DNA of 64,000 nucleotides from the NCBI GenBank assembly GCA_019359395.1, contig JAHHHK010000004.1, positions 248,001 through 312,000 on the forward strand, written 5' to 3'. The notes under the pieces are model-generated. The model saw only the letters and a list, made by a program, of their open reading frames with translations. It ran no database searches and was not told the DNA's origin. Origin of the DNA: Komarekiella atlantica HA4396-MV6. GTDB taxonomy: Bacteria > Cyanobacteriota > Cyanobacteriia > Cyanobacteriales > Nostocaceae. A program made the position numbers and the translations under genes. This document shows positions 1-64,000 of the stretch, one piece after another (positions within the stretch are counted from its first letter, which is position 1; each line of letters begins with the position of its first letter).

Positions 1-1322
1 TATTAAGAGTCGTCCATCTGTTGCTACCGAGTTGGATAAGCTGGCAAACAGCTATTACCCAGATTGAAGCAGACAACGTAGAGGTTTTGGTGGATCTCTA
101 TCGCCAGTTTCAAGAAGGTAAGATCCGTTTTATGCTGGCATTTCGCCATCCCAAAACTGACGATCCATTTTGTTTGAGCTACTTGTTTTCTCAACTCGTG
201 CCAAAGGTAGCACGACAGGGGACATCGCTACAACTTCCGATTCATGCTCATTTTATCTACGATCGCGGTATTCCTCTATGGGCAGGTTCCCACGTTGGCT
301 GGATTGCTTCTCGTTTGGGTGGTACGCCAATTCAGCGGGGTAAGGCTGACTGGACGGGGTTGCGTTCAGCGCGTGATTTGTTTGCCAATGGGAAATTCCC
401 GATGGCTGCTGCGCCAGAAGGGGCTACTAATGGTCTATCAGAGATTATCAGCCCCCTAGAACCTGGTATCGCTCAATTAGGCTTTTGGTGTGCTGAAGAC
501 TTGTACAAAGCTGGACGCGACCAGCAGGTTTTAATTGTACCAGTTGGGATTAAGTATAGTTACGTTGATGCTCCTTGGGAAGCGATCGCTCAGCTTTTGA
601 GTGAATTGGAGGCAGCTAGTGGTTTACCCGTGAATCCAAACGAACAAAGCAATATAGCTTCTATAGAGTCGCTTTATCCCCGATTGTTGACTTTGGCAGA
701 ACATTTACTTTCGCTGATGGAACAATTTTACACGCGGTTTTATCATCAAAAACTGCCAGATGCCAAGATTGTAACTGGAGAAATTCAAGATAGAAATGAA
801 GTACTAGCACATCGTTTGCAAGCTTTGTTGAATGCGGCGCTACTAATATCAGAGCAGTATTTTGATTTGCAGCCAAGAGGCAATTTAAATGACCGCTGTC
901 GGCGGGTAGAGCAAGCTGGTTGGAATTATATATTTAGAGAAGAATTTAAGGATATAAAAGCATTATCTTCTATAGAGCGTGCTTTAGGCGATCGCGTTGC
1001 TGAAGAGGCAAATGCACGAATGTGGCACATGCGCTTAGTAGAAAGTTTTGTCGCAGTTTCCGGCAATTACATCCGTGAAAAACCGACAGTAGAAAGGTTT
1101 GCTGAGACAACTTTAATATTATGGCAGATGATTACTCGGATTAAGGGTGATAAAGCTTTCCGGCGTCCGCAATTAGGTAAGCAGCAAGTTAAGATAACTG
1201 TAGGTAAGCCGATATCTGTTTCTGAGCGTTACCCCGAATATAAAGGCAGCCGCTTAGGTGCTAAACAAACTGTTGCCCAATTTACGAATGATTTGCAGCA
1301 AGCGATGGAGAGTTTGCTTTAA
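1..1322 (+). CDS. 1-acyl-sn-glycerol-3-phosphate acyltransferase-like protein (5' partial)
   Basis: The protein resembles the PlsC/lysophosphatidate acyltransferase family, which transfers an acyl chain to a glycerolipid at the membrane. The acyltransferase HX4D motif appears as HPKTDD, and a PEGATNG block further on matches the family's EGT/S acceptor-site motif. The frame is open from the first bases of the window, so the true start probably lies upstream; the first possible start inside is a TTG at 21, giving 433 residues. The C-terminal half (after about residue 200) is a cyanobacterial extension without a recognised motif. No neighbour suggests a link to nitrogen fixation. The family call is fairly secure; substrate is unknown. 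Confidence 0.75.
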   Translation, partial: LRVVHLLLPSWISWQTAITQIEADNVEVLVDLYRQFQEGKIRFMLAFRHPKTDDPFCLSYLFSQLVPKVARQGTSLQLPIHAHFIYDRGIPLWAGSHVGWIASRLGGTPIQRGKADWTGLRSARDLFANGKFPMAAAPEGATNGLSEIISPLEPGIAQLGFWCAEDLYKAGRDQQVLIVPVGIKYSYVDAPWEAIAQLLSELEAASGLPVNPNEQSNIASIESLYPRLLTLAEHLLSLMEQFYTRFYHQKLPDAKIVTGEIQDRNEVLAHRLQALLNAALLISEQYFDLQPRGNLNDRCRRVEQAGWNYIFREEFKDIKALSSIERALGDRVAEEANARMWHMRLVESFVAVSGNYIREKPTVERFAETTLILWQMITRIKGDKAFRRPQLGKQQVKITVGKPISVSERYPEYKGSRLGAKQTVAQFTNDLQQAMESLL

Positions 1323-1501
1323 GCAAGAGAAAATAAAACAATACAATGGTAGCGATGTTAGTACAGCAATCCTAATTAGAATAAAAACAAGTTAACATCT
1401 ACAAAGCTTATATAGCTATCAAACTTGCGATATATTTCTTAAGTATGATTGCTGATACTTTTGTGAGTGGTTTAATAGGAATTTCACTAACAGTAAATAT
1501 T

Positions 1502-2407
1502 ATGAATTTAGCGTATTTAATTTTAGCACATAATACTCCTAATCATTTGTGTAAATTGATTAATGCTCTTAATAGTCCTGATACTCAGTTTTTCATACAC
1601 ATAGATGCTAAGAGTGACGAATCGCTTTTTCAAGAAAAAATTCATCATCAAAATGTTACGTTTATTCGACACAGAGTATCTGTTTATTGGGGTGAATTTT
1701 CTACAATTGAAGCTACTATAAATTTGATTCGAGAAGCATTAAACAGTCAACATAGATTTGACTACCTAATTTTAATTAGTGGAAGTGATTATCCCTTAAA
1801 GAGCGCAAGCTACATAAACGATTATTTTTCTCAAAGGGTTGGAACGGAGTTTATCAATCTAGTTGAGATGCCCAATCAAGAAGTAAGTAAGCTTCTAGAT
1901 AGACTTTATAAGTACCAACCACAGACACTATATAATCACAGCCTTTATCGTACAATAATGCGAGTTTTTGCTGCTGTAATCAACAACATTATACCTTGGA
2001 AACGTGATTACAAAAAAGCTCTAGGAAATCTAAAACCGTATGCAGGAAGTCAATGGTGGGCATTGTCAGCAGATGCATGTCACTACATCTTATCGTTCGT
2101 CGAAACAAATCCCAAAATAGTAAAGTTTTTCCAAAACACATTGACACCGGACGAAATGTTTTTTCAGACAATTATAGGTAATTCACAGTTCCGAACAAAA
2201 GTTGCAATGAATTTGACTTTTACAGAGTGGGAAAGTGTTGAACATCCAGAACTTATCAATATAGAACAGTTACAGAGGTTGAAAAAAATGGATAAAATTA
2301 TAGAAACTAATGTCTATGGCAGTGGTGAGATGCTATTTGCAAGAAAGTTCAAAGATGAAAGTTCAGAACTCACCGACTTTATTGATAATTGGATACAAGA
2401 ATCTTAA
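1502..2407 (+). CDS. GT14-type (core-2/I-branching) beta-1,6-N-acetylglucosaminyltransferase-like protein
   Basis: The 301-residue protein starts MNLAYLILAHN and carries the features of glycosyltransferase family 14: a hydrophobic first strand followed by AH, a FIHIDAKSD segment, a YWGEFSTIEA block and the SGSDYPL motif. In bacteria such enzymes are thought to add sugars to surface polysaccharides. The frame is open upstream to 1445, but the ATG at 1502 places the conserved first strand at the N terminus, so it is preferred. It stands alone; base composition is AT-rich compared with the nif genes, which would fit a transferred surface-glycan gene (inference). Acceptor and donor sugars cannot be read from sequence. 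Confidence 0.75.
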   Translation: MNLAYLILAHNTPNHLCKLINALNSPDTQFFIHIDAKSDESLFQEKIHHQNVTFIRHRVSVYWGEFSTIEATINLIREALNSQHRFDYLILISGSDYPLKSASYINDYFSQRVGTEFINLVEMPNQEVSKLLDRLYKYQPQTLYNHSLYRTIMRVFAAVINNIIPWKRDYKKALGNLKPYAGSQWWALSADACHYILSFVETNPKIVKFFQNTLTPDEMFFQTIIGNSQFRTKVAMNLTFTEWESVEHPELINIEQLQRLKKMDKIIETNVYGSGEMLFARKFKDESSELTDFIDNWIQES

Positions 2408-2805
2408 ATTAAAATAGTAAACAGTAAACAGTAAACAGTAAACATTGGTCAGAAAAAAATAATTACTGATAACTGTTAAACAACGCCTGCCACTAGTCAA
2501 CTTTGGATTATTAGTTTTCAGTTGAAAGTAATCGCCGATAGAGTCGATAGAGTGGTTATCTTTAAACCTAATTATCTTTAGTGATAACTAGACCTCTTGC
2601 AAAAGTCCGAAAATTATGAGTGTCATTCTGACCAGAACGTAGTAGAGGGTACTCCTAGGTCGAAGCAAGCTACGCATAGCGTTCCGTAGGAAAGAATCTC
2701 CGAGATGTTTCGCTCCGCTCAACATGACAATTTAAACATTTATGCAAGAGATTTACTGTTTACTGATTACTGTTAAAAATGTCCAAACATCATCTATAGC
2801 ATCTG
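2408..2805. repeat. Gene-free stretch with short tandem and dispersed repeats
   Basis: No coding sequence was recognised here. At 2415-2443 a 7-bp unit (agtaaac) is repeated about four times, a typical cyanobacterial STRR. At about 2590-2760 lies a dispersed repeat of the 'cctcttgcaaaagtc ... gaaagaatctccgagatg' kind; related fragments begin other intergenic regions here (for example 55861). Confidence 0.5.
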
Positions 2806-3381
2806 TCATTTTGGAAAAACTTTAGATAAATCGAGAACTAAAGCAGGGAAAAATCGCAGATTAACTGATTCATTTGCCAAATAAATCAACTTGCGGCGAT
2901 AACCAAATTTACCCTGCAAATGTTGATAAGGCTTGCTATAGCATTCTAAAGAATTATCTACTAAATTAAATATCCAATAATTAAAAATATTCGCTTCTGT
3001 ATAAAGCAGTAATTTTACCTCTTGGTCATATTTCAAGGAGGAATCAGAAATTTCTATTAAAAGTAATATGTCAGAGGTGCTGGGATGATTTGTTAGATAG
3101 TCATCATCTCTATTTTTTGCAATTACTCTATCTGGTTCAGGCTCACTGTAGTTAGACAAAGTACTTGGTTGTTGTCCTCGCAGGGTTGCGCGATCGCCTA
3201 CTAGCTTATATAATTATCGCTCTAGGCGTGTTTCACAAACTGAATGTGGTGTATCTTTTGCTACTATGTAGAAAATTTCACCCTTAATTAGCTCAACTCG
3301 GTCATCCTCCTTAAAGAAGCCGAGTTCTGCCATCCGGTGATATTCAGCTATAGTGAAGCGTTTAGCAGTGGTTAAGCTCAT
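2806..3381 (-). pseudogene. Uma2-family (DUF820) endonuclease-like gene interrupted by one in-frame stop
   Basis: Read on the minus strand from the ATG at 3381, the frame gives a Uma2-type N terminus (TTAKRFTIAEYHRM, then FFKEDDRVELIKGEI) and continues in the same frame to a C-terminal Uma2 domain ending at 2806, for 192 codons in all. A single TAA at 3214-3216 (codon 56) interrupts it, where the context TRLER-stop-LYKLVGD suggests an original GAA glutamate codon. No frameshift is needed, so a single base substitution or sequencing error explains the break. Internal restart could give about 117 residues from a TTG at 3159. Uma2 proteins have a PD-(D/E)XK-like fold; their role in cyanobacteria is not established. 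Confidence 0.8.
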
Positions 3382-3498
3382 AACAAATACGGAATATGCA
3401 GAGTTATTTGCATTTTATCCTTTTACACTAAAAATAAATAGGTGGAATAGGAGCGAACCCTTCCACCTGTAAAATTAAATTACAAATGTCTTTGCAAC

Positions 3499-4035
3499 TT
3501 AAGTTAAGTGTTTTTCTAGCAAAGATGCGATCGCGTCTGGATGAATATTTTTGTATTTCTTTTTACCAAGCTGCAAAACACAATTAGGGGCGCTACCGCA
3601 GCATTTTTGGCAGCCTGTGTGTTCAATTTTGACTTTATCTAACAAACCGCGATCGCACAAAGTTTTTTCCAATTCTGATAATAACCCTTTGCCGCCACGC
3701 TTCATACAACCAGACTTTTGACACACCATAATCCTGGCTTTGGGTTGAGGTGGCAAATCTGGAATTTGGCAAACACCCATTGATGTTACCCGATAAGCTT
3801 TGAGTTTAATTTTACCTGTGTGTGGATTTAATTTACTGTGACCACAAACGCGAATTTGCTCACCTGGTACTAACGATGTCAAAGAACGGCGCAACTCTTT
3901 AGGTAGTTTAACTTGCACACTTCCAGATGGAACTGCTAATTGTAAGTATTTATATTTTCCTGGTTCATCACCAACAAAACCTAGTAACTGTCCCTCAACA
4001 TTCAATTCCGATAAAGTCAGATATTTGTCACCCAT
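3499..4035 (-). CDS. Thioredoxin-like [2Fe-2S] ferredoxin
   Basis: The 178-residue protein has an N-terminal beta-rich domain (about 1-100) and a C-terminal thioredoxin-fold [2Fe-2S] ferredoxin domain. The likely cluster ligands are among C105, C110, C142, C145/C146 and C152, in the context MVCQKSGC and GCQKCCGSAPNC. Such ferredoxins are low-potential carriers described in several nitrogen fixers. It lies downstream of nifT on the same strand with a 125-bp gap, so it probably shares the nifVZT transcript and may serve nitrogenase assembly or electron supply (inference). Its N-terminal domain is cyanobacterial in style and its role is unknown. Confidence 0.75.
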   Translation of the reverse strand: MGDKYLTLSELNVEGQLLGFVGDEPGKYKYLQLAVPSGSVQVKLPKELRRSLTSLVPGEQIRVCGHSKLNPHTGKIKLKAYRVTSMGVCQIPDLPPQPKARIMVCQKSGCMKRGGKGLLSELEKTLCDRGLLDKVKIEHTGCQKCCGSAPNCVLQLGKKKYKNIHPDAIASLLEKHLT

Positions 4036-4160
4036 TTTCAGTCACTCAAAATATAAAATAATAAACCCCACTCTGATGGGGTAATTTCACTCATCCAAAG
4101 AAAGAAGGAAAAATCTATTTTTTATCTTTTACCTTCTCTCTTTACTGTCGGATAAAAATT

Positions 4161-4364
4161 TTATGCCAAGCGTTTAGCTTCTACAGTTTGAGGTAAATTG
4201 GCTGCATCTGGCAAATCACGAAATTCTAATTCCCAACCATTTGCTAAGGTGAGAATTTTTCCCTCATTTCCTTCTGTTTGTTTAACTACTTCTTCCTCTA
4301 AGTCTTTTTTAGCAACATAGACAACTAAATTGCCGGCATCATTCATGCGTAACATTACTTTCAT
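4161..4364 (-). CDS. nifT: Nitrogen fixation protein NifT/FixU
   Basis: A 67-residue protein beginning [24 protein letters not shown], the characteristic N terminus of NifT/FixU. The family is small, is found only with nif genes, and is dispensable in tested organisms; its biochemical role is unknown. The ATG at 4364 is chosen because family members start MKVM; a TTG at 4376 would add four residues. The start overlaps the 3' end of nifZ by 26 bp, so the two are translationally coupled in the nifV-nifZ-nifT unit. Confidence 0.92.
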   Translation of the reverse strand: MKVMLRMNDAGNLVVYVAKKDLEEEVVKQTEGNEGKILTLANGWELEFRDLPDAANLPQTVEAKRLA

Positions 4365-4626
4365 GAGATTCCTCAACAGATTCTAGTTCTTTTTTCTTGC
4401 AGCCGACGACGAACCCTGTTTCCAAAAAATGCACGGCATAGATATAAGAAGTCTGCAAATATGTGCCGATACTTGCTATGTAGCCGATATCCCCCTTGTT
4501 TGCTAAAACTTGCCCGACTTCTTTACCAGGAAACGTACCATCGTTTTTGAGCAGTTTACGAACTCTGACTTTTTCACCGATTTCAAAAGCGGGTGGTAAG
4601 TTAAGCTCTAATTCATCGCGTTGCAT
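4339..4626 (-). CDS. nifZ: Nitrogen fixation protein NifZ
   Basis: A 95-residue NifZ protein. The conserved block [21 protein letters not shown] near the N terminus and the later [14 protein letters not shown] and [10 protein letters not shown] segments are typical of the family. NifZ assists maturation of the second P-cluster pair of the MoFe protein in Azotobacter. The gene overlaps the 3' end of nifV by 14 bp and the 5' end of nifT by 26 bp, a tightly coupled nifV-nifZ-nifT set that is standard for heterocystous cyanobacteria. The acidic tail (ESVEESHE) lies within the nifT overlap. Confidence 0.94.
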
Positions 4627-5746
4627 GAGAATACCTCTGTTCTCGTACCAAATTCAAAAGTTCTTCTGTAGTCAGGCTGCGTTTTTTCTGTATCGATTGG
4701 TGGCGCACTGCGTCTAAAACAGACTGGGTTTCTTGAGAGTTCAAGAAAATACCATGCTGTTGTAGCAAACTAGACACTAAATGCCGGCCAGAATGTTTAC
4801 CCACTACTAAACGCCGTTCCCAACCTACTTCTTCAGGCGCAAACGGTTCGTAGGTGATGGGGTTTTGTAGTACGCCGTGAGCATGAATACCAGACTCGTG
4901 AGCAAAAGTATTTTCACCAACGATCGCCTTCCAAGGTGGTACATTAGCACCGGATGCTGAAGCAACGAGTTGAGATAGTTCCAACAAACTGGGAGTGTCG
5001 ATACCCAAATCGATGCCATAGATGCGTTTGATAGCCATGACAACTTCTTCTAAGGCTGCATTGCCAGCTCTTTCGCCCAAGCCGTTAACTGTGGTATTAA
5101 CAGATGAGGCTCCAGCTTTAATACCAGCCAAAGCATTAGCAGTTGCTAGACCAAAATCATTGTGGGTGTGAATTTCTAGGGGGATCAGCAAAGCTGATGC
5201 GAGTCGTTTGACTTTCGTGTAGGTGGTGAAGGGGTCGAGAACTCCTACGGTGTCACAGAAGCGAAACCGTGATGCACCCCATTCTTGGGCGTAAAGTGCT
5301 ACGTCTAAGAGGAAGTTTTCATCAGCTCTAGAGGAATCTTCTCCCCCTACTGCTACCCAAAGACCTTTATCGAGGGCGAAGCTGATACAATCTTTGAGCT
5401 TTTGCAAACTTACCCGCCACTGACCGTGGAATTTAGCGGCGATTTGGATACCAGAGACGGGAATGGCAATATGCACTCGGTTCAGACCGCAAGCTATGGA
5501 AGCTTTAATGTCTGAGATGACGGCGCGATTCCAGCCTAGGAGTTTGGCTTGCAAACCCAAATCAGAAATTGCACAGATCGCGCGGATTTCTTCCTCACCC
5601 ATCGCCGGAATACCGACTTCTAATTCGGGAATACCTATGGCGTCAAGAAATTTAGCGATCGCTACTTTCTCTTGTAAGTTAAAGGCAACACCTGCTGCTT
5701 GTTCGCCATCACGTAATGTAGTGTCATTAATTATGATTTGATTCAT
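4613..5746 (-). CDS. nifV: Homocitrate synthase
   Basis: A 377-residue DRE-TIM metallolyase that condenses acetyl-CoA with 2-oxoglutarate to homocitrate, the organic ligand of FeMo-co. The family signature [10 protein letters not shown] stands at residues 6-15, the metal-binding HTHND motif and the downstream [14 protein letters not shown] signature are present, and the length fits NifV rather than the longer isopropylmalate synthases. The ATG at 5746 gives the usual [12 protein letters not shown] start. It leads the tightly packed nifV-nifZ-nifT unit; about 170 bp separate it from the next possible upstream gene. Expression is expected in heterocysts. Confidence 0.95.
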
Positions 5747-5916
5747 TGCAAACTTCCCTCTCTCGGAATGTTTCCTAATATCCTTTCTCTCTACAATTCC
5801 TAATGATGGTAAATGCTAAAAATATCACAACTCATAATGCAGTATTCTTCATTCTTAATTATTATCGAATTGGGAATACCACATCTGTATGACAAAGAAC
5901 CAAAACCTGGTATAAT

Positions 5917-6036
5917 TTACGAATTCTTTTTACTGTTGTCAGTTGAAATTTGTTCAAGTAGCAAACAACTGATGTAGCTATTAATAAGTCCTGAACAAAG
6001 CAAAAGACCAAATCCAGCAATTAAAGTGGAAATCAT
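5917..6036 (-). CDS. Possible small membrane protein (39 aa)
   Basis: A short frame, MISTLIAGFGLLLCSGLINS followed by a short polar tail ending NSKKNS, with one predicted membrane segment at about residues 3-27. A GAGG ribosome-binding motif lies 8 bases before the ATG. It sits between the DUF2949 gene and nifV on the same strand. I do not recognise the family, and chance cannot be excluded for a frame this short. Confidence 0.35.
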   Translation of the reverse strand: MISTLIAGFGLLLCSGLINSYISCLLLEQISTDNSKKNS

Positions 6037-6100
6037 CGTTGTAACCTCATAGTTTCTAGATAATTGGTGTGTAGTCTAACCAGGAAAATGCACTTCAAAG

Positions 6101-6307
6101 CTACACTTGTTCGGCTAACCAATCAAAAATTCGTCCTAGTTGCTCTAGGTCAACTAGGCCATACTGCCAAAGGAGCATTGGTAACGGCCCATTGTTCAAC
6201 TCACGGTGTCGCAGCGCCACAGCAATATCAGCTTTTGTAAGTTCGAGTTCATTGTGCAGAAAATTAATGAATTTTATATCGCTGTTACGAGTTGCCATAT
6301 CGGACAT
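6101..6307 (-). CDS. DUF2949 domain protein
   Basis: A 68-residue protein with the pattern of the cyanobacterial DUF2949 family: FINFLHNELELTKADIAVAL, then LPMLLWQYGLVDLEQLGRIFDWL. The domain is helical and its function is unknown. It lies between the Asr1405-type gene and nifV on the nifP-nifV strand, a position shared with other heterocystous cyanobacteria as far as I recall. The ATG at 6307 is used; an alternative ATG lies three codons downstream. No clear ribosome-binding site is visible. Confidence 0.75.
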   Translation of the reverse strand: MSDMATRNSDIKFINFLHNELELTKADIAVALRHRELNNGPLPMLLWQYGLVDLEQLGRIFDWLAEQV

Positions 6308-6652
6308 TCAAATTATTGAGCTAGGTAAGAATTAAAAATTTTAAATTCCAAGTCTTGCTTGGTAATTTCGCCTTTTTAATTGTCGGGGTATGTCAGGATA
6401 ATTTCAGATTTACGAGACTAGACAAAATCCAAAATTAGGTTAACCTCTATCAGTGTGCAACAAAATCTGTTAACAGACAGTAGCTTCAACTTCTAAATTT
6501 CATGGAGGTTCATGCATTCTTTAAAATAGGAATGGAGAATCAGTATTTTTTTGCTTTGTGGTATCCAAAGTTCATGGTCTGCTGGATTAAAAAGCAGCAA
6601 GCAAAGATAAACTTTTATCTGTGGTTTGTGATCTCTGCTTATGACTTTTAGC
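6308..6652. other. Gene-free spacer between DUF2949 and Asr1405-type genes
   Basis: About 345 bp without a recognised gene, hairpin or repeat. It may hold the promoter of the DUF2949 gene or a processed leader, but nothing specific can be supported. Confidence 0.4.
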
Positions 6653-6910
6653 TCAGCAATCATCGCTATAATTCCAGCACCGCTCTAGCCAATCGACTAA
6701 TTCGTGGCGAGCCGCAAGAAATTGCATAACTGTACTGCGTATCAGAATTGCTTCTTGCAAATTATTTACTTGCACTCGCAAAGAACCATCGGGATGACAG
6801 GAACTTTTAATCATTAACTCTTGCAAACGGTGATATATTCGCCAGCGATCGCTTAAAGGAATCTGCAAAACTTGATCGCCTGATGCGTCAGAACTACAAG
6901 GTGATAACAT
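6653..6910 (-). CDS. Asr1405/Asl0597 family protein
   Basis: An 85-residue conserved cyanobacterial protein, recognised by the segments LQIPLSDRWRIYHRLQEL, LRVQVNNLQEAILIRSTV and RHELVDWLERCW. In Anabaena/Nostoc the family member Asr1405 is encoded beside nifP, as here. Its function is unknown; the name reflects only the family. The ATG at 6910 fits the usual family length below 100 residues, and an AGGA motif lies upstream; the frame extends to 6967 with a possible longer start. Co-orientation and spacing (112 bp after nifP) suggest a shared transcript. Confidence 0.8.
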   Translation of the reverse strand: MLSPCSSDASGDQVLQIPLSDRWRIYHRLQELMIKSSCHPDGSLRVQVNNLQEAILIRSTVMQFLAARHELVDWLERCWNYSDDC

Positions 6911-6999
6911 AGTCGTTTGTCCTTTGTCAAAAATTCTTGGTTCACGCCTGGTAAAGTCCAGGGTCAAAAGTCCAGAGTAATTAATTTTGACTTTTGTAC

Positions 7000-7019
7000 A
7001 GACGCGATTAATCGCGTCT
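7000..7019. repeat. Perfect palindrome of the LTRR family
   Basis: AGACGCGATTAATCGCGTCT is a perfect 20-bp palindrome just after the nifP stop codon. The same palindrome is the core of the arrays at 25373-25488 and 28272-28420. As RNA it could form a hairpin that terminates or stabilises the nifP transcript. Confidence 0.75.
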
Positions 7020-7022
7020 CTA

Positions 7023-7760
7023 CTAATGACTCTTAACTCTTAAGGCTTGTAGTTGTTGTTCAAGTTGCTCAATGCGCGAGAGCAACGAGCTAATCACAGT
7101 TGCTTCTAAGTCGGGTAGCTTTCCGTGTTCTAGGGGACTGAGACTGGTGTCATTGCGGGAAATAATCCGACCGGGAACCCCGACAACAGTGCAATCGCTA
7201 GGAACTTCGCGCAAAACAATTGAGCCAGCACCAATACGGACGCGATCGCCAATTTGGATATTTCCTAAAACCTTTGCACCAGCGCCCACCACAACGTTTT
7301 TACCTACCGTAGGATGTCGCTTACCGCTTTCTTTCCCAGTCCCGCCAAGGGTGACGCCTTGATAAATCAGTGTATAGTCTCCCACGATCGCAGTTTCGCC
7401 AATCACAACACCCATCCCGTGGTCGATAAACACACCCTGACCAATCTCTGCACCTGGGTGAATTTCAATTCCCGTCAAAAACCGCCCGATATGAGAAATT
7501 AAGCGAGGGATGAAACCCACTCCTCGATGGTGTAACCAGTGAGCGAGACGATGCAAACATAATGCGTGCAGTCCAGGGTAGCAGAATACTACTTCTAGCC
7601 AATTACGTGCTGCGGGATCGCGCTCAAAGATAATGCGAAAATCACTCAATAATGGCTCAAAAAAAACGCCAGAGAGTAGATTTTTTACCAGGGATGTATT
7701 TGAAGAATCCTGCGCTTTGATAGTCTGGGAATTGCTGATACTGTCAAAGGACTGTTGCAT
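7023..7760 (-). CDS. nifP: Serine O-acetyltransferase (nif-associated)
   Basis: A 245-residue CysE-type serine acetyltransferase, which makes O-acetylserine for cysteine synthesis and so supports the high sulfur demand of Fe-S cluster assembly. The left-handed beta-helix is visible as hexapeptide repeats from about residue 90 to 180, with the catalytic histidine in [13 protein letters not shown] and the [13 protein letters not shown] loop. The C-terminal coiled coil ([18 protein letters not shown]) is typical of NifP. It is the first gene of the minus-strand nif group. A 22-bp-spaced repeated motif lies about 170 bp upstream (see 7930-7966), shared with nifB. Confidence 0.93.
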
Positions 7761-7929
7761 CGGTAATGTCTATCTGGTTGAAAGAGCCATGTGCTATTTT
7801 TATGCTTATATCAGGCGACTTCCAACTAGATAGGAAACCCAATGTTGATTGGATTTATTGAATTGATTAAGGTTGTACTCAAGCGTCCAAACCCTGACTT
7901 AAGGGAAATTTAAAATTTCTCTTGGGGTA

Positions 7930-7966
7930 GGGGTGCTAGTATTTAACTATGGGGGTGCTAGTATTT
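7930..7966 (-). promoter_or_regulatory. Tandem candidate activator motif upstream of nifP
   Basis: Read toward nifP, the 15-mer AAATACTAGCACCCC occurs twice (7966-7952 and 7944-7930) with a 22-bp repeat distance, about two helical turns. Near-identical copies with the same 22-bp spacing and same orientation relative to the gene lie upstream of nifB (14728-14785). A binding site for a nif-specific activator such as CnfR is the natural inference; it has not been shown here. Confidence 0.55.
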
Positions 7967-8411
7967 TTGGGACAGGGTTTAAGAATTTCTGTTCTCGCTA
8001 CAAGAAACTTTACCTGTAAGACTTTGAAAACATTTCAGCAAGATATTTTGCAATATATTAAGCTGTACTCAGATGCACTCAAATATGAGGTAGATGAAGC
8101 GGAAAATCAATATTCTGTATATCGTATTACTATTAGTATCTTATTATTAGGTTAGACAAAAGACAGGTTTCTTTATTTTCTTTTAGGATTTACTGTCTGT
8201 ATGTATATATACGTTTCTAAATATAGTTATAGCTCATAGTAAATGTTTTATTCTATTGATGTGTTGAAGTTGCGATCGCAAAATCCTCCAGAAATCTCGT
8301 TTCCAGATTCTACCTGGAAATGCACTTCATTGCGGCTCTACCGCCAATAGGGTAGGCGGAGCCTCTCAATACGCGTTCCCAGCCAGAGACTAGGAACAAG
8401 GCATCTGAAGA
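7967..8411. other. Intergenic region upstream of the nifP motif
   Basis: No gene is supported. A 68-codon open frame at 7949-8155 begins inside the repeated motif, has no ribosome-binding site and no family features, and is not called. The rest is AT-rich, with one HIP1 octamer near 8273. Confidence 0.4.
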
Positions 8412-8642
8412 CTCATTAATGGAGTTCAAAGGCTCATTAATGAGTATCAAAGGTTCATTAATGGAGTTCAAAGGTTCATTAATGGAGTTCAAAGGTTCAT
8501 TAATGGAGTTCAAAGACTCATTAATGGAGTTCAAAGACTCATTAATGGAGTTCAAAGGCTCATTAATGGAGTTCAAAGGTTCATTAATGAAGTTCAAGGA
8601 CTCATTAATGGAGTTCAAGGACTCATTAATGAGTATCAATTT
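8412..8642. repeat. 21-bp minisatellite, 11 copies
   Basis: Eleven head-to-tail copies of a 21-bp unit (ctcattaatggagttcaaagg and close variants). Because 21 is a multiple of three, both strands stay open and would encode heptapeptide repeats (SLMEFKG on plus, NESLNSI on minus). Copies differ by one to four bases. The array abuts the stop codon of the neighbouring minus-strand gene. There is no independent evidence that either frame is translated. Confidence 0.9.
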
Positions 8643-8643
8643 A

Positions 8644-9120
8644 TCAAGAACCAGACGCAGCTTTAGTTGGTCTACCTCTAATAGCTTTAAAGCGTTCGCC
8701 CAACTGTTCAGCGATAGTTTTTAAGCCTGGAGTCTTTTTAGATGCAGTCTTCACGTAATCATAAACAGTCAAACTGCTGGTCATAGCTTCACTACCGACT
8801 GCCATTAGGGTATCATCTACCTGTTCGGTGAGTTGCTGCATTGAGATTAAAAGTTCCGTAAGCGCACTGGCTAATTGATAATCCCGAACAAGTTCCTCAA
8901 CGTTAAAAGTGGATGGAAGGATTTCGCGGTTAGACTGAGCAGCAGTAACGCTATTATTCACAAACGCTAGGCTTTTATCGCCCATTTTCACCAACTTACG
9001 CCGTTCTTCAGTGCTGAGAGTAATCAAAAAGGGCATCTTTTGTTGGACTGTCTGTAGCGCGGCTTTAATTTCTTGGATATCTTGTGGCGAAAGGGAAGCT
9101 GCAATATTTTGATAAGCCAT
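8644..9120 (-). CDS. Hypothetical protein, helical, 158 aa
   Basis: I do not recognise the family. The protein is predicted mostly helical, without signal peptide or membrane segment. It has an N-terminal region with SLSPQDIQEIKAALQTVQQK, a conserved-looking LSTEERRKLVKMGDKSLAFV segment, and a basic C terminus (ERFKAIRGRPTKAASGS) that could bind nucleic acid. The start ATG at 9120 is reasonable. It is followed directly by a 21-bp tandem repeat. Nothing links it to the nif genes. Confidence 0.6.
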   Translation of the reverse strand: MAYQNIAASLSPQDIQEIKAALQTVQQKMPFLITLSTEERRKLVKMGDKSLAFVNNSVTAAQSNREILPSTFNVEELVRDYQLASALTELLISMQQLTEQVDDTLMAVGSEAMTSSLTVYDYVKTASKKTPGLKTIAEQLGERFKAIRGRPTKAASGS

Positions 9121-9181
9121 TGTATATTTACCTTGGTAGTTCTAATGGTGAAGTAGCAATATTTGCTAAATCTAGAATTCC

Positions 9182-9376
9182 CATAGGTGAATGCGATGTC
9201 TACGACGGGCTACGCCAACGCACATTTTCTTATAATTTTTAGTTTAGTAGGGTGTGTTAGCGCAGCCTAAAGCATCGCAATACAACTAGCTAATTAATAA
9301 TCCCAACAAGTTCTTCATGCGATGTCTACGACGGTCACTGAGCCAAGTCGAAGTGCGGGCTACGCCTACGCACATC
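9182..9376. repeat. Dispersed repeat 'gcgatgtctacgacgg...gggctacgcc' (two copies)
   Basis: Two copies of a GC-rich repeat starting gcgatgtctacgacgg lie at about 9192-9224 and 9319-9373; a third lies at about 13152-13204. The longer copies share the insert tcactgagccaagtcgaagt before gcgggctacgcct. They occur only between genes and look like small palindrome-derived repeats spread through the genome. Confidence 0.6.
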
Positions 9377-9381
9377 ATCAC

Positions 9382-9825
9382 CTATTTATTTATCTGTTTT
9401 AGCGCCGATGCTGAGGGATACTGACCAGATGCAATCAAAGCTTGTCGCTCTACAAGCCTTTCATCGCTGTTAAAATCTAGGATACGTGCGGTGACTTCTC
9501 CAATCTCTGTTTGATGTTGAATGACAGCCTCATCTAGCCGAAAATGTTCACCCCAAAAGTCTCTGCGTGGGTTAAAAAACCGCACAAGTTCGCCAGTTTG
9601 CCAATTAATTGACCCTAAATCCGTGCCTTTTTGCAGGTTACAGAAGATACAGGCATAGCAGAGATTATCTGCTGTTGTAGCCCCACCGTGTTTCACGCTG
9701 ATGATATGGTCAACTTGACAACCCGATGATCTATCTACTTCAGAGACGAGACAGTATTCACAAATATGATCAGCGCGAGATGCAACTAAACGCCGCAGTT
9801 CTAAACTAATGTATGAACGAGACAC
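9382..9825 (-). CDS. HNH endonuclease
   Basis: A 147-residue HNH-type nuclease. The zinc/HNH core is visible as CEYCLVS, then CQVDHIISVKHGGATTADNLCYACIFCNLQKGTD in two parts: the HNH catalytic DH pair and a second CxxC. The C-terminal FFNPRRDFWGEHFRLDEA segment is common in cyanobacterial members. It lies 9 bp after a small acidic helical protein (9835-10089) on the same strand. The same pair, with the HNH part truncated, recurs at 43101-43553, suggesting a functional two-gene unit of toxin-antitoxin or restriction type (inference). Confidence 0.8.
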   Translation of the reverse strand: MSRSYISLELRRLVASRADHICEYCLVSEVDRSSGCQVDHIISVKHGGATTADNLCYACIFCNLQKGTDLGSINWQTGELVRFFNPRRDFWGEHFRLDEAVIQHQTEIGEVTARILDFNSDERLVERQALIASGQYPSASALKQINK

Positions 9826-9834
9826 TTTGGATAC

Positions 9835-10089
9835 TTATTTAGGGTTAATGTAGTTACGAGCTTTTGCTTTTGCTAATGTCATAATATGCTCTAGTGTGAG
9901 GAAATGATCTAACTCTCGCTGGTCACTTCCTGTAAGACCTTCAGTTTTTGCCCGGTAAACGAGATCCTCTAAGCGCTCTTTTGCAGCATCCGAAAGTTTA
10001 AAATCGATAACACCTTGGGGAGTGGTTCCAGCAGCAATAAACTCTATAATTTCATCGTAGACTTTGGTGGTATTTACAGATGTAGTCAT
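9835..10089 (-). CDS. Small helical partner protein of the HNH endonuclease
   Basis: An 84-residue helical protein with the pattern FKLSDAAKERLEDLVYRAKTEG followed by LTGSDQRELDHFLTLEHIM. It resembles the 68-residue protein at 43347-43553 (FQLPEAVQERLQFLLDRQ, then LAERREAEGLVELVEFLSLL) in layout and position, each directly 5' of an HNH gene. The likely role is a regulator or antitoxin of the nuclease; this is inference from pairing. No characterised family name is certain. Confidence 0.6.
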   Translation of the reverse strand: MTTSVNTTKVYDEIIEFIAAGTTPQGVIDFKLSDAAKERLEDLVYRAKTEGLTGSDQRELDHFLTLEHIMTLAKAKARNYINPK

Positions 10090-10121
10090 GAGATTGCCTG
10101 TTTTTATTTAATTTTACTGAT

Positions 10122-10349
10122 TTACAACGCCACTTTTAATGACTTTCCTAGTGTCTTAGGCTCTGGTAGAGTTTCACCGTCAGCCAAAGATGATTCAATC
10201 AGCATTTCTAAAACTTCCTGAGCATTTTTCAGAGCTTCTTCATAAGTTTTTCCGTGAGTGCAAGGCTGCATTATATGCGTAAACTCAGGTAGCAAAACCA
10301 CATAACATTTGTCTTCTTCTGACCATTGAATCACGGTTGTATATTTCAT
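10122..10349 (-). CDS. HicB-family antitoxin, without HicA
   Basis: A 75-residue protein with the HicB fold: YTTVIQWSEEDKCYVVLLPEF, then THGKTYEEALKNAQEVLEMLIES. HicB normally neutralises the mRNA interferase HicA encoded beside it. No HicA is found on either side; instead a short stub ending IFAIAHRREAYG, resembling the end of a RelE/ParE toxin, precedes it. It may be a solitary antitoxin or regulator left after loss of its toxin. Confidence 0.8.
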   Translation of the reverse strand: MKYTTVIQWSEEDKCYVVLLPEFTHIMQPCTHGKTYEEALKNAQEVLEMLIESSLADGETLPEPKTLGKSLKVAL

Positions 10350-10351
10350 AT

Positions 10352-10396
10352 TTATCCATAAGCTTCTCGTCGATGAGCAATAGCAAATATACCTGG
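10352..10396 (-). pseudogene. Possible RelE/ParE toxin C-terminal stub
   Basis: Fifteen codons ending in TAA read PGIFAIAHRREAYG, similar to the end of RelE/ParE toxins (…FAIAH.RR…Y). The reading frame is cut at 10396 by a MITE-like element. The match is short, so the call is tentative. Confidence 0.3.
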
Positions 10397-10496
10397 CGAT
10401 TAGAAATCGCGGTTACACAAACCAAGTCCGCCTGCACGGACTCAAAGAATTTGAAACCCACCTCCGTGGGTTTTGTCTGTGTAGAATTCTATTCGC
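10396..10496. mobile_element. MITE-like inverted-repeat element (~101 bp)
   Basis: The ends form an imperfect inverted repeat: cgattagaaatcgcggttac at the left pairs with the complement of gtagaattctattcgc at the right, joined by acacaaac/gttttgtctgtgt. Two smaller hairpins (agtccgcctgcacggact and acccacctccgtgggt) lie inside. There is no coding capacity. It separates a toxin-like stub from the DUF6887-type gene and supplies the last codons and stop of the latter. Confidence 0.6.
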
Positions 10497-10728
10497 TAGG
10501 GCTTCTTTTATTTGCTTGCTCAATACGCTGCCTAATCGCTTCTTCCGCTATGCGAATATTTTCTTCAATTGGTGTACCGTCTGCTGTCACCATTGGCCCG
10601 TACCAAGTTGCTTCCGAATCGGGAGTGCGGCGGCTATACAATACACGCAAAGGCTCTACATCTTCCCGGTGTGCAAGTGCGTAAGCTATCAGTTCCTTAT
10701 TAGTCATTGCCTCAAAGTTCGGTCGCAT
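10489..10728 (-). CDS. DUF6887-like small protein
   Basis: A 79-residue protein starting MRPNFEAMTNKELIAYALAHRED, the N-terminal pattern of the cyanobacterial DUF6887 family, and containing SEATWYGPMVTADG. The function is unknown. Its start overlaps the end of a DUF6888-like frame by 17 bp, matching the usual DUF6888-DUF6887 gene pair. The last codons (SE-stop) fall in the MITE-like element at 10396-10496, so the original C terminus was probably altered. A broken relative lies at 42825-43034. Confidence 0.65.
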   Translation of the reverse strand: MRPNFEAMTNKELIAYALAHREDVEPLRVLYSRRTPDSEATWYGPMVTADGTPIEENIRIAEEAIRQRIEQANKRSPSE

Positions 10729-10903
10729 CTAAAAACCTCCAATCTCCATTAGGGGGTACGATGATTTGAAGTTCCTCGTTTGCAAAAATAAACACAACTC
10801 CGGTTTGGTCGTCATAACGGAATAATTCGACATTTCGGCAGCTATTCGATAACATTTGACAGACACGCACACAGGCTTGTGCTTGTTCATTGGTTGGATT
10901 TAT
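10712..10903 (-). pseudogene. DUF6888-like gene lacking a standard start codon
   Basis: On the minus strand an open frame reads NPTNEQAQACVRVCQMLSNS, then VELFRYDDQTGVVFIFANEE and PPNGDWRFLDATEL-stop, a clear DUF6888-type protein of about 63 residues. Where relatives start with ATG, this frame has ATA (10901-10903), and no ATG, GTG or TTG lies nearby in frame. It therefore appears to have lost its start, unless a rare ATA/ATT start is used. It overlaps the DUF6887-like gene by 17 bp. Confidence 0.6.
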
Positions 10904-11011
10904 CGTCTGTTCCTCAATTGTGACATAGATAATAGTAAGCCTTTCTTTTGCGGTTTCAAATGTGAATCCTAAATCTAAGAGTAGGGGAGCCAGAATGAGT
11001 TCTCCAGTTTT

Positions 11012-11209
11012 TTACCCGACTTCAGCAATATCTTTTTTACCACTTTCAAAGGATTCAATAAATCCAGGAATATCAAGCAACTCTTGGGTAGCATCTTCAC
11101 TTTATTTATCTGCGAGATACGCTAAAAAGTCAGCAATAAGTTGTAGATGTTCCGAAGATAATCCATCTAAATATTGGTTAATTTGCTGACAAACTTCTGT
11201 ATTGTTCAT
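11012..11209 (-). pseudogene. Antitoxin-like small gene with in-frame stop
   Basis: From the ATG at 11209 the frame reads MNNTEVCQQINQYLDGLSSE, LQLIADFLAYLADK, then a TAA at 11102-11104, and continues in the same frame as SEDATQELLDIPGFIESFES to a second TAA at 11012. The joined sequence matches the layout of cyanobacterial small antitoxin-like proteins (ADFLAYLA.R.SE.ATQELL.IPGF). The part before the stop, extended to an ATG at 11311, could still be made as 69 residues. A single substitution explains the break. Confidence 0.6.
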
Positions 11210-11423
11210 GTTTTCACCACTCTTTTCCTTCTCTAATTCTGCCAACTTCTTGTGTGCAAATCCAAACTGAGTGAAAGCTTGCCGAATAAGCTTTTCATTT
11301 TCAGTATACATACTGAGTAAGACTCAAGTTGGATTTGTATATTATAGTGATAACTTTGATTGATTAATGCAAAATAATCAACATTTTATAATCTGCAATT
11401 GTGGTTACGTAGAGGAAATAATT

Positions 11424-12002
11424 ATGTCAAACATAGGCTTATGGGAATCTGCTAAACAGGGAAATATAAATGCTATATCTGATTTAGTCCAGAAGGCTTT
11501 TGATGATGACAACGTAACTGTAGAACCGCATATGGACTTATTGGGTATAACACTAACGTTAAAATTAAGCTCTCAAAAAGTTTTGGAGCCGCAAGTTTGT
11601 ATTAAAAAAGTTATAGAAACCCTAAACGAGATTCAGCCGACAGGAATCAAATTAGTAAGGGTATCTTCAATCGCTTCAATTTGCCAAATTAAATATAGGT
11701 GGAATAGATGGATTGATAGAAAACAGGGTGAGTTTGTAGACGATACCAAGAATGCAAATCTTCTTAATTATATTACTATAGCTTTCCTGGTTTCTTGGAT
11801 AGGCTGCACCACTTTTACAAACAAGCCTTCTTCACCTCCCCCAAATACTTCCAGTCAAACGTCAACACAAATCACAAATCCAGACTGTCTGTACGTTCCA
11901 GAAAGTGCAATTGCTGGCAAGAATTGGCAGGAAATATCCCAATTCAAAGATGAATTAAAGCGTCAAAGCGGGAAAAAGTGTGTTCTTTTTACTGGTGGTT
12001 AG
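11424..12002 (+). CDS. Hypothetical protein with one membrane segment
   Basis: A 192-residue protein starting MSNIGLWESAKQGNINAISD. The N-terminal ~90 residues (through LNEIQPTGIKLVRV) resemble a small alpha/beta domain found at the N termini of many multidomain cyanobacterial proteins. A hydrophobic segment (YITIAFLVSWIGC, about 119-132) is followed by a Pro/Ser/Thr-rich linker and a C-terminal part with two cysteines (CLYVPE, KKCVLF). A longer start at 11367 is possible but less fitting. The cysteine after the hydrophobic stretch hints at membrane anchoring; function is unknown. Confidence 0.65.
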   Translation: MSNIGLWESAKQGNINAISDLVQKAFDDDNVTVEPHMDLLGITLTLKLSSQKVLEPQVCIKKVIETLNEIQPTGIKLVRVSSIASICQIKYRWNRWIDRKQGEFVDDTKNANLLNYITIAFLVSWIGCTTFTNKPSSPPPNTSSQTSTQITNPDCLYVPESAIAGKNWQEISQFKDELKRQSGKKCVLFTGG

Positions 12003-12092
12003 TTTTCAAAGTTGCAACGTAGGTTGGGTTAACCGAAGCACAACCCAACCAAACAACGTCAATGTTGGATTTATCTCAAATTCGCGGTGTCC

Positions 12093-12125
12093 AGATCCCC
12101 GACTTTTCAAAAAAGTCGGGGATCT
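12093..12125. terminator. Bidirectional terminator hairpin
   Basis: Two perfect 15-bp arms (agatccccgactttt at 12093-12107 and its complement at 12111-12125) with a 3-base loop lie between convergent genes ending at 12002 and 12136. The arms end in A/T runs, so it can terminate in both directions. Confidence 0.75.
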
Positions 12126-12135
12126 AACAAACCTA

Positions 12136-13080
12136 TTAACTGTAAATTGCGATCGCAATTTTCCCCACAGCACGCTCGGTTTCGCTATAAGTATGAGCCG
12201 CTGCTAATTCTTGTAAAGGATATGTGCGATCAATCACTACACGAATTTTGCCCGCTTCAATCAAATCTTTGAGATAAACCAAGTCTTGAGTGTTGGGCCG
12301 CTCAATGATAAATTTAGCTTTTTGACCAGGAAGAAACGCTGTTAAGATACCTTGCACAAAGATTTCGGGCGTCGGTAGCGTTGTGATATAAATTCCATTA
12401 GGTTTGAGGACTCGTTTGCTAGTAGAGAGCGATCGCTTGCCAACTACATCAAAAACAATATCGTACTGCGCTGCACCCTCAGTGAAATCTTGTTGCGTAT
12501 AGTCAATGAGATGATCTGCTCCCAGAGATTTTACAAAGTCCAAATTTTTAGTACTGCAAACTCCCGTTACCTGTGTCCCCAAAGCTTTGGCAATTTGCAC
12601 CGCAAAAATCCCCACCCCACCCGCAGCACCATTTATCAAAACATTTTGTCCAAATTGAATATTACCCTGATCTCGCAGTGCTTGCAGAGCCGTGAGCGCC
12701 GCTAAGGGGACAACAGCCGCTTCCTCATAAGTCAGGTTTGTTGGTTTGGGTGCAACCAAATTTTCTGAAACAGCTGCAAATTCAGCATAAGCTCCTCCAG
12801 GGAAGCTAGTGCTCCCATATATAGAATCTCCTGGCTGAAAACGTGTGACTTGACTACCAACCGCTACGACTTCTCCAGCCAAATCAAACCCCAGGATCAT
12901 CGGGAATTTGTTTCCTGTAAGCAAGCTCAACATTCCCTTGCGGATTTTCCAATCAATGGGATTAACGCTACTAGCACGAACTTTTACAAGTAACTGCATT
13001 GGCTCAATTTTCGGCTGCTCCACGTCTTCATAGCGCAACACTTCAACCGAGCCATATCGCCGGATAACGACTGCTTTCAT
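12136..13080 (-). CDS. NAD(P)-dependent quinone oxidoreductase-like MDR enzyme
   Basis: A 314-residue zinc-free medium-chain dehydrogenase/reductase of the quinone oxidoreductase type. The N-terminal GroES-like domain includes VKVRASSVNPIDWKIRKG and GFDLAGEVVAVG; the Rossmann fold has the nucleotide-binding GAAGGVGIFAVQIAK block at about residue 149-163. Such enzymes reduce quinones or alpha,beta-unsaturated carbonyls with NADPH. It stands alone, convergent with the hypothetical gene at 11424, with a shared terminator between them. Substrate cannot be predicted. Confidence 0.85.
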   Translation of the reverse strand: MKAVVIRRYGSVEVLRYEDVEQPKIEPMQLLVKVRASSVNPIDWKIRKGMLSLLTGNKFPMILGFDLAGEVVAVGSQVTRFQPGDSIYGSTSFPGGAYAEFAAVSENLVAPKPTNLTYEEAAVVPLAALTALQALRDQGNIQFGQNVLINGAAGGVGIFAVQIAKALGTQVTGVCSTKNLDFVKSLGADHLIDYTQQDFTEGAAQYDIVFDVVGKRSLSTSKRVLKPNGIYITTLPTPEIFVQGILTAFLPGQKAKFIIERPNTQDLVYLKDLIEAGKIRVVIDRTYPLQELAAAHTYSETERAVGKIAIAIYS

Positions 13081-13151
13081 AGCATTCCTCCTGCTACCCT
13101 GTTTTGCTGAATGAATTCAGACAGTCTGTTTTTCATTATGAATCCAGTTTA

Positions 13152-13206
13152 GCGATGTCTACGACGGTCACTGAGCCAAGTCGAAGTGCGGGCTACGCCT
13201 AAGCAT
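13152..13206. repeat. Dispersed repeat, third copy
   Basis: The segment gcgatgtctacgacggtcac...gcgggctacgcct repeats the copy at about 9319-9373 almost exactly, here upstream of the MDR gene. Confidence 0.6.
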
Positions 13207-13310
13207 TGGATTTAGCAGTCTAGTTATAGTTAACTGACAAAATTTCTGAAACCTTTGAAAGTATGTAGAGACTTCCTAAAATGGGGGTATGAATTTAAAA
13301 CTGCACCTGT

Positions 13311-13481
13311 ATGCCAGCTAGAGACATTTATCACAACAATGTCAAAAATGCTTTGATTAAAGACAAATGGCTAATTACTCATGACCCCCTGACTCTTAAG
13401 TTTGGTAAAAAAGACATGTACGTCTATCTAGGTGCTAAGCAGTTGTTAGCGGCACAAAAAGTAGAATGTAAAATTGCAAGC
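13311..13481 (+). pseudogene. xisH: xisH N-terminal remnant
   Basis: The frame starts MPARDIYHNNVKNALIKDKW, continues THDPLTLKFGKKDMYVYLGA and QLLAAQKVECKIA, which is the N-terminal third of XisH, a protein named from the fdxN excision element of Anabaena. Resemblance stops after KIA, where XisH proteins continue VEVKSF; here the sequence runs into a GCGATCGC octamer at 13480 and then the 3' end of a Uma2 gene. The frame stays open to 13592 but the tail is unrelated. No xisI follows. xisH-like genes are widespread accessory genes, so this need not imply a former fdxN element. Confidence 0.8.
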
Positions 13482-13495
13482 GATCGCTTCGCTGT

Positions 13496-14074
13496 TTATT
13501 CTTCAGTGCTAAATACAACATCTTCATACAGCAGTTCAATCGGACACTCAAATTCAATGCTTGATAAAGTGACGATATCTCCGACCGTGTAGGGATAATA
13601 AAGCCACATCCTCCCCTCTCCCCGACAGTAACGCTCAACAGAGATTTTTTCCGAGTCAATCAAGATATACTCTTGCAAACTGGGGATTGTTAGATAATAA
13701 GTAAATTTTTCATCCCGATCTTTAGCGCTTGTCCCTGGCGAAAGAACTTCAGCAATCAGTTTGGGATGTTGAATAAATTTGCGGGCATTGAGGTCTTGAG
13801 GGTCGCAACTGACAATAACATCAGGATAATAGTAGCGGCTCTGGGGAGTGAGTTGCACTTTCACGTCTGACACATTCACTCGACAACCTCTAGAACGCAA
13901 ATGAGGGTACAAAGCTCTATAGAGATTTAGTGCAATGTCGTTGTGGGGAATTGTACCGCCTGTCATGGCAAATACTTCACCATTAGCATATTCATAGCGA
14001 ACGTCTTGCTGAGGTTCCCATTCGAGATATTCCTCAACGGTCATTTTTGGTAGTTGTTGGGGGATAGCTATCAT
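13496..14074 (-). CDS. Uma2-family (DUF820) endonuclease-like protein
   Basis: A 192-residue Uma2 protein starting MIAIPQQLPKMTVEEYLEWE. Family features are YEYANGEVFAMTGGT, YYYPDVIVSCDP with the PD pair, and the PKLIAEVLSPGTSAKDRDEKF block holding an E and a K of the PD-(D/E)XK-like core. The family is strongly expanded in cyanobacteria; its role is unsettled. A start at 14092 is possible but the internal ATG is more typical. Its 3' end meets the truncated xisH. Confidence 0.85.
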   Translation of the reverse strand: MIAIPQQLPKMTVEEYLEWEPQQDVRYEYANGEVFAMTGGTIPHNDIALNLYRALYPHLRSRGCRVNVSDVKVQLTPQSRYYYPDVIVSCDPQDLNARKFIQHPKLIAEVLSPGTSAKDRDEKFTYYLTIPSLQEYILIDSEKISVERYCRGEGRMWLYYPYTVGDIVTLSSIEFECPIELLYEDVVFSTEE

Positions 14075-14092
14075 AACTAAGATTTTTATCAC

Positions 14093-15229
14093 GCTTGGTT
14101 TGATTGTAGCTAAATAGTATACGTAACAAAGTCATTTAAACCTTTCTCCTTTTATAAGCAAGATTTAGAATTTTCCTCCTTCTGGCGTCGTAAGGGGGTT
14201 AGAGGGTTAGGTTTTTTGCCAAGGTTTGTAGTGAGCAATTTAGAAAAATCATTGCGTAGTTTACCGCCGTAGGCATCGCTCAATCATGTTAGATTGTAGT
14301 TTGTTGTCTCAAACACAAAATCCGAAACTTTCCTACCTATCTCCTCATTGTGGGAATGAAAAAAAGCAACTTAAAAGTTAAATTTTTTGAAAAATATGTG
14401 CAGCAATACATCTATTTTCACAAGCCTGCATGGCTTGCCAAATAAGACTTAGAACTATAATTGAATATCATTGTCAAAGCAAAAGTTAAAAAAATATGAA
14501 TTGCATTTTTACCCTAAAAAAAATGATATGTTAGATACAGAATTGAATTTCGCACGTTTCTGGAGTAGAACGATATAAACTACTCCAGATTTTTCACCCT
14601 CAAACCCTTGCCATTTATTGGTTTTGAAAAAATTTGGGGTCAATCTGAGTACACATTGAAATAACCCAAACCCAGTTTCAAGTTAGTTAAAATCCTTGCT
14701 GGAATGGGATTATGGCTGAGTACAGATAAATCCTGAACCCCTATCCATAAACACTAGAACCCCAACCAAAAAATACTAGAACCCCCACCCAAAAAATAAA
14801 TTTTTAATTCTTGTAATACTTGAAGAATTAGGATTTTTATTGCTTGAGTACAAGCGTAATAAATCCAATAAATTCTATCCTAGATAGACGCACCGTCTGA
14901 CTAGGAAGTGGCTGCTATAAATCTTATATCGCCAATCACTTAATGCTCCAACACGAAACGAAGCAAAGAGTGAGTGGAGGGATGACATAGCACCATGCCA
15001 GAAGTGAATAGAAGTCGCGGCTGTAAGCACAAATTCTACCCAAGAACCGAACGTTGACACACACCAGCCGAACATCAAATATCTATCGCCTGCCCTACTT
15101 GACAACAAGTCGCCCGAACCCAAGCGTTTGCAGGCAGTGTGGAAGACGCGACTTCAATTCCTGGGCATAGAGAGTAGCAACAGCATCTCCCACAGTGGCA
15201 GCCAGTCCACCGACCTTTTGCGAAATTCA
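14093..15229 (+). promoter_or_regulatory. nifB upstream region (1.1 kb, no gene)
   Basis: No coding sequence is supported in this long spacer; an antisense open frame at 14875-15123 has no family features. Notable contents are A/T-rich tracts at 14370-14540 and the 22-bp-phased motif array at 14728-14785. The length is consistent with a long nifB leader and a complex heterocyst promoter (inference). Confidence 0.5.
14728..14785 (+). promoter_or_regulatory. Phased candidate activator motif upstream of nifB
   Basis: Three copies on a 22-bp repeat: AAATCCTGAACCCC (14728-14741, degenerate), AAACACTAGAACCCC (14749-14763) and AAATACTAGAACCCC (14771-14785). The last two differ at one or two positions from the two copies upstream of nifP (7930-7966), with identical spacing and orientation relative to the gene. 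I know of CnfR-recognised elements in nifB and nifP promoters of Leptolyngbya; equivalence is an inference. Confidence 0.55.
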
Positions 15230-16684
15230 ATGACATCACCGTCTACACGACTCCTCAACTCTCCTGCTACGGAATCGACGACAACCCCAGCAAAATCAGG
15301 TGGTTGCGGCTGCGACAGCAATAGCAGCGCCACCGTGGAAAGGGATGAAAAGCTCCAAGAACGTATTGCTAAACATCCCTGCTACAGCGAAGACGCTCAT
15401 CACCATTACGCCAGGATGCACGTTGCAGTTGCTCCAGCCTGTAACATTCAATGCAACTATTGCAATCGTAAATATGACTGCGCTAACGAAAGTCGCCCTG
15501 GAGTGGTTAGCGAGTTATTAACACCAGAAGAAGCAGCACACAAAGCTTTGGTCATTGGTGGCAAGATTCCTCAAATGACAGTTGTAGGAATTGCCGGCCC
15601 TGGCGACCCATTGGCAAACCCAGACAAGACATTCCGCACATTTGAGTTGATTGCAGACAAAGCACCGGATATCAAGCTTTGTTTATCAACCAATGGTTTA
15701 ATGCTGACCGAACACATCGATCGCATTAAACAATTAAATATAGATCACGTTACGATTACCCTAAACACCATCGACCCAGAAATCGGCGCACAGATTTATT
15801 CTTGGGTTCACTACAAACGCAAGCGTTATAGAGGCGTAGAAGGAGCCAAGATTCTGCTCGAAAAGCAGATGGAAGGATTGCAAGCCCTCAAAGAAGCAGA
15901 CATCTTGTGCAAGGTTAACTCAGTGATGATTCCCGGAATTAACGACCAGCACTTGGTGGAAGTGAATAAATTCATTCGTGAGAATGGGGCATTTTTGCAC
16001 AACATCATGCCGCTGATTTCTGCACCAGAACATGGCACACATTTCGGCTTAAACGGTCAGCGCGGCCCTTCAACCAAGGAGCTCAAAGAAGTTCAAGACA
16101 ATTGCTCCGGCAACATGAAAATGATGCGCCATTGCCGTCAGTGTCGAGCCGATGCAGTCGGATTATTGGGAGAAGACCGCAGCCAGGAATTTAGCAAAGA
16201 TAAATTCTTGGAAATGGATTCAGAATATGACCTCGAAAAGCGCGCCAGTGTACACGAAGGTATTGAGAAGTTTAAAGAAGAACTTAAAGTAGCCAAACAG
16301 AAGGCGCAAACCGGCAAGAAATTTGCCAACAATCCTAAAGTGCTAGTTGCAGTAGCAACCAAAGGCGGCGGATTGGTTAACCAGCACTTCGGTCATGCCA
16401 AGGAATTCCAAATTTACGAAGTAGAGGGCAACGAAGTTCGCTTTGTCAGTCACCGCAAGATTGACCAGTATTGTCAAGGTGGATACGGTGAAGAAGCCAC
16501 TTTTGAGCATATTATGAAAGCGATCGCAGATTGCAAAGCAGTTTTAGTTTCCAAGATTGGTAACTGTCCCCAAGAAAAATTGCAAGAAGCTGGCATACAG
16601 ACTATTGAAGCTTACGACGTAATTGAAAAGGTTGCTTTGGAGTTTTACGAGCAATACGTGAAGGAACTAGGGACTAGGGACTAG
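15230..16684 (+). CDS. nifB: FeMo-cofactor biosynthesis radical SAM protein NifB
   Basis: A 484-residue NifB, which builds the [8Fe-9S-C] NifB-co precursor of FeMo-co. The radical SAM motif CNIQCNYC (CX3CX2C) lies about 30 residues after the conserved [22 protein letters not shown] entry. A C-terminal NifX-like domain ([20 protein letters not shown]) is present, as in most NifB. The frame extends to 15128, but the ATG at 15230 gives the typical length and start. It heads the plus-strand nif cluster; a heptamer repeat array follows its stop. Confidence 0.96.
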
Positions 16685-16840
16685 GGACTGGGGACTGGGG
16701 ACTGGGGACTGGGAACTAGGGACTAGGAAGTGAGGATTAGGAATTAGGAATTAGGACTAGTACCTGGAAACTAAATTCTTCCCAATGCCCAATACCCAAT
16801 CCCCAGTACCCAATACCTAATCCTCAATACCCAATAACCA
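16672..16840. repeat. Short tandem (7-bp) repeat arrays between nifB and fdxN
   Basis: Two heptamer families stand side by side: gggacta/gggactg (about 16672-16730, grading into ggaatta) and cccaata variants (about 16785-16842). They are typical cyanobacterial STRRs. The first array overlaps the last codons of nifB (GTRD-stop), so the repeat has become part of the coding end. Confidence 0.8.
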
Positions 16841-16856
16841 AAAAAGGAGAATAATC

Positions 16857-17213
16857 ATGGCTTACAAAATTATTACTAGCCAATGTATTTCCTGCAATCT
16901 CTGTTTGTCTGTCTGTCCCACTAATGCAGTTAAGGTAGTTGATGGACAACACTGGATTGACCCTGAACTTTGTACAAACTGTGTTGGTAGCGTTCATACT
17001 GTGCCTCAGTGTAAAGCTGGTTGTCCCACCTGCAATGGTTGCGTCAATCAGTCCAGCGATTACTGGGAAGGCTGGTTTGCCAATTACAACCGTGTAGTTG
17101 CGAAGTTAACAAATAAACAAGATTACTGGGAGCGTTGGTTTCAATGTTATTCCCAGAAATATTCCGAGCAGTTGCAAAAGCGTCAACACCACGTAGTGGC
17201 AGCAGAAGCTTGA
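16857..17213 (+). CDS. fdxN: Bacterial-type 2[4Fe-4S] ferredoxin FdxN
   Basis: A 118-residue ferredoxin of the nif-linked FdxN type. The first cluster motif is CISCNLCLSVCP; the second region is CTNCVGS with CKAGCPTCNGC, an expanded form usual in cyanobacterial FdxN. It sits between nifB and nifS as in Anabaena/Nostoc. The gene is continuous: the large fdxN excision element known from Anabaena PCC 7120 is absent. An AAGGAG ribosome-binding site precedes the ATG at 16857. Confidence 0.94.
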   Translation: MAYKIITSQCISCNLCLSVCPTNAVKVVDGQHWIDPELCTNCVGSVHTVPQCKAGCPTCNGCVNQSSDYWEGWFANYNRVVAKLTNKQDYWERWFQCYSQKYSEQLQKRQHHVVAAEA

Positions 17214-17327
17214 TTAAGATTCAAAAGTTAAACGGCAAGGGTTAAAGGTTAAAGGACACTGGTAATTATCCCCTTTTCCCTGCCCCATTCCCAAATTCTT
17301 GGTTTTTGTGAAATCAAATTGGAAACA

Positions 17328-18539
17328 ATGCAAAAGAACTGCATCTATCTCGATAATAATGCCACCACCAAAGTAGACCCAGAAGTTGTAGAGGCGATGC
17401 TGCCTTACCTGACGGACTATTATGGTAATCCCTCTAGTATGCATACCTTTGGTGGACAACTCGGCAAAGGGGTGAAAACAGCAAGAGAACAACTTGCAGC
17501 ACTTATTGGAGCCGATGAGTCAGAAATTGTCTACACCAGTTGTGGTACTGAAGGAGATAACGCTGCGATTCGTGCTGCATTGTTAGCACATCCAGACAGG
17601 CGACACATCATCACCACACAAGTTGAACACCCAGCGGTGCTGAATGTCTGCAAACAACTAGAAACCCAAGGTTATAGTGTTACCTATCTTTCAGTAAACC
17701 ATCAAGGGCAGTTGGATCTAGATGAACTAGAAGCCTCACTGACGGGTAACACCGCCCTGGTGACGATTATGTACGCCAACAACGAAACAGGCACGGTTTT
17801 CCCAATTGAACAGATTGGGTTGCGAGTCAAAGAGTACGGTGCTATTTTCCACGTAGATGCGGTGCAAGCAGTGGGAAAAATTCCCTTGAATATGAAGACT
17901 AGCACCGTAGATATGTTAACTTTGTCTGGTCATAAGATTCACGCACCCAAAGGAATTGGTGCTTTGTATGTGCGACGTGGGGTTAGGTTCCGTCCTTTGT
18001 TGATTGGGGGACACCAAGAACGTGGGCGTCGGGCGGGAACAGAGAATGTTCCAGGAATTATTGCCCTCGGCAAAGCCGCAGAACTGGAAATGTTACATTT
18101 AGAAGAGGCGACCAAGAGAGAAAGAAGGCTGCGCGATCGCCTAGAACAAACTTTACTCGCTACAATTGCCGATTGTGTCGTGAATGGTGACTCTACGCAG
18201 AGATTGCCAAACACCACCAATATCGGCTTCAAGTACATCGAAGGCGAAGCTATCTTACTGTCCTTAAATAAATACGGTATTTGTGCCTCATCTGGTTCTG
18301 CTTGCACCTCTGGGTCTTTGGAACCTTCCCACGTTCTCCGGGCTATGGGCTTACCCTACACAACTCTGCATGGTTCCATTCGCTTCAGCCTTTGTCGCTA
18401 CACTACAGAAGCCGAAATCGATCAAGTCATCGCAGTCATGCCCGGTATTGTAGAACGTTTACGCGCCCTCTCACCCTTCAAAAATGATGATGCAGGCTGG
18501 TTACAAGAACAAGAGCAAGCACTGGCGGCGCATCACTAG
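17328..18539 (+). CDS. nifS: Cysteine desulfurase NifS
   Basis: A 403-residue PLP-dependent cysteine desulfurase supplying sulfur for nitrogenase Fe-S clusters. The start MQKNCIYLDNNATTKVDPEV is diagnostic, the PLP lysine lies in TLSGHKIHAPKG, and the catalytic cysteine loop is SSGSACTSGSLEPSHVL. The ATG at 17328 is preferred over a TTG at 17319. It lies between fdxN and nifU and works with NifU as sulfur donor and scaffold. A REP-like repeat separates it from nifU. Confidence 0.96.
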   Translation: MQKNCIYLDNNATTKVDPEVVEAMLPYLTDYYGNPSSMHTFGGQLGKGVKTAREQLAALIGADESEIVYTSCGTEGDNAAIRAALLAHPDRRHIITTQVEHPAVLNVCKQLETQGYSVTYLSVNHQGQLDLDELEASLTGNTALVTIMYANNETGTVFPIEQIGLRVKEYGAIFHVDAVQAVGKIPLNMKTSTVDMLTLSGHKIHAPKGIGALYVRRGVRFRPLLIGGHQERGRRAGTENVPGIIALGKAAELEMLHLEEATKRERRLRDRLEQTLLATIADCVVNGDSTQRLPNTTNIGFKYIEGEAILLSLNKYGICASSGSACTSGSLEPSHVLRAMGLPYTTLHGSIRFSLCRYTTEAEIDQVIAVMPGIVERLRALSPFKNDDAGWLQEQEQALAAHH

Positions 18540-18555
18540 CGACTGAGGAAGAAAG

Positions 18556-18656
18556 GGAAAAGGTGAGACCAGTGCTGCGGGAGGGTTTCCCTCCGCAGGC
18601 AACTGGCGCTAGCGTAGCGGTAGCGACGTTAGGAGCGTCACCCCGAAGGGTTAAAG
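18556..18656. repeat. REP-like GC-rich repeat between nifS and nifU
   Basis: The spacer holds gggagggtttccctccg and gcgctagcgtagcggtagcgacgttaggagcgtcaccccgaagggt in pieces, related to the repeats at 49867-50115 and 55905-55990. Inverted segments could form hairpins in the nifS-nifU message. Confidence 0.55.
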
Positions 18657-18738
18657 GGCAAACAAAGGGATGATTTTTACCTTTCCCCCTTACCCTTTTC
18701 CCAATCCAAAATCTAAAATCTAAAATCTAAAATTGGCT

Positions 18739-19647
18739 ATGTGGGACTACACAGATAAAGTATTAGAACTGTTTTACGACCCCAAGAATCAGGGAGCTAT
18801 CGAAGAAACGGGTGAATCTGGAGTTAAAGTTGCAACTGGAGAAATCGGTAGCATTGCTTGCGGCGATGCTTTGAGATTGCACCTGAAAGTGGAAGTGGAA
18901 TCTGATAAGATTCTAGATGCTCGCTTTCAAACCTTTGGTTGCACCAGTGCGATCGCTTCTTCTAGTGCATTAACCGAGATGATTAAGGGCTTAACTCTCG
19001 ATGAAGCCTTGAAAGTCTCCAACAAAGACATTGCAGATTACCTTGGTGGATTACCAGAAGCAAAGATGCACTGCTCTGTTATGGGGCAAGAAGCGCTAGA
19101 AGCAGCGATTTATAATTATCGTGGCATTCCTCTAACTTCTCATGATGACGATGATGAAGGAGCGCTAGTTTGCAGTTGCTTTGGTATCAGCGAGTCTAAG
19201 ATTCGCCGCGTGATTCTAGAAAATAATCTCACTGATGCTGAACAGGTAACAAACTACGTCAAAGCTGGTGGCGGATGCGGTTCTTGTCTAGCCAATATCG
19301 ATGATATTATCAAAGCAGTACAACAGGAATCTGCTGCACCTGCGCTTAACAATTATGCTCTGAAAGTTGCTACAGATATTGCTACATCTCAACAGCAATC
19401 GCAACTATCGCTAACCAACGTCCAAAAAATTGCTCTAATTCAAAAAGTTCTGGATGAAGAAGTCAGACCCGTTCTCATCGCTGATGGTGGAGATGTGGAA
19501 CTGTATGACGTAGAAGGTGATCGCGTGAAAGTTTTGCTGCAAGGTGCTTGCGGTTCTTGTTCTAGTAGTACAGCAACTCTGAAGATTGCGATCGAAGCCA
19601 GATTACAAGATCGTGTCAGCAAGAACCTTGTAGTCGAAGCAGTTTAG
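18739..19647 (+). CDS. nifU: Fe-S cluster scaffold NifU
   Basis: A 302-residue three-domain NifU. The N-terminal IscU-like scaffold has cysteines in SIACGDALRL, FGCTSAIASS and MHCSVMG. The central [2Fe-2S] BFD-like domain has LVCSCFGISESKI and GGCGSCLANI. The C-terminal Nfu domain carries GACGSCSSST. It assembles clusters with NifS and passes them to nitrogenase proteins. The ATG at 18739 (MWDYTDKVLELFYDP) is preferred over a TTG six bases upstream. Confidence 0.96.
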   Translation: MWDYTDKVLELFYDPKNQGAIEETGESGVKVATGEIGSIACGDALRLHLKVEVESDKILDARFQTFGCTSAIASSSALTEMIKGLTLDEALKVSNKDIADYLGGLPEAKMHCSVMGQEALEAAIYNYRGIPLTSHDDDDEGALVCSCFGISESKIRRVILENNLTDAEQVTNYVKAGGGCGSCLANIDDIIKAVQQESAAPALNNYALKVATDIATSQQQSQLSLTNVQKIALIQKVLDEEVRPVLIADGGDVELYDVEGDRVKVLLQGACGSCSSSTATLKIAIEARLQDRVSKNLVVEAV

Positions 19648-19952
19648 GAATTGCTGTAGGACTTAACGTACTCTACAAATACGCCCTAATATGCATTCAG
19701 CCAAAAACAGAAAGTAGGATTTGAACCGGATAAATGTTTTCTCATCAATGCTTCATACCAATTCGCCAAAAGAAAGCTACAGATTAAAATCTGACTTTCT
19801 TAATTACGAATTACGTAGCTTGCTTCTCGCGCCAGGCGCGAGTATTACGAATTACGAATTGGTATCTGTCCTACGGCTAACAGTATATAGGCAAAAACAT
19901 TAAGCGCCTACTTGCAAATTTCATCATCCAACTCGCTTCAAAGGAACAGGAT
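19648..19952. other. nifU-glbN spacer
   Basis: No gene is supported. The stretch holds attacgaatta-type short repeats at about 19800-19860 surrounding a small hairpin (ctcgcgccaggcgcgag). The glbN promoter may lie here, but no specific site was recognised. Confidence 0.4.
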
Positions 19953-20309
19953 ATGAGCACATTGTACGACAAACTTGGCGGACAACCAGCTATTGAACAA
20001 ATAGTAGATGAACTCCACAAACGCATTGCGACAGACAGCACCCTCAACACATTTTTTGCTGGTACAGATATGGCCAAGCAACGTAATCATCTAGTTGCTT
20101 TCTTATCTCAGATTTTTGAGGGGCCAAAGCAATACGCGGGTCGTCCAATGGACAAAACTCACGCAGGGATGAATCTACAGCAACAACACTTCGATGCGAT
20201 CGCCAAGCACCTGAGTGAAGCAATGGCTGTGCGCGGAGAATCGCCAGAAGATACAACCGCTGCACTAGAGCGCGTCTCAAATTTAAAGGGCGCTATTTTG
20301 AACAAGTAA
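19953..20309 (+). CDS. glbN: Cyanoglobin, group I truncated hemoglobin GlbN
   Basis: A 118-residue TrHb1 protein starting MSTLYDKLGGQPAIEQIVDE. The proximal heme histidine lies in the GRPMDKTHAGM segment, and the distal region in FFAGTDMAKQRNHLVAFLSQ. A glbN gene in this exact place, between nifU and nifH, was described in Nostoc commune, where the membrane-associated protein binds O2 avidly and is made under nitrogen limitation at low oxygen. Here it is expected to assist respiration or oxygen control in nitrogen-fixing cells (inference). An AAGGAACAGGAT ribosome-binding stretch precedes the ATG. Confidence 0.95.
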   Translation: MSTLYDKLGGQPAIEQIVDELHKRIATDSTLNTFFAGTDMAKQRNHLVAFLSQIFEGPKQYAGRPMDKTHAGMNLQQQHFDAIAKHLSEAMAVRGESPEDTTAALERVSNLKGAILNK

Positions 20310-20408
20310 TAGGACTTACGCATTGATTGTTGACGAATAGTAACGTCAAGTCCTACTTGGTCTTTCCAGCTAAAACACATTATGACGTATTTGTAAATTG
20401 CGTAAGCT

Positions 20409-20440
20409 CTTAGTCATTAGTCATTTGACTAATGACTAAG
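20409..20440 (+). terminator. 15-bp perfect stem-loop between glbN and nifH
   Basis: The arms cttagtcattagtca and tgactaatgactaag are perfect complements with a 2-base loop. No U-run follows, so it may act as an RNA-processing or stabilising hairpin rather than a simple terminator. It lies 190 bp before nifH. Confidence 0.55.
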
Positions 20441-20569
20441 GACAAAAAGAAAAGAAATTTAACGAGGAAATAAATGTACCTACTTTCGATCATTTTAGCT
20501 GTGGAGCGATCGCCCCCAACGGCGACGTTCTACATCCCCTCACTGCTGTAGCTCAACAAGCGTGAGTAG

Positions 20570-21523
<954 letters not shown>

Positions 21524-21619
21524 GTCGCTACTAAGAAATAACGCTTTAGCACAAGGAAAAAGGAAGGTTTCATATCTTCCCTTTTAACCTCTCCCTAGCA
21601 TCTCCCCCCTAACCTTAGA

Positions 21620-21636
21620 GGGGACTCCTAGTCCCC
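21620..21636 (+). promoter_or_regulatory. nifH-nifD intergenic hairpin
   Basis: GGGGACT-CCT-AGTCCCC forms a perfect 7-bp GC-rich stem 96 bp after the nifH stop. Such hairpins can protect the abundant nifH transcript and lower read-through into nifD; that function is inferred. Confidence 0.6.
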
Positions 21637-21672
21637 CTATGCCCCGATCCTTACGAGTCACAGAGGCTTAGT

Positions 21673-23175
21673 ATGACACCTCCAGAAAACCAAAACATCA
21701 TCGAAGAAAGAAAAGAACTAATTAAAGAAGTTCTAGACGCTTATCCTGATAAAGCTAAGAAAAAACGGGAAAAGCACTTAAGTGTATACGAAGAAGGTAA
21801 GTCCGATTGCGGCGTTAAGTCTAACATCAAATCCCTTCCTGGTGTAATGACCGCTCGTGGTTGTGCTTATGCCGGTTCAAAAGGTGTGGTTTGGGGCCCT
21901 ATCAAGGACATGATCCACATCAGCCACGGGCCTGTTGGTTGCGGTTACTGGTCTTGGTCTGGTCGTCGTAACTACTACATTGGTACTACAGGTGTTGATA
22001 CCTTTGGTACTATGCACTTCACCTCTGACTTCCAAGAACGAGATATCGTTTTCGGTGGTGACAAAAAACTCGTCAAGTTAATCCAAGAACTTGATGTACT
22101 CTTCCCTCTCAACCGTGGTGTTTCCATTCAATCTGAATGTCCCATCGGTCTAATTGGGGATGACATCGAAGCTGTTGCTCGCAAGACATCGAAAGAAATT
22201 GGCAAGCCAGTTGTTCCCGTTCGTTGCGAAGGCTTCCGCGGTGTTTCTCAGTCTTTGGGACACCACATCGCTAACGACATGGTTCGTGACTGGGTATTCA
22301 CCAGAGCAGACCAAGCTAAGAAAGACGGCACACTACAGTTTGAAGGCACTCCTTATGACGTAGCCATCATTGGTGACTACAACATTGGTGGAGATGCTTG
22401 GGCTAGCCGCATCCTCCTAGAAGAAATCGGCTTGCGCGTAGTCGCTCAGTGGTCAGGTGATGGCACCATCAACGAAATGTTGATGACCCCCAATGTGAAG
22501 ATGAACCTCATCCACTGTTACCGGTCGATGAACTACATCAGCCGTCACATGGAAGAAGCTTACGGTATACCCTGGTTGGAATACAACTTCTTCGGCCCCA
22601 CTAAGATTGCTGAATCTTTACGGGAAATTGCTTCTAAATTTGACGAGACAATCCAAGCAAACGCTGAGAAAGTCATCGCCAAGTATCAGCCAACAATGGA
22701 TGCGGTAGTTGCTAAGTACCGCCCCCGCTTGGAAGGTAAGACTGTAGCCATCATGGTTGGTGGTCTGCGTCCTCGCCACGTTGTCCCAGCCTTCCAAGAC
22801 TTGGGCATGAAGATGATTGGTACAGGTTATGAGTTCGCTCATAACGACGACTACAAACGTACCACTCACTACATCGAAAACGGCACCATCGTTTATGACG
22901 ACGTTACCGCTTACGAATTCGAGGAGTTTATCAAAGCCCTGAAGCCTGACCTCGTAGCCTCTGGTGTGAAAGAGAAGTACGTCTTCCAAAAGATGGGTCT
23001 TCCTTTCCGTCAAATGCACTCTTGGGATTACTCCGGCCCTTATCACGGTTATGACGGCTTTGCCATCTTCGCTCGTGACATGGATTTGGCACTCAACAGC
23101 CCAACCTGGGGATTAATCGGCGCTCCTTGGAATGAAAAGGCTAAGGCTGAAGCTAAAGCTAAGGCTGCCGTTTAG
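21673..23175 (+). CDS. nifD: Nitrogenase MoFe protein alpha chain
   Basis: A 500-residue NifD. P-cluster ligands are C64 (RGCAYAG), C90 (PVGCGYW) and C156 (SECPIG). FeMo-co is held by C282 (LIHCYRS) and H449 ([13 protein letters not shown]). The gene is continuous. Codons for WDYSG contain the 11-mer GGATTACTCCG at 23025-23035, the core that flanks the nifD excision element in Anabaena PCC 7120, present once here as an intact site. The C terminus is Lys/Ala-rich ([13 protein letters not shown]). Confidence 0.98.
23025..23035 (+). other. Single-copy nifD-element attachment core (empty site)
   Basis: GGATTACTCCG matches the 11-bp direct repeat that I recall bordering the nifD element. One copy inside an uninterrupted nifD indicates an unoccupied or already excised site. 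xisA is not in this window. Confidence 0.55.
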
Positions 23176-23202
23176 GTAAAAGGGAGAGAGAAGTAAGGAT
23201 AG

Positions 23203-23222
23203 CCTGGGGTTTTAACCCCAGG
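23203..23222 (+). promoter_or_regulatory. nifD-nifK intergenic hairpin
   Basis: CCTGGGGTT-TT-AACCCCAGG gives a perfect 9-bp stem 27 bp after the nifD stop. A role in message stability or stoichiometry is inferred. Confidence 0.55.
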
Positions 23223-23349
23223 GGGGAGTAGAAAGTAGGGAATTAGCACTCACCACTTCCCACTCCCCATCCCCAACTCTTGTTATCGGCTCCCACCTCA
23301 AGTCCTCATTCCTCGACTAGAAAATACAGCAAGCTTGGAGATCCACCAA

Positions 23350-24885
23350 ATGCCTCAGAATCCAGAAAAAATTCAAGACCACGTTGAGCTATTCCACCAG
23401 CCGGAGTACCAACAGTTATTTGAAAACAAAAAGCAATTTGAAAACGGTCACGACCCCGAAGAAGTAAAACGGGTTGCAGAGTGGACAAAGGGTTGGGATT
23501 ATCGTGAAAAGAACTTCGCTCGTGAAGCATTGACCGTTAACCCTGCTAAAGGTTGCCAACCATTGGGAGCAATCTTTGCTGCTGTTGGTTTTGAAGGCAC
23601 TCTACCTTTTGTTCAAGGTTCTCAAGGTTGCGTTGCTTACTTCCGCACCCACTTAACTCGCCACTACAAAGAACCATTCTCTGGTGTATCTTCTTCAATG
23701 ACTGAAGATGCAGCCGTGTTCGGTGGTCTGCAAAACATGATTGACGGCTTAGCGAACTCTTACCAACTCTACAAACCCAAGATGATTGCTGTCTGCACCA
23801 CCTGTATGGCAGAAGTAATTGGTGATGACTTACAAGCTTTCATCAACAACTCTAAACAAGCTGGTTCAGTTCCTCAAGATTTCCCAGTACCCTACGCTCA
23901 TACCCCTAGCTTTGTTGGTTCCCACATCACTGGTTACGACAACATGATGAAGGGAATTCTTTCTAATCTGACAGCAGGTCATAAGAAAGAAACCAGCAAT
24001 GGCAAGATCAACTTCATCCCAGGTTTTGATACCTACGTAGGCAACAACCGTGAAATCAAGCGGATTGCTTCCTTGTTCGGCTTTGACTACACAATTCTCG
24101 CTGACAACAGCGACTACCTGGATTCACCCAACACAGGTGAGTTCGATATGTATCCAGGTGGTACAAAGCTAGAAGATGCAGCAGATTCAATTAATGCTAA
24201 AGCTACAGTTGCTCTGCAAGCACACTCCACCCCCAAAACCCGTGAGTACATCGAAAAAGAGTGGCAGCAACCAACCTTTGTTTCTCGTCCTTGGGGTATT
24301 AAGGGTACTGATGAGTTTTTGATGAAACTCAGCGAACTGAGTGGTATCCCCATTCCCGAAGAATTGGAAATTGAACGCGGTCGGGCAGTTGATGCCATGA
24401 CTGACTCCCATTCATGGATTCACGGCAAGCGTTTTGCTATCTACGGTGAACCAGATTTAGTTTACAGCGTAGTAGGCTTCATGCTGGAAATGGGTGCTGA
24501 ACCTGTGCATATCTTGGTTCACAACAGCAACGAAGTATTTGAAGCAGAAATGAAAGAACTGCTTGCTTCTAGCCCCTTCGGTAAGAATGCAACTGTTTGG
24601 CCTGGTAAAGACCTGTGGCACATGCGTTCATTACTGTTCACCGAACCCGTAGACTTCCTTGTCGGTAACACCTATGGTAAGTACCTGTGGCGTGACACCA
24701 AGATTCCCCTCGTGAGAATCGGCTATCCGATCATGGATCGTCACCACCTACACCGCTACAGCACCATCGGCTATCAAGGTGTGATCAACCTGCTTAACTG
24801 GACTGTAAATACCCTGTTTGAGGAAATTGATCGCAACACCAATATCCCATCCAAAACCGATATTTCCTACGACTTGATCCGTTAG
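23350..24885 (+). CDS. nifK: Nitrogenase MoFe protein beta chain
   Basis: A 511-residue NifK starting [21 protein letters not shown]-cluster cysteines lie in [17 protein letters not shown] and [13 protein letters not shown], and the serine-rich [13 protein letters not shown] segment follows. It forms the alpha2beta2 dinitrogenase with NifD. The ATG at 23350 is preferred over a TTG five codons upstream because cyanobacterial NifK begins MPQNP. Spacing from nifD is 174 bp with a hairpin between. Confidence 0.98.
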
Positions 24886-24928
24886 GAATTGTATTCACTC
24901 GCAGCGTGCCAATAAAGGGCGGAAAATA

Positions 24929-24957
24929 ATTCGTAATTCGTAATTCGTAATTCGTAA
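24929..24957. repeat. 7-bp STRR (ttcgtaa), about four copies
   Basis: Four tandem copies of ttcgtaa stand between nifK and the following gene. The same heptamer recurs near 52967-53060 and 53139. Confidence 0.8.
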
Positions 24958-25011
24958 TTATGAATTATTTCCACCTTTTTCTCTTTAGCATTTACCTGAG
25001 GTACTAAAGAA

Positions 25012-25359
25012 ATGGAAACTATCAATCATACTCACAATCACACTCATACTCATACTCATCCTAATTACCATCCACCTAACTATAAAAAACGAGGGATATT
25101 CAACAATTTACTCAATCCTTTGCGTCGTGTGGTGGATGGAGTCCAGGTTAAACATAATCGCATCGCTCATTTAATTTGCCAAATAATTCCTTGCTGTTGT
25201 CCTTTTGAGCGACAAATTAAATTATTTGGGCGGTCTTTTGATATCCCAGCACTGTGTAAACTCAATCCTTTATATAACGAATTTGTAGGATTGCGTTTTC
25301 GTGCTTTATCTTACCTCGCCGATGAATGTGGAGAGGATGTTACAAAATACATTTGCTAG
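25012..25359 (+). CDS. Mo-dependent nitrogenase C-terminal domain protein with His-rich N terminus
   Basis: A 115-residue protein of the cyanobacterial family named for a Mo-nitrogenase C-terminal domain (PF06967 as I recall it), with LNPLRRVVDGVQVKHNRIAHL, CCCPFERQI and IPALCKLNPLYNEFVGLRFR. The function is unknown. The N terminus alternates His and Thr (NHTHNHTHTHTHPNYH), a likely metal-binding tract. It lies between nifK and nifE, the usual place. The tri-cysteine CCC and the His tract together suggest metal handling for cofactor assembly, which is speculative. Confidence 0.85.
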   Translation: METINHTHNHTHTHTHPNYHPPNYKKRGIFNNLLNPLRRVVDGVQVKHNRIAHLICQIIPCCCPFERQIKLFGRSFDIPALCKLNPLYNEFVGLRFRALSYLADECGEDVTKYIC

Positions 25360-25372
25360 TTATTAGTCAAAA

Positions 25373-25488
25373 GTAGAGACGCCATTAATCGCGTCTGTAC
25401 AAGAGTCAAGGTAGAGACGCGATTAATCGCGTCTGTACAAGAGTCAAGAGTAGAGACGCGATTAATCGCGTCTGTACAAGAGTCAAGA
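25373..25488. repeat. LTRR array, three ~37-39-bp units, upstream of nifE
   Basis: Three tandem units of the form gtagagacgcgattaatcgc + gtctgtacaagagtcaaga. Each contains the palindrome GACGCGATTAATCGCGTC. It resembles the long tandemly repeated repetitive sequences of heterocystous cyanobacteria. Units are adjacent without spacers, so it is not a CRISPR array. Confidence 0.85.
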
Positions 25489-25571
25489 GTCAAAATTAAT
25501 TAGTTTTAACTTTGGACTTTTAGCAGTGGGCAAATGACAAAGAACAACTGCCATCCAGTACGAGAAGAGAG

Positions 25572-26951
25572 ATGAAAAGCACCCAAGGCAAAATTAACGA
25601 GCTGCTTAGTGAATCAGGATGTGAGCATAATCAGCATAAACAAACGGAGAAGAAAAACAAGTCTTGCACACAACAGGCACAACCTGGCGCGGCTCAAGGG
25701 GGCTGTGCCTTTGATGGTGCAATGATTGCCCTTGTACCGATCGCGGATGCTGCTCATTTAGTCCACGGGCCGATCGCCTGTGCTGGTAACTCCTGGGGCA
25801 GCCGTGGTAGTCTTTCCTCTGGGCCCCAACTCTACAAGATGGGCTTTACGACTGACTTGGGTGAAAACGATGTCATCTTCGGTGGTGAAAAAAAGCTCTA
25901 TAAAGCGATTCTAGAAATCAAAGAGCGCTACCAACCAGCAGCAGTCTTTGTTTATGCTACTTGCGTTACAGCTCTAATTGGCGATGATGTTGATGCCGTC
26001 TGCAAAGCTGCTGCTGAGAAAATCGGTGTTCCTGTTGTCCCGGTAATTGCTCCAGGATTTATTGGGAGCAAAAATCTGGGAAACCGCTTTGGTGGTGAAG
26101 CTTTGCTGGAATATGTTGTCGGAACAGCAGAACCGGAACATACAACGCCCTATGATATTAATTTAATCGGCGAGTACAACATCGCCGGGGAAATGTGGGG
26201 AGTAACACCACTGTTAGAAAAATTAGGCATCCGTATTTTATCCAAAATTACGGGCGATGCTCGCTACGATGAAATTCGCTACGCCCACCGTGCCAAGCTC
26301 AACGTGATGATCTGCTCACGAGCGCTGCTCAACATGGCCAGAAAGATGGAGGAGCGCTACAACATCCCCTATATTGAAGAGTCTTTCTACGGCATCGATG
26401 ATATGAATCGTTGTCTGCGAAACATTGCTGCTAAATTGGGTGACGCTGATTTGCAAGAGCGGACAGAAAAGCTGATTGCAGATGAAACTGCGGCTCTAGA
26501 TTTGGCATTGGCTCCCTATCGTGCTCGACTTAAAGGTAAGCGGGTTGTCTTATATACAGGTGGTGTTAAGAGTTGGTCGATTATCTCGGCTGCTAAGGAC
26601 TTAGGGATAGAAGTTGTTGCTACCAGTACCAGAAAAAGTACTGAGGAAGACAAAGCCAAAATCAAGAAGTTGATTGGCAACGATGGCATCATGTTAGAAA
26701 AGGGCAATGCTCAGGAATTGCTCCAGTTGGTCAAAGACACTCGCGCAGATATGCTGATTGCTGGTGGACGCAACCAATACACTGCCTTGAAAGCTCGGAT
26801 TCCTTTCCTTGATATCAACCAAGAACGCCACCATCCTTATGCAGGTTATGTGGGCATGATCGAGATGGCACGAGAACTGTACGAAGCTCTTTATAGCCCG
26901 ATTTGGGAGCAAATACGTAAGCCTGCGCCTTGGGACGAGGAGGTAGTTTAA
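25572..26951 (+). CDS. nifE: FeMo-cofactor assembly scaffold NifE
   Basis: A 459-residue NifE, homologous to NifD, which with NifN forms the scaffold where NifB-co is converted to FeMo-co. Features are [35 protein letters not shown] and [17 protein letters not shown]. The N terminus carries a Cys- and His-containing stretch ([18 protein letters not shown]). Its stop overlaps the nifN start by one base (TAATG), so the pair is translationally coupled. Confidence 0.96.
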
Positions 26952-28306
26952 TGGCGATCGTTAATGTTCCTAACAAATCACTGACAGTTAATCCCCTCAA
27001 GCAAAGCCAAGCCTTGGGTGCAACCTTAGCTTTTTTGGGATTGAAGGGGACGATGCCTTTATTCCACGGTTCTCAGGGTTGTACTGCTTTCGCCAAAGTT
27101 GTCTTAGTGCGACATTTTAGAGAGGCGATTCCTCTAGCTACGACAGCGATGACGGAAGTCACTACTATCTTGGGTGGCGAAGAGAATGTAGAACAGGCAA
27201 TTCTGACGCTGGTAGAAAAGGCTAATCCAGAAATTATTGGTTTATGCACCACGGGGTTGACGGAGACTAGAGGGGATGACATTGAGGGATTTCTTAAAGA
27301 AATTCGCGATCGCCATCCTGAATTGAATGATTTAGCGATCGTTTTTGCCCCTACTCCAGATTTTAAAGGTGCGTTACAAGATGGCTTTGCTGTTGCTGTC
27401 GAGAGCATAGTTCAGGAAATTCCGCGAACGGGTGGAATCAGAACCGAGCAAGTAACGATTTTGGCGGGTTCTGCCTTCACACCAGGGGATGTACAGGAAG
27501 TCAAAGAGATGGTGACTGCCTTTGGAATGACACCTATCTTTGTACCTGATCTTGGCGCTTCTTTAGATGGACATTTAGAGGATGCCTATAGTGCTGTCAC
27601 AGTCAGCGGTACAACGCTCAAACAGCTACGAGAAGTAGGTAGTTCTGCTTTCACCTTGGCATTAGGTGAGAGTATGCGAGGTGCTGCAAAGATTCTCGAA
27701 GAACGGTTTGGCACACCCTACGAGGTGTTTGGGGAACTGACTGGATTAGAACCTGTGGACGAGTTCTTACAAGCATTGGCGATTCTTAGTGGTAATAGCG
27801 TTCCCGAAAAATACCGTCGCCAACGCCGTCAGTTGCAAGATGCCATGCTGGACACTCACTTTTACTTTGGTGCTAAGCGAGTTTCCCTAGCCTTAGAACC
27901 AGACTTGTTGTGGTCAACAGTGTGTTTCTTGCAATCGATGGGAACTCAGATTCATGCTGCGGTGACAACAACGCGATCGCCATTGCTAGAAAAACTCCCA
28001 GTCAAAAGCGTCACCATCGGTGATTTGGAGGACTTTGAGAGTTTGGCAGCCGGATCTGATTTGCTGATTGGTAACTCGAATGTCAGAGCGATCGCTAAAC
28101 GTCTTTCGGTTCCTCTATATCGTCTGGGCTTGCCCATTTATGACCGCTTAGGTAATGGTCAATTTACCAAAGTAGGCTACCGAGGCACAATGGAGCTTTT
28201 GTTTGGTATTGGCAACCTATTTTTAGAACAAGAAGAGTTATTAGTCAAGAGTCAAGAGTCATTGGTCAAGAGTAGAGACGCGATTAATCGCGTCTGTACA
28301 GATTAA
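26951..28306 (+). CDS. nifN: FeMo-cofactor assembly scaffold NifN
   Basis: A 451-residue NifN starting [20 protein letters not shown], partner of NifE. GSQGCTAFAKV, LCTTGLTETRGDD and PTPDFKGALQDG are family blocks. The start at 26951 overlaps the nifE stop. After the last family-like region (LFGIGNLFLEQEE) the final ~22 residues ([20 protein letters not shown]...) come from heptamer and LTRR repeats, and the stop codon at 28304 lies inside the second unit of the array at 28272-28420. Confidence 0.95.
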   Translation: MAIVNVPNKSLTVNPLKQSQALGATLAFLGLKGTMPLFHGSQGCTAFAKVVLVRHFREAIPLATTAMTEVTTILGGEENVEQAILTLVEKANPEIIGLCTTGLTETRGDDIEGFLKEIRDRHPELNDLAIVFAPTPDFKGALQDGFAVAVESIVQEIPRTGGIRTEQVTILAGSAFTPGDVQEVKEMVTAFGMTPIFVPDLGASLDGHLEDAYSAVTVSGTTLKQLREVGSSAFTLALGESMRGAAKILEERFGTPYEVFGELTGLEPVDEFLQALAILSGNSVPEKYRRQRRQLQDAMLDTHFYFGAKRVSLALEPDLLWSTVCFLQSMGTQIHAAVTTTRSPLLEKLPVKSVTIGDLEDFESLAAGSDLLIGNSNVRAIAKRLSVPLYRLGLPIYDRLGNGQFTKVGYRGTMELLFGIGNLFLEQEELLVKSQESLVKSRDAINRVCTD

Positions 28307-28420
28307 TCGCGTCTGTACAGATTAATCGCGTCTGTACAGATTAATCGCGTCTGTACAGCGATTAATCGCATCTGTACAGCAATTAATCGCATCTGTACAG
28401 CGATTAATCGCATCTGTACA
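28272..28420. repeat. LTRR array overlapping the nifN 3' end
   Basis: After gtagagacg come four units of 19-20 bp (gattaatcgcgtctgtaca) and three of 21 bp (gcgattaatcgcatctgtaca with one gcaatt variant). The first units encode the nifN C terminus. The core is the same palindrome half as at 7000 and 25373. The 21-bp units carry cgcatc in place of cgcgtc, suggesting stepwise expansion. Confidence 0.88.
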
Positions 28421-28484
28421 AGAGACAAAATTAATTACTTTTGACCTTGGACTTCGCAAAGCGGTAGATAAAGGACAAATTACG

Positions 28485-28898
28485 ATGAAAATTGCCTTCA
28501 CGACGAGTGACCGAGTTCATATTAATGCTCACTTCGGATGGGCAAGAATGATTGATGTTTATGAAATTTCTGATGAGGGATATCACTTCGTAGAAACCCT
28601 TAATTTTGAAGGCGATCTAAAAGAAGATGGTAACGAGGACAAAATCACACCAAAACTTGAGGCAATAGTTGACTGTACGATTGTTTACGTAACAGCAATT
28701 GGTGGAAGTGCGGCGGCTCGTTTAATCAAGAAAGGTGTCACACCAGTCAAGGCGCGATCGGAAGAGGAAGAAATTAGCGAAGTGCTAAATAAGCTAGTAC
28801 AAACCCTCAAAGGCAACCCTCCGCCTTGGTTGCGTAAAGCTTTACAGCAAAAGCCTTCAAATTTTGCCGATGAAGTTGAAGATGAAGCAACAGTATGA
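28485..28898 (+). CDS. nifX: Nitrogen fixation protein NifX
   Basis: A 137-residue NifX, which carries FeMo-co precursors between NifB and NifEN. The start MKIAFTTSDRVHINAHFGWA and the central VYVTAIGGSAAARLIKKGV block are typical. The 3' end overlaps the next gene by 4 bp (ATGA), so the two are coupled. It is homologous to the C-terminal domain of NifB in this window. Confidence 0.95.
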   Translation: MKIAFTTSDRVHINAHFGWARMIDVYEISDEGYHFVETLNFEGDLKEDGNEDKITPKLEAIVDCTIVYVTAIGGSAAARLIKKGVTPVKARSEEEEISEVLNKLVQTLKGNPPPWLRKALQQKPSNFADEVEDEATV

Positions 28899-29371
28899 CC
28901 ACAAATAATAGTGTTAACGGAACTGCTACAACCGAAGTCTTGAATTCGCCTTTTCTCAAGGTATTAATCAAACAAATCCGGGGTCAAGATAGCTATGGAG
29001 TTTACCGTAGTTGGTCGGATGAATTAATTCTCAAACCTTTTGTTGTCAGCAAACAAAAGAAACGTGAAATATCTGTTGAAGGTGAAGTTGATCCAATAAC
29101 TCAAGCTCGGATTATGGCATTTTTTCGGGCTGTAGCCGCTGGTATTGAACAGGAAACAGGTCTGATCTCCCAGGTTGTAGTTGATTTGAGCCATGAAGGA
29201 TTTGGCTGGGCGCTAGTCTTCTCTGGACGTCTTTTACTAGCTGTAAAAACCTTACGAGATGCTCATCGCTTTGGCTTTGACTCGCTAGAAAAACTTGCAG
29301 AAGAGGGAGAAAATTTTGTCCAAAAAGGGATTAATTTAGCGAAGCGCTTCCCAGAAGTAGGCAAATTGTAA
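28895..29371 (+). CDS. NifX-associated nitrogen fixation protein (DUF269)
   Basis: A 158-residue member of the NifX-associated (DUF269) family, recognised by FLKVLIKQIRGQDSYGVYRSW and ALVFSGRLLLAVKTLRDAHRFGF. Such proteins occur only with nifX/nifEN; the exact function is unknown. It overlaps nifX by 4 bp. After the stop come inverted short repeats (cttcgtgtcttcgtgg and its complement) before the next gene. Confidence 0.92.
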   Translation: MTTNNSVNGTATTEVLNSPFLKVLIKQIRGQDSYGVYRSWSDELILKPFVVSKQKKREISVEGEVDPITQARIMAFFRAVAAGIEQETGLISQVVVDLSHEGFGWALVFSGRLLLAVKTLRDAHRFGFDSLEKLAEEGENFVQKGINLAKRFPEVGKL

Positions 29372-29466
29372 TTTCTTTGTGTCTTCGTGTCTTCGTGGTC
29401 AAAAATAACTCAACCACAAAGGCACAAAGACACGAAGGTAATTAACTCAGCACTCTTTTAACAAGG

Positions 29467-29694
29467 ATGAAGTTGATGGTGCAGGTAGGAGAAACAAGTA
29501 TTGAGGAATTAAAAGGTCAGATTAGACGCCTCAATAGTAAGGCAGGTCAAATGAAAATGGATCTGCATGATTTAGCCGAAGGACTGCCAACAGATTATCA
29601 GCAACTTATGGATGTTGCAGCTGCAACTTATGAAATCTATAGACAGTTAGATGAGCTTAAGCAACAGCTGAAAAAATTGGAGAATGTTAAATGA
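29467..29694 (+). CDS. CCE_0567-type metalloprotein (DUF683)
   Basis: A 75-residue helical protein with LKGQIRRLNSKAGQMKMDLH and DLAEGLPTDYQQLMDVAAATYEIY, the pattern of the small nif-linked CCE_0567 family, known from Cyanothece as an alpha-helical protein that binds metal. It is coupled to nifW by a 4-bp overlap. An internal ATG at 29476 is an alternative start. The role in nitrogen fixation is unknown. Confidence 0.9.
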   Translation: MKLMVQVGETSIEELKGQIRRLNSKAGQMKMDLHDLAEGLPTDYQQLMDVAAATYEIYRQLDELKQQLKKLENVK

Positions 29695-30008
29695 CTGGAA
29701 CTATTGATGAATTTAAGCAGCTCGTAGATACAGAGGAGTTTTTGAAGTTTTTTAACCTGCCCTACGACCAAAAATTTGTGAACGTAAATCGTTTACATAT
29801 TTTGAAAAAGTTTTCTCAATATATCAAGGAAATTGATGAGAATTCTTCTGACTTAAGTCAAGAAGAAAAACTAAATCAATATTCTCTAGCTTTGCAAAAA
29901 GCTTATCAAGTATTTCTCGAATCAACACCGCATGAACAAAAGCTGTTCAAAGTGTTTAATGACAAGCCGAAAAATGTAGTCACACTGACAGAAATCACTT
30001 CTGATTAG
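29691..30008 (+). CDS. nifW: Nitrogenase-stabilising/protective protein NifW
   Basis: A 105-residue NifW, which associates with the MoFe protein and is thought to protect it from oxygen or aid its maturation. The block EFLKFFNLPYDQKFVNVNRL followed by HILKKFSQYI is characteristic. It overlaps the DUF683 gene by 4 bp and is followed 10 bp later by hesA, whose ribosome-binding site overlaps the nifW stop. Confidence 0.93.
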   Translation: MTGTIDEFKQLVDTEEFLKFFNLPYDQKFVNVNRLHILKKFSQYIKEIDENSSDLSQEEKLNQYSLALQKAYQVFLESTPHEQKLFKVFNDKPKNVVTLTEITSD

Positions 30009-30012
30009 GAGG
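30007..30012 (+). promoter_or_regulatory. Shine-Dalgarno deciding a TTG start for hesA
   Basis: AGGAGG lies seven bases before the TTG at 30019 and overlaps the nifW stop codon. No ATG or GTG in frame allows the conserved HesA N terminus, so the TTG is used. Confidence 0.7.
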
Positions 30013-30018
30013 TAAAAA

Positions 30019-30822
30019 TTGGTAAACCTGACGCCTACCGAATTAGAACGCTATCGTCGCCAAATGATGCTCCCGAATTTTGGCGAAGTAGCACAGAAGC
30101 GCCTGAAGTCAGCAACGGTTTTGGTTACGGGTGTGGGGGGATTAGGCGGTACGGCGGCGCTTTACTTAGCAGTAGCGGGCGTCGGCAGGCTAATCTTAGT
30201 CCGGGGTGGTGACTTGCGGCTAGATGATATGAATCGTCAGGTTCTCATGACGGACGATTGGGTAGGTAAGCCAAGGGTATTTAAAGCTAAAGAAACTCTG
30301 GACGCTATTAATCCTGATGTCCAAGTGGAAACTGTTCATGATTACATCACCTCGGAAAATGTAGATTCGTTGGTGCAATCCGCTGATATGGCTCTCGACT
30401 GTGCTCACAATTTTGCGGAGCGCAATTTGCTCAATGAAGCTTGTGTGCGCTGGCGTAAGCCAATGGTAGAGGCTGCAATGGACGGGATGGAAGCTTACCT
30501 GACCACGATTATTCCTGGTGTGACTCCTTGTTTATCCTGTCTGTTTCCAGAGAAACCTGATTGGGATCGGCGCGGCTTTTCGGTTTTAGGTGCTGTTTCT
30601 GGGACACTGGCTTGTTTAACGGCACTGGAGGCTATCAAGCTAATTACCGGGTTTAGTCAACCTCTATTGTCGCAATTGCTGACAATCGACCTGAGCCGGA
30701 TGGAATTTGCCAAGCGCCGTTCTTATCGCGATCGCTCTTGTCCAGTATGTGGTAACAACGCACCTTGGAGACAAGCGCAATCCAAATCGATGGAACCCAG
30801 CAGTATGGCACAGAATAGTTAA
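30019..30822 (+). CDS. hesA: HesA, ThiF/MoeB-like E1 family protein
   Basis: A 267-residue E1-like adenylating enzyme named from heterocyst-expressed genes. The N terminus (LTPTELERYRRQMMLPNFG) and nucleotide-binding GVGGLGGTAALYLA are typical, as are the zinc cysteines in CLSCLF and CPVC. HesA is thought to take part in molybdenum or sulfur transfer for nitrogenase; this is not settled. Start is a TTG with a strong AGGAGG site. It precedes hesB in the usual hesA-hesB-fdxH order. Confidence 0.92.
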   Translation: MVNLTPTELERYRRQMMLPNFGEVAQKRLKSATVLVTGVGGLGGTAALYLAVAGVGRLILVRGGDLRLDDMNRQVLMTDDWVGKPRVFKAKETLDAINPDVQVETVHDYITSENVDSLVQSADMALDCAHNFAERNLLNEACVRWRKPMVEAAMDGMEAYLTTIIPGVTPCLSCLFPEKPDWDRRGFSVLGAVSGTLACLTALEAIKLITGFSQPLLSQLLTIDLSRMEFAKRRSYRDRSCPVCGNNAPWRQAQSKSMEPSSMAQNS

Positions 30823-30875
30823 TTTGGCCCACACCTGAAATCAAAACAACCAATCGCTACAATTCAGGAGATTTG

Positions 30876-31247
30876 ATGACCGTTACTTTGTCAGAAAAAG
30901 CAGAATTTCATCTGCGAGCATTCCTGCGAGGTTCAGCTCCCGATGCTAATGGCGCAACCAAAGGTGTTCGCATCTCTGTGAAAGATGGTGGTTGCAGTGG
31001 CTATGAGTATGCGATCGATATCACCAGCAAACCACAACCTGATGATTTGGTACTCCAACAAGGCAAGGTAATCGTTTACGTTGAGGCCAAAAGTGCGCCT
31101 TTACTAGAAGGCGTTGTCGTTGACTTTGTTGAGGGAGTGATGGAGAGCGGCTTTAAGTTCATCAATCCCAATGCAACTGATACTTGCGGTTGTGGAAAGT
31201 CCTTCAAAGCTGGTGACTGTACGCCTACTGGAACTCCCTGTAGCTAA
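30876..31247 (+). CDS. hesB: HesB, IscA/ErpA-family Fe-S carrier
   Basis: A 123-residue A-type Fe-S carrier. The three conserved cysteines are in KDGGCSGYEY and DTCGCGKSF. HesB is the heterocyst, nif-linked IscA. An extra cysteine-bearing tail (GDCTPTGTPCS) follows. A CAGGAG ribosome-binding site precedes TTGATG; the ATG at 30876 is preferred. It lies between hesA and fdxH. Confidence 0.93.
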   Translation: MTVTLSEKAEFHLRAFLRGSAPDANGATKGVRISVKDGGCSGYEYAIDITSKPQPDDLVLQQGKVIVYVEAKSAPLLEGVVVDFVEGVMESGFKFINPNATDTCGCGKSFKAGDCTPTGTPCS

Positions 31248-31413
31248 TACTATTTGGGACTTTGAAAGACACTAGTATTGAGGTTTTTCTCAGTTCCGTT
31301 AGCATCAAATCTCACTGTGGCGGCTTCTCGTAAATGCCCAAAGAGTAGGATAGGGAAACTCAAAAGCTTCGGGAATTAAATCTAATTGTATAACCTTTGA
31401 GGAGAATCGCAAA

Positions 31414-31713
31414 ATGGCCAGCTACCAAGTTAGATTGATCAGCAAAAAAGAAAACTTCGACACCACAATTGAAGTTGACGAAGAAACTACTATTTTGGCA
31501 GCAGCAGAAGAAAATGGTATCGAGTTACCTTTTTCTTGTCACGCAGGTTCTTGTTCTAGTTGTGTTGGTAAAGTTGTTGACGGTGAAGTTGATCAATCTG
31601 ATCAAATTTTCCTAGATGACGAGCAAATGTCGAAAGGATTCGCTCTACTTTGCGTCACCTATCCTCGTTCTAATTGCACAATTAAGACACATCAAGAACC
31701 TTATCTCGTTTAA
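31414..31713 (+). CDS. fdxH: Heterocyst [2Fe-2S] ferredoxin FdxH
   Basis: A 99-residue plant-type ferredoxin, the direct electron donor to NifH in heterocysts. The cluster ligands are in CHAGSCSSC and the distal ALLCVTY. FdxH replaces residues of vegetative PetF with basic ones near the N terminus ([12 protein letters not shown]), seen here. A TGAGGAGAATC ribosome-binding site precedes the ATG. It closes the hesAB-fdxH set. Confidence 0.95.
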
Positions 31714-31824
31714 ACACATTGAGCGAGCTGCTATTCTTAGCAATCTTTGAAATCTTAGCTTGACAAAGGATGAAGGATGTGCAAAACATTCTGCATCCTT
31801 CATCCTTTATGCTCAAAAGCTTAA

Positions 31825-32076
31825 ATGTTTACCCCCTTTAGTGTGACTGGCTGCTCATTAGAATTATTGAGGATAGGAGAACGAGGAATCGTAGCTTTTT
31901 GTAAAACTCATGACCCAACTATCTCAGAAAAGCTGTTATTAATGGGAATTACACCAGGAACTACTATTACTTTAGAACAACAGTTTCCCTTTTCAATTAT
32001 CAAAGTTGGAAATATGCTTTTATCAATAGATCAAGAAAGTTTTCGTGCTATTTACGTCCGGATTGTTGATAATTGA
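31825..32076 (+). CDS. feoA: Ferrous iron transport protein A
   Basis: An 83-residue FeoA-type SH3-like protein with LELLRIGERGIVAFCKTHDP and KLLLMGITPGTTI. FeoA modulates the FeoB ferrous iron transporter; no feoB is present in the window, so this copy may serve the high iron demand of nitrogenase together with a remote FeoB, or act on its own. It lies 111 bp after fdxH and ends in a terminator hairpin. Confidence 0.85.
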   Translation: MFTPFSVTGCSLELLRIGERGIVAFCKTHDPTISEKLLLMGITPGTTITLEQQFPFSIIKVGNMLLSIDQESFRAIYVRIVDN

Positions 32077-32184
32077 TCATCAACTATTTTTATATATTTT
32101 GCTTACCTCGTCTCTACTTTAAAGACTTTGGATAGATGAGGGATTAATCTATATATTATGAACGCAACTTAGTACAAGAAACAA

Positions 32185-32221
32185 AGCGACTTACTGTTGT
32201 TAGCAAGTCGCTTATTTTTTA
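32185..32221 (+). terminator. Rho-independent terminator after feoA
   Basis: AAGCGACTT (32185-32193) and AAGTCGCTT (32206-32214) form a 9-bp stem with a 12-base loop, followed by ATTTTTT. It closes the plus-strand nif region and separates it from the convergent mop gene. Confidence 0.8.
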
Positions 32222-32428
32222 ATCAACAGCAACTATCACATCTGATGACTTAATAACAGCGTAAGCTTCTTTACCTTCGACAAGTCCTAGCTTTTCTGCT
32301 GATGATTTCGTGATTATTGACACTAGCTCTACTCCTGGTGCAAGTTCTAGAGTTACTTCAGTATTAACCGAACCATGTACAACTTTTTTTACAGTGCCTT
32401 TAAGAGAATTGCGAGCGCTAATTTCCAT
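32219..32428 (-). CDS. Molybdopterin/molybdate-binding protein (Mop, single TOBE domain)
   Basis: A 69-residue single TOBE-domain protein: MEISARNSLKGTVKKVVHGS, VNTEVTLELAPGVELVSIIT and AYAVIKSSDVIVAVD. Mop proteins oligomerise to bind molybdate and can store or buffer molybdenum. Its place at the end of the nif cluster, convergent with feoA, fits supply of Mo for FeMo-co (inference). The gene symbol mop would be acceptable; orthology to a specific one is not claimed. Confidence 0.88.
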   Translation of the reverse strand: MEISARNSLKGTVKKVVHGSVNTEVTLELAPGVELVSIITKSSAEKLGLVEGKEAYAVIKSSDVIVAVD

Positions 32429-33005
32429 TGTTTACCTTTTTTTAATTACATTTCAATTAAACTATCAAATTAGACTTTTAAAAGTGTAATTTTTTAGTTT
32501 TTCTTAATAAAAAAACACGTGTATAAGGGAAAATTTCTATAATGGGATGATTTCACGCTAGAAAAAAACTTTTTTGTCTTCTATAAAACTGTAAAAAATA
32601 CTTCTTTTTTAGCATTATTTAATATTTATCTTGAGATATGTTTTAGGATCTTTATAAATGATTAATAATTTAAAATTATCAAAGTGATAAGATATAAATA
32701 AGCTAAATTTTTGCTAGTCAAATAGACTTTAGCAAAAAGTAATTCTAGAGTGATATCAAGCATTTCTCCCTGAATATTAGGTAAATATTATAAATAGGCA
32801 GGAAGCGAGATACACTCAACATCAAACAAGATGTCCTACCAGAAACTAGTCAAATTTATGAAGTTTTGAGATAGATTCAATACTTCCGAAAAGCCATGTT
32901 GCATTTTCGTAACTGCTTTTAAGGAGACGGAGCAAGTTTCTATTCTCTTAATTGTGGTGTAGGCACTAAGAAGTAGTAAAGTTGCTTTTACAATATCATC
33001 CTAAC
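32429..33005. other. AT-rich spacer upstream of the SagB-like gene
   Basis: About 580 bp without a supported gene. Runs of A and T dominate, and only tiny open frames of under 15 codons occur. It likely holds the divergent promoters of mop and of the flavoenzyme gene. Confidence 0.4.
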
Positions 33006-33092
33006 ATGCAATTGAAAAATTTGGATGACTATAAAGCTATAGATTTTGCTAGTAATTTGGAAGTTTTAAGGATACTTAAAAATGCCACATGA
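33006..33092 (+). CDS. Possible 28-codon leader frame overlapping the SagB-like start
   Basis: MQLKNLDDYKAIDFASNLEV + LRILKNAT ends in a TGA that overlaps the next gene's start by 11 bp in another frame. There is no clear ribosome-binding site. It could be a translationally coupled leader, or chance. Confidence 0.2.
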   Translation: MQLKNLDDYKAIDFASNLEVLRILKNAT

Positions 33093-34365
33093 GATATCAG
33101 GCAAAGTCTATCATGAAGCTACCAAGCATTCTTGTTTATCAGTACAACTTGATCCAAATTATGTAGTTGCTTCAACTCAACCATCTGCATTTAAAGTTTA
33201 TCCAAAGTTTTATCGAAGAGTGAAATTAGATTTCAATAATCTTATTCACTCTTTTATCGGGTTAACTAGTGCAGTTACCCTTGAGAAAGTGTATCAGGAT
33301 GGTAGCTCTAAACTGCGGGTAAATCCATCAGCAGGTGCTCTGTATCCTACGGAAGTTTACGTACAGGTTCGCGGCATCCAGGGACTAGTAGATGGCATAT
33401 ATCATCTAGAAGTTGAGAATAATTCTCTAACACTTATCTATGAATTAATTGATGATGGTTTAGAGAGTTATATTATACCGGGTAAAAGTATCAAGGGATT
33501 CATCTTTTTAATTAGTTGTGTTTATTATAGGTCTAGTTGGAAATATAAAAATAGGAGCTTGAGATATTGCTTTTTAGATAGTGGACACCATTTAGGTGCA
33601 ATCGCTGCATCAGCTTATCTTCACGACAAAGATATACAGTTAGTTTTTGATTTTGATAAACTTGCTCTCAATGAACATTTGGGATTTGAGAATAAAGAGT
33701 TTATTACCGCTTGTGCTTTTTCAGGCGAAATACAGGAGAAGAATGTCAGAAATTTAAGGCTAAAAGTTCCTTTTGTTTGTGGCACAGATTATTTTGAAGC
33801 TAACCAGTTTGTTGAAGAAGCTTATCAAGCAACATCTTTGCAAAGTAGTTGCCAGAAGAAACTCAAACAGCCTCAGTTTAAATTTGACAAGGATAAATTT
33901 TACCAAACTATTTGGAATAGACGTTCTATTAGACGTTTCCGGAAACAGTCTATTTCTCAAGAAGATTATTTATATATATTGCGACAACTTCAGCAGCCAA
34001 TACCAACAGAGAATTATGAGGAGATAGAAATTTTCTCAGTTGTGCATCAAGTGGAGAAGACGCCACCTGGGTTATACAAGGGTAGGCATTTGATTAAGTT
34101 GGGTGATTTTAGTGAAAAGACAGGTTACTTATGCATTAATCAAGCCATCGCTAGAGATTGTGCTGTAACTTTATTTTTTGTAGCTGATTATCTAAATTAC
34201 CAAACTGCTATGCAAATAGCTGGTTTTCTAGGCCAGAGAGTTTATCTAACTAGTAATTATTTGGGAATTCAGTGTAGTGGAATTGGTGCTTACTATGATG
34301 ATGACACCAAGGAATTATTAGAAACAAATAAAGATGTACTCTATGGAATAGCAATTGGAATGTAA
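33082..34365 (+). CDS. SagB-type/nitroreductase-family flavoenzyme
   Basis: A 427-residue protein with two nitroreductase-like halves. The first has LRVNPSAGALYPTEVYVQV and GIYHLEVENNSL, the SagB-type signature; the second has FYQTIWNRRSIRRFRKQSIS and ATSLQ..., the FMN-binding arginine/serine motif. SagB proteins oxidise azolines in peptide natural products, but no precursor, cyclodehydratase or protease is nearby, so another FMN-dependent role is likely. It is followed 18 bp later by a small uncharacterised protein (34384) whose paralogue at 63068 also follows a flavoenzyme. Confidence 0.75.
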   Translation: MPHEISGKVYHEATKHSCLSVQLDPNYVVASTQPSAFKVYPKFYRRVKLDFNNLIHSFIGLTSAVTLEKVYQDGSSKLRVNPSAGALYPTEVYVQVRGIQGLVDGIYHLEVENNSLTLIYELIDDGLESYIIPGKSIKGFIFLISCVYYRSSWKYKNRSLRYCFLDSGHHLGAIAASAYLHDKDIQLVFDFDKLALNEHLGFENKEFITACAFSGEIQEKNVRNLRLKVPFVCGTDYFEANQFVEEAYQATSLQSSCQKKLKQPQFKFDKDKFYQTIWNRRSIRRFRKQSISQEDYLYILRQLQQPIPTENYEEIEIFSVVHQVEKTPPGLYKGRHLIKLGDFSEKTGYLCINQAIARDCAVTLFFVADYLNYQTAMQIAGFLGQRVYLTSNYLGIQCSGIGAYYDDDTKELLETNKDVLYGIAIGM

Positions 34366-34383
34366 TTAGGAACTTCAAGAGAA

Positions 34384-34758
34384 ATGACTAGAAAGATGTA
34401 TTACTTTAATAGTGATGATTCACATCCTATACAACCGACATCTGCGGATATTATACTGCGGCAGCAACTAGAGTATTCTATTAGCAAATACTTTTATGAA
34501 GCTTGCGATCGCACCATTCAAAATCTCTTATCTAGTTGTCGGTGGTATGTCACAACCCATGCTAATGCTTTGACATTAGTAATTGAATGTCCCGATCAAG
34601 TTACAAATTGGCGAGTTTTACAAAAAATTGTGCCAATGGGGACATTACTGTACGGCATTATTAGTAGTGCTAAAATCCGTGTTTGTCCACCAGAAAGCCA
34701 AGGCGTACCTTTTGAAATGAGGGTAGATGAACTCTCTGTTTATCGGGATTGGGCCTGA
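34384..34758 (+). CDS. Uncharacterised protein, partner of flavoenzyme (paralogue of 63068-63439)
   Basis: A 124-residue protein of a family I cannot name. Its C-terminal ~88 residues closely match the protein at 63068-63439: CFYxACDRxxQxLLSSCxWY, then TTxAxxLTLxIxC and a KIRVxPP ... PFEMxVxExSxYRDW ending. The N-terminal ~35 residues differ. It looks like a soluble alpha/beta domain with two conserved cysteines (ACDR, LSSC). It is co-directional with and 18 bp after the SagB-like gene, and convergent with hupW. An accessory or substrate-carrier role for the flavoenzyme is inferred from the repeated pairing. Confidence 0.75.
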   Translation: MTRKMYYFNSDDSHPIQPTSADIILRQQLEYSISKYFYEACDRTIQNLLSSCRWYVTTHANALTLVIECPDQVTNWRVLQKIVPMGTLLYGIISSAKIRVCPPESQGVPFEMRVDELSVYRDWA

Positions 34759-34784
34759 TTCAATTTTAGATTTTAGATTGTTAA

Positions 34785-35258
34785 CTAAAAGTTGATATTC
34801 TGTTTGATAAGTGCAACTACCTCTTCAAAAACCAAGTCAGCAGAATGCTTAATAGCAGGACTTAACTCTAGTCCCAAACTAAGATTTGCAGCCTCAATTA
34901 AATAAACAATCACCTCTTGAGGAAAATCATTTTGAAAGATTTTCCGTCCGGCGGCTAAAGCATTATCCCAACGAAAATCGTGCAAGTTATAACTAGGTTC
35001 AGGTAAAGCTTCTAATTCTTTACCAGGGACTTTAAACACAGCACCCGCTTCAGAACCAGTTGAACTTGCATCAATAATTACTAATTGCTTACTACCTCTA
35101 GCTTGAAACATCACTTCCATACCTGCGGTTCCACAGTCATAAACTCGCACGTTATGGTGAGGATTTTCAGCTAGATATTTTTGTAAGCGTTGAGCGATGA
35201 TGACGCCAACCGCGTCATCACTACGATTGAGATTACCGCAACCGATAATAGTTAGCAT
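34785..35258 (-). CDS. hupW: Uptake hydrogenase maturation protease HupW
   Basis: A 157-residue [NiFe] hydrogenase maturation endopeptidase. The start MLTIIGCGNLNRSDDAVGV has the family GxGN..DD motif with the Ni-sensing Asp; the second conserved region is VIIDASSTG. HupW trims the C terminus of HupL after nickel insertion. hupL is about 10 kb away in the window. The gene's first ~50 bp and upstream 30 bp are duplicated at 35927-36008. Confidence 0.85.
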   Translation of the reverse strand: MLTIIGCGNLNRSDDAVGVIIAQRLQKYLAENPHHNVRVYDCGTAGMEVMFQARGSKQLVIIDASSTGSEAGAVFKVPGKELEALPEPSYNLHDFRWDNALAAGRKIFQNDFPQEVIVYLIEAANLSLGLELSPAIKHSADLVFEEVVALIKQNINF

Positions 35259-35273
35259 GGAATGATATTTAAT
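35192..35273. repeat. Direct repeat A (hupW 5' end)
   Basis: 82 bp containing the hupW start and upstream leader, repeated at 35927-36008. The last 63 bp are identical. The two copies flank the DUF5615/DUF433 pair. Confidence 0.85.
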
Positions 35274-35279
35274 AAACTT

Positions 35280-35639
35280 TTATAAAGATACTTTTCTAAA
35301 CCTGTGTCCATCTGGTTCTACAACTACAAATGCGCCTACTAATTCGACTTCCGAGTAAGTTTCTATAACTCGTATCAGTTCGTTATGAACTTTATTCACA
35401 GTTGTAGGTAGGATTCTGAGATAGATAACTCCAGATCCCATTGCTCTAACAAAAACAAGATTTCCGTAGTCTCTATCTCGCGTAATGAGAATACGGTTCT
35501 GTTCCTGTGCTGTTCTAAGTATTTCTTCATCACTTGCTTGCGAAAGATTAATCTGAGCAACAAGAATTACATTATATCCCGCATCAACTAAAAATCTTGC
35601 TGTCACAGCATACACATCTTGATCCAGTAAGAATCTCAT
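35280..35639 (-). CDS. DUF5615 PIN-like toxin
   Basis: A 119-residue DUF5615/Mut7-C-type PIN-like protein: MRFLLDQDVYAVTARFLVDA, then SDEEILRTAQEQNRILITRDRD with acidic PIN residues. It is expected to be a toxin-like nuclease paired with the DUF433 protein just upstream (2-bp gap, TGAGCATG). A second pair lies at 37197-37756, and a truncated third trace at 36467-36620. An alternative TTG start adds two residues. Confidence 0.82.
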   Translation of the reverse strand: MRFLLDQDVYAVTARFLVDAGYNVILVAQINLSQASDEEILRTAQEQNRILITRDRDYGNLVFVRAMGSGVIYLRILPTTVNKVHNELIRVIETYSEVELVGAFVVVEPDGHRFRKVSL

Positions 35640-35641
35640 GC

Positions 35642-35866
35642 TCAAATAGATACTAGGCGAATGTCTTCAGCCGCCACCAGTGCGATCGCGTATTGTAAGC
35701 AAGCACGAATATCCTCAATTTGTAGATCTGGATAGTAGTCTCGGATAATTTCTTCAAATGAAAATCCGTCATTGAGTACTTCAAGAATGCTTTGTACAGT
35801 AATGCGTGTGCCTGCGATGCAAGGTTTACCAAAATGAATGTGAGAGTTAACTACAATTCTGTCCAT
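35642..35866 (-). CDS. DUF433 antitoxin-like protein
   Basis: A 74-residue DUF433 protein starting MDRIVVNSHIHFGKPCIAGT with RITVQSILEVLNDGFSFEEI, a winged-helix-like module. It is the presumed antitoxin of the DUF5615 protein that follows. The start at 35866 matches the family better than the frame opening at 35884. Confidence 0.82.
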   Translation of the reverse strand: MDRIVVNSHIHFGKPCIAGTRITVQSILEVLNDGFSFEEIIRDYYPDLQIEDIRACLQYAIALVAAEDIRLVSI

Positions 35867-35926
35867 ACAACTGTAAATTATCATATATTTCCTAAATTAT
35901 AAAATAAGAAGCCGCGCTACATTTAT

Positions 35927-36008
35927 GAGCGATGATTACATCAATCGCGTCATCACTACGATTGAGATTACCGCAACCGATAATAGTTAGCATGGAATGA
36001 TATTTAAT
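35927..36008. repeat. Direct repeat B (hupW 5' fragment)
   Basis: The second copy of the hupW start region, 735 bp from the first, here directly after xisI. It encodes MLTIIGCGNLNRSDDA before diverging. It marks a local duplication. Confidence 0.85.
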
Positions 36009-36011
36009 TGT

Positions 36012-36353
36012 TTAAGCAGTTGCAAATTCAGTCAAAGCGCGTTCACTTGGAGGATGGAAAGCTAACACAATATCATTTTGGGGAACCCCTGCGTTTAATA
36101 ATTCCGTGGCAATACCTTCTTCAGTCCAATCTTCTTCGATCCAAATTTTGTGATTTTTAATCCGAATATGTACAGTAATGCCTTTAATTCTATGATTTTT
36201 TTGCCAGCCAACCTGGAACCATAGATATTGATCGCGTTCATCATCGAGTGCTAAAAGGCTCTCTACGTCGTTATCAGGTGAGCTATTGCATAGGCGATCA
36301 TATTCTATGAGAATATTTTTAATGATGTTTCTGTAGTGATTTAGTTTATCCAT
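36012..36353 (-). CDS. xisI: XisI-like protein
   Basis: A 113-residue XisI-family protein: MDKLNHYRNIIKNILIEYDR, FQVGWQKNHRIKGITVHIRI and IWIEEDWTEEGIATELLNAG. XisI, with XisH, was named as an excision-control factor of the fdxN element, but the pair is common throughout filamentous cyanobacteria and may be a toxin-antitoxin-like unit. Here its xisH partner survives only as the C-terminal part of a chimeric frame (36341-36514) whose stop overlaps the xisI start by 13 bp, the usual xisH-xisI junction. Confidence 0.85.
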   Translation of the reverse strand: MDKLNHYRNIIKNILIEYDRLCNSSPDNDVESLLALDDERDQYLWFQVGWQKNHRIKGITVHIRIKNHKIWIEEDWTEEGIATELLNAGVPQNDIVLAFHPPSERALTEFATA

Positions 36354-36514
36354 TGAACTATCATCTCACTTTCTATGTCTACAACTATTAATAAAAGTTG
36401 ATTTTGTTGAAATACTATTTTAATTGCTTTTAGCTGGAAAAAATTTTCATAAGTACTTTGCTTTAGAAATTTTGCTGTCAAAGCATACACATCTTGATCC
36501 AGTAAGAATCTCAT
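36341..36514 (-). pseudogene. Chimeric ORF: DUF5615 N terminus joined in frame to XisH C terminus
   Basis: The 57-residue frame reads MRFLLDQDVYALTAKFL (DUF5615 start, as at 35639) and then KQSTYENFFQLKAIKIVFQ with NQLLLIVVDIESEMIVQWIN, the end of XisH. The frame is intact across the junction near codon 17 and overlaps xisI. It is too short for a PIN domain and lacks the XisH catalytic part, so it is probably a remnant, though it may still be translated to couple with xisI. Confidence 0.75.
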
Positions 36515-36620
36515 GCTCAAATAGATACTAGGCGAATGTCTTCAGCCGCCAGTAATGCGATCGCGTCTTGTAAGCAAGCACGAATATCCTCAATTTGTAG
36601 ATCTGGATAGTAGCCTCGGA
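36467..36620. repeat. Duplicated DUF5615/DUF433 junction fragment
   Basis: This 154-bp stretch repeats 35592-35745 with only a few mismatches. It contains the first 16 codons of DUF5615 and the last ~34 codons of DUF433 (…LQIEDIRACLQDAIALLAAED…). It is a truncated copy of the neighbouring toxin-antitoxin pair. Confidence 0.85.
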
Positions 36621-36720
36621 AAACCCTTAACAAACATGATTTGTTTACCTTTAGCACCCGATTTGAATTACTTTACTCTATATGATGTGCTTTTTCTCTA
36701 ATCCTTTGTGATCAAGTCTT

Positions 36721-36861
36721 TTGAGACTTAACGGGAAAAGTCAGATAATTGAAGCGATTGATGAAGTCGGGCGCATAATCGACACCAAAGGCAAGAAGGA
36801 ACAAATTTTCCCGACTTGTTGGAGAGTAGCGAAAGTTTTTAAGGGAAAGGAGGATATCTGA
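36721..36861 (+). CDS. Possible 46-aa small protein upstream of a membrane protein gene
   Basis: From a TTG, the frame includes IIEAIDEVGRIIDTKGKKEQ and TCWRVAKVFKGKEDI before a TGA three bases short of the next ATG. The close spacing hints at coupling. No family was recognised; it may be the end of a lost gene. Confidence 0.3.
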   Translation: MRLNGKSQIIEAIDEVGRIIDTKGKKEQIFPTCWRVAKVFKGKEDI

Positions 36862-36863
36862 GT

Positions 36864-37109
36864 ATGAAACGGACTTCTTACATCATTGCAAACATTAGCG
36901 CAGCAGCAGGGGCGATTGTCTTTGGATATTTCGGAGTGCAGTACTTGGGACGAAATACGATGTACAGCGTGGGTGGAGGAATGATCGGGGTGGGTACAGC
37001 AGCGCAATTGGTTCAGATGAAACCCCGTTCTGTGCCACAGCCAACACTAACAATTTACGACTTGGCTGATTTGTTGGCAAAGAACGAACCACCGAAGAAA
37101 CGACGGTAA
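36864..37109 (+). CDS. Small membrane protein, unknown
   Basis: An 81-residue protein with two hydrophobic stretches (YIIANISAAAGAIVFGYFGV and YSVGGGMIGVGTAAQLVQM) and a basic end (KNEPPKKRR). A strong AAAGGAGG ribosome-binding site lies upstream of the ATG. I do not recognise the family. It is isolated in the accessory region. Confidence 0.6.
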   Translation: MKRTSYIIANISAAAGAIVFGYFGVQYLGRNTMYSVGGGMIGVGTAAQLVQMKPRSVPQPTLTIYDLADLLAKNEPPKKRR

Positions 37110-37196
37110 GTGACGAGCGATCGCGTTTTAGTTCAGAATTGAATAGGGGCGATCGCCTACGGCAGGCGGATACGCCATCGCATCAAAATTTGAAGC

Positions 37197-37529
37197 TTAG
37201 TAAAGCTCAAGACAATCTAAAGCTTCGTTACTCATTAATTCTTGGATTGCCTCTGCTCCAGATCGAAGTATTTCCTCTACCTTACTTATGGTTGCATTTC
37301 CACACCTTAGCCAAATCACCTTTGGAGGCGAACCATAAAGACGACTTCTCTCTGAAAAGTCGGCATCTTGAGTAACAATACAAAACCTTTGAACTTTCGC
37401 AAACTCCCAAATCTCGCTATCGCTGGCCTCTGTAAGTTCGTGAAACTGAACATGGCTGGCGTTAGGAAAAATGTCAGCTAACCAAGTAACTAACTTCCGA
37501 CTCAGGTTTTGGTCGAAAAGTAATTTCAA
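37197..37529 (-). CDS. DUF5615 PIN-like toxin (second pair)
   Basis: A 110-residue DUF5615 protein with MKLLFDQNLSRKLVTWLADI, ASDSEIWEFAKVQRFCIVTQ and DADFSERSRLYG, which carry the acidic PIN-like core. It overlaps the upstream DUF433 gene by 4 bp (ATGA-type), a typical toxin-antitoxin arrangement. It is clearly different in sequence from the pair at 35280-35866, so the two were acquired separately rather than by local duplication. Confidence 0.85.
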   Translation of the reverse strand: MKLLFDQNLSRKLVTWLADIFPNASHVQFHELTEASDSEIWEFAKVQRFCIVTQDADFSERSRLYGSPPKVIWLRCGNATISKVEEILRSGAEAIQELMSNEALDCLELY

Positions 37530-37756
37530 TCATCACCTACCACCGCAATCAGACGATGTTCTCGGTCAGCGGCAAACTCTAGACAAGCTCTAATGTCTTC
37601 CTCAGTCAACTCTGGGAAGTCGTCTAAAATTTCTGCATGAGACATTCCAGCCGCCAACCAGCCCAAAACATCATACACAGTGATACGCATTCTTCTAATA
37701 CAAGGCTTTCCGCCACGTTTATCTGGCTCAATTGTAATAATGTTGTGATAGCTCAT
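37526..37756 (-). CDS. DUF433 antitoxin-like protein (second pair)
   Basis: A 76-residue DUF433 protein: IITIEPDKRGGKPCIRRMRI, TVYDVLGWLAAGMSHAEILD and FPELTEEDIRACLEFAADRE. This is the canonical family pattern and the presumed antitoxin of the overlapping DUF5615 gene. Confidence 0.87.
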   Translation of the reverse strand: MSYHNIITIEPDKRGGKPCIRRMRITVYDVLGWLAAGMSHAEILDDFPELTEEDIRACLEFAADREHRLIAVVGDD

Positions 37757-38129
37757 GTTTAAGCTAGATTTTTATATTTCTCTGTCCTAAGTTTAGCCCA
37801 GTTTCATACCGCAACACCTAATCGATTACTCCATTAAGCAACCAAACAACTCTTCTACTGTTAGATTAAAATCTTTGGTAAACTCTTTCTGGCTAGTTAT
37901 AGAAACTTTTTTAAAATTAGAGCTTTGCTGAATGTTTTTACCGTTGGTCTTTACGTTAAAGGGAGCTAGTTACACCGTTTCTATCTGTTATTCTACAGAG
38001 CGATCGCTCAGTTCAAACATCGGCTGTATGTTCTAGTTTAGCTACCCTCGATGAAGCTCAGCTTTTAAACCGCTATAAGTAGTTTAGTTAATAGTTCTGC
38101 ATCTAAGTCAAACTTTATTATTCTCAACA
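37757..38129. other. Spacer with possible gene remnant
   Basis: No gene is supported. On the minus strand, about 37829-37965 is open for some 45 codons (…FKKVSITSQKEFTKDFNLTV, EELFGCLME-stop) without a start codon, which may be the end of a lost small gene. One HIP1 octamer lies near 38001. Confidence 0.3.
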
Positions 38130-38849
38130 ATGGGACACAAATACTCTCTCAATAATAAGCGTCTGACGAAAAAACAGGTTCAAGAGTTGATTGAATCTGA
38201 AGGTAAACTGCATGAAGAATTTACACAGTTTTTTGAACAAACGTATTCAACTGGATATAAAAATCAACCCTTAGTCTACGAACTACCAAACGACAGATTC
38301 TTATTCGTTTTTGATCCCAAAGGATATAGCATTCCTGGTAAAGGGGATATTTTTACAAAAGAATATTTTTTAAAATATGTTCAATGGACACAAAGAGGAA
38401 GAGAAGATATTGCCAATAATCGTGCTAATTCTGTTTCACACTGGAGATATTACTCTAAGCATAAAATAGAAATTGTTAGTAAAATTGATGATTTAATTAA
38501 TGAACTTGTAGAAAAGTTACAAATTACCCATGCTCAGCTTGATTTTTCGTACATGAGCTTGGATGTTGTATCTAAAAAATCTGAAGCTTATGAAATCGAT
38601 AAGATACAAACTGATCTCTATGATAACTTAGTCGCTTATGTAGGTGAGGTTATCAGGCATAGAAAAAATGGGCAGTGGACTATTAATAGTGACTCTTCGA
38701 GTGAAAAGTATCCATACATCAGTGCAGGTGTTAATGGAGTTCTAATGCCAATCAATGTAGTTTGGCAAGAACTAACTGACATGAAACTGATAGATTTACG
38801 GAAAGAAACCGCCAATGAGATACGACGGTTTTCATTAAATCAAAGGTAG
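38130..38849 (+). CDS. Hypothetical protein, 239 aa
   Basis: I do not recognise the family. The protein starts MGHKYSLNNKRLTKKQVQEL and has a mid-region YELPNDRFLFVFDPKGYSIP. It is charged, with no signal peptide or membrane segment, and the AT content is higher than in the nif genes, suggesting recent acquisition. It is flanked by toxin-antitoxin-like genes and could belong to a mobile or defence-type neighbourhood, but no motif supports that. Confidence 0.6.
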   Translation: MGHKYSLNNKRLTKKQVQELIESEGKLHEEFTQFFEQTYSTGYKNQPLVYELPNDRFLFVFDPKGYSIPGKGDIFTKEYFLKYVQWTQRGREDIANNRANSVSHWRYYSKHKIEIVSKIDDLINELVEKLQITHAQLDFSYMSLDVVSKKSEAYEIDKIQTDLYDNLVAYVGEVIRHRKNGQWTINSDSSSEKYPYISAGVNGVLMPINVVWQELTDMKLIDLRKETANEIRRFSLNQR

Positions 38850-38945
38850 GAAAAGTCCGTAGATGAGATGTTAAACGGTTACTAAAACAGAGGCTTTAGT
38901 TCATAATACAAACAAAGCCTCTGAAGAAGATATTTAAGTCGAAAA

Positions 38946-39365
38946 CTAGAAATCTATACCATGTTTCTTGGCAATTTCATTAAGTTTCTCACATTGATGT
39001 TGCGATGCTTTAGTTAATACCGCTTCTGCATCTTCTGGAGTCATACCTTCTTTAGGAATTAAATACTTGACATAAAGTGACACAAAATCGGCTACAACTG
39101 CTAAACCTGATAAAGCGTGTTTGTCAGCTTCCTTACCAGCGATCGCTGCTACCAAACCTGCTTTAATTGGGTCTGGTTTAACTTTCATGAACTGATCAAT
39201 AAGTTTCGGAAGATAGTCTGCTGGCGGCAAGTTTTCTAACTTACTTCTATCTGGAGTAAAGTTACATCCTGCGGCTTTTGCCTGTTCTAAAACACACCAT
39301 TCTGTAAACTCTTGCAATGCTGCTTCGGGAAGGCGAGGGAGGTATTTATGTAGTGCTACAGACAC
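38946..39365 (-). CDS. Hypothetical helical protein, 139 aa
   Basis: A 139-residue predicted helical protein with one hydrophobic helix (LSGLAVVADFVSLYVKYLI). No motif was recognised. It starts MSVALHKYLPRLPEAALQEF. It lies between unrelated genes, transcribed alone. Confidence 0.55.
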   Translation of the reverse strand: MSVALHKYLPRLPEAALQEFTEWCVLEQAKAAGCNFTPDRSKLENLPPADYLPKLIDQFMKVKPDPIKAGLVAAIAGKEADKHALSGLAVVADFVSLYVKYLIPKEGMTPEDAEAVLTKASQHQCEKLNEIAKKHGIDF

Positions 39366-39520
39366 AAGCTTACCGGGTAAATTTCATTTTTGTTGAGTGC
39401 ATTAAAGCAAGCCTAACGCACTGTTTATATAAGTTTTGGTGTGTTACGCTACGACTTTTGAATAATTAGTTATTTATTATTTATAATTTATAATTTTTTA
39501 TTCTTATCCAATGCCCATTC

Positions 39521-39853
39521 CTAATCCCTAATAACTCGCTTTAGATGTTCTTGTCCCCAGTCGCAAAGAGCTTTTAAGACAGGTATAAGAGTTTTACCAT
39601 AATCTGTAAAAGAATATTCCACTTTGAGAGGTACATTTGAGTATACTTTTCGGTTAATAATTCCGTCATTTTCTAGTTCACGAAGTTGTTGAATTAGCAT
39701 TTTTTCAGTAATTTCAGGAATCAATCGCTTCAGTTCACTGTATCGTTTTGCTTCATCTCTTAAGTGCCAGACAATCAAAATTTTCCATTTGCCACCTAAA
39801 ATTTTTAGCGTTGTTTGCACAAATAATGTGCCCTCGGTTTGTTCTTCTGGCAT
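39521..39853 (-). CDS. HxlR-family transcriptional regulator
   Basis: A 110-residue winged-helix HxlR protein: TLKILGGKWKILIVWHLRDE, RYSELKRLIPEITEKMLIQQ LRELENDGI. It lacks the usual N-terminal cysteine of redox-sensing members (the start is MPEEQTEGTLFVQTTL). It is divergent from the SDR gene at 39974, and repeats in the shared promoter (39890-39930) are probable operators. The likely role is control of the SDR gene and itself. Confidence 0.9.
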   Translation of the reverse strand: MPEEQTEGTLFVQTTLKILGGKWKILIVWHLRDEAKRYSELKRLIPEITEKMLIQQLRELENDGIINRKVYSNVPLKVEYSFTDYGKTLIPVLKALCDWGQEHLKRVIRD

Positions 39854-39889
39854 TATGATTTGCTTACTTTAGGTTTATACAGGCTTACT

Positions 39890-39930
39890 AAAAAGTAAGT
39901 ACTTCCCAAAAAGTAAGTATAAGTATACTT
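39890..39930. promoter_or_regulatory. Probable HxlR operator
   Basis: Two direct copies of AAAAAGTAAGTA (39890-39901 and 39908-39919), 18 bp apart, followed by the palindrome AAGTATACTT at 39921-39930, lie between the divergent regulator and SDR genes. Repeated GTA-containing sites are usual for HxlR targets. Confidence 0.6.
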
Positions 39931-39973
39931 TTGAAACAGGGTAATTTCTATCTTGACCGTATGGAGGAAGCTC

Positions 39974-40711
39974 ATGCAAGTTTTAGGTGCAATCGCTCTA
40001 GTAACTGGGGCCAATGGAGGCCTAGGCAAATACTTCGTAGAGGGATTGAGAGCGCAAGGTGCAGCCAAAATTTATGCTGGCGCTCGCAAGCTGGAAGCAC
40101 TTGCTGAACTAGTTGCAACAGATCCGCACCGAATTATCCCGATTCAACTTGAAATTACTGATGAAGAATCTGTTCGCCAAGCATCACTAAAGTGTCAAGA
40201 TGTCAATTTGTTGATCAACAATGCTGGTGTCGGGCTTAACCAGGGATTGATTGCTGCACCTGATTTGTCTGCCGCCAGAGCAGAAATGGATGTTAACTAC
40301 TTTGGGACATTGATGATGTGCCGTGCCTTTGCCCCTGTTTTGAAACAAAATGCAGGTGGGGCGATCGTTAACATGGTATCAATGGTGGCGCGGGTGAATG
40401 TTCCCTTCAATGGCAGCTATGGCGCTTCTAAAGCAGCAGTTTTGTCAATGACTCAGGCAGTTCGGGCAGAATTAGCGGCTCAGAAAACTCTGGTAGTAGC
40501 AGTGTTACCGGGAGCTATCGATATTGGCATGGGCAAACCCTTTCCTGATCCCAAAGTAGCCCCAGAGGAAGTGGTTCGCGATGCACTGCAAGCTGTCGTT
40601 GATGGCATAGAAGACGTTTACCCAGGTGAGCAGGCCAAGCAACTCAATGAGCAACTGATGCAAGACCCCAAGGCGGTTGAAAAGTTAATTGCCACATTTT
40701 TACCAGGCTAA
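39974..40711 (+). CDS. SDR-family oxidoreductase
   Basis: A 245-residue classical short-chain dehydrogenase. It has the TGANGGLGKYF nucleotide-binding motif, the NNAGVG motif, and the catalytic S/YxxxK as SYGASKAA with upstream serine in NMVSMVA. GGAGG lies 8 bases before the ATG at 39974, so this start is preferred over a TTG at 39953. Divergent from hxlR; substrate unknown. Confidence 0.9.
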   Translation: MQVLGAIALVTGANGGLGKYFVEGLRAQGAAKIYAGARKLEALAELVATDPHRIIPIQLEITDEESVRQASLKCQDVNLLINNAGVGLNQGLIAAPDLSAARAEMDVNYFGTLMMCRAFAPVLKQNAGGAIVNMVSMVARVNVPFNGSYGASKAAVLSMTQAVRAELAAQKTLVVAVLPGAIDIGMGKPFPDPKVAPEEVVRDALQAVVDGIEDVYPGEQAKQLNEQLMQDPKAVEKLIATFLPG

Positions 40712-41118
40712 AAGAGTTGATGGAGCGATCGCTCTTCTTGGTGGTATTGACAGTGGTAAATTGTTGCACCACCAGCAACAATAAGAGCCTGTCAATATAC
40801 AACTTTTACAACTTGCTATCTAGAAAGCTTACTGAGAAAGCATTTCTAGCTCAAAAAAGGCAAGGTTGCGGTCTTTGTTTCTAATTCTAAAGCTGACGAT
40901 GCCGCACGCGAAGGCGTTATAGCAAAGGTGGTACGGGCTACGTATGATGAATGGAGTAATCGTTGAATTAGTCTTGAAATAATACATCACCTGAGATAAC
41001 CGAGTGGATTCCGGTAACTCTTGTAGAATCAGCATAGTTAATGCAGCATAGTACAGTGTTGTAGCCGACTGCAATCAAGATTGTCTAGGTCAGTCCTTTG
41101 TTTAGGGATAAACGCAAT
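40712..41118. other. Spacer with possible degenerate coding fragment
   Basis: No gene is called. A plus-strand stretch at about 40858-40968 reads KVAVFVSNSKADDAAREGVI then KVVRATYDEWSNR-stop and may be the end of a lost gene. The rest has HIP1 and repeat sequence. Confidence 0.3.
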
Positions 41119-41415
41119 GAGCAAATGCGTTCGCCGAAATAGCAAATGATGTCGCCGAAATAGCAAATGATGTCGCCGAAATAGCAAATGCGGTCGCCGA
41201 AATAGCAAATGCGTAGGCGTAGCCAGCCGTAGGCATCGCCGAAATAGCAAATGCGTAGGCGTAGCCAGCCGTAGGCATCGCCAAAATAACAAATGCGGTC
41301 GCCGAAATAGCAAATGCGGTCGCCAAAATAGCAAATGCGTAGGCGTAGCCAGCCGTAGGCATCGCCGAAATGGCAAATGCGTAGGCGTAGCCAGCCGTAG
41401 GCATCGCCGAAATAA
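41119..41415. repeat. Composite 21/42-bp tandem repeat
   Basis: Units of 21 bp (cgccgaaatagcaaatgcggt and variants) alternate with 42-bp units that add gcgtaggcgtagccagccg + taggcat. All three minus-strand frames are open because the period is a multiple of three, giving low-complexity peptides (RICYFGD, HLLFRRP) that are not credible proteins. Confidence 0.85.
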
Positions 41416-41511
41416 TCATTATCATTACTTGGGTAGAGCGATCGCGGTTCCATTACAAGCACCTGGTAATGCTTCGTGAGCAGCGACTATTGCTGTTCTT
41501 GAATGCTAGCT

Positions 41512-41697
41512 TTAGCCCATGTTTACTACTTTTGAAGGGTTTTGCTGCTTTCGACGTTCTTGTAAAGCCTGATCAATTAACTTTGCAACCAACCAGGAAA
41601 CAGAACGTTCTTCCGCCTCTGCCCATTCCTCTAGTTCCTTTTTCCGCTCGGAGGGAACATAAGCTACCACTCTATCTAAATCTGTCTTTCCACCCAT
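41512..41697 (-). CDS. Ribbon-helix-helix (CopG-like) protein
   Basis: A 61-residue protein with the RHH pattern: DRVVAYVPSERKKELEEWAE then RSVSWLVAKLIDQALQER. Such proteins are DNA-binding regulators or antitoxins. No toxin is adjacent; the neighbour is the divergent map gene. The intervening 119 bp contains tgctgtgctagcatgtcaca with an imperfect dyad that might be its operator. Confidence 0.75.
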   Translation of the reverse strand: MGGKTDLDRVVAYVPSERKKELEEWAEAEERSVSWLVAKLIDQALQERRKQQNPSKVVNMG

Positions 41698-41816
41698 TTG
41701 AAGTGCCTGCTTTCAGTTTTTCCTTTATACCCAGCATACAAATAGTGGGCTAAACTGTGTTGCGCTATGCCGTGCTGTGCTAGCATGTCACAGCATGAGT
41801 AAAAAAGAATGTGGTT

Positions 41817-42641
41817 ATGAGTAATCAAAATTTGCTTTCAATTGCTGAGAATCTTCTACAACCGCTACCAAATCGGGGGATTGTCTTGCTCTCCGCCAGA
41901 GAATTGAATAAGATGCGCCGGGTTGGGCAACTTGCTGCGAATCTACTCAAGCATCTTGAACCAATGGTACAGCCAGGAGTTAGCACCCAAACGCTAAATG
42001 ATGAGGCAGAGCGTTGGACACAAGCTAACGGTGCAATCAGCGCCCAACTAGGCTACGCACCTCCCGGTTATCCACCTTTTACTCGTTCAATTTGCACCAG
42101 CGTCAATGAGGTTGTTTGTCACGGAATTCCTAATTCCAAACAAATCCTTAAAGATGGAGATATCATCAATATCGACGTTACCCCAATTTTAGACGGCTAT
42201 TACGGTGACACTTCTAAAACTTTTCTGGTTGGTAAACCGTCAGTATCAGCCCGAAAACTAGTTAAGATAACCCAAGAATGCATGATGCAAGGTATCGCTG
42301 AAATTAAGCCAGGTGCAAGAATTGGGGATATTGGCGCTGCAATTCAGGAATATGCCGAGGTGAATGGATTCTCAGTTGTGCGAGAGATGGTTGGGCATGG
42401 AGTTGGAAGGCAGTTTCATATAGAGCCGCAGATTCCTCATTATGGTAAACGAGGCAGCGGTTTGAAATTGCGTCCAGGGATGGTCTTCACAGTCGAACCG
42501 ATGTTAAATGAGGCAACTTGTGACATCAAGTTTCTGCCTGACCGTTGGACTGTGATTACTAAAGATAAAAAACTTTCTGCCCAGTTTGAACATACCGTCG
42601 CTGTAATAGAAGAAGGGGTAGAAATTCTGACTATCTCATAA
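41817..42641 (+). CDS. map: Type I methionine aminopeptidase
   Basis: A 274-residue methionine aminopeptidase. Metal ligands are visible in NIDVTPILDGYYGDTSKTF (two Asp), GHGVGRQFHIEPQIPHY (His), FTVEPML (Glu) and AQFEHTVAVIEEG (Glu). It removes initiator methionine from nascent proteins. It is a paralogue-type copy with an N-terminal extension of ~40 residues and stands away from ribosomal genes, where housekeeping copies usually lie. The ATG at 41817 is preferred over a GTG two codons earlier. Confidence 0.93.
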   Translation: MSNQNLLSIAENLLQPLPNRGIVLLSARELNKMRRVGQLAANLLKHLEPMVQPGVSTQTLNDEAERWTQANGAISAQLGYAPPGYPPFTRSICTSVNEVVCHGIPNSKQILKDGDIINIDVTPILDGYYGDTSKTFLVGKPSVSARKLVKITQECMMQGIAEIKPGARIGDIGAAIQEYAEVNGFSVVREMVGHGVGRQFHIEPQIPHYGKRGSGLKLRPGMVFTVEPMLNEATCDIKFLPDRWTVITKDKKLSAQFEHTVAVIEEGVEILTIS

Positions 42642-42824
42642 GTTTGAGAATGCAATGCAGTGTTTTATGAATTGCTCTTTATTTGAGAGGTGCGATGAGC
42701 TACGCCCCGCCGGAGGCGATCGCATCTCTCAAATTTTTGCTTAGTTGGAATGCTAGTTATGGATTTATCAGTGAGACGATACCTTCATAGAGATATATCC
42801 TAACGGAAGATGGAGGTACATAGG

Positions 42825-43034
42825 ATGAGTAAGCCTAACTTTCAAGCCATGAGTCAGAAAGAGTTGCATGATTACGTTCTTACTCATCGAGATGACTAGG
42901 AGGCTTTTTATGCTTATGTAGACAAATTACATAATGAAGGTCACTGGATTGAAATGCCGTCGTTAGAATCTTTGCAGGATTTGGATAATTATCTTGAATT
43001 CACTGAACGTTTTCAAGGTGGTTCTCAATTGTAA
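42825..43034 (+). pseudogene. DUF6887-like gene with in-frame stop
   Basis: From the ATG, MSKPNFQAMSQKELHDYVLT HRDD is followed by TAG at 42897-42899 and then EAFYAYVDKLHNEGHWIEMP in the same frame to a stop at 43032. The intact form would be 69 residues of DUF6887 type (compare 10489-10728). One base change explains the break. Confidence 0.75.
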
Positions 43035-43100
43035 TACTTGATGAGTTAATAACTAACTGAGCGATCGCCTCCGGCACGCTACGCGATCGCACTAAACAGA

Positions 43101-43343
43101 TTAAGGCGGTGGATGACGACCTAGAAGTTCCTCCTCTGCCCGAATCGTCAGCATAATTGCACGATTTATTTTGAGTGCGTCAATGGTTGCTCGTCCTGTA
43201 GGTGTTAATCCAACAACTCGTACATCATCCCACCGGAAGTGTTCTTTCCATAACTGTTGACGAGGGTTGAAGATTAATACTTTTTCCCCTGTTTCTGGAT
43301 CTTCAACCATTTGTCGAGCAGCCTTACGTAGTGAACAGGACAT
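43101..43343 (-). pseudogene. HNH endonuclease C-terminal fragment
   Basis: The 80-residue frame has only the C-terminal part of the HNH-associated family: DPETGEKVLIFNPRQQLWKE HFRW. The cysteine pairs and HNH core present in the homologue at 9382-9825 are missing, although an ATG is fortuitously in place 3 bp after the partner gene. The nuclease is therefore expected to be inactive. Confidence 0.7.
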
Positions 43344-43346
43344 TTA

Positions 43347-43553
43347 TTACTGCTGCGTCACACGCTGCGCTCGCAAGTGCAGCAAAGATAAAAATTCTAC
43401 CAACTCAACAAGCCCTTCTGCTTCCCGTCGTTCTGCAAGGGGGAGCACTTCGCCTGTATCTTGGCGATCCAGCAGAAATTGAAGACGCTCTTGGACAGCT
43501 TCAGGAAGTTGAAAGTGAGTCAACTCAACAGGTATTTCAATAATTTCAACCAT
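43347..43553 (-). CDS. Small helical partner protein (second copy)
   Basis: A 68-residue protein with FQLPEAVQERLQFLLDRQDT and LAERREAEGLVELVEFLSLL, similar in layout to the protein at 9835-10089. It lies 3 bp before the truncated HNH frame. If it is an antitoxin or regulator, it has outlived its nuclease. Confidence 0.6.
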   Translation of the reverse strand: MVEIIEIPVELTHFQLPEAVQERLQFLLDRQDTGEVLPLAERREAEGLVELVEFLSLLHLRAQRVTQQ

Positions 43554-43780
43554 ACAAAGCTAGTAAAATTGCAACCACTTGTAGAGCTAGTGTAACTCAA
43601 TGTTCTCAAAGCGATACTTACGGTAAGCTACGCTAACGCCTGTCATGGGTATTCTGTGCGATCGCCTACTGTGGGGCGTAGTTCATCGCTTTTAGCCAAA
43701 ACCATGACACAAGGTTTAACCTGCCGCCATGTTAGATTGTTGTTACACTGTAAGCAAAATTCAGCCTTTTGCCACAAGCT

Positions 43781-44008
43781 ATGCGGTCAATTGAGCAACT
43801 AACAGAAGAAATCTTATCCTTGCCTAGTGCGTCGAGGGTGCTTTTGGCAGAAAAAATCATTGAAAGTCTGGAATTCGATACAGATCCCACCATTCAAGCT
43901 GCTTGGACTACTGAAGCCAAGAGGCGGCGAGATGAGATTAGGAGTGGTTCCATACAACCGATATCAAAAGATGAGGCTTTAGCTCAAGTGAGACGATTAC
44001 TTGAGTAA
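43781..44008 (+). CDS. Addiction module component-type protein (PF09720-like)
   Basis: A 75-residue antitoxin-like protein: MRSIEQLTEEILSLPSASRV, LLAEKIIESLEFDTDPTIQA AW. This is the pattern of the 'putative addiction module component' family, usually paired with a RelE/ParE toxin. No toxin follows; the next gene is 107 bp away and unrelated. The ATG at 43781 is preferred over a TTG four codons upstream. Confidence 0.8.
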   Translation: MRSIEQLTEEILSLPSASRVLLAEKIIESLEFDTDPTIQAAWTTEAKRRRDEIRSGSIQPISKDEALAQVRRLLE

Positions 44009-44115
44009 TGAAGTATGTATTTCACAGCGATCGCTCTGATTTTTTAGACTCCTATTAAGCACGTCAGATCCAGTAAGCTGTAAGTGGGGTTAGTTGGAGA
44101 AATGGAGCGCAAAAC

Positions 44116-44319
44116 ATGACACTCACTGAGCTACTTCCTGCTGTTCGGAAACTATCTGTACCAGAAAAACTTAAGCTCATCCGTATCTTGGCGGAAGAAT
44201 TGGATACTAACGAAGATTTTTCACCTCTCGAACCATTTAAGACTTATGACTTACCTACACCCTACAATTCGTTTGGTGCAGGTGAAATTCTGATGCAAGC
44301 TTTAAAAAAAGCAGAATAA
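44116..44319 (+). CDS. Small antitoxin-like protein
   Basis: A 67-residue protein with LTELLPAVRKLSVPEKLKLI RILAEEL, a helical pattern frequent in small cyanobacterial antitoxin-like proteins. It precedes a retropepsin-like protease gene by 10 bp, an arrangement I recognise from other cyanobacteria. The function is unknown. Confidence 0.65.
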   Translation: MTLTELLPAVRKLSVPEKLKLIRILAEELDTNEDFSPLEPFKTYDLPTPYNSFGAGEILMQALKKAE

Positions 44320-44329
44320 GTCTGGTCAA

Positions 44330-44737
44330 ATGCGATTTAAATACTCTATCACTAACCCTTCACAAAATGAGTTTGATAGTTTGCCACGGATTCCACTGCG
44401 CCTTTGTCAGGGTGATAAAAGCATTGAAGCTTTTGGACTGGTGGACAGTGGTGCAACTGTAAATGTTTTGCCTTATGAAATTGGTATTGAGTTAGGTGCA
44501 GTTTGGGATGATAGCAAGGCGATTATTCAATTAGCAGGGAATCTGAGTAATCTGTCAGCAATGCCATTCTTTGCAACTGCTGAGATTAATGATTTTGCAC
44601 CAGTTAAATTAGTATTTGCCTGGGTGAAAAGAGCAAACACACCGTTAATTCTGGGACAGACTAACTTTTTCCTGGAATTTGATGTGTGTTTCTACCGTGC
44701 CAAACTTGAATTTGAGATTGAGCCAAAGTCTGAGTAG
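44330..44737 (+). CDS. Retropepsin-like aspartyl protease
   Basis: A 135-residue protein with LVDSGATVNVLPYEIG, the catalytic DSGA motif of retroviral-type aspartic proteases, and a later LILGQTNFFLEFDV block like the ILG of the family. A single-domain protease of this length would act as a dimer. It pairs with the small protein just upstream; substrates are unknown. Confidence 0.8.
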   Translation: MRFKYSITNPSQNEFDSLPRIPLRLCQGDKSIEAFGLVDSGATVNVLPYEIGIELGAVWDDSKAIIQLAGNLSNLSAMPFFATAEINDFAPVKLVFAWVKRANTPLILGQTNFFLEFDVCFYRAKLEFEIEPKSE

Positions 44738-44844
44738 ACATCTCCAGAAATTAAATATGCATTATCCAGAAACTTTGTATACATGCAGATGTGCTATGTC
44801 TAGCTTTTCGGAGATGTCTTAATGAATAACGCCCCGAAACTAAA

Positions 44845-46440
44845 TTAAGCAGTACGAAAACGCGCTAATTCTTCACCAGTCTTCGCATCATGGGCGTGGA
44901 CTGTACACACCAAACAAGAATCAAACGATCGCGCGACGTGACCAACTTCCACAGGGTCGGTAGAATCGTAAATGGGTGTGCCTACTAAAGCTTCTTCAAT
45001 GGGGCCGCGTTTACCTTCACTATCACGAGGGCCGATATTCCAAGTACCGGGGGCAATTACCTGGTAATTCTTAATTTTACCGCCCTCGACTTCTACCCAG
45101 TGACACAGAGAACCTCGCGCTGCTTCAGTTGCACCCCAACCCTTGCCGTCTTTTTCTGTGGGTTTGATGTACCAGGCGTCATTTAATTTGAACTCACGCA
45201 AACAGTGTTCAGCTTGGCGATATAATTTCACAAGTTCGTGAACTCGCGCTAATTGACGTACATGGATGCTAGCGCCACGCATCCGCTTGAAGACATCCAA
45301 GATAAACCCGTCGTAGTGTTGCCAAGATTCTCCATGTTTGCCACCTGCGACTAATTGACGCGCTAAGGGGCCGGCTTCTAAGCGTCCAAAGTCTTGGTGC
45401 AATACTGCACTTGCCCAAGAATAGGCATTATCGAAGTCTTTTGTATTATTTGCAGTGGGTTTAGTGGTGCGATCGCTGGGGTGAATGTCTGCTGTGCCTT
45501 CATCGTACCAGGAATGAGTTGTATTCTCACGGGTAAAAGACGGATCCATTAAGGTGTGAGTGTCAGCGAAACTATCGTACACTCCACTTTTCATAATCAA
45601 AGCAGCATTTCGTCCTTCAATGGTGGGCTTTTGGTATTTGTCCTCGTGGGCTAAATATCCCCAAGTGACGTATTTACCAACACCAGCCCCATACCTATCT
45701 AAACCGATATCTAAACCCATGCGCCAATAAAAACCCAAGTCGGAATCTCGATGATTTCGGTCTTCATCTAGCCAATCCATGAAGTCATCATAAGTTTGGA
45801 TTTCTTCGTAACGTTCTAAAGAACAACCCAACCACACTGGTTCTAACCAATTGGTGCGGAAATATTCCAGAATTGCCCAGGCGCGGGTAATGTCTGTTAG
45901 GGTGGGGGCGCACATCACACCACCAGGAACCATGTAGCTAGAATGGGGCCATTGACCACCTAACAGTGCATATATCTCTACAGGTTTAGCTGAAATTGTA
46001 ATACCGATTTCATAAGACTTGCCAGTGTAGGCGGCAAAGCGTCTGCAAGCTTCGTCATAATAGCGACTATTGCGGTATTTTTTATTGGTCAAGTCGATAG
46101 CAAACAAACCATAAAAATACCGGGGTATGCTTTGGATTGTTTCGACAATTTGACCCAGATTTCTAGCTAAAATTGCATTGCGTGGAACTTCTGTACCCCA
46201 GGCTGTATCTAAGGCCCAGGATGCACAAGTTAGGTGAGAACCGCCGCAAATACCGCAAATGCGAGGCGTGACAATTAATCCGGCTTGGGGGTCTTTACCG
46301 CGTAGGATAACTTCAAATCCTCGGAAGAGTTCGGCATGTGTCCAAGCGTTGACTACCCGCCCATGTTCGATATCAACTCGGACATCTAAATCGCCTTCAA
46401 CTCTGCCAACTGGTGAGATGTCTAATGATTGAATTGTCAT
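44845..46440 (-). CDS. hupL: Uptake [NiFe] hydrogenase large subunit
   Basis: A 531-residue HupL starting MTIQSLDISPVGRVEGDLDV. The active-site cysteine motifs are RICGICGGSH (N-terminal) and DSCLVCTVHAH (C-terminal), followed by a short tail removed by HupW. The enzyme oxidises H2 made by nitrogenase in heterocysts. The gene is continuous, without the hupL excision element of Anabaena PCC 7120. The ATG at 46440 is preferred to a TTG nine codons upstream. Confidence 0.97.
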   Translation of the reverse strand: MTIQSLDISPVGRVEGDLDVRVDIEHGRVVNAWTHAELFRGFEVILRGKDPQAGLIVTPRICGICGGSHLTCASWALDTAWGTEVPRNAILARNLGQIVETIQSIPRYFYGLFAIDLTNKKYRNSRYYDEACRRFAAYTGKSYEIGITISAKPVEIYALLGGQWPHSSYMVPGGVMCAPTLTDITRAWAILEYFRTNWLEPVWLGCSLERYEEIQTYDDFMDWLDEDRNHRDSDLGFYWRMGLDIGLDRYGAGVGKYVTWGYLAHEDKYQKPTIEGRNAALIMKSGVYDSFADTHTLMDPSFTRENTTHSWYDEGTADIHPSDRTTKPTANNTKDFDNAYSWASAVLHQDFGRLEAGPLARQLVAGGKHGESWQHYDGFILDVFKRMRGASIHVRQLARVHELVKLYRQAEHCLREFKLNDAWYIKPTEKDGKGWGATEAARGSLCHWVEVEGGKIKNYQVIAPGTWNIGPRDSEGKRGPIEEALVGTPIYDSTDPVEVGHVARSFDSCLVCTVHAHDAKTGEELARFRTA

Positions 46441-46460
46441 TTCTTCTATCCTGATTTTTA

Positions 46461-46478
46461 TAAGCACTGAAGTGCTTA
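46461..46478 (-). promoter_or_regulatory. hupS-hupL intergenic hairpin
   Basis: TAAGCACT and AGTGCTTA form an 8-bp stem in the 45-bp gap between hupS and hupL. A hairpin in this position is known from Nostoc punctiforme, where it is thought to affect transcript stability or subunit ratio. Confidence 0.65.
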
Positions 46479-46485
46479 CTACAAA

Positions 46486-47448
46486 CTAAACTGTAAAAAA
46501 GTCTTCTTCTGCCCAAGGTGGTGCTGCATCTTTGGCAACCATTGTGAGTAAGGCGTAGTCTTTTTTGTTGACTCCTGGTGGTAATTCTTTAGGGACTCCC
46601 ATGACGGTTTGCGTTTTAAATACGGTTCCTGGTTTGAGGTCAAAGAATGGGAACTCTGGTTCTGTGCAACCTAAACAGGGCATCCCGGCGCGGGTTTTGG
46701 AGGAGACGCGATTCCACAAGATGCGGTTGCAGGATGAATGGGTCATAGGGCCGCGACAACCTAAGTCGTAGAATAGGCAGCCTTTGCGTTGACCAAATTC
46801 GGCGGTTGATGCTTTGTAGGCAAAGTGGACGTTACGGGTACAACCTGTTTGAGTATAGGTGTTGAAGAAGGTTTGAGGACGATGCAGTTCGTCAAGGGCG
46901 ATGTCGGCGATGCGTCCAGTAGCGATCGCAACTAATATCTGCGTTATCCAGTCGGGATGCGCGGGACATCCGGGTATGTTGATTACAGGTAATCCAGCTT
47001 GTGATAAGAAGTCTTTACCTAAAAAGCCGCCTTCTTGACGCTTGAGAAATTGCAAGCCTTCCGATTCGCTGGGGTTGGGTGACATTGCGGGGATTCCTCC
47101 CCATGTTGCACAATCTCCCACAGCAACGATAAAACTAGCAGCTTTGGAGAGGTCAGCTAGCCAGTCTTTCATGGGGCGATCAGCAAAACGATTCCATTCG
47201 CCACTGCCGTTGGGGGCGTTGACAACGCTGCCTTCAAATACCAAGATATCTAAGGGAATTGTGCCAGAAATACAATCCCATAGCAGCGTTTGCAAGTTGT
47301 TGCCCAGTTCCAGCCCTAAAGATGGATGCCAAAGTAAGTTAATGCCGAAGTCGGCAATTAAATCGCAGACTGTCGGTTCTTCAGCGTTGAGAAATGACAT
47401 GGTGTTGCCTGAACAAGCACCACCTTGTAGCCATAGTACGTTAGTCAT
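46486..47448 (-). CDS. hupS: Uptake [NiFe] hydrogenase small subunit
   Basis: A 320-residue HupS with Fe-S ligands in GGACSGNT, VGDCATWGG, IPGCPAHPDW, the C-terminal CRGPMTHSSCN and MPCLGCTEPEFPF. No twin-arginine signal peptide is present, as in other cyanobacteria, so the enzyme stays on the cytoplasmic face. It is the first gene of hupSL, 45 bp before hupL. Confidence 0.97.
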   Translation of the reverse strand: MTNVLWLQGGACSGNTMSFLNAEEPTVCDLIADFGINLLWHPSLGLELGNNLQTLLWDCISGTIPLDILVFEGSVVNAPNGSGEWNRFADRPMKDWLADLSKAASFIVAVGDCATWGGIPAMSPNPSESEGLQFLKRQEGGFLGKDFLSQAGLPVINIPGCPAHPDWITQILVAIATGRIADIALDELHRPQTFFNTYTQTGCTRNVHFAYKASTAEFGQRKGCLFYDLGCRGPMTHSSCNRILWNRVSSKTRAGMPCLGCTEPEFPFFDLKPGTVFKTQTVMGVPKELPPGVNKKDYALLTMVAKDAAPPWAEEDFFTV

Positions 47449-48268
47449 CGGCTATTTGTTTTTCTATCGTTTACCATGTACGACGTAGGTGATCAGGTTT
47501 GTAGAGTTTTACCTGTTTATCAATATTTATTTTCCAAAATAAGGGGATTTTTTTATTCTATAATCTTTCGTTAAATAAAAAGTTATCATTAGGCATAAAT
47601 ATAATCTAATAAAGATTTGATTAAAAGGTTATATGGATAACAGACTTTTCAAAAAATATATGAATAATATATAAACTTATAACCTTATTTTTAGATCTAT
47701 AAGCTATTGACTCTCAAGCTAAAAGCTTTATATGGCAAGTACTTTAGCTTTGATTTCAATATATTGAGTATCAAATAGATATGAGCTGAGTATCTATATA
47801 AATAGTTAGTTTTTGATGATAAATAAGTAAATAATGTATTCATTATATGTCAATATATCAAAAAATATTTTTTTGATTATGTAATGTATGGATACAAAAA
47901 ATATTATAAGGATATAAGGTGTTTAAAGCTGACATTAATATTGGCATTTTCCCCATAGAATTTTCTAAATAGGGTGTTTTATAGTAAAAAAATTGATTCA
48001 CTCAATTTAAAGAGAGTATTAGGGATTAGGAATTGGTGAAAGGGAAAGAGGTAAAGAGGAAAGGGAAGAACCATCCTGTTCCTTGCCCTTTAACCTTTCC
48101 CCCTCTTTCCTAGTCCCCAGTCCCTAGTTTCAAAAAAGGGGAATTCCGCCTAAAGGACTCAAAGCCTGCGTAAATCTGTATGCCCTGTGATTAGACGCGT
48201 AAAGCGTGTCTCTATCTTTAGTGGGCGTTGAAAGACTCAATTCTTCAATTGGCTAGAGTACGGCAGTT
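47449..48268. promoter_or_regulatory. Divergent AT-rich region between hupS and the extended hyp operon
   Basis: About 820 bp without a gene. 47500-47980 is very AT-rich and should hold the hupSL promoter. I looked for an NtcA box (GTA-N8-TAC) and saw no exact match; a near match (GTA-N9-TAC) is at about 47881-47895. 48017-48120 is purine-rich short repeat, and 48190-48212 has a diverged LTRR palindrome. Confidence 0.4.
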
Positions 48269-49237
48269 ATGACCCCCAGCATTACAGATTCAGCAGTGAA
48301 GGCTGCGATCGCGGCTATTGCATCGGAGTCAGCAACGATGGAGGAAAAAATCCAAATGCTGATCGAGATCGCACAGGGCTTTCAAAAGAAGCCCAAAACT
48401 GCCCAAGACTTGCGTAATGCAGTTTCCCTATATTACCGGGCGTATGAGATGTGTGGTGAGGAGTATACCCTGCTGAAGGCCCGCGCCCAGGTGGGGATGG
48501 CAGGGACGTTACAGATAATACCGGATGTGGGGACTGAATTGTTACTGCAAGCGAAAGTAGGTTATGAAGAGGCGCTACCGACTTTACAACAATTAGCTTT
48601 GCCAGAGGAAGTGGCAGAGGCACAGATGAATTTAGGGTTGGTGTTGCAGTCGCTTGTACCGTTCAATTTGGCGCGGATAACGGACAGCATCCAAGCTTAT
48701 CATGAGGCTTTGCGGGTATTTACCTGGCAGAATTATCCGCAGGAATACGCGATTTTATACAACAATATTGCGATCGCATACCTTTCTATGCCTTTGGCGT
48801 CGGAACGTGAATACTTGCGTCAGGGTTTAGCAGTGCAATCGTTTGAGGTGGCGCTGAAGCATATTAACCTGATTGACCATCCTAGGGAATATGCGATGTT
48901 GCAAAACAATTTGGGTAACGCCTTGCAATATTTAGTCAGTTCCCATCCTCTGGAGAATAATTTGCGGGCGATCGCAGCTTACAATGAAGCATTAAAAGTG
49001 CGTAACCCCAAAGATACACCTCTAGAGTACGCTAACACAATTTCCAACAAAGCTAACGCTTTATTCAACTTACCCGACGACCCAGAAAAACCAGAAAACG
49101 GTAATTCTAAAAATCTCTTACAAGCGCATAATTGTTATCAAGAAGCTTGGCAAATATTCACACAACATCAACAGATGGAACAAGCAGAAGTAGTAGCCCA
49201 AGCACTACAAGATGTCGAAGCAGAAATGATGAGTTAG
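48269..49237 (+). CDS. TPR-repeat protein of the extended hyp operon
   Basis: A 322-residue protein with several tetratricopeptide-like repeats from about residue 80 to 270 (EAQMNLGLVLQSLVPFNLAR, YAILYNNIAIAYLSMP, YAMLQNNLGNALQYLV). It starts the plus-strand group leading to hypF. In Nostoc PCC 7120 a similar set of genes lies between the hydrogenase and hypF and is co-transcribed with hyp genes. A role in small-subunit maturation has been proposed for the set; none is proven. Confidence 0.8.
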   Translation: MTPSITDSAVKAAIAAIASESATMEEKIQMLIEIAQGFQKKPKTAQDLRNAVSLYYRAYEMCGEEYTLLKARAQVGMAGTLQIIPDVGTELLLQAKVGYEEALPTLQQLALPEEVAEAQMNLGLVLQSLVPFNLARITDSIQAYHEALRVFTWQNYPQEYAILYNNIAIAYLSMPLASEREYLRQGLAVQSFEVALKHINLIDHPREYAMLQNNLGNALQYLVSSHPLENNLRAIAAYNEALKVRNPKDTPLEYANTISNKANALFNLPDDPEKPENGNSKNLLQAHNCYQEAWQIFTQHQQMEQAEVVAQALQDVEAEMMS

Positions 49238-49295
49238 GAGTTATAGATTTAATTTAACTTCTTATTTCTAACTTTAATCATGAGGAAAACATAGC

Positions 49296-49562
49296 ATGAG
49301 AGATATTTTGGGCAATTCTACTATAAGTGATTTTCTTACAAGCTTAGCGGCTGGAGAGTTGAACATAGAGACTGAATTGGTGTGGGTAATCATTGCAACC
49401 GCTTTATCTATGGTCGGCGGTGCTATTGGCGGGATGCTGTTAGCCGGAAAGGATATCGGTTATCAGTTTTCAGCAATGTTGGGTGCATTATTTGCCCCAG
49501 CTGGTGTGATTCCTGCCATAGTCTTAGGGCTATTTGTGCTGAACTTTTTAACAAATTATTAG
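49296..49562 (+). CDS. Small membrane protein of the extended hyp operon
   Basis: An 88-residue protein with two membrane segments (VWVIIATALSMVGGAIGGML and GALFAPAGVIPAIVLGLFVL). It lies 58 bp after the TPR gene and 8 bp before another small membrane protein. A similar short gene pair is known in the extended hyp operon of Nostoc PCC 7120. It may anchor the maturation or hydrogenase complex to membranes (inference). Confidence 0.75.
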   Translation: MRDILGNSTISDFLTSLAAGELNIETELVWVIIATALSMVGGAIGGMLLAGKDIGYQFSAMLGALFAPAGVIPAIVLGLFVLNFLTNY

Positions 49563-49570
49563 GAGGAATT

Positions 49571-49795
49571 ATGTTAGAAATAGGGTGGTTTTCTGCCAAG
49601 TTATTCTTTAAAGGAAAGCTGCTGCGTGACCCTATATATTTTGTCCAGCAGACTGCTATTGGTGTAAGTATTGGTTTTCTACTATTTGTGTTACTTGCAC
49701 AAACCGAAATTCCTTTTTGGTTCCCAGTAGTAGTATCTAGTTTAGTAACAGGTATGATTATGCCATTTCTCCTCAAAGACTTCAAAATGAAGTGA
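49571..49795 (+). CDS. Second small membrane protein of the extended hyp operon
   Basis: A 74-residue protein, MLEIGWFSAKLFFKGKLLRD, with membrane segments AIGVSIGFLLFVLLAQ and FPVVVSSLVTGMIMPFLL. AGGAGG at 49561-49566 overlaps the previous stop and fixes the ATG at 49571. It is paired with the 88-residue membrane protein. Confidence 0.75.
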   Translation: MLEIGWFSAKLFFKGKLLRDPIYFVQQTAIGVSIGFLLFVLLAQTEIPFWFPVVVSSLVTGMIMPFLLKDFKMK

Positions 49796-49866
49796 CTTTT
49801 CAATTTTTATTTGTCCTTTGTAAGTAGCTAGGCGTAAATAAATTAAAGTTTGTAGTGAGTTAGCGC

Positions 49867-50115
49867 GGTCTTCTCTACGAGACGTTACGCGTTCACGTAG
49901 TGTCTCGTAGAGAAGGGGGTTTCCATGCCAGTTCCTACAACGGAGGGAACCCGCCGAAGTTCTGATCGGAGGAAGCCTCCGCTCAGACTTCTCTCCGCAA
50001 CGGACTGGCTCCCCATGAGCGACTAACTGTCTTCGCAGCGGTAGCGAGTCTTGCCTACGGCACGCTTTGCGAACGAGCGTCACCCGTACCCCTACGGGGA
50101 AGCAAGCTACAAAGC
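49867..50115. repeat. GC-rich REP-like palindromic repeats
   Basis: A long imperfect hairpin, cttctctacgagacgttacg ... gtgtctcgtagagaag (49870-49915), is followed by related GC-rich blocks. No gene is supported. Related blocks occur at 18556, 52984, 53028 and 55905. They separate the small membrane protein genes from the NifU-Rieske gene. Confidence 0.7.
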
Positions 50116-50246
50116 AGCGGCGACCTTAGGAGAAGGGTAAGGACTTTAGTCCTGACAATCCTTATTTTGAGCGATGAATCGCTCACTACGAGCTAAGATT
50201 TTATTTTATGTTAATTATACTTACCTACTTAAATAACCAATGACCA

Positions 50247-51092
50247 ATGACTAAACTTGAAGAATTGGTTGAAGAAATTAACCGCTTTGAGGCAATTATA
50301 TCTGAGTGGGATGAAAGCCAACGGTGTGTAGCAGTAGGGCTAAAAAGGTCAATTGAAGCTTTGCATAAAGAAGCCCTAACACGTTTGATTAAAAACCTCA
50401 AGCAAGAATCAATGTCAGCTTTGCGTCATGCTGTTGATGATGAGGTGGTGTATGCAGTACTGCTTTATCATGAACTAGTAAAATCACCACAACCGTCATT
50501 AATGCAACGCGTTCAGACAGCTCTTGAGGAAATTCGCCCAGGTTTAAAAAGCCATAATGGAGATGTAGAATTAGTGGCAATTAAACTACCAGATACAGTA
50601 GAAGTCCAATTAATAGGAACTTGTAGTAATTGTGCTGCTTCTACTTTGACTTTATCTCAGGGAATTGAGCAAGCAATAAAAAAATATTGCCCCGAAATTA
50701 CTAAAGTAGTTGCGGTTAATAAGCCTCTTACTATTAATAGCGCTAATTCTGGCTTAAGTAGTCCATTTCTTACACAGGTAAATTCTGCTTGGGTAAAATT
50801 AGCAACTATTGATCAAGTTCCTGAGTCTAGTTTAGTAGCAGTGCAATTTGCGGGTAATTCACTAATTTTACATCGTCAAGGTGTTAATATTACCTGCTAC
50901 CGTAATGCTTGTGGTCACATGGGAGATCCTTTAGAAACTGGTAAGGTTGAAAATGGTATTCTTACCTGTCCTTCTCACGGATTTCAGTACAATTTAGAAA
51001 CAGGTGAATGTTTAACGGCAATCGATGTTTCTTTAAAGTCTTATCCAGTACAGATTAAAGGTGATAATGTTTTTGTACAGATGCAAAAATAG
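50247..51092 (+). CDS. NifU-like/Rieske fusion protein of the extended hyp operon
   Basis: A 281-residue protein with three parts: a ~90-residue helical N terminus, an Nfu-type domain (GTCSNCAASTLTLSQGIEQA at about 126-146) and a C-terminal Rieske [2Fe-2S] domain with CGHMGDPLETG and LTCPSHGFQYN. It can thus carry both a transferable [4Fe-4S] and a fixed [2Fe-2S] cluster. In Nostoc a similar protein lies in the extended hyp operon and has been proposed to help mature HupS clusters. It is a natural candidate for HupS Fe-S delivery (inference). Confidence 0.88.
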   Translation: MTKLEELVEEINRFEAIISEWDESQRCVAVGLKRSIEALHKEALTRLIKNLKQESMSALRHAVDDEVVYAVLLYHELVKSPQPSLMQRVQTALEEIRPGLKSHNGDVELVAIKLPDTVEVQLIGTCSNCAASTLTLSQGIEQAIKKYCPEITKVVAVNKPLTINSANSGLSSPFLTQVNSAWVKLATIDQVPESSLVAVQFAGNSLILHRQGVNITCYRNACGHMGDPLETGKVENGILTCPSHGFQYNLETGECLTAIDVSLKSYPVQIKGDNVFVQMQK

Positions 51093-51777
51093 AGCTTAAG
51101 AGTATTTCTAGCCTGTATTTAAAGCAATTATATAACGACTTTGGAATTAGGCGATCGCACTGGATTTTCAAAGCACTTGTCAATATTGCTATTTACCTAA
51201 AGCTATGCATGTGACGCACCAAATCCGCCATTACCCATTTCCTTATCCTGAAAAGCAGGAAGTCCGGTTGCTTTTTTTGCTTCTTCAACAACAGAAGAAT
51301 TTTTTTGAGCGATCGCAGTATATCTATCAATTTTAAATCTTTTTGGGTGAGTTAAAATTGCAATGGCTGAGATTTTTCGATATCGGCTTGTATGGGTGTA
51401 GCAAATATAGGTCGAAATAATTCGGGCGACGACGAAATTATCAATATTAGCAATAAATTGGTAATGCCTAGCGATTTCAAACCATCTCCTTAATTGGTTT
51501 TAATTTTTACAATACCACTACATGACCATACATCTCATCTTTTTTACTACCTCTTAACCCCACTACTGAAAAAAGCTCACCTGGATAAATATGTAGATTA
51601 TTTTCAGTCATTGCAAAATAGTGAATTTTGAATCAAGTTTTGAGGTTTAAGAATATTAAAATTAATCACAGAATTGCAACTAATGATACATATTAATTTT
51701 CACCAATGATATTGGATAATTATTAGCGTTTATTTACTATTTATGAGGTTCAGAGCACAATTAATCCCATATAAACC
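51093..51777. other. Spacer before the NHL gene, with a possible remnant
   Basis: No full gene is supported. On the minus strand, 51203-51345 encodes QKNSSVVEEAKKATGLPAFQ then DKEMGNGGFGASHA-stop, which looks protein-like, in a frame open for about 98 codons without a standard start. I do not recognise it; it may be the end of a lost gene. The remainder is AT-rich. Confidence 0.35.
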
Positions 51778-52974
51778 TTGTTACCAGAAAACATAGTAAT
51801 TCCCCAATTACCTTTATCATCTCAGGGTGCAACAGTGATTTTAGGTAATATTATTGAACCGCAACAATTAGTAATACCTTTAGCACCCAGTTCTACAACT
51901 ATGTTTGGGCCTCGTGGTGCTTGTTTGCTATCTGATGGGCCATTGTGGGTATCAGATACAGGACATCATCGATTGTTGGGATGGCAAAATTTACCCACCA
52001 GAGACAACCAACCTGCTGATTGGGTAATTGGACAACCAGACTTTTATCATGAAGGACAAAATGCTAAAGGTACACCGGGAAAGGCAACTTTCAGCGTTCC
52101 AACTGGGATTTGTGCTTGTGGGGAAGGTTTAGCAGTAGCAGATGCTTGGAACCATCGAGTTTTGATTTGGAACAACTTACCAGAAGATAGCAATGTTCCA
52201 GCAGATTTGGTGTTAGGGCAAGATAATTTTATTGATAATGAATCTAATAGGGGAAGTCAAATAGCATCTGCTAATACAATGCACTGGCCTTATGGTGTTT
52301 TTTATCATCAAGGACGACTATTTGTTGCCGATACAGGGAATCGACGGGTTTTAATTTGGCATCAATTACCAACAGAAAACGGTCAACCCGCCGATTTAGT
52401 ATTGGGACAACCAAATATGATATTTCGTAACGAGAATGGTGGTAGTTCTCCAACCGCAGCGAGTATGCGATGGTGTCACGATATCACCTTTTGGGGAGAG
52501 AATTTGGTTGTTGCTGATGCAGGTAATAATCGCGTGATGATTTGGCAGGGAATGCCAACAGAAAATAATACCCCTTGTGCAGCTGTGTTAGGACAAAAAA
52601 ACTTTAATTCTGTAGAAATGAATCAAGGAGTTTATTTTCCCAGCGCTAGTAGTTTGAGTATGCCTTATGGCGTGGGAGTTGCTGATGATTGGCTGGTAGT
52701 TGCAGATACAGCTAATTCTCGATTATTAGGATGGAGAAAACCGGAATCAATTTCATCATTGCAGAATACTGTAGCAGATGTATTGGCATTGCCAGCCACA
52801 GGCATTGCAGGACAAATAAATTTTCAAAATAAGGGTGAAAATCGTAATTTTGGACTACCAAAGCGAGATAGTTTAAATTGGTGTTATGGAATTAAAATTG
52901 TTGGCAAAACAGCGGTGGTAGCTGATTCTGGAAATAATCGAGTTTTGCTGTGGCAGTTAAATACTAATTCGTAA
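51778..52974 (+). CDS. NHL-repeat protein of the extended hyp operon
   Basis: A 398-residue protein of NHL-type beta-propeller repeats; LWVSDTGHHRLLGWQNLP, LAVADAWNHRVLIWNNLP, LFVADTGNRRVLIWHQLP and LVVADAGNNRVMIWQGMP are successive blades. Such propellers mediate protein binding. No ATG lies in frame near the conserved start, so a TTG at 51778 is used; no strong ribosome-binding site is visible, so the start is uncertain. A similar gene precedes hypF in Nostoc PCC 7120. Confidence 0.82.
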   Translation: MLPENIVIPQLPLSSQGATVILGNIIEPQQLVIPLAPSSTTMFGPRGACLLSDGPLWVSDTGHHRLLGWQNLPTRDNQPADWVIGQPDFYHEGQNAKGTPGKATFSVPTGICACGEGLAVADAWNHRVLIWNNLPEDSNVPADLVLGQDNFIDNESNRGSQIASANTMHWPYGVFYHQGRLFVADTGNRRVLIWHQLPTENGQPADLVLGQPNMIFRNENGGSSPTAASMRWCHDITFWGENLVVADAGNNRVMIWQGMPTENNTPCAAVLGQKNFNSVEMNQGVYFPSASSLSMPYGVGVADDWLVVADTANSRLLGWRKPESISSLQNTVADVLALPATGIAGQINFQNKGENRNFGLPKRDSLNWCYGIKIVGKTAVVADSGNNRVLLWQLNTNS

Positions 52975-53160
52975 TTCGTAATGGGCTTCTCTGCGAGACG
53001 CTGCTTTGTAGCTTGCTTCCCCGTAGGGGTACGCCCCACTAAGAAGCGCGTAATTCGTAATACTCGCCAAGGGCGAGAAGCAAGCTATGTAATTCGCCCT
53101 GGATTATGCTCTAAGCGTAGCTATACCGCAAGCTTTACGTAATTTGTAATTTCTGAAAGT
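52967..53160. repeat. STRR and REP-like repeats before hypF
   Basis: Copies of ttcgtaa/attcgtaatt flank GC-rich repeat blocks (gcgagacgctgctttgtagc and ccccgtaggggtacgcc). These resemble 49867-50115 and 24929. Confidence 0.6.
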
Positions 53161-53169
53161 TAGATTTGT

Positions 53170-55512
53170 ATGGCGATTGAAGAAATTAGAGTCTACGGTA
53201 CTGTTCAGGGGGTGGGATTTCGCCCTACTGTATATCGTCTTGCTAAAGCTTGTGGGTTACATGGTGATGTTTGTAATGATGGTCAGGGTGTGTTAATTCG
53301 AGCATCTGGTAATGAAGCAGCCATAACAAAATTTGTCGCTAGATTACAACAAGAATGTCCACCATTAGCTAGAATTCATCAACTGGTACGAACTCCTTAT
53401 GAAGGTGAATTTAACTTCAATGATTTTGTAATTTCTAGTAGCGTCAATAACACAATTAAGACAGAAATTACTCCTGATGCTGCCACTTGTCCCCAATGTC
53501 AACAAGAAATCTTCGACCCCTTTAGCCGCTTTTATCGTTACCCCTTTGCCAACTGTACTCATTGCGGCCCTCGCCTGAGCATTCTTCGTGCCATTCCTTA
53601 TGACAGATGCAATACAAGTATGTCTGCGTTTGTCATGTGTCTAGAATGTGAGAAGGAATACCACAATGTCGAAAATCGTCGCTTTCATGCTCAACCTATA
53701 GCTTGTCATACTTGCGGCCCTACAGCTTGGTTAGAACGTGCTGATGATAAACCTGTTACCGCTTCCATGTTTTCCATGCTAGATGATCTTGATGCCGTTG
53801 GTACCCTGTTGCAAAAAGGCCAGATTGTAGCAATTAAGGGATTAGGTGGTTTTCATTTGGCTTGTGATGCTACACAGGAAACAGCAGTGCAAAAACTACG
53901 TCAGCGCAAGAGGCGTTATCATAAACCTTTTGCTTTGATGGCGCGAGATTTAGCAGTAATTGAGGAATATTGCACTGTCAGCACTAAGGAAAGAGAATTA
54001 TTAGTAAGTCCTGCTGCACCGATTGTTTTAATGCAAGCTATAGGAAAAAAACAGGTAGCGCCTTCAGTTGCACCAGGGCAAAATACTCTCGGTTTTATGT
54101 TGCCTAATACACCTTTACATCACTTAATTCTCAGGCGGATGAATCGCCCAATTGTCTTAACTAGTGGCAATCTTTCTGATGAGCCACAATGTATTGATAA
54201 TGATGATGCACGAGATAAATTAGGGACAATTGCCGATTATTTTTTACTTCACAATCGAGAGATTATCAATAGAGTAGATGATTCAGTAGTCAGGGTTGTT
54301 GGTGACAAATCGCAAACAATTCGCCGCGCTAGAGGATATGCGCCAACACCGATTAATTTACCACCTGGATTTCACAACGTGCCACAAATTTTAGCAATGG
54401 GTAGTGAGTTAAAAAATACTTTTTGCCTGTTGCATGAAGGTCAAGCAATTCTTTCTCAACATTTAGGAGATTTAGAAGATGCTGCGGTTTTTAATGCTTA
54501 TCAAGATACATTAAATTTATACTTAAATCTATTTGAGCATAAACCAGAAGCTATAGCCATTGACCTTCATCCAGAATATCTTTCAAGCAAACTTGGCAAA
54601 GAACTAGCAGCAGCTAATCAAATTAAACTTTACCCCATTCAACATCACCACGCCCATATTGCTGCTTGCATGGCAGAAAATGGTATTCCTCTAGATTCGC
54701 CTCCAGTTTTAGGCATAGCTTTAGATGGATTAGGTTACGGTGCTGATGATACACTTTGGGGAGGAGAATTTATTTTAGCTGATTATCGTAGATTTAAGCG
54801 CTTAGCAACATTGAAACCAGTAGCAATGATTGGTGGTACACAAGCAATTTATCAGCCTTGGCGTAACACCTATGCTCAATTGATAGCTGCTAATGTTTGG
54901 GATAACTACCAACAACAATACGCGGATTTAAAAATTATACAATTTTTGAAAAACAAGCCACTTCAGCTACTCAATCAGCTTATAGAAAAGGAGATTAACT
55001 CTCCTCTAACTTCTTCAGTGGGGCGGTTGTTCGATGCTGTCGCTGCGGCTATCGGTATTTGTGTAGAAGAGTGTAGCTATGAAGGACAAGCTGCAATTGA
55101 AATGGAAGCTCTAGTCGGTATCAACAGCTTAAATAATGATAAAGAAACAGTAACTTATCCTTTTAGCTTTATATTTTCAGATAGTATTTATTGTATAGAC
55201 CCATGCCCAATGTGGCGAGCCTTACTCAATGACTTGCAGCAGCTAATCCCACAATCAGTTATAGCTGCAAAATTTCATCAAAGTTTAGCTGATGCCATTA
55301 CAGTAATGGTTAATCGTCTTTGTCAAGAAAATATGATTAATCAAGTAGCTTTAACAGGAGGAGTCTTTCAAAATTCTATATTGTTAGAATTAGTTACTAA
55401 GCGGTTACAGATATGGGGAATAAATGTACTCACACACAGCTTAGTTCCTACTAATGATGGCGGTATATCTCTAGGGCAAACCGTCATTACATCTGCTCAA
55501 ATTATGACTTAA
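53170..55512 (+). CDS. hypF: Carbamoyltransferase HypF
   Basis: A 780-residue HypF, which makes the cyanide ligands of the [NiFe] centre by moving a carbamoyl group to HypE. Domains in order: acylphosphatase (YGTVQGVGFRPTVYRLA), zinc fingers (CPQCQQEIFDP, CTHCGPRLS, CLECEKEYHN, CHTCGPTAW), YrdC-like (KGLGGFHLACDA, TSGNLSDEPQ) and Kae1-like carbamoyltransferase (HHHAHIAACMAENG, LDGLGYGADDTLWGGE, ALTGGVFQN). All blocks are intact. Confidence 0.97.
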   Translation: MAIEEIRVYGTVQGVGFRPTVYRLAKACGLHGDVCNDGQGVLIRASGNEAAITKFVARLQQECPPLARIHQLVRTPYEGEFNFNDFVISSSVNNTIKTEITPDAATCPQCQQEIFDPFSRFYRYPFANCTHCGPRLSILRAIPYDRCNTSMSAFVMCLECEKEYHNVENRRFHAQPIACHTCGPTAWLERADDKPVTASMFSMLDDLDAVGTLLQKGQIVAIKGLGGFHLACDATQETAVQKLRQRKRRYHKPFALMARDLAVIEEYCTVSTKERELLVSPAAPIVLMQAIGKKQVAPSVAPGQNTLGFMLPNTPLHHLILRRMNRPIVLTSGNLSDEPQCIDNDDARDKLGTIADYFLLHNREIINRVDDSVVRVVGDKSQTIRRARGYAPTPINLPPGFHNVPQILAMGSELKNTFCLLHEGQAILSQHLGDLEDAAVFNAYQDTLNLYLNLFEHKPEAIAIDLHPEYLSSKLGKELAAANQIKLYPIQHHHAHIAACMAENGIPLDSPPVLGIALDGLGYGADDTLWGGEFILADYRRFKRLATLKPVAMIGGTQAIYQPWRNTYAQLIAANVWDNYQQQYADLKIIQFLKNKPLQLLNQLIEKEINSPLTSSVGRLFDAVAAAIGICVEECSYEGQAAIEMEALVGINSLNNDKETVTYPFSFIFSDSIYCIDPCPMWRALLNDLQQLIPQSVIAAKFHQSLADAITVMVNRLCQENMINQVALTGGVFQNSILLELVTKRLQIWGINVLTHSLVPTNDGGISLGQTVITSAQIMT

Positions 55513-55605
55513 TTATTGATATTTTAACAATATTTATCTTATAAATTATTTTCTCTGTGTTCTCTGCGTCTCTGTGGTTCGTCTCTCTTGAAAAAGGCAA
55601 TAAAA

Positions 55606-55854
55606 ATGTGTTTAGGAATTCCCGGTCAAATTATCGAAATTACCAACGTTAACCATAAATTAGCTATCGTTAATGTTGGTGGTGTCAAACGGCAAGTTAA
55701 TATTGCGTGTATCGTTGACGAACAACATCCCCCTGAATCTTGTATTGGGAATTGGGTGCTAGTGCATGTTGGCTTTGCTATGAATAGAATTAACGAAGAA
55801 GAAGCAGCGGAAACATTACAATTATTGCAAGAACTAGTAGCAATTAGTAATTGA
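55606..55854 (+). CDS. hypC: Hydrogenase maturation chaperone HypC
   Basis: An 82-residue HypC. The essential N-terminal cysteine is in MCLGIPGQIIE, which requires the ATG at 55606 rather than the TTG at 55588. HypC binds HypD and the HupL precursor while the Fe(CN)2CO group is built. It follows hypF by 93 bp. Confidence 0.95.
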   Translation: MCLGIPGQIIEITNVNHKLAIVNVGGVKRQVNIACIVDEQHPPESCIGNWVLVHVGFAMNRINEEEAAETLQLLQELVAISN

Positions 55855-56341
55855 GTAATAGACCTCTTGAATAAATATTTTTCCTCACGCAGAGGCGCAG
55901 CGAAAAGTTCTGTTCGCGTAGCGTCTCCGTCAGGAGAAGGAGGGTTTCCCTCTCTTACGAGACGCTAACGCGAACCGCAGGAAACTTTTCAAGACAGAGG
56001 CACAGAGAAAGAGTTTAGAGTCAGGACTTTTGTTAAAAGCATAATTTACTAATTCTCAAAATCACGCCTTTCCTTTTTTCTTAACATCCTTGGCGCTATG
56101 CCTCCGACACGCTACGCAAACGTAAAAAAAAGACCCTGTAAAGAAAGAAAAATTAACTGACATAGCGTTTCCTAATCATCTAAGGTACAAATTTATCTGT
56201 ATTTATCTATCTTGAAAAGTTTCCTACGGCGGGAAACCCGCCTACAGAACTTTTCGCTGTGTTCATCAGTGGTTAATTACTTCTTTGTGTACCTCACTCA
56301 AGTGAGAACCGCTATATCTAAACAACTATTCCTTAATTCCT
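55855..56341. repeat. hypC-hypD spacer with REP-like repeats
   Basis: No gene. A dispersed repeat begins at 55861 (gacctcttgaataaat), with GC-rich inverted blocks at 55905-55990 (gttcgcgtagcgtctccg, gagacgctaacgcgaac) and 56212-56262. The gap of almost 500 bp interrupts an otherwise compact hyp order and may contain a second promoter. Confidence 0.5.
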
Positions 56342-57526
56342 ATGAAATACGTTGACGAATTCCGAGAACCTGAAAAAGCTGAAGCCTTACGCCGCGAAAT
56401 CGCAAAATTATGCCAGCAACTAGAAAAACCAATCAAAATCATGGAAGTATGCGGTGGGCATACCCATTCTATATTTAAGTATGGTATTGAAGAAATTCTG
56501 CCCGATGCCATTGAATTAATTCATGGGCCTGGTTGTCCAGTATGTGTAATGCCAAAGGGGAGGTTAGATGATGCGATCGCAATCTCCCAAAATCATAACG
56601 TCATCTTGGCCACATTTGGCGATACCATGCGGGTTCCCGGTTCCGACACTAGTCTGCTGCAAGCCAAAGCTACAGGCGCAGATATCCGTATGGTTTACTC
56701 TCCCCTGGATAGCCTGCAAATTGCCAGAGATAACCCCAACAAACAAGTAGTCTTCTTCGCCCTAGGCTTTGAAACCACCGCCCCCAGCACCGCCTTCACC
56801 ATCTTGCAAGCAGCAGCCGAAAAAATTCATAACTTTAGCATGTTTTCCAATCACGTCCTCGTGATTCCCGCCCTTCAAGCACTGCTAGATAATCCCGATT
56901 TGCAACTTGATGGATTTGTCGGCCCTGGCCATGTCAGCATGGTAATTGGCACTGAGCCTTATGAATTTATTGCCCAACAATATCATAAGCCAATTGTGAT
57001 CTCTGGATTTGAGCCTTTAGATATTCTCCAATCAATTTGGATGCTGTTGCAACAGCTAATAGAAAATCGTTGTGAAGTCGAAAACCAATATAACCGAATA
57101 GTACAAAAAGCTGGAAATACAGCGGCGCTTCAAGCTATGAATAAAGTTTTTACTGTACGAGATAGTTTTGATTGGCGAGGCTTAGGAGACATACCCTATT
57201 CTGGCTTAAAAATTCAATCTGAATACGCACAATTTGATGCCGAACTTAAATTTACCATTCCTAATCTCAAAGTAGCCGACCATAAAGCGTGTCAATGTGG
57301 AGAAATTCTGAAAGGCGTATTAAAACCTTGGCAATGCAAAGTATTTGGTACAGCTTGCACTCCTGAAACACCCATTGGTACTTGTATGGTATCTTCCGAA
57401 GGTGCTTGTGCAGCCTACTACAAATATGGACGACTATCTACTATTGCCAAAAAAACAATAGCTGAAAAACAAAAGATACCCATAACTCAAAAACCCCTCC
57501 CTTCTTGCGGCATCTCTTTGGATTAA
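56342..57526 (+). CDS. hypD: Hydrogenase maturation protein HypD
   Basis: A 394-residue HypD, the [4Fe-4S] scaffold on which Fe(CN)2CO forms with HypC. Conserved blocks are EVCGGHTHSIFKYGI, HGPGCPVCVMP, GFETTAPSTA and the cluster-binding CQCGEILKG, with CTPETPIGTCMVSSEGACAA near the C terminus. A slight C-terminal tail (PSCGISLD) follows. Confidence 0.96.
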   Translation: MKYVDEFREPEKAEALRREIAKLCQQLEKPIKIMEVCGGHTHSIFKYGIEEILPDAIELIHGPGCPVCVMPKGRLDDAIAISQNHNVILATFGDTMRVPGSDTSLLQAKATGADIRMVYSPLDSLQIARDNPNKQVVFFALGFETTAPSTAFTILQAAAEKIHNFSMFSNHVLVIPALQALLDNPDLQLDGFVGPGHVSMVIGTEPYEFIAQQYHKPIVISGFEPLDILQSIWMLLQQLIENRCEVENQYNRIVQKAGNTAALQAMNKVFTVRDSFDWRGLGDIPYSGLKIQSEYAQFDAELKFTIPNLKVADHKACQCGEILKGVLKPWQCKVFGTACTPETPIGTCMVSSEGACAAYYKYGRLSTIAKKTIAEKQKIPITQKPLPSCGISLD

Positions 57527-57583
57527 CCCTTCAAATACTCTGCGTTCCTCCGCGCTAACCTCAGCGTTCCTTTGCGTTTTAAT

Positions 57584-58687
57584 ATGAATCTTTATCCTAC
57601 CAACCCCGCACAAAACCCCCTATTTCAAAAAATCGAACAAATTCATCGTCGCCAAGGCAAAGTACAAGATACTCATATAAATCTTGCACATGGCAGCGGT
57701 GGTAAAGCCATGCGTGATTTAATAGATGATATCTTTGTCAGTAGTTTTGATAATCCAATTCTCTCCCAATTAGAAGACCAAGCTAGTATCGATTTAGCCA
57801 GTCTTATACAACATGGAAATAAACTTGCCTTTACCACTGATTCTTATGTTGTAGACCCTTTATTTTTTCCCGGCGGTGATATTGGCGAATTAGCTATTAA
57901 CGGTACAGTTAATGACTTAGCTGTCAGTGGTGCTAAACCCTTATATCTTACTTGTAGCGTTATTCTAGAAGAAGGATTACCTGTAGAAACTCTACGGCGC
58001 GTTGCTACGAGTATGAAATTAGCTGCGAAAAAAGTTGGTGTGCAAATTGTCACTGGCGACACAAAAGTTGTACATCATGGTGCTGTAGATAAGTTGTTTA
58101 TTAATACTGCTGGTATTGGTGTCATTCCTTCAGGAATTACCATTTCTGCTCATAATCTTCAACCTGGAGATGTAGTAATTATTAATGGTGAATTGGGCAA
58201 TCATGGAGCAGCAATTTTAATTGCCCGTGGTGAATTAGCTTTAGAAACTACTATAGAAAGTGACTGTCAATCGTTATATGGTTTAGTGCAAACAATCCTC
58301 AATGTTTGCCCCCAAGTTCATGCTATGCGGGATGCGACACGCGGCGGTTTAGCCACAGTTCTAAATGAATTTGCTCTTAGTTCTAATATGGGAATTCGTT
58401 TATATGAGCAGTCTATCCCAGTGCGCGAAGAAGTAAAAGGGATTTGTGAAATTTTAGGTTTAGATCCTTTATATTTAGCAAATGAAGGTAAGTTAGCAGT
58501 CATAGTGCCGCGTGAAAATACAGAAATTGTTTTATCAGCTATGAAATCCCATCCATCAGGCAAAGATGCTTGTATAATTGGCGAAGTTATAGCTTCGCCT
58601 CCAGGCGTTGTCTTATTAAAAACAGCTTTTGGCACAGAACGAATTGTTGATATGTTAGTGGGCGAACAACTGCCGCGTATTTGTTAA
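57584..58687 (+). CDS. hypE: Hydrogenase maturation protein HypE
   Basis: A 367-residue HypE, which dehydrates the C-terminal thiocarbamate to thiocyanate. The AIR-synthase-like features are AHGSGGKAMRDLID, FTTDSYVVDPLFFPGGD and GELAINGTVNDLA. The C terminus ends PRIC, with the modified cysteine. The ATG at 57584 is preferred over a TTG at 57572. Confidence 0.96.
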   Translation: MNLYPTNPAQNPLFQKIEQIHRRQGKVQDTHINLAHGSGGKAMRDLIDDIFVSSFDNPILSQLEDQASIDLASLIQHGNKLAFTTDSYVVDPLFFPGGDIGELAINGTVNDLAVSGAKPLYLTCSVILEEGLPVETLRRVATSMKLAAKKVGVQIVTGDTKVVHHGAVDKLFINTAGIGVIPSGITISAHNLQPGDVVIINGELGNHGAAILIARGELALETTIESDCQSLYGLVQTILNVCPQVHAMRDATRGGLATVLNEFALSSNMGIRLYEQSIPVREEVKGICEILGLDPLYLANEGKLAVIVPRENTEIVLSAMKSHPSGKDACIIGEVIASPPGVVLLKTAFGTERIVDMLVGEQLPRIC

Positions 58688-58705
58688 TATTTGATAGTTT
58701 TTTGT

Positions 58706-59047
58706 ATGCATGAACTAGGAATTACGCAAAATATTGTGGCAATTGTAACTGAACACGCTCAAGGAAAAAAAGTGCAACGTGTTCTATTAGAAATTGGCCA
58801 ACTTTCCGCTATTATGCCCAATGCTGTACGATTCTGTTTTGAGATTTGCACTCAGAACACAGTTTTAGCAGGAGCGATATTAGAAATTAAAGAAATTTCT
58901 GGCTTAGGGCGATGTCGTCAGTGCGGTGCAGAAATTCCTTTAGATAAGCCTTTTGGTAGCTGTAACTGTGGTAGCACGCGATTAGATTTAATCGCTGGTG
59001 AAGAACTGAAAATTAAGGAAATAGAAGTAGAGGAAGTATGTGTGTAA
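58706..59047 (+). CDS. hypA: Nickel insertion protein HypA
   Basis: A 113-residue HypA. The start MHELGITQNIV with His2 as the nickel ligand requires the ATG at 58706. The zinc site is CRQCGAEIP with CNCGSTRLD. It overlaps hypB by 10 bp and acts with HypB in nickel delivery to HupL. Confidence 0.95.
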   Translation: MHELGITQNIVAIVTEHAQGKKVQRVLLEIGQLSAIMPNAVRFCFEICTQNTVLAGAILEIKEISGLGRCRQCGAEIPLDKPFGSCNCGSTRLDLIAGEELKIKEIEVEEVCV

Positions 59048-59877
59048 CCTGCGGTTGTTCTGATGATGGTGAAACAAAAATCACTAATTTGGAAGCAAAT
59101 GGCGTTGAACAACACCATCACACTCACACTTTAGCTGATGGCACTGTTATCATCCATTCTCATAGTCACAATACTCACACAGAAGCATCTCAAATTCATG
59201 CTCAAATTCACGGCACAACTATATCATTAGAGCAAGATATTTTAGCAAAAAATAACTTGTTAGCAGCCCAAAATCGAGGATGGTTTAAAGGTCGAAATAT
59301 CTTAGCATTAAATTTAATGAGTTCTCCTGGTGCAGGAAAAACAACTCTTTTAACTCGAACTATTAATGATTTAAAATATCAATTGTCTATTAGTGTCATT
59401 GAAGGCGACCAAGAAACTACTAATGATGCTCAAAAGATTAAAGAAACAGGTTGTAAAGTTGTCCAAATTAATACCGGAACAGGTTGTCATCTTGATGCAT
59501 CAATGATAGATAGAGGTTTACAACAACTGAATCCACCGCCCAATTCAGTGGTGATGATTGAGAATGTTGGTAATCTGGTTTGTCCAGCTTTATTTGATTT
59601 GGGAGAACAGGCAAAAGTTGTGATTCTCTCTGTGACGGAGGGAGAAGATAAGCCAATAAAATATCCCCACATGTTCCGTGCTAGTGAGGTGATGATTCTC
59701 ACTAAAACTGACTTACTGCCTTATGTACAGTTTGATGTTCAAAAGTGCATAGAATACGCTCAGCAAGTAAATCCACAAATTCAGATTTTTCAGGTTTCTG
59801 TAACCACAGGAATTGGATTGGATAGTTGGTATAAATGGCTATCTGAAAAAGTAACAGGCTTGTCAGATTGCTTTTGA
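59038..59877 (+). CDS. hypB: Nickel-binding GTPase HypB
   Basis: A 279-residue HypB. The N terminus has the high-affinity nickel motif MCVTCGCS and a histidine-rich stretch (EQHHHTHTLADGTVIIHSHS). The GTPase domain has the P-loop NLMSSPGAGKTTLL, IEGDQETTND and TKTDLLPY. It ends the hyp operon. Confidence 0.96.
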   Translation: MCVTCGCSDDGETKITNLEANGVEQHHHTHTLADGTVIIHSHSHNTHTEASQIHAQIHGTTISLEQDILAKNNLLAAQNRGWFKGRNILALNLMSSPGAGKTTLLTRTINDLKYQLSISVIEGDQETTNDAQKIKETGCKVVQINTGTGCHLDASMIDRGLQQLNPPPNSVVMIENVGNLVCPALFDLGEQAKVVILSVTEGEDKPIKYPHMFRASEVMILTKTDLLPYVQFDVQKCIEYAQQVNPQIQIFQVSVTTGIGLDSWYKWLSEKVTGLSDCF

Positions 59878-59988
59878 GATTCCGCCCTTAAGTTATTTTA
59901 GGCGATCGCGTTTTAAATTCAATATTAGAGCGCGATCGCCATCCATAAAAGACTAGTTTTGTTTTATATCACTTGCTACCGAATTCAT

Positions 59989-60612
59989 TCAGGAACGGTA
60001 CTGTGGTTTAGCAAAAATCGTCAGTAAAACAGGGCCTAATAAGTAATGATGACTTAAACAAAGTAGTCCAGCATCAAATCCTAGAGCTTCACGACTCTCT
60101 AGGCTGTAGAATCTAATTCTAGCAGGAGAGGCTGCCACTAACTCCGATGCTGCCTGACTTTTGGAAGTTATATCAACTAAGTAGAACTTTCCACCCGGAG
60201 TAAGTATCCGCGCCACCTCACTTAAAACCTGTTTTGGTTCTGAATAGTGTAAGAAACTTATAGTATTAAAAACAGCATCAAATTGACCGTCGGCAAAGGG
60301 AAGAGATTCAGCTTTACCCTCAATATAAATTAAACGAGGATGGTGGCAGTTTTTCTGTCTTGCTACTCTTAACATCTGAGGAGATAAATCTAATCCAGTA
60401 CCCCACAATTCAGGAAACTTAGTTGCTAAGCGTTCTAGCAGGCGTCCTGTACCACAGCCTAAGTCAAGCACATTTGGTCGATTTTGTAAATCAACTTTTG
60501 AGAGTAAACGTTTATGAATGGCTTGATAAATAACTGAAGGAAAGAGCGTATCATAGCTCGATGCCCAACGGTCAAAAAGTTGCTTTTTATTACTTAAAAA
60601 ATTACTAATCAT
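59989..60612 (-). CDS. Class I SAM-dependent methyltransferase
   Basis: A 207-residue methyltransferase with NVLDLGCGTGRLLERLATKF (motif I), a GLDLS acidic loop and FDAVFNTISFLHYSEP. It is convergent with hypB and ends the hydrogenase region. It resembles UbiE/type 11 methyltransferases, but the substrate is unknown. A hydrophobic C terminus (HHYLLGPVLLTIFAKP) is present. Confidence 0.85.
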   Translation of the reverse strand: MISNFLSNKKQLFDRWASSYDTLFPSVIYQAIHKRLLSKVDLQNRPNVLDLGCGTGRLLERLATKFPELWGTGLDLSPQMLRVARQKNCHHPRLIYIEGKAESLPFADGQFDAVFNTISFLHYSEPKQVLSEVARILTPGGKFYLVDITSKSQAASELVAASPARIRFYSLESREALGFDAGLLCLSHHYLLGPVLLTIFAKPQYRS

Positions 60613-60819
60613 TAGTTTTCGCAGCTAGCTACCTCCCTTAACTTTGATGCCAAGTCAGAGAGGTTTTTGCAGCGCCTCCAAGAAGTAGTTTATAGAGCAA
60701 ATGTTGTTCTTTTTTGCAAGTAGTAAATGGTAGAAAATAGAGTTGCTCATGAAATTACATAAAGCAACTCCTTGAACAAGACTGGAGAATAAATAGCACT
60801 CAGCAAGAAGATGGGTTGA

Positions 60820-61176
60820 CTAATTCTCTAAAACTTGACGAATACGCCGCTCTAACCGTTCGAGATCTAGACCACCTTCATCACGACTAATCCGACGCAC
60901 AGTCGAGTTAACATTGCTCAAGTCTACCAGTAAATCTTGGAGAATTTCTTGCTGTTGACGTGCTTGGGTAACTTCACGTGGTTCCTGTACTAAGTCACGC
61001 ACGATAGTATCTTCAGCCCGCGAGGCAACAATGGGGTCGCTTAGCCCCTGTATAGTAACAAAAGTTCGTCGCCCAGGCCCACGTTCTTCTTCAATGGGTA
61101 TTACTGCTGTTACCTGATCTGAGCGTACATATTTTCCAAATCCCAGATGAACTAGCACTGATGATTGTATTTTCAT
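60820..61176 (-). CDS. Conserved hypothetical protein, RemA/DUF370-like N terminus
   Basis: A 118-residue protein. The first ~55 residues (VLVHLGFGKYVRSDQVTAVI PIEEERGPG, then SRAEDTIVRDL) recall the small RemA/DUF370 DNA-binding fold. The C-terminal part is a helical, charged region (LSNVNSTVRRISRDEGGLDL). The resemblance is weak. It is monocistronic. Confidence 0.6.
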   Translation of the reverse strand: MKIQSSVLVHLGFGKYVRSDQVTAVIPIEEERGPGRRTFVTIQGLSDPIVASRAEDTIVRDLVQEPREVTQARQQQEILQDLLVDLSNVNSTVRRISRDEGGLDLERLERRIRQVLEN

Positions 61177-61335
61177 TTAAAATAAAGTTTATTTAGGAAC
61201 ATACTTCTATTTTAAATTCTACTTTGATAGCTAAGAGCTATAACTAGAGCGGGTTATACGCAATTCAGAGTAGTAGTTCCACATGATTGCCAATAAGTGC
61301 TATTGAATAGGTTTTCGTCCGATGCAAATAAAAAT

Positions 61336-61361
61336 AACCCAGAGATTATGATCTCCGGGTT
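61336..61361 (-). terminator. Rho-independent terminator of the helical carotenoid protein gene
   Basis: AACCCAGAGAT-TATG-ATCTCCGGGTT forms an 11-bp stem with one mismatch; on the minus strand it is followed by ATTTTTATTT. It lies 110 bp after the stop at 61472. Confidence 0.75.
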
Positions 61362-61471
61362 GTGCTTAAGTTAAGGAGTATTGAAGTAGAGCAAAAGGGT
61401 CGAGCTTAGCTAAATTCGCTACTTTTTGCGATCGCTAAATCTAGAAGGCTATAAAGAGTTCTAGAACTGAA

Positions 61472-61921
61472 CTAACCTGTTATTTGTACTAAACTCAACA
61501 TAAAATTAACCCGTTGCTCAAATTCTAGCTTTTTAATCTCTGCTGTAAACTCGTCCGTTTCACCAGGTAGTTGATAGTCAGATGGCACTTGGATGATGCT
61601 TCCGTTCTCCATTCCTTGTGCTAACAGCAGCCAAACATCCAACCTAGCATTGGGACTTAGAGCATTATAAGCTTGACTAATATTGTTAGCAGCACCATTA
61701 ATCAAGTCGCGTTGCGCTTGCAGTTGCTCCTCAGGAGACAAATTTTGGATTTGGTCAAACACTGCTTTAGCAGGAGTTTCTACGCTGTCAGGTGGTGCTG
61801 GTGATAGGTGTTCTTTAAGATCTAAGTAACCAAACCAAAGTATGCCTAGTTGAGTGTCTACATCAAAGCGTTTAAAAGTTTCTAAAGCTGGTCTTGTGCT
61901 TTCGTCAATTGTGTAGGTCAT
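61472..61921 (-). CDS. Helical carotenoid protein (orange carotenoid protein N-terminal domain)
   Basis: A 149-residue stand-alone OCP N-terminal domain: [40 protein letters not shown] and [20 protein letters not shown]. Heterocystous cyanobacteria have several such HCPs, which quench singlet oxygen or excitation energy when loaded with carotenoid. There is no OCP C-terminal domain nearby. The ATG at 61921 is preferred over one at 61936. Confidence 0.9.
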
Positions 61922-62207
61922 AAAAACTCCGAACAAGTTAAGTTATTTTCAATTTCTTGAGTTCCTGAAAGATTTCGCTCTCAGTACCTTTACACAACTT
62001 AACGAATAAATAGAGATGTATAACCCTACTTAGGGTAGGTATAGGACTCACTACATAAGACAGATATAGATAATTCAAATTGCTACTTACAAAAATGTCT
62101 GTTTCAATGTATGTGCTGGCAAAAATAAAAGCTAATACTTTTGATAACGCAAGTTTTGTCTCTCAAGACACTAGCCAAAATTAAGACAGGTAAACCGCCA
62201 CGTTGGG

Positions 62208-62936
62208 CTAGTTTGCACTAGGTAAATTATTGGGATCTATGCCGAGCGATCGCAAATACTCGGCTAACTGTTCTGCCCGGATTCTTTCCTGTTCTGCCCG
62301 GATTCGTTCCTGTTCTGCCTGTTCTTCTGCTCTTAAATAGCGATCGCCCTGCTGATCATACCAAGACAACAACTCCTGTTGAATACCAGCCACAGTACCC
62401 TGGTATCTTCCAATACCCAAACCTACTTCTGGCATCCAGTAAGGTTCACCGATCTGCAATTGATAGTGACCATCTACCAATTTATACACTTCAAACGGCT
62501 GATGTTGGTCACGTCGCCAAAATTCTGGATTATAAATCACATAATACAACACACCAAGTTTGGTGTAGATATCCATTTTCTCATCATATTCCCCCCCTGG
62601 TGTGTGGGATACCATCTCTAATGTGAGTATTGGAACTACTTCATTTTCTTCCCAAACTGCGTAACTTTTGCGGGATTTTCCGCCTTTTTTCCGTTCCACT
62701 CCCACACTTAAAAAGCCGTCTGGCACTACAGGGACTCTGGGATTGACCCCTGTAGTGTGATAAACTCCCATGTCTACACCGAAGTACCAATCCATACGAT
62801 TTGCCCAAATAGAGTTCAGCAAAAACAGTAAAACATTGGGCAAAAAATTTTGGTCTTCATTATCCACGGGTGTATCGTCTGAGCAAGGCAGTTCATCAGT
62901 AGTCGGTAACGCTTGTTTGAGATCGGGTGAGAACAT
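62208..62936 (-). CDS. Uma2-family protein with coiled-coil tail
   Basis: A 242-residue Uma2 protein. The core has VPDGFLSVGVERKKG (PD pair), VPILTLEMVSHTPGGEYDEK and YVIYNPEFW. The C terminus has two EQERIRA repeats followed by EQLAEYLRSLGIDPNNLP, a typical cyanobacterial coiled-coil extension. It is intact, unlike the copy at 2806-3381. Confidence 0.85.
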   Translation of the reverse strand: MFSPDLKQALPTTDELPCSDDTPVDNEDQNFLPNVLLFLLNSIWANRMDWYFGVDMGVYHTTGVNPRVPVVPDGFLSVGVERKKGGKSRKSYAVWEENEVVPILTLEMVSHTPGGEYDEKMDIYTKLGVLYYVIYNPEFWRRDQHQPFEVYKLVDGHYQLQIGEPYWMPEVGLGIGRYQGTVAGIQQELLSWYDQQGDRYLRAEEQAEQERIRAEQERIRAEQLAEYLRSLGIDPNNLPSAN

Positions 62937-63002
62937 AACCTTTGTCTCGGTGGCGTTGATTTATTGTTATTTTATTATAAAAATATTTGGTATAACCCAA
63001 CA

Positions 63003-63057
63003 TGTAGAGACGTTGCAATGCAACGCCTCTATATATTGCGTTGCAACGTCTTTACTA
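63003..63057. repeat. Palindromic repeat 'gtagagacgttgcaatgcaacgcctctata'
   Basis: gagacgttgcaatgcaacg and attgcgttgcaacgtcttta form an inverted-repeat pair; the motif is a common small repeat of Nostoc-type genomes. It lies just after the stop codon of the gene at 63068. Confidence 0.65.
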
Positions 63058-63067
63058 CCGGATTAAT

Positions 63068-63439
63068 TTAAAGCCAATCTCGATAAGCCGAGATTTCATT
63101 CACACTGATTTCAAAGGGCATACCTTTGCCAAATGGCGGATAAACCCGGATTTTAGCATTACTGCTAAACCGCTCTAGCCGATTCCCTAACTGGGGAATA
63201 TTGCTGACTATATGCCAATAAGATACGATGTCATGGCAATCAATTATTAGTGTTAAAGTGGTGGCATTTGTTGTCAGATACCACTGACAACTAGACAATA
63301 GTACTTGGGTAATGCGATCGCAAGCTAAATAAAAGCATCTCCCCGTAGATTGTTCTAATTCCAGACGCATCATTCCATCCTGTTTTGTCACCTCAATTGG
63401 TGGCAAATCATCTGGAGGAAGTAAGGATAGTTTAGACAT
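63068..63439 (-). CDS. Uncharacterised protein, partner of LLM flavoenzyme (paralogue of 34384-34758)
   Basis: A 123-residue protein whose C-terminal ~88 residues closely match 34384-34758: CFYLACDRITQVLLSSCQWY, TTNATTLTLIIDC and KIRVYPP with PFEISVNEISAYRDWL. The N terminus is different. It overlaps the upstream LLM-family flavoenzyme gene by 8 bp, so the two are translationally coupled. The family is unnamed to me and has no recognised catalytic motif; association with flavin enzymes is the best clue to function. Confidence 0.75.
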   Translation of the reverse strand: MSKLSLLPPDDLPPIEVTKQDGMMRLELEQSTGRCFYLACDRITQVLLSSCQWYLTTNATTLTLIIDCHDIVSYWHIVSNIPQLGNRLERFSSNAKIRVYPPFGKGMPFEISVNEISAYRDWL

Positions 63440-64000
63440 AATTCCGCACCTCTTGGTTGTAGCGCGTCAAACTCTCAAGGTTTTTTTGCAGATCAAAAGA
63501 TGAGGGTTTGAGTGCTAACGTACCTAAATTTAATTCATGCTGAAATTTCTTGATTTTGTCGCGACAAGTTGCTACATCACCGATGATTGAGTTCTCAATC
63601 AAATAGTCTTCATCAAAACAGATATTTGTGCGATCAAATGGCTTTTGGTTGGGATTCGCACTATTCTGCATTAATTGAGCCGAGTTGGCTATCATTTTCT
63701 GGCTGAATTGACGAATGAAAGGCAAAGCTTCACTCACTGCTTCATCATAAGTTTTACCAACATAAAAGAAGCGGGCCAGCATCAAATTTTCAGCGCCACT
63801 GGAATTTAAAGCACGATATTTGGCAACAGTATTCTTCAATCTCTCTAGGGAAAAGGGTGGCCCTCCCATTAAGCTGAAGGAATGTTTAGCAGCAAATCCA
63901 ATACCTTCATCATCACCACTAGCAACATACACTGGAATTTGTCGCTGTAAAGGTTTCGGATAAATTGTCAGGCGATCGCATTGATAATATTGTCCGTTAA
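63432..64000 (-). CDS. LLM class flavin-dependent monooxygenase (5' partial)
   Basis: The C-terminal part (189 codons) of a luciferase-like monooxygenase; the frame is open to the end of the window, so the start lies beyond 64000. Recognisable segments are LTIYPKPLQRQIPVYVASGD and GFAAKHSFSLMGGPPFSLER, typical of the substrate/FMN pocket, and MLARFFYVGKTYDEAVSEAL. Such enzymes use FMNH2 and O2 and often belong to natural-product pathways. It is coupled to the small protein at 63068. Confidence 0.75.
   Translation of the reverse strand, partial: NGQYYQCDRLTIYPKPLQRQIPVYVASGDDEGIGFAAKHSFSLMGGPPFSLERLKNTVAKYRALNSSGAENLMLARFFYVGKTYDEAVSEALPFIRQFSQKMIANSAQLMQNSANPNQKPFDRTNICFDEDYLIENSIIGDVATCRDKIKKFQHELNLGTLALKPSSFDLQKNLESLTRYNQEVRNYV

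Follow-up and report, generated by a model that had tools for sequence, protein, structure and literature searches.

A rigidly spaced promoter module in front of nif genes of many cyanobacteria, probably read by CnfR

The 22-bp repeats upstream of nifP and nifB in the window (the whole 64,000-nucleotide stretch of Komarekiella atlantica DNA analysed here) occupy the middle of an approximately 275-bp module that is found at both promoters. This module contains two types of box, the repeats (R boxes) and a second type termed A, and the order of parts is shared by the two genes: A0 (TGAGTACA), A1, the repeats R0, R1 and R2 in 22-bp steps, A2 and an extended −10 element. A rigidly spaced switch of this kind stands in front of nif genes in many cyanobacteria, where, judging from sequence, it is probably read by CnfR. 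Specifically, CnfR most likely oligomerizes along one DNA face of the ~275-bp module and would thereby help RNA polymerase at the extended −10. The fixed grammar makes a loosely described upstream region a searchable promoter class, and a candidate CnfR regulon can therefore be read from sequence.

The module at the nifP and nifB promoters

The initial annotation had described two near-perfect copies of a 15-mer per gene, a degenerate further copy at nifB, a 22-bp repeat distance and orientation toward the gene, all of which is borne out by the coordinates. Exact copies occupy 7930–7944 and 7952–7966 on the minus strand (R2 and R1 of nifP, both AAATACTAGCACCCC) and 14771–14785 on the plus strand (R2 of nifB, AAATACTAGAACCCC). 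On the nifB side, also on the plus strand, the copy at 14749–14763 (R1, AAACACTAGAACCCC) carries one mismatch, and that at 14727–14741 (R0) is degenerate, its offset of −44 having the third highest mean similarity in the 48-site set described below. An additional degenerate copy, absent from the earlier description, was located at nifP (R0, 7974–7988, minus strand), where it is also part of a three-mismatch pair in the spaced-pair search. The step between copies is 22 bp throughout, and each array is oriented toward its own gene.

By itself the 15-mer is a weak signal, with 9 occurrences in the window versus 3.0 expected at up to three mismatches, and 43 in the whole genome versus 26 for the reversed pattern at up to two. 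With at most one mismatch, it is found at six places in the 7.78-Mb genome, and these constitute three pairs, each exactly 22 bp apart, at nifP, at nifB and at an operon just beyond the window. Across the order, the 22-bp spaced pair was present in 16 of 148 genomes, and the reversed pattern in none of the 148. On the basis of this comparison and the three genomic pairs, a chance origin of the repeats was rejected. The spaced-pair search listed 32 places, two of which lack a locus (the window's own nifP R0–R1 pair and G035:C55:94967).

The surrounding boxes were read in the sequence. At nifB (plus strand), all three A-type boxes are exact copies of TGAGTACA, with A0 at 14646–14653, A1 at 14717–14724 and A2 at 14845–14852, the last lying +73 from R2, which is the long form. 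The predicted extended −10 (TGCTATAAA, 14913–14921) begins 68 bp after the start of A2 and precedes nifB itself (15128–16684; TIGR01290, 669.8 bits; start codon putative). The boxes lie ~80–280 bp before the predicted transcription start, placed ~7 bp after the −10, and ~280–480 bp ahead of the frame start adopted for nifB. At nifP (minus strand), A0 (8064–8071) and A2 (7874–7881) are exact copies of TGAGTACA and A1 (CGAGAACA, 7990–7997) is degenerate. Here A2 is +62 from R2, the short form, and the predicted extended −10 (TGATATAAG, 7805–7813) again follows the start of A2 by 68 bp. The downstream gene, a serine O-acetyltransferase (7023–7760, minus strand; TIGR01172, 251 bits), owes the name nifP to its position and to the earlier note. 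The module profile (profile R1) matches 14715–14882 on the plus strand with 112.8 bits and 7845–7997 on the minus strand with 96.3 bits, both sites also being part of its training alignment. The two upstream regions had been called otherwise unrelated, which was wrong, as they share the TGAGTACA boxes, a similar stretch rich in A/T behind the last box and an equidistant extended −10.

Spacing grammar and distribution

Offsets were compared in 48 sites, comprising 45 of 55 named nifB loci along with the window genome's own nifB, nifP and third site. The set was chosen by R, A1 and A2, and the offsets of A0 and the −10 played no part in the choice. Loci L013, L014, L016, L019 and L065 were left out as near copies of L012, and L041, L052, L056, L057 and L064 because their upstream DNA was weak, distant or cut. 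When up to one mismatch to TGAGTACA is allowed and distances are counted from R2, A0 is found at −124 to −129 in 42 of the 48 sites and A1 at −54/−55 in 40. A2 falls at +61 to +63 in 13 sites and at +70 to +74 in 33 (together 46/48), two distance classes that differ by one helical turn; this natural alternative is a ready-made spacing experiment. The best −10-like word, TGnTATAA, lies 64–69 bp after A2 in all 48 promoters, own nifB and nifP included. A transcript-level role for the array was set aside because the array is upstream of the predicted −10 in these 48 sites.

In the fetched loci, 296 phased pairs were picked by R alone; an A2 box accompanies 269 of them, and a −10 lies 66–70 bp beyond it in 262 of 265. 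The R-pair score reaches at least 21 of 26 (four of the 26 being free letters) in 49 of the 55 named nifB loci, and the best opposite-strand score in the same stretches is mostly 13–19 where there is no divergent array. Six loci score below 21/26 (L041, L052, L055, L056, L064 and L066). Upstream DNA amounts to only 8 bases in L063 and 1 base in L067. In L041, an array is located ~2.6 kb further upstream.

With respect to distribution, 185 of the 388 genomes searched in the order contain a match to the module profile. Module and cnfR occur together in 168 of the 388, the module only in 17, cnfR only in 7 and neither in 196, counts that are not independent because the genomes are related. Matches near E 1e-12 in G103, G257, G283 and G299 are in genomes without nifB and without cnfR, and no reference gene adjoins them. 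None of 23 proteobacterial nifB loci matches the profile. Loci titled Oscillatoriales, Pleurocapsales, Trichodesmium, Prochloron, Cyanothece and Pseudanabaena, which are not known to form heterocysts, carry the same module ahead of nifB. A heterocyst-only element is thus rejected, and of the "heterocyst-type CnfR box" originally suggested, CnfR stands as the leading candidate, given its co-occurrence with the module and the published region, whereas the heterocyst qualifier does not.

The grammar already points to a third, uncharacterised operon just past the window, which is preceded by the same module in all ten window-family genomes examined. A non-random selection of 25 genomes was made for many or diverse matches, and 74 sites were annotated. 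Those at nifJ span only part of the profile, approximately R2 to A2; pyruvate:ferredoxin oxidoreductase was confirmed by Pfam downstream of two of them (L231 and L215), and the proteins downstream of candidates L229 and L230 are alike in size only. Weak profile matches were also seen before HSDR_N, ParB, integrase and Macro-domain genes, some of which may be chance.

CnfR as the candidate regulator

Control of the nifB upstream region by CnfR is described in the available portions of three papers (PMC8510180, PMC4284476, PMC5943405), and nifB expression is reported there as CnfR-dependent and lower upon loss of conserved upstream sites (PMC8510180). The module resembles the Leptolyngbya boryana nifB/nifP region (motifs I–IX) and the Anabaena variabilis nifB1/nifB2 region (CS1–CS3) in its position, its activator CnfR, its repeated TGAGTA-type motif accompanied by a second motif, and its extended −10, as far as those sources are accessible (PMC8510180, PMC4284476, PMC5943405). 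For the A. variabilis promoter, the absence of a −35 element is reported in the accessible text (PMC8510180). A difference concerns distance, in that the same partial text places conserved elements 300–600 bp upstream of start sites, which can be reconciled with the ~80–280 bp predicted here only on the assumption that its distances are measured from the start codon (PMC8510180). Promoters of the nifB/nifP type have also served in transferring nif genes to other hosts, according to the portion available (PMC5943405). The 22-bp step, the one-turn R2–A2 alternative, the third operon and the plasmid link are not stated in the available parts of these three papers; spacing grammar, third operon and plasmid cousin appear to be additions, some of which may already be in print.

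The genome analysed encodes cnfR (G000:C62:324427, 529 aa, L124) ~10 kb from the third site, and a profile search of the region upstream of this gene returned no match. The CnfR protein consists of a ferredoxin-like Fe–S domain, a conserved central domain and a C-terminal XRE helix-turn-helix, and in a search of solved structures with the family profile, all 60 matches listed, of 90, fell on the C-terminal helix-turn-helix end. In our proposed mechanism, CnfR itself would bind the module, assembling along one DNA face as an oligomer that covers the R array and the A boxes and assisting RNA polymerase at the extended −10 via the A2 end. The R and A boxes might be read by different CnfR domains, and the Fe–S domain could render the module oxygen-responsive. 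The cooperatively bound activator envisaged in the initial annotation is supported, as a protein acting from one face of the DNA, with CnfR the leading candidate from its co-occurrence with the module, the cnfR gene of this genome and the published nifB region. The earlier focus on R boxes alone was incomplete. The motif printed for Anabaena nifB (TGAGTATA, three copies in the legend, in the part of PMC4284476 available) resembles the A boxes; that CnfR binds the R boxes is something we infer.

Plasmid relatives and alternative readings

Of 31 plasmid records, 14 were fetched, and in intergenic regions of 8 of these 14 loci perfect 22-bp arrays adjoin genes for ferredoxin-less CnfR homologues, the arrays often preceding large replication genes. 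Homology between the plasmid and nif CnfR proteins extends across most of the sequence. Like the nif module, several of these CyRepA1-type cassettes combine three direct 22-bp repeats, flanked on either side by an A-like box, with a protein of the CnfR family; they differ in that the protein is without the N-terminal ferredoxin domain, the repeat letters vary between plasmids and a replication gene is downstream. The A-like words were hand-picked (by eye in L264), and on that basis 5 of 12 loci have A1 at −12 and A2 at +102/103, measured from the first R, which is close to the nif short form, with exact TGAGTACA boxes in one of the five, L245. The cassettes also differ in their A0-like box, which is inverted where found except for a direct copy in L222, and in their mostly other −10 spacing: the best word (6/8 letters) is 62 bp after A2 in 5 of 12 loci and elsewhere in the others, and the nif-like 68 bp occurs only in L257 among the 12. 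The stretch fetched for L225 contains an array yet encodes no CnfR homologue. We tentatively entertain, while stopping a little short of favouring it, a scenario in which the nif oxygen switch is a domesticated plasmid replication-control switch, whose regulator would have been captured, whose module would have spread before nif, cox and other operons, and to which an FdxN-like ferredoxin would have been fused in front. Such a link, if true, would give the master activator of nitrogen fixation in cyanobacteria an origin and would point to a function for an unstudied regulator that neighbours replication genes on plasmids.

Iteron arrays of plasmid origins are a class of short direct repeats, for which 22 bp is a usual size, and they share with the present arrays a step of two helical turns. 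The plasmid array could accordingly be the iteron of a replication protein, with the CnfR homologue upstream by coincidence and the nif likeness a convergence on two helical turns. The frequent replication gene, the description of CyRepA1 as a Rep protein (available part of PMC9978351), the absence of the nif −10 spacing from most plasmid loci and the array of L225 all fit this explanation, which we nonetheless consider improbable in view of the recurrent A1 and A2 offsets, the exact boxes of L245 and the extensive protein homology. The nif arrays are unlike iterons in facing nif genes with no replication gene adjoining; an identification of the window arrays as a plasmid iteron or origin was rejected, as they face nifP and nifB and a replication gene adjoins the plasmid cousins only. 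About equally unlikely, in our estimation, is that the A boxes (TGAGTACA) are the sole targets of CnfR and that a second protein, co-conserved with CnfR, reads the 22-bp R array. Box types do vary independently, A1 being degenerate at nifP yet R1 and R2 perfect, and the accessible Anabaena legend prints three copies of TGAGTATA and highlights a second motif apart (PMC4284476); set against this is a plasmid CnfR homologue encoded beside the array, with perfect 22-bp repeats of differing letters in 8 of 14 regions.

Two other readings of the array carry far less weight. Many R units open with an A run, an A/T-rich tract follows the array and several plasmid arrays have phased A runs, as would befit an array that is mainly a bend, with A-tracts every 22 bp and the A/T tract curving the DNA and the other letters minor. 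Conservation extends to letters past the A run, and some plasmid units (L263, L270) contain few A's, which makes this reading very unlikely. Hardly any credence attaches to NtcA or another general nitrogen regulator acting on the array: heterocyst formers have many NtcA sites, but module presence tracks cnfR, whereas NtcA is general to cyanobacteria (both points on NtcA from the part of PMC4284476 available). An NtcA site was rejected, as no GTAN8TAC lies inside the nifP or nifB module, the nearest to nifP being at 8117 and 8199 (14 in total, close to the 10.8 expected).

The chromosomal CnfR paralogue at C15 (L125) has no 22-bp array; near it, a 21-bp repeat is located inside the end of a coding frame.

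Repeat pairs and the module around them

The 15-mer copies placed upstream of nifP and nifB by the initial annotation were confirmed, with one pair before nifP (7930-7944 and 7952-7966, minus strand) and one before nifB (14749-14763 and 14771-14785, plus strand), each 22 bp apart. These are the four places in the window with at most one mismatch. A degenerate third copy lies at 14727-14741 at nifB, and another, previously missed, at 7974-7988 at nifP. The loose 15-mer by itself is weak evidence: nine matches with up to three mismatches were found in the window (3.0 expected), and 43 with up to two mismatches in the genome, versus 26 for the backward pattern. The strength resides in the pairs. 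Specifically, all six matches with at most one mismatch in the 7.78-Mb genome form three pairs at exactly 22 bp, namely those at nifP and nifB and a third at C62:314528-314564 on the same contig, 2.5 kb beyond the window end. Out of 148 Cyanobacteriales genomes, 16 contain the paired pattern and none its backward version; the phased element is real and highly conserved.

The two upstream regions had been regarded as otherwise unrelated, but both carry one ordered module. As derived from an alignment of 37 promoters and from positions counted relative to the repeat nearest the gene (R2), this module consists of box A0 (TGAGTACA) ~126 bp before R2, box A1 (TGAGTACA) 54-55 bp before R2, the repeats R0, R1 and R2 spaced 22 bp apart, box A2 (TGAGTACA), an A/T-rich segment and finally an extended -10. 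Its spacing was measured in 48 sites, comprising 45 of 55 named nifB loci together with the nifB, nifP and third sites of this genome. The three highest mean R-like scores fell at 0, -22 and -44, R1 at -22 scored at least 8 of 10 in 43 sites, A1 (at most one mismatch, as for all A boxes here) lay at -54/-55 in 40, and A2 lay at either +61 to +63 (short form, 13 sites) or +70 to +74 (long form, 33 sites), with none of the 48 in between; since R, A1 and A2 were scored during site choice, these peaks in part reflect the selection. A0 and the -10 played no role in it and serve as independent checks: A0 was found at -124 to -129 in 42 of the 48 sites, and in all 48 the best -10-like word was TGnTATAA, 64-69 bp after A2.

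Similar spacing was seen in 296 phased pairs picked by R letters alone, from loci partly fetched with the module profile and with R0-R1 and R1-R2 pairs counted separately. A2 was found in 269 of these, at distances of 60-64 or 70-75 bp, or those plus 22 (one at 89), and the -10 followed A2 by 66-70 bp in 262 of 265. The long form predominates at nifB and the short form on the nifP/nifV side of this set, while all 19 third-operon sites are short. Both forms are present in the window, with R2-A2 distances of 73 (nifB) and 62 (nifP). A protein complex built along one face of the DNA would tolerate just such a shift of ~10 bp with no intermediates. Separately, a 21-bp tandem repeat, AAGGCTCATTAATGGAGTTCA, is present in eleven copies at 8408-8639, lying ~340 bp farther upstream than box A0 of nifP.

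Genes downstream of the module

The paired-pattern search of the order listed 32 places, and 30 loci were examined (one place left aside is in genome G035), with downstream genes named by reference proteins from the window and the third operon. These genes were nifB, nifP, nifV or the third operon, with two exceptions. In genome G139 (L092/L107), the pair precedes a small ferredoxin, which we take to be FdxB, and a cytochrome oxidase (cox) subunit II gene. In genome G067 (L108), the array is divergent from cnfR and precedes the gene of a small membrane protein that is 37% identical to the one encoded first in the third operon; judged by translation, the next gene looks like cox subunit II.

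The third module (C62:314443-314598, minus strand) is divergent from cysK and scored 89 bits with the module profile (profile R1, distinct from box R1), the site being itself part of the training alignment. The operon behind it (L009:3069-6043) encodes proteins of 138, 90, 103 and 121 residues, a luciferase-like monooxygenase and a protein of 123 residues, and neither Pfam nor NCBIfam yielded a match for its small proteins at E 0.001. Among 25 genomes chosen by hand, a match preceded the third operon or its relatives in 10 of 10 members of the family Nostocaceae, own genome included. In L197 (by Pfam), and probably in L126, a relative of the first protein is followed by cox subunit II, a hint at a respiratory role. 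Another target among the 25 is nifV, joined in certain families by genes for proteins with alanine dehydrogenase, NifY-like (DIMCO_N) or ArsC domains, and several (e.g. L200, L202, L205) have a site 0.6-1.3 kb upstream of cnfR. The fourth match in own genome is partial, spanning about R2 to A2 (G000:C22:2593-2682, L231), and is followed by a pyruvate:ferredoxin oxidoreductase gene.

Within the nif region of the window, a 124-residue frame (34384-34758) is 47% identical to a stretch of L208 that the third operon's 123-residue protein also matches, and the two are therefore probably paralogues. Excision elements are known in some relatives; here nifD (21673-23175, 500 aa) reads uninterrupted, the hydrogenase large-subunit frame (44845-46467, 540 aa) is present, and no such element was seen in either frame.

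Co-distribution with CnfR and published promoters

With respect to the activator, the sequence-only module profile (172 positions, stopping short of the -10) matched 185 of the 388 Cyanobacteriales genomes (E <= 0.001, strict filters), including all 71 sampled Nostocaceae with 3-5 matches each; the NifB model matched 173 and the CnfR query 175. Module and CnfR were found together in 168 genomes, the module only in 17, CnfR only in 7 and neither in 196, and 0 of 23 proteobacterial nifB loci matched the profile. Given this distribution, the module is a feature of CnfR-type cyanobacteria rather than one confined to heterocyst formers. The proposal of a heterocyst-type CnfR box was accordingly right in outline as to CnfR, which the co-distribution favors, and wrong in its restriction to heterocyst formers.

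Twelve genomes have a module match with no nifB or cnfR hit at the thresholds applied. G149 carries a plasmid-type cassette and G115 a weak match adjoining a plasmid-type regulator; G178, G224 and G248 are 63-77% complete, and G189 and G290 give weak matches. Matches in G103, G257, G283 and G299 reach E ~1e-12 to 1e-13 and have no reference gene as a neighbor (L242, L244, L243 and L241). G161 retains a strong module before third-operon relatives (L240, G161:C17), perhaps a remnant after nif loss or the site of another regulator.

The upstream region and its activator are already known from published work. CnfR activates nifB1 and nifB2, whose promoters contain an extended -10 but lack a -35; three conserved upstream cis elements are thought to be CnfR sites, and nifB1 transcription fell by ~50% without the first or second and by 75% without both (PMC8510180). 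A TGAGTATA motif in three copies plus a second highlighted motif (PMC4284476), and motifs I-IX for CnfR recognition in Leptolyngbya boryana (PMC5943405), are also described. The elements are printed as 300-600 bp upstream of start sites (PMC8510180), whereas the boxes here lie 80-280 bp from the predicted start; the two would agree if the printed distances run from the start codon. The module is a detailed, extended form of this known promoter class.

The order, spacing and conservation of the module, its co-distribution with CnfR and the CnfR homologues neighboring arrays were observed directly. We consider CnfR-dependent activation by the module quite probable, and direct binding of CnfR to the R boxes somewhat less so. 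A CnfR oligomer would occupy one face of the R array and the A boxes, its A2 end, ~78 bp before the predicted start, would contact RNA polymerase at the extended -10, and the Fe-S domain of nif CnfR may link activation to low oxygen.

Look-alike arrays and CnfR-family regulators on plasmids

Some weak, long profile matches showed the same layout in other letters, with three perfect 22-bp repeats and A-like boxes. A ferredoxin-less CnfR homologue is encoded beside the array in three of four such loci (L216, L222, L234), with none in the fetched stretch of L225; the large downstream protein of L222 and L225 has a DUF3854 domain. When a 312-residue part of CnfR was compared by tblastn with 72,556 plasmid records, 31 matched, of which 14 were fetched. 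Since record H1, outside these 14, covers the whole query, a ferredoxin-bearing CnfR can apparently also reside on a plasmid. By annotation, the gene following the regulator in the 14 loci is of the CyRepA1 family in two, DUF3987 in one and PriCT-2 in two; it is a large hypothetical in four, a hypothetical of ~540-557 residues in three, and no such gene is present in two.

Perfect 22-bp tandem repeats were found in 8 of the 14 spacers, three of which have one common repeat sequence and are not independent, versus at most 18 of 22 letters repeated in block-shuffled controls (100 per spacer). Repeats in L257 and L258 recur at 42 and 39 bp, and none was found in the L261 and L262 spacers. Relative to the first repeat, A-like boxes lie at -12 and +102/103 in 5 of 12 loci measured (L216, L260, L268, L269, L245) and at differing positions in the remainder, with inverted copies at -74/-75 in 7 of 12; in L245, from G149, the box is TGAGTACA exactly. 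These positions are close to those of the nif short form, in which A1 is 11 bp before R0 and A2 ~106 bp after the R0 start. The -10 speaks against the likeness: its nif spacing is reproduced in only one plasmid locus (L257), and in five a less good -10-like word occurs at 62 bp.

The regulators themselves are alignable over most of their length, with 22-39% identity to CnfR. In a tree of 31 members, 14 nif CnfRs form one side of a branch (100/100), their neighbors are the regulators of L257, L258, L259 and L222 (91/87), and 12 further plasmid types lie beyond. Own genome also encodes a chromosomal CnfR paralogue lacking the ferredoxin domain (G000:C15:16030-16701, L125:3455-4954, minus strand), with no 22-bp array in the stretches checked. 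That the nif module and CnfR were domesticated from plasmids is a tentative proposal to which we give slightly less credence than doubt; because the tree is unrooted with long branches, and its plasmid members were picked for their resemblance to CnfR, the plasmid-to-nif direction is a reading and not a result. A literature search for 'CyRepA' with 'CnfR' returned no paper, and the entries listed by further searches revealed nothing on a plasmid-nif link; the kinship is unexpected and worth testing. Finally, the first ~59 residues of CnfR share 45-58% identity with the ferredoxin whose gene follows nifB (presumably FdxN) in 13 loci, and 56% in own genome, a likeness that fits a fusion.
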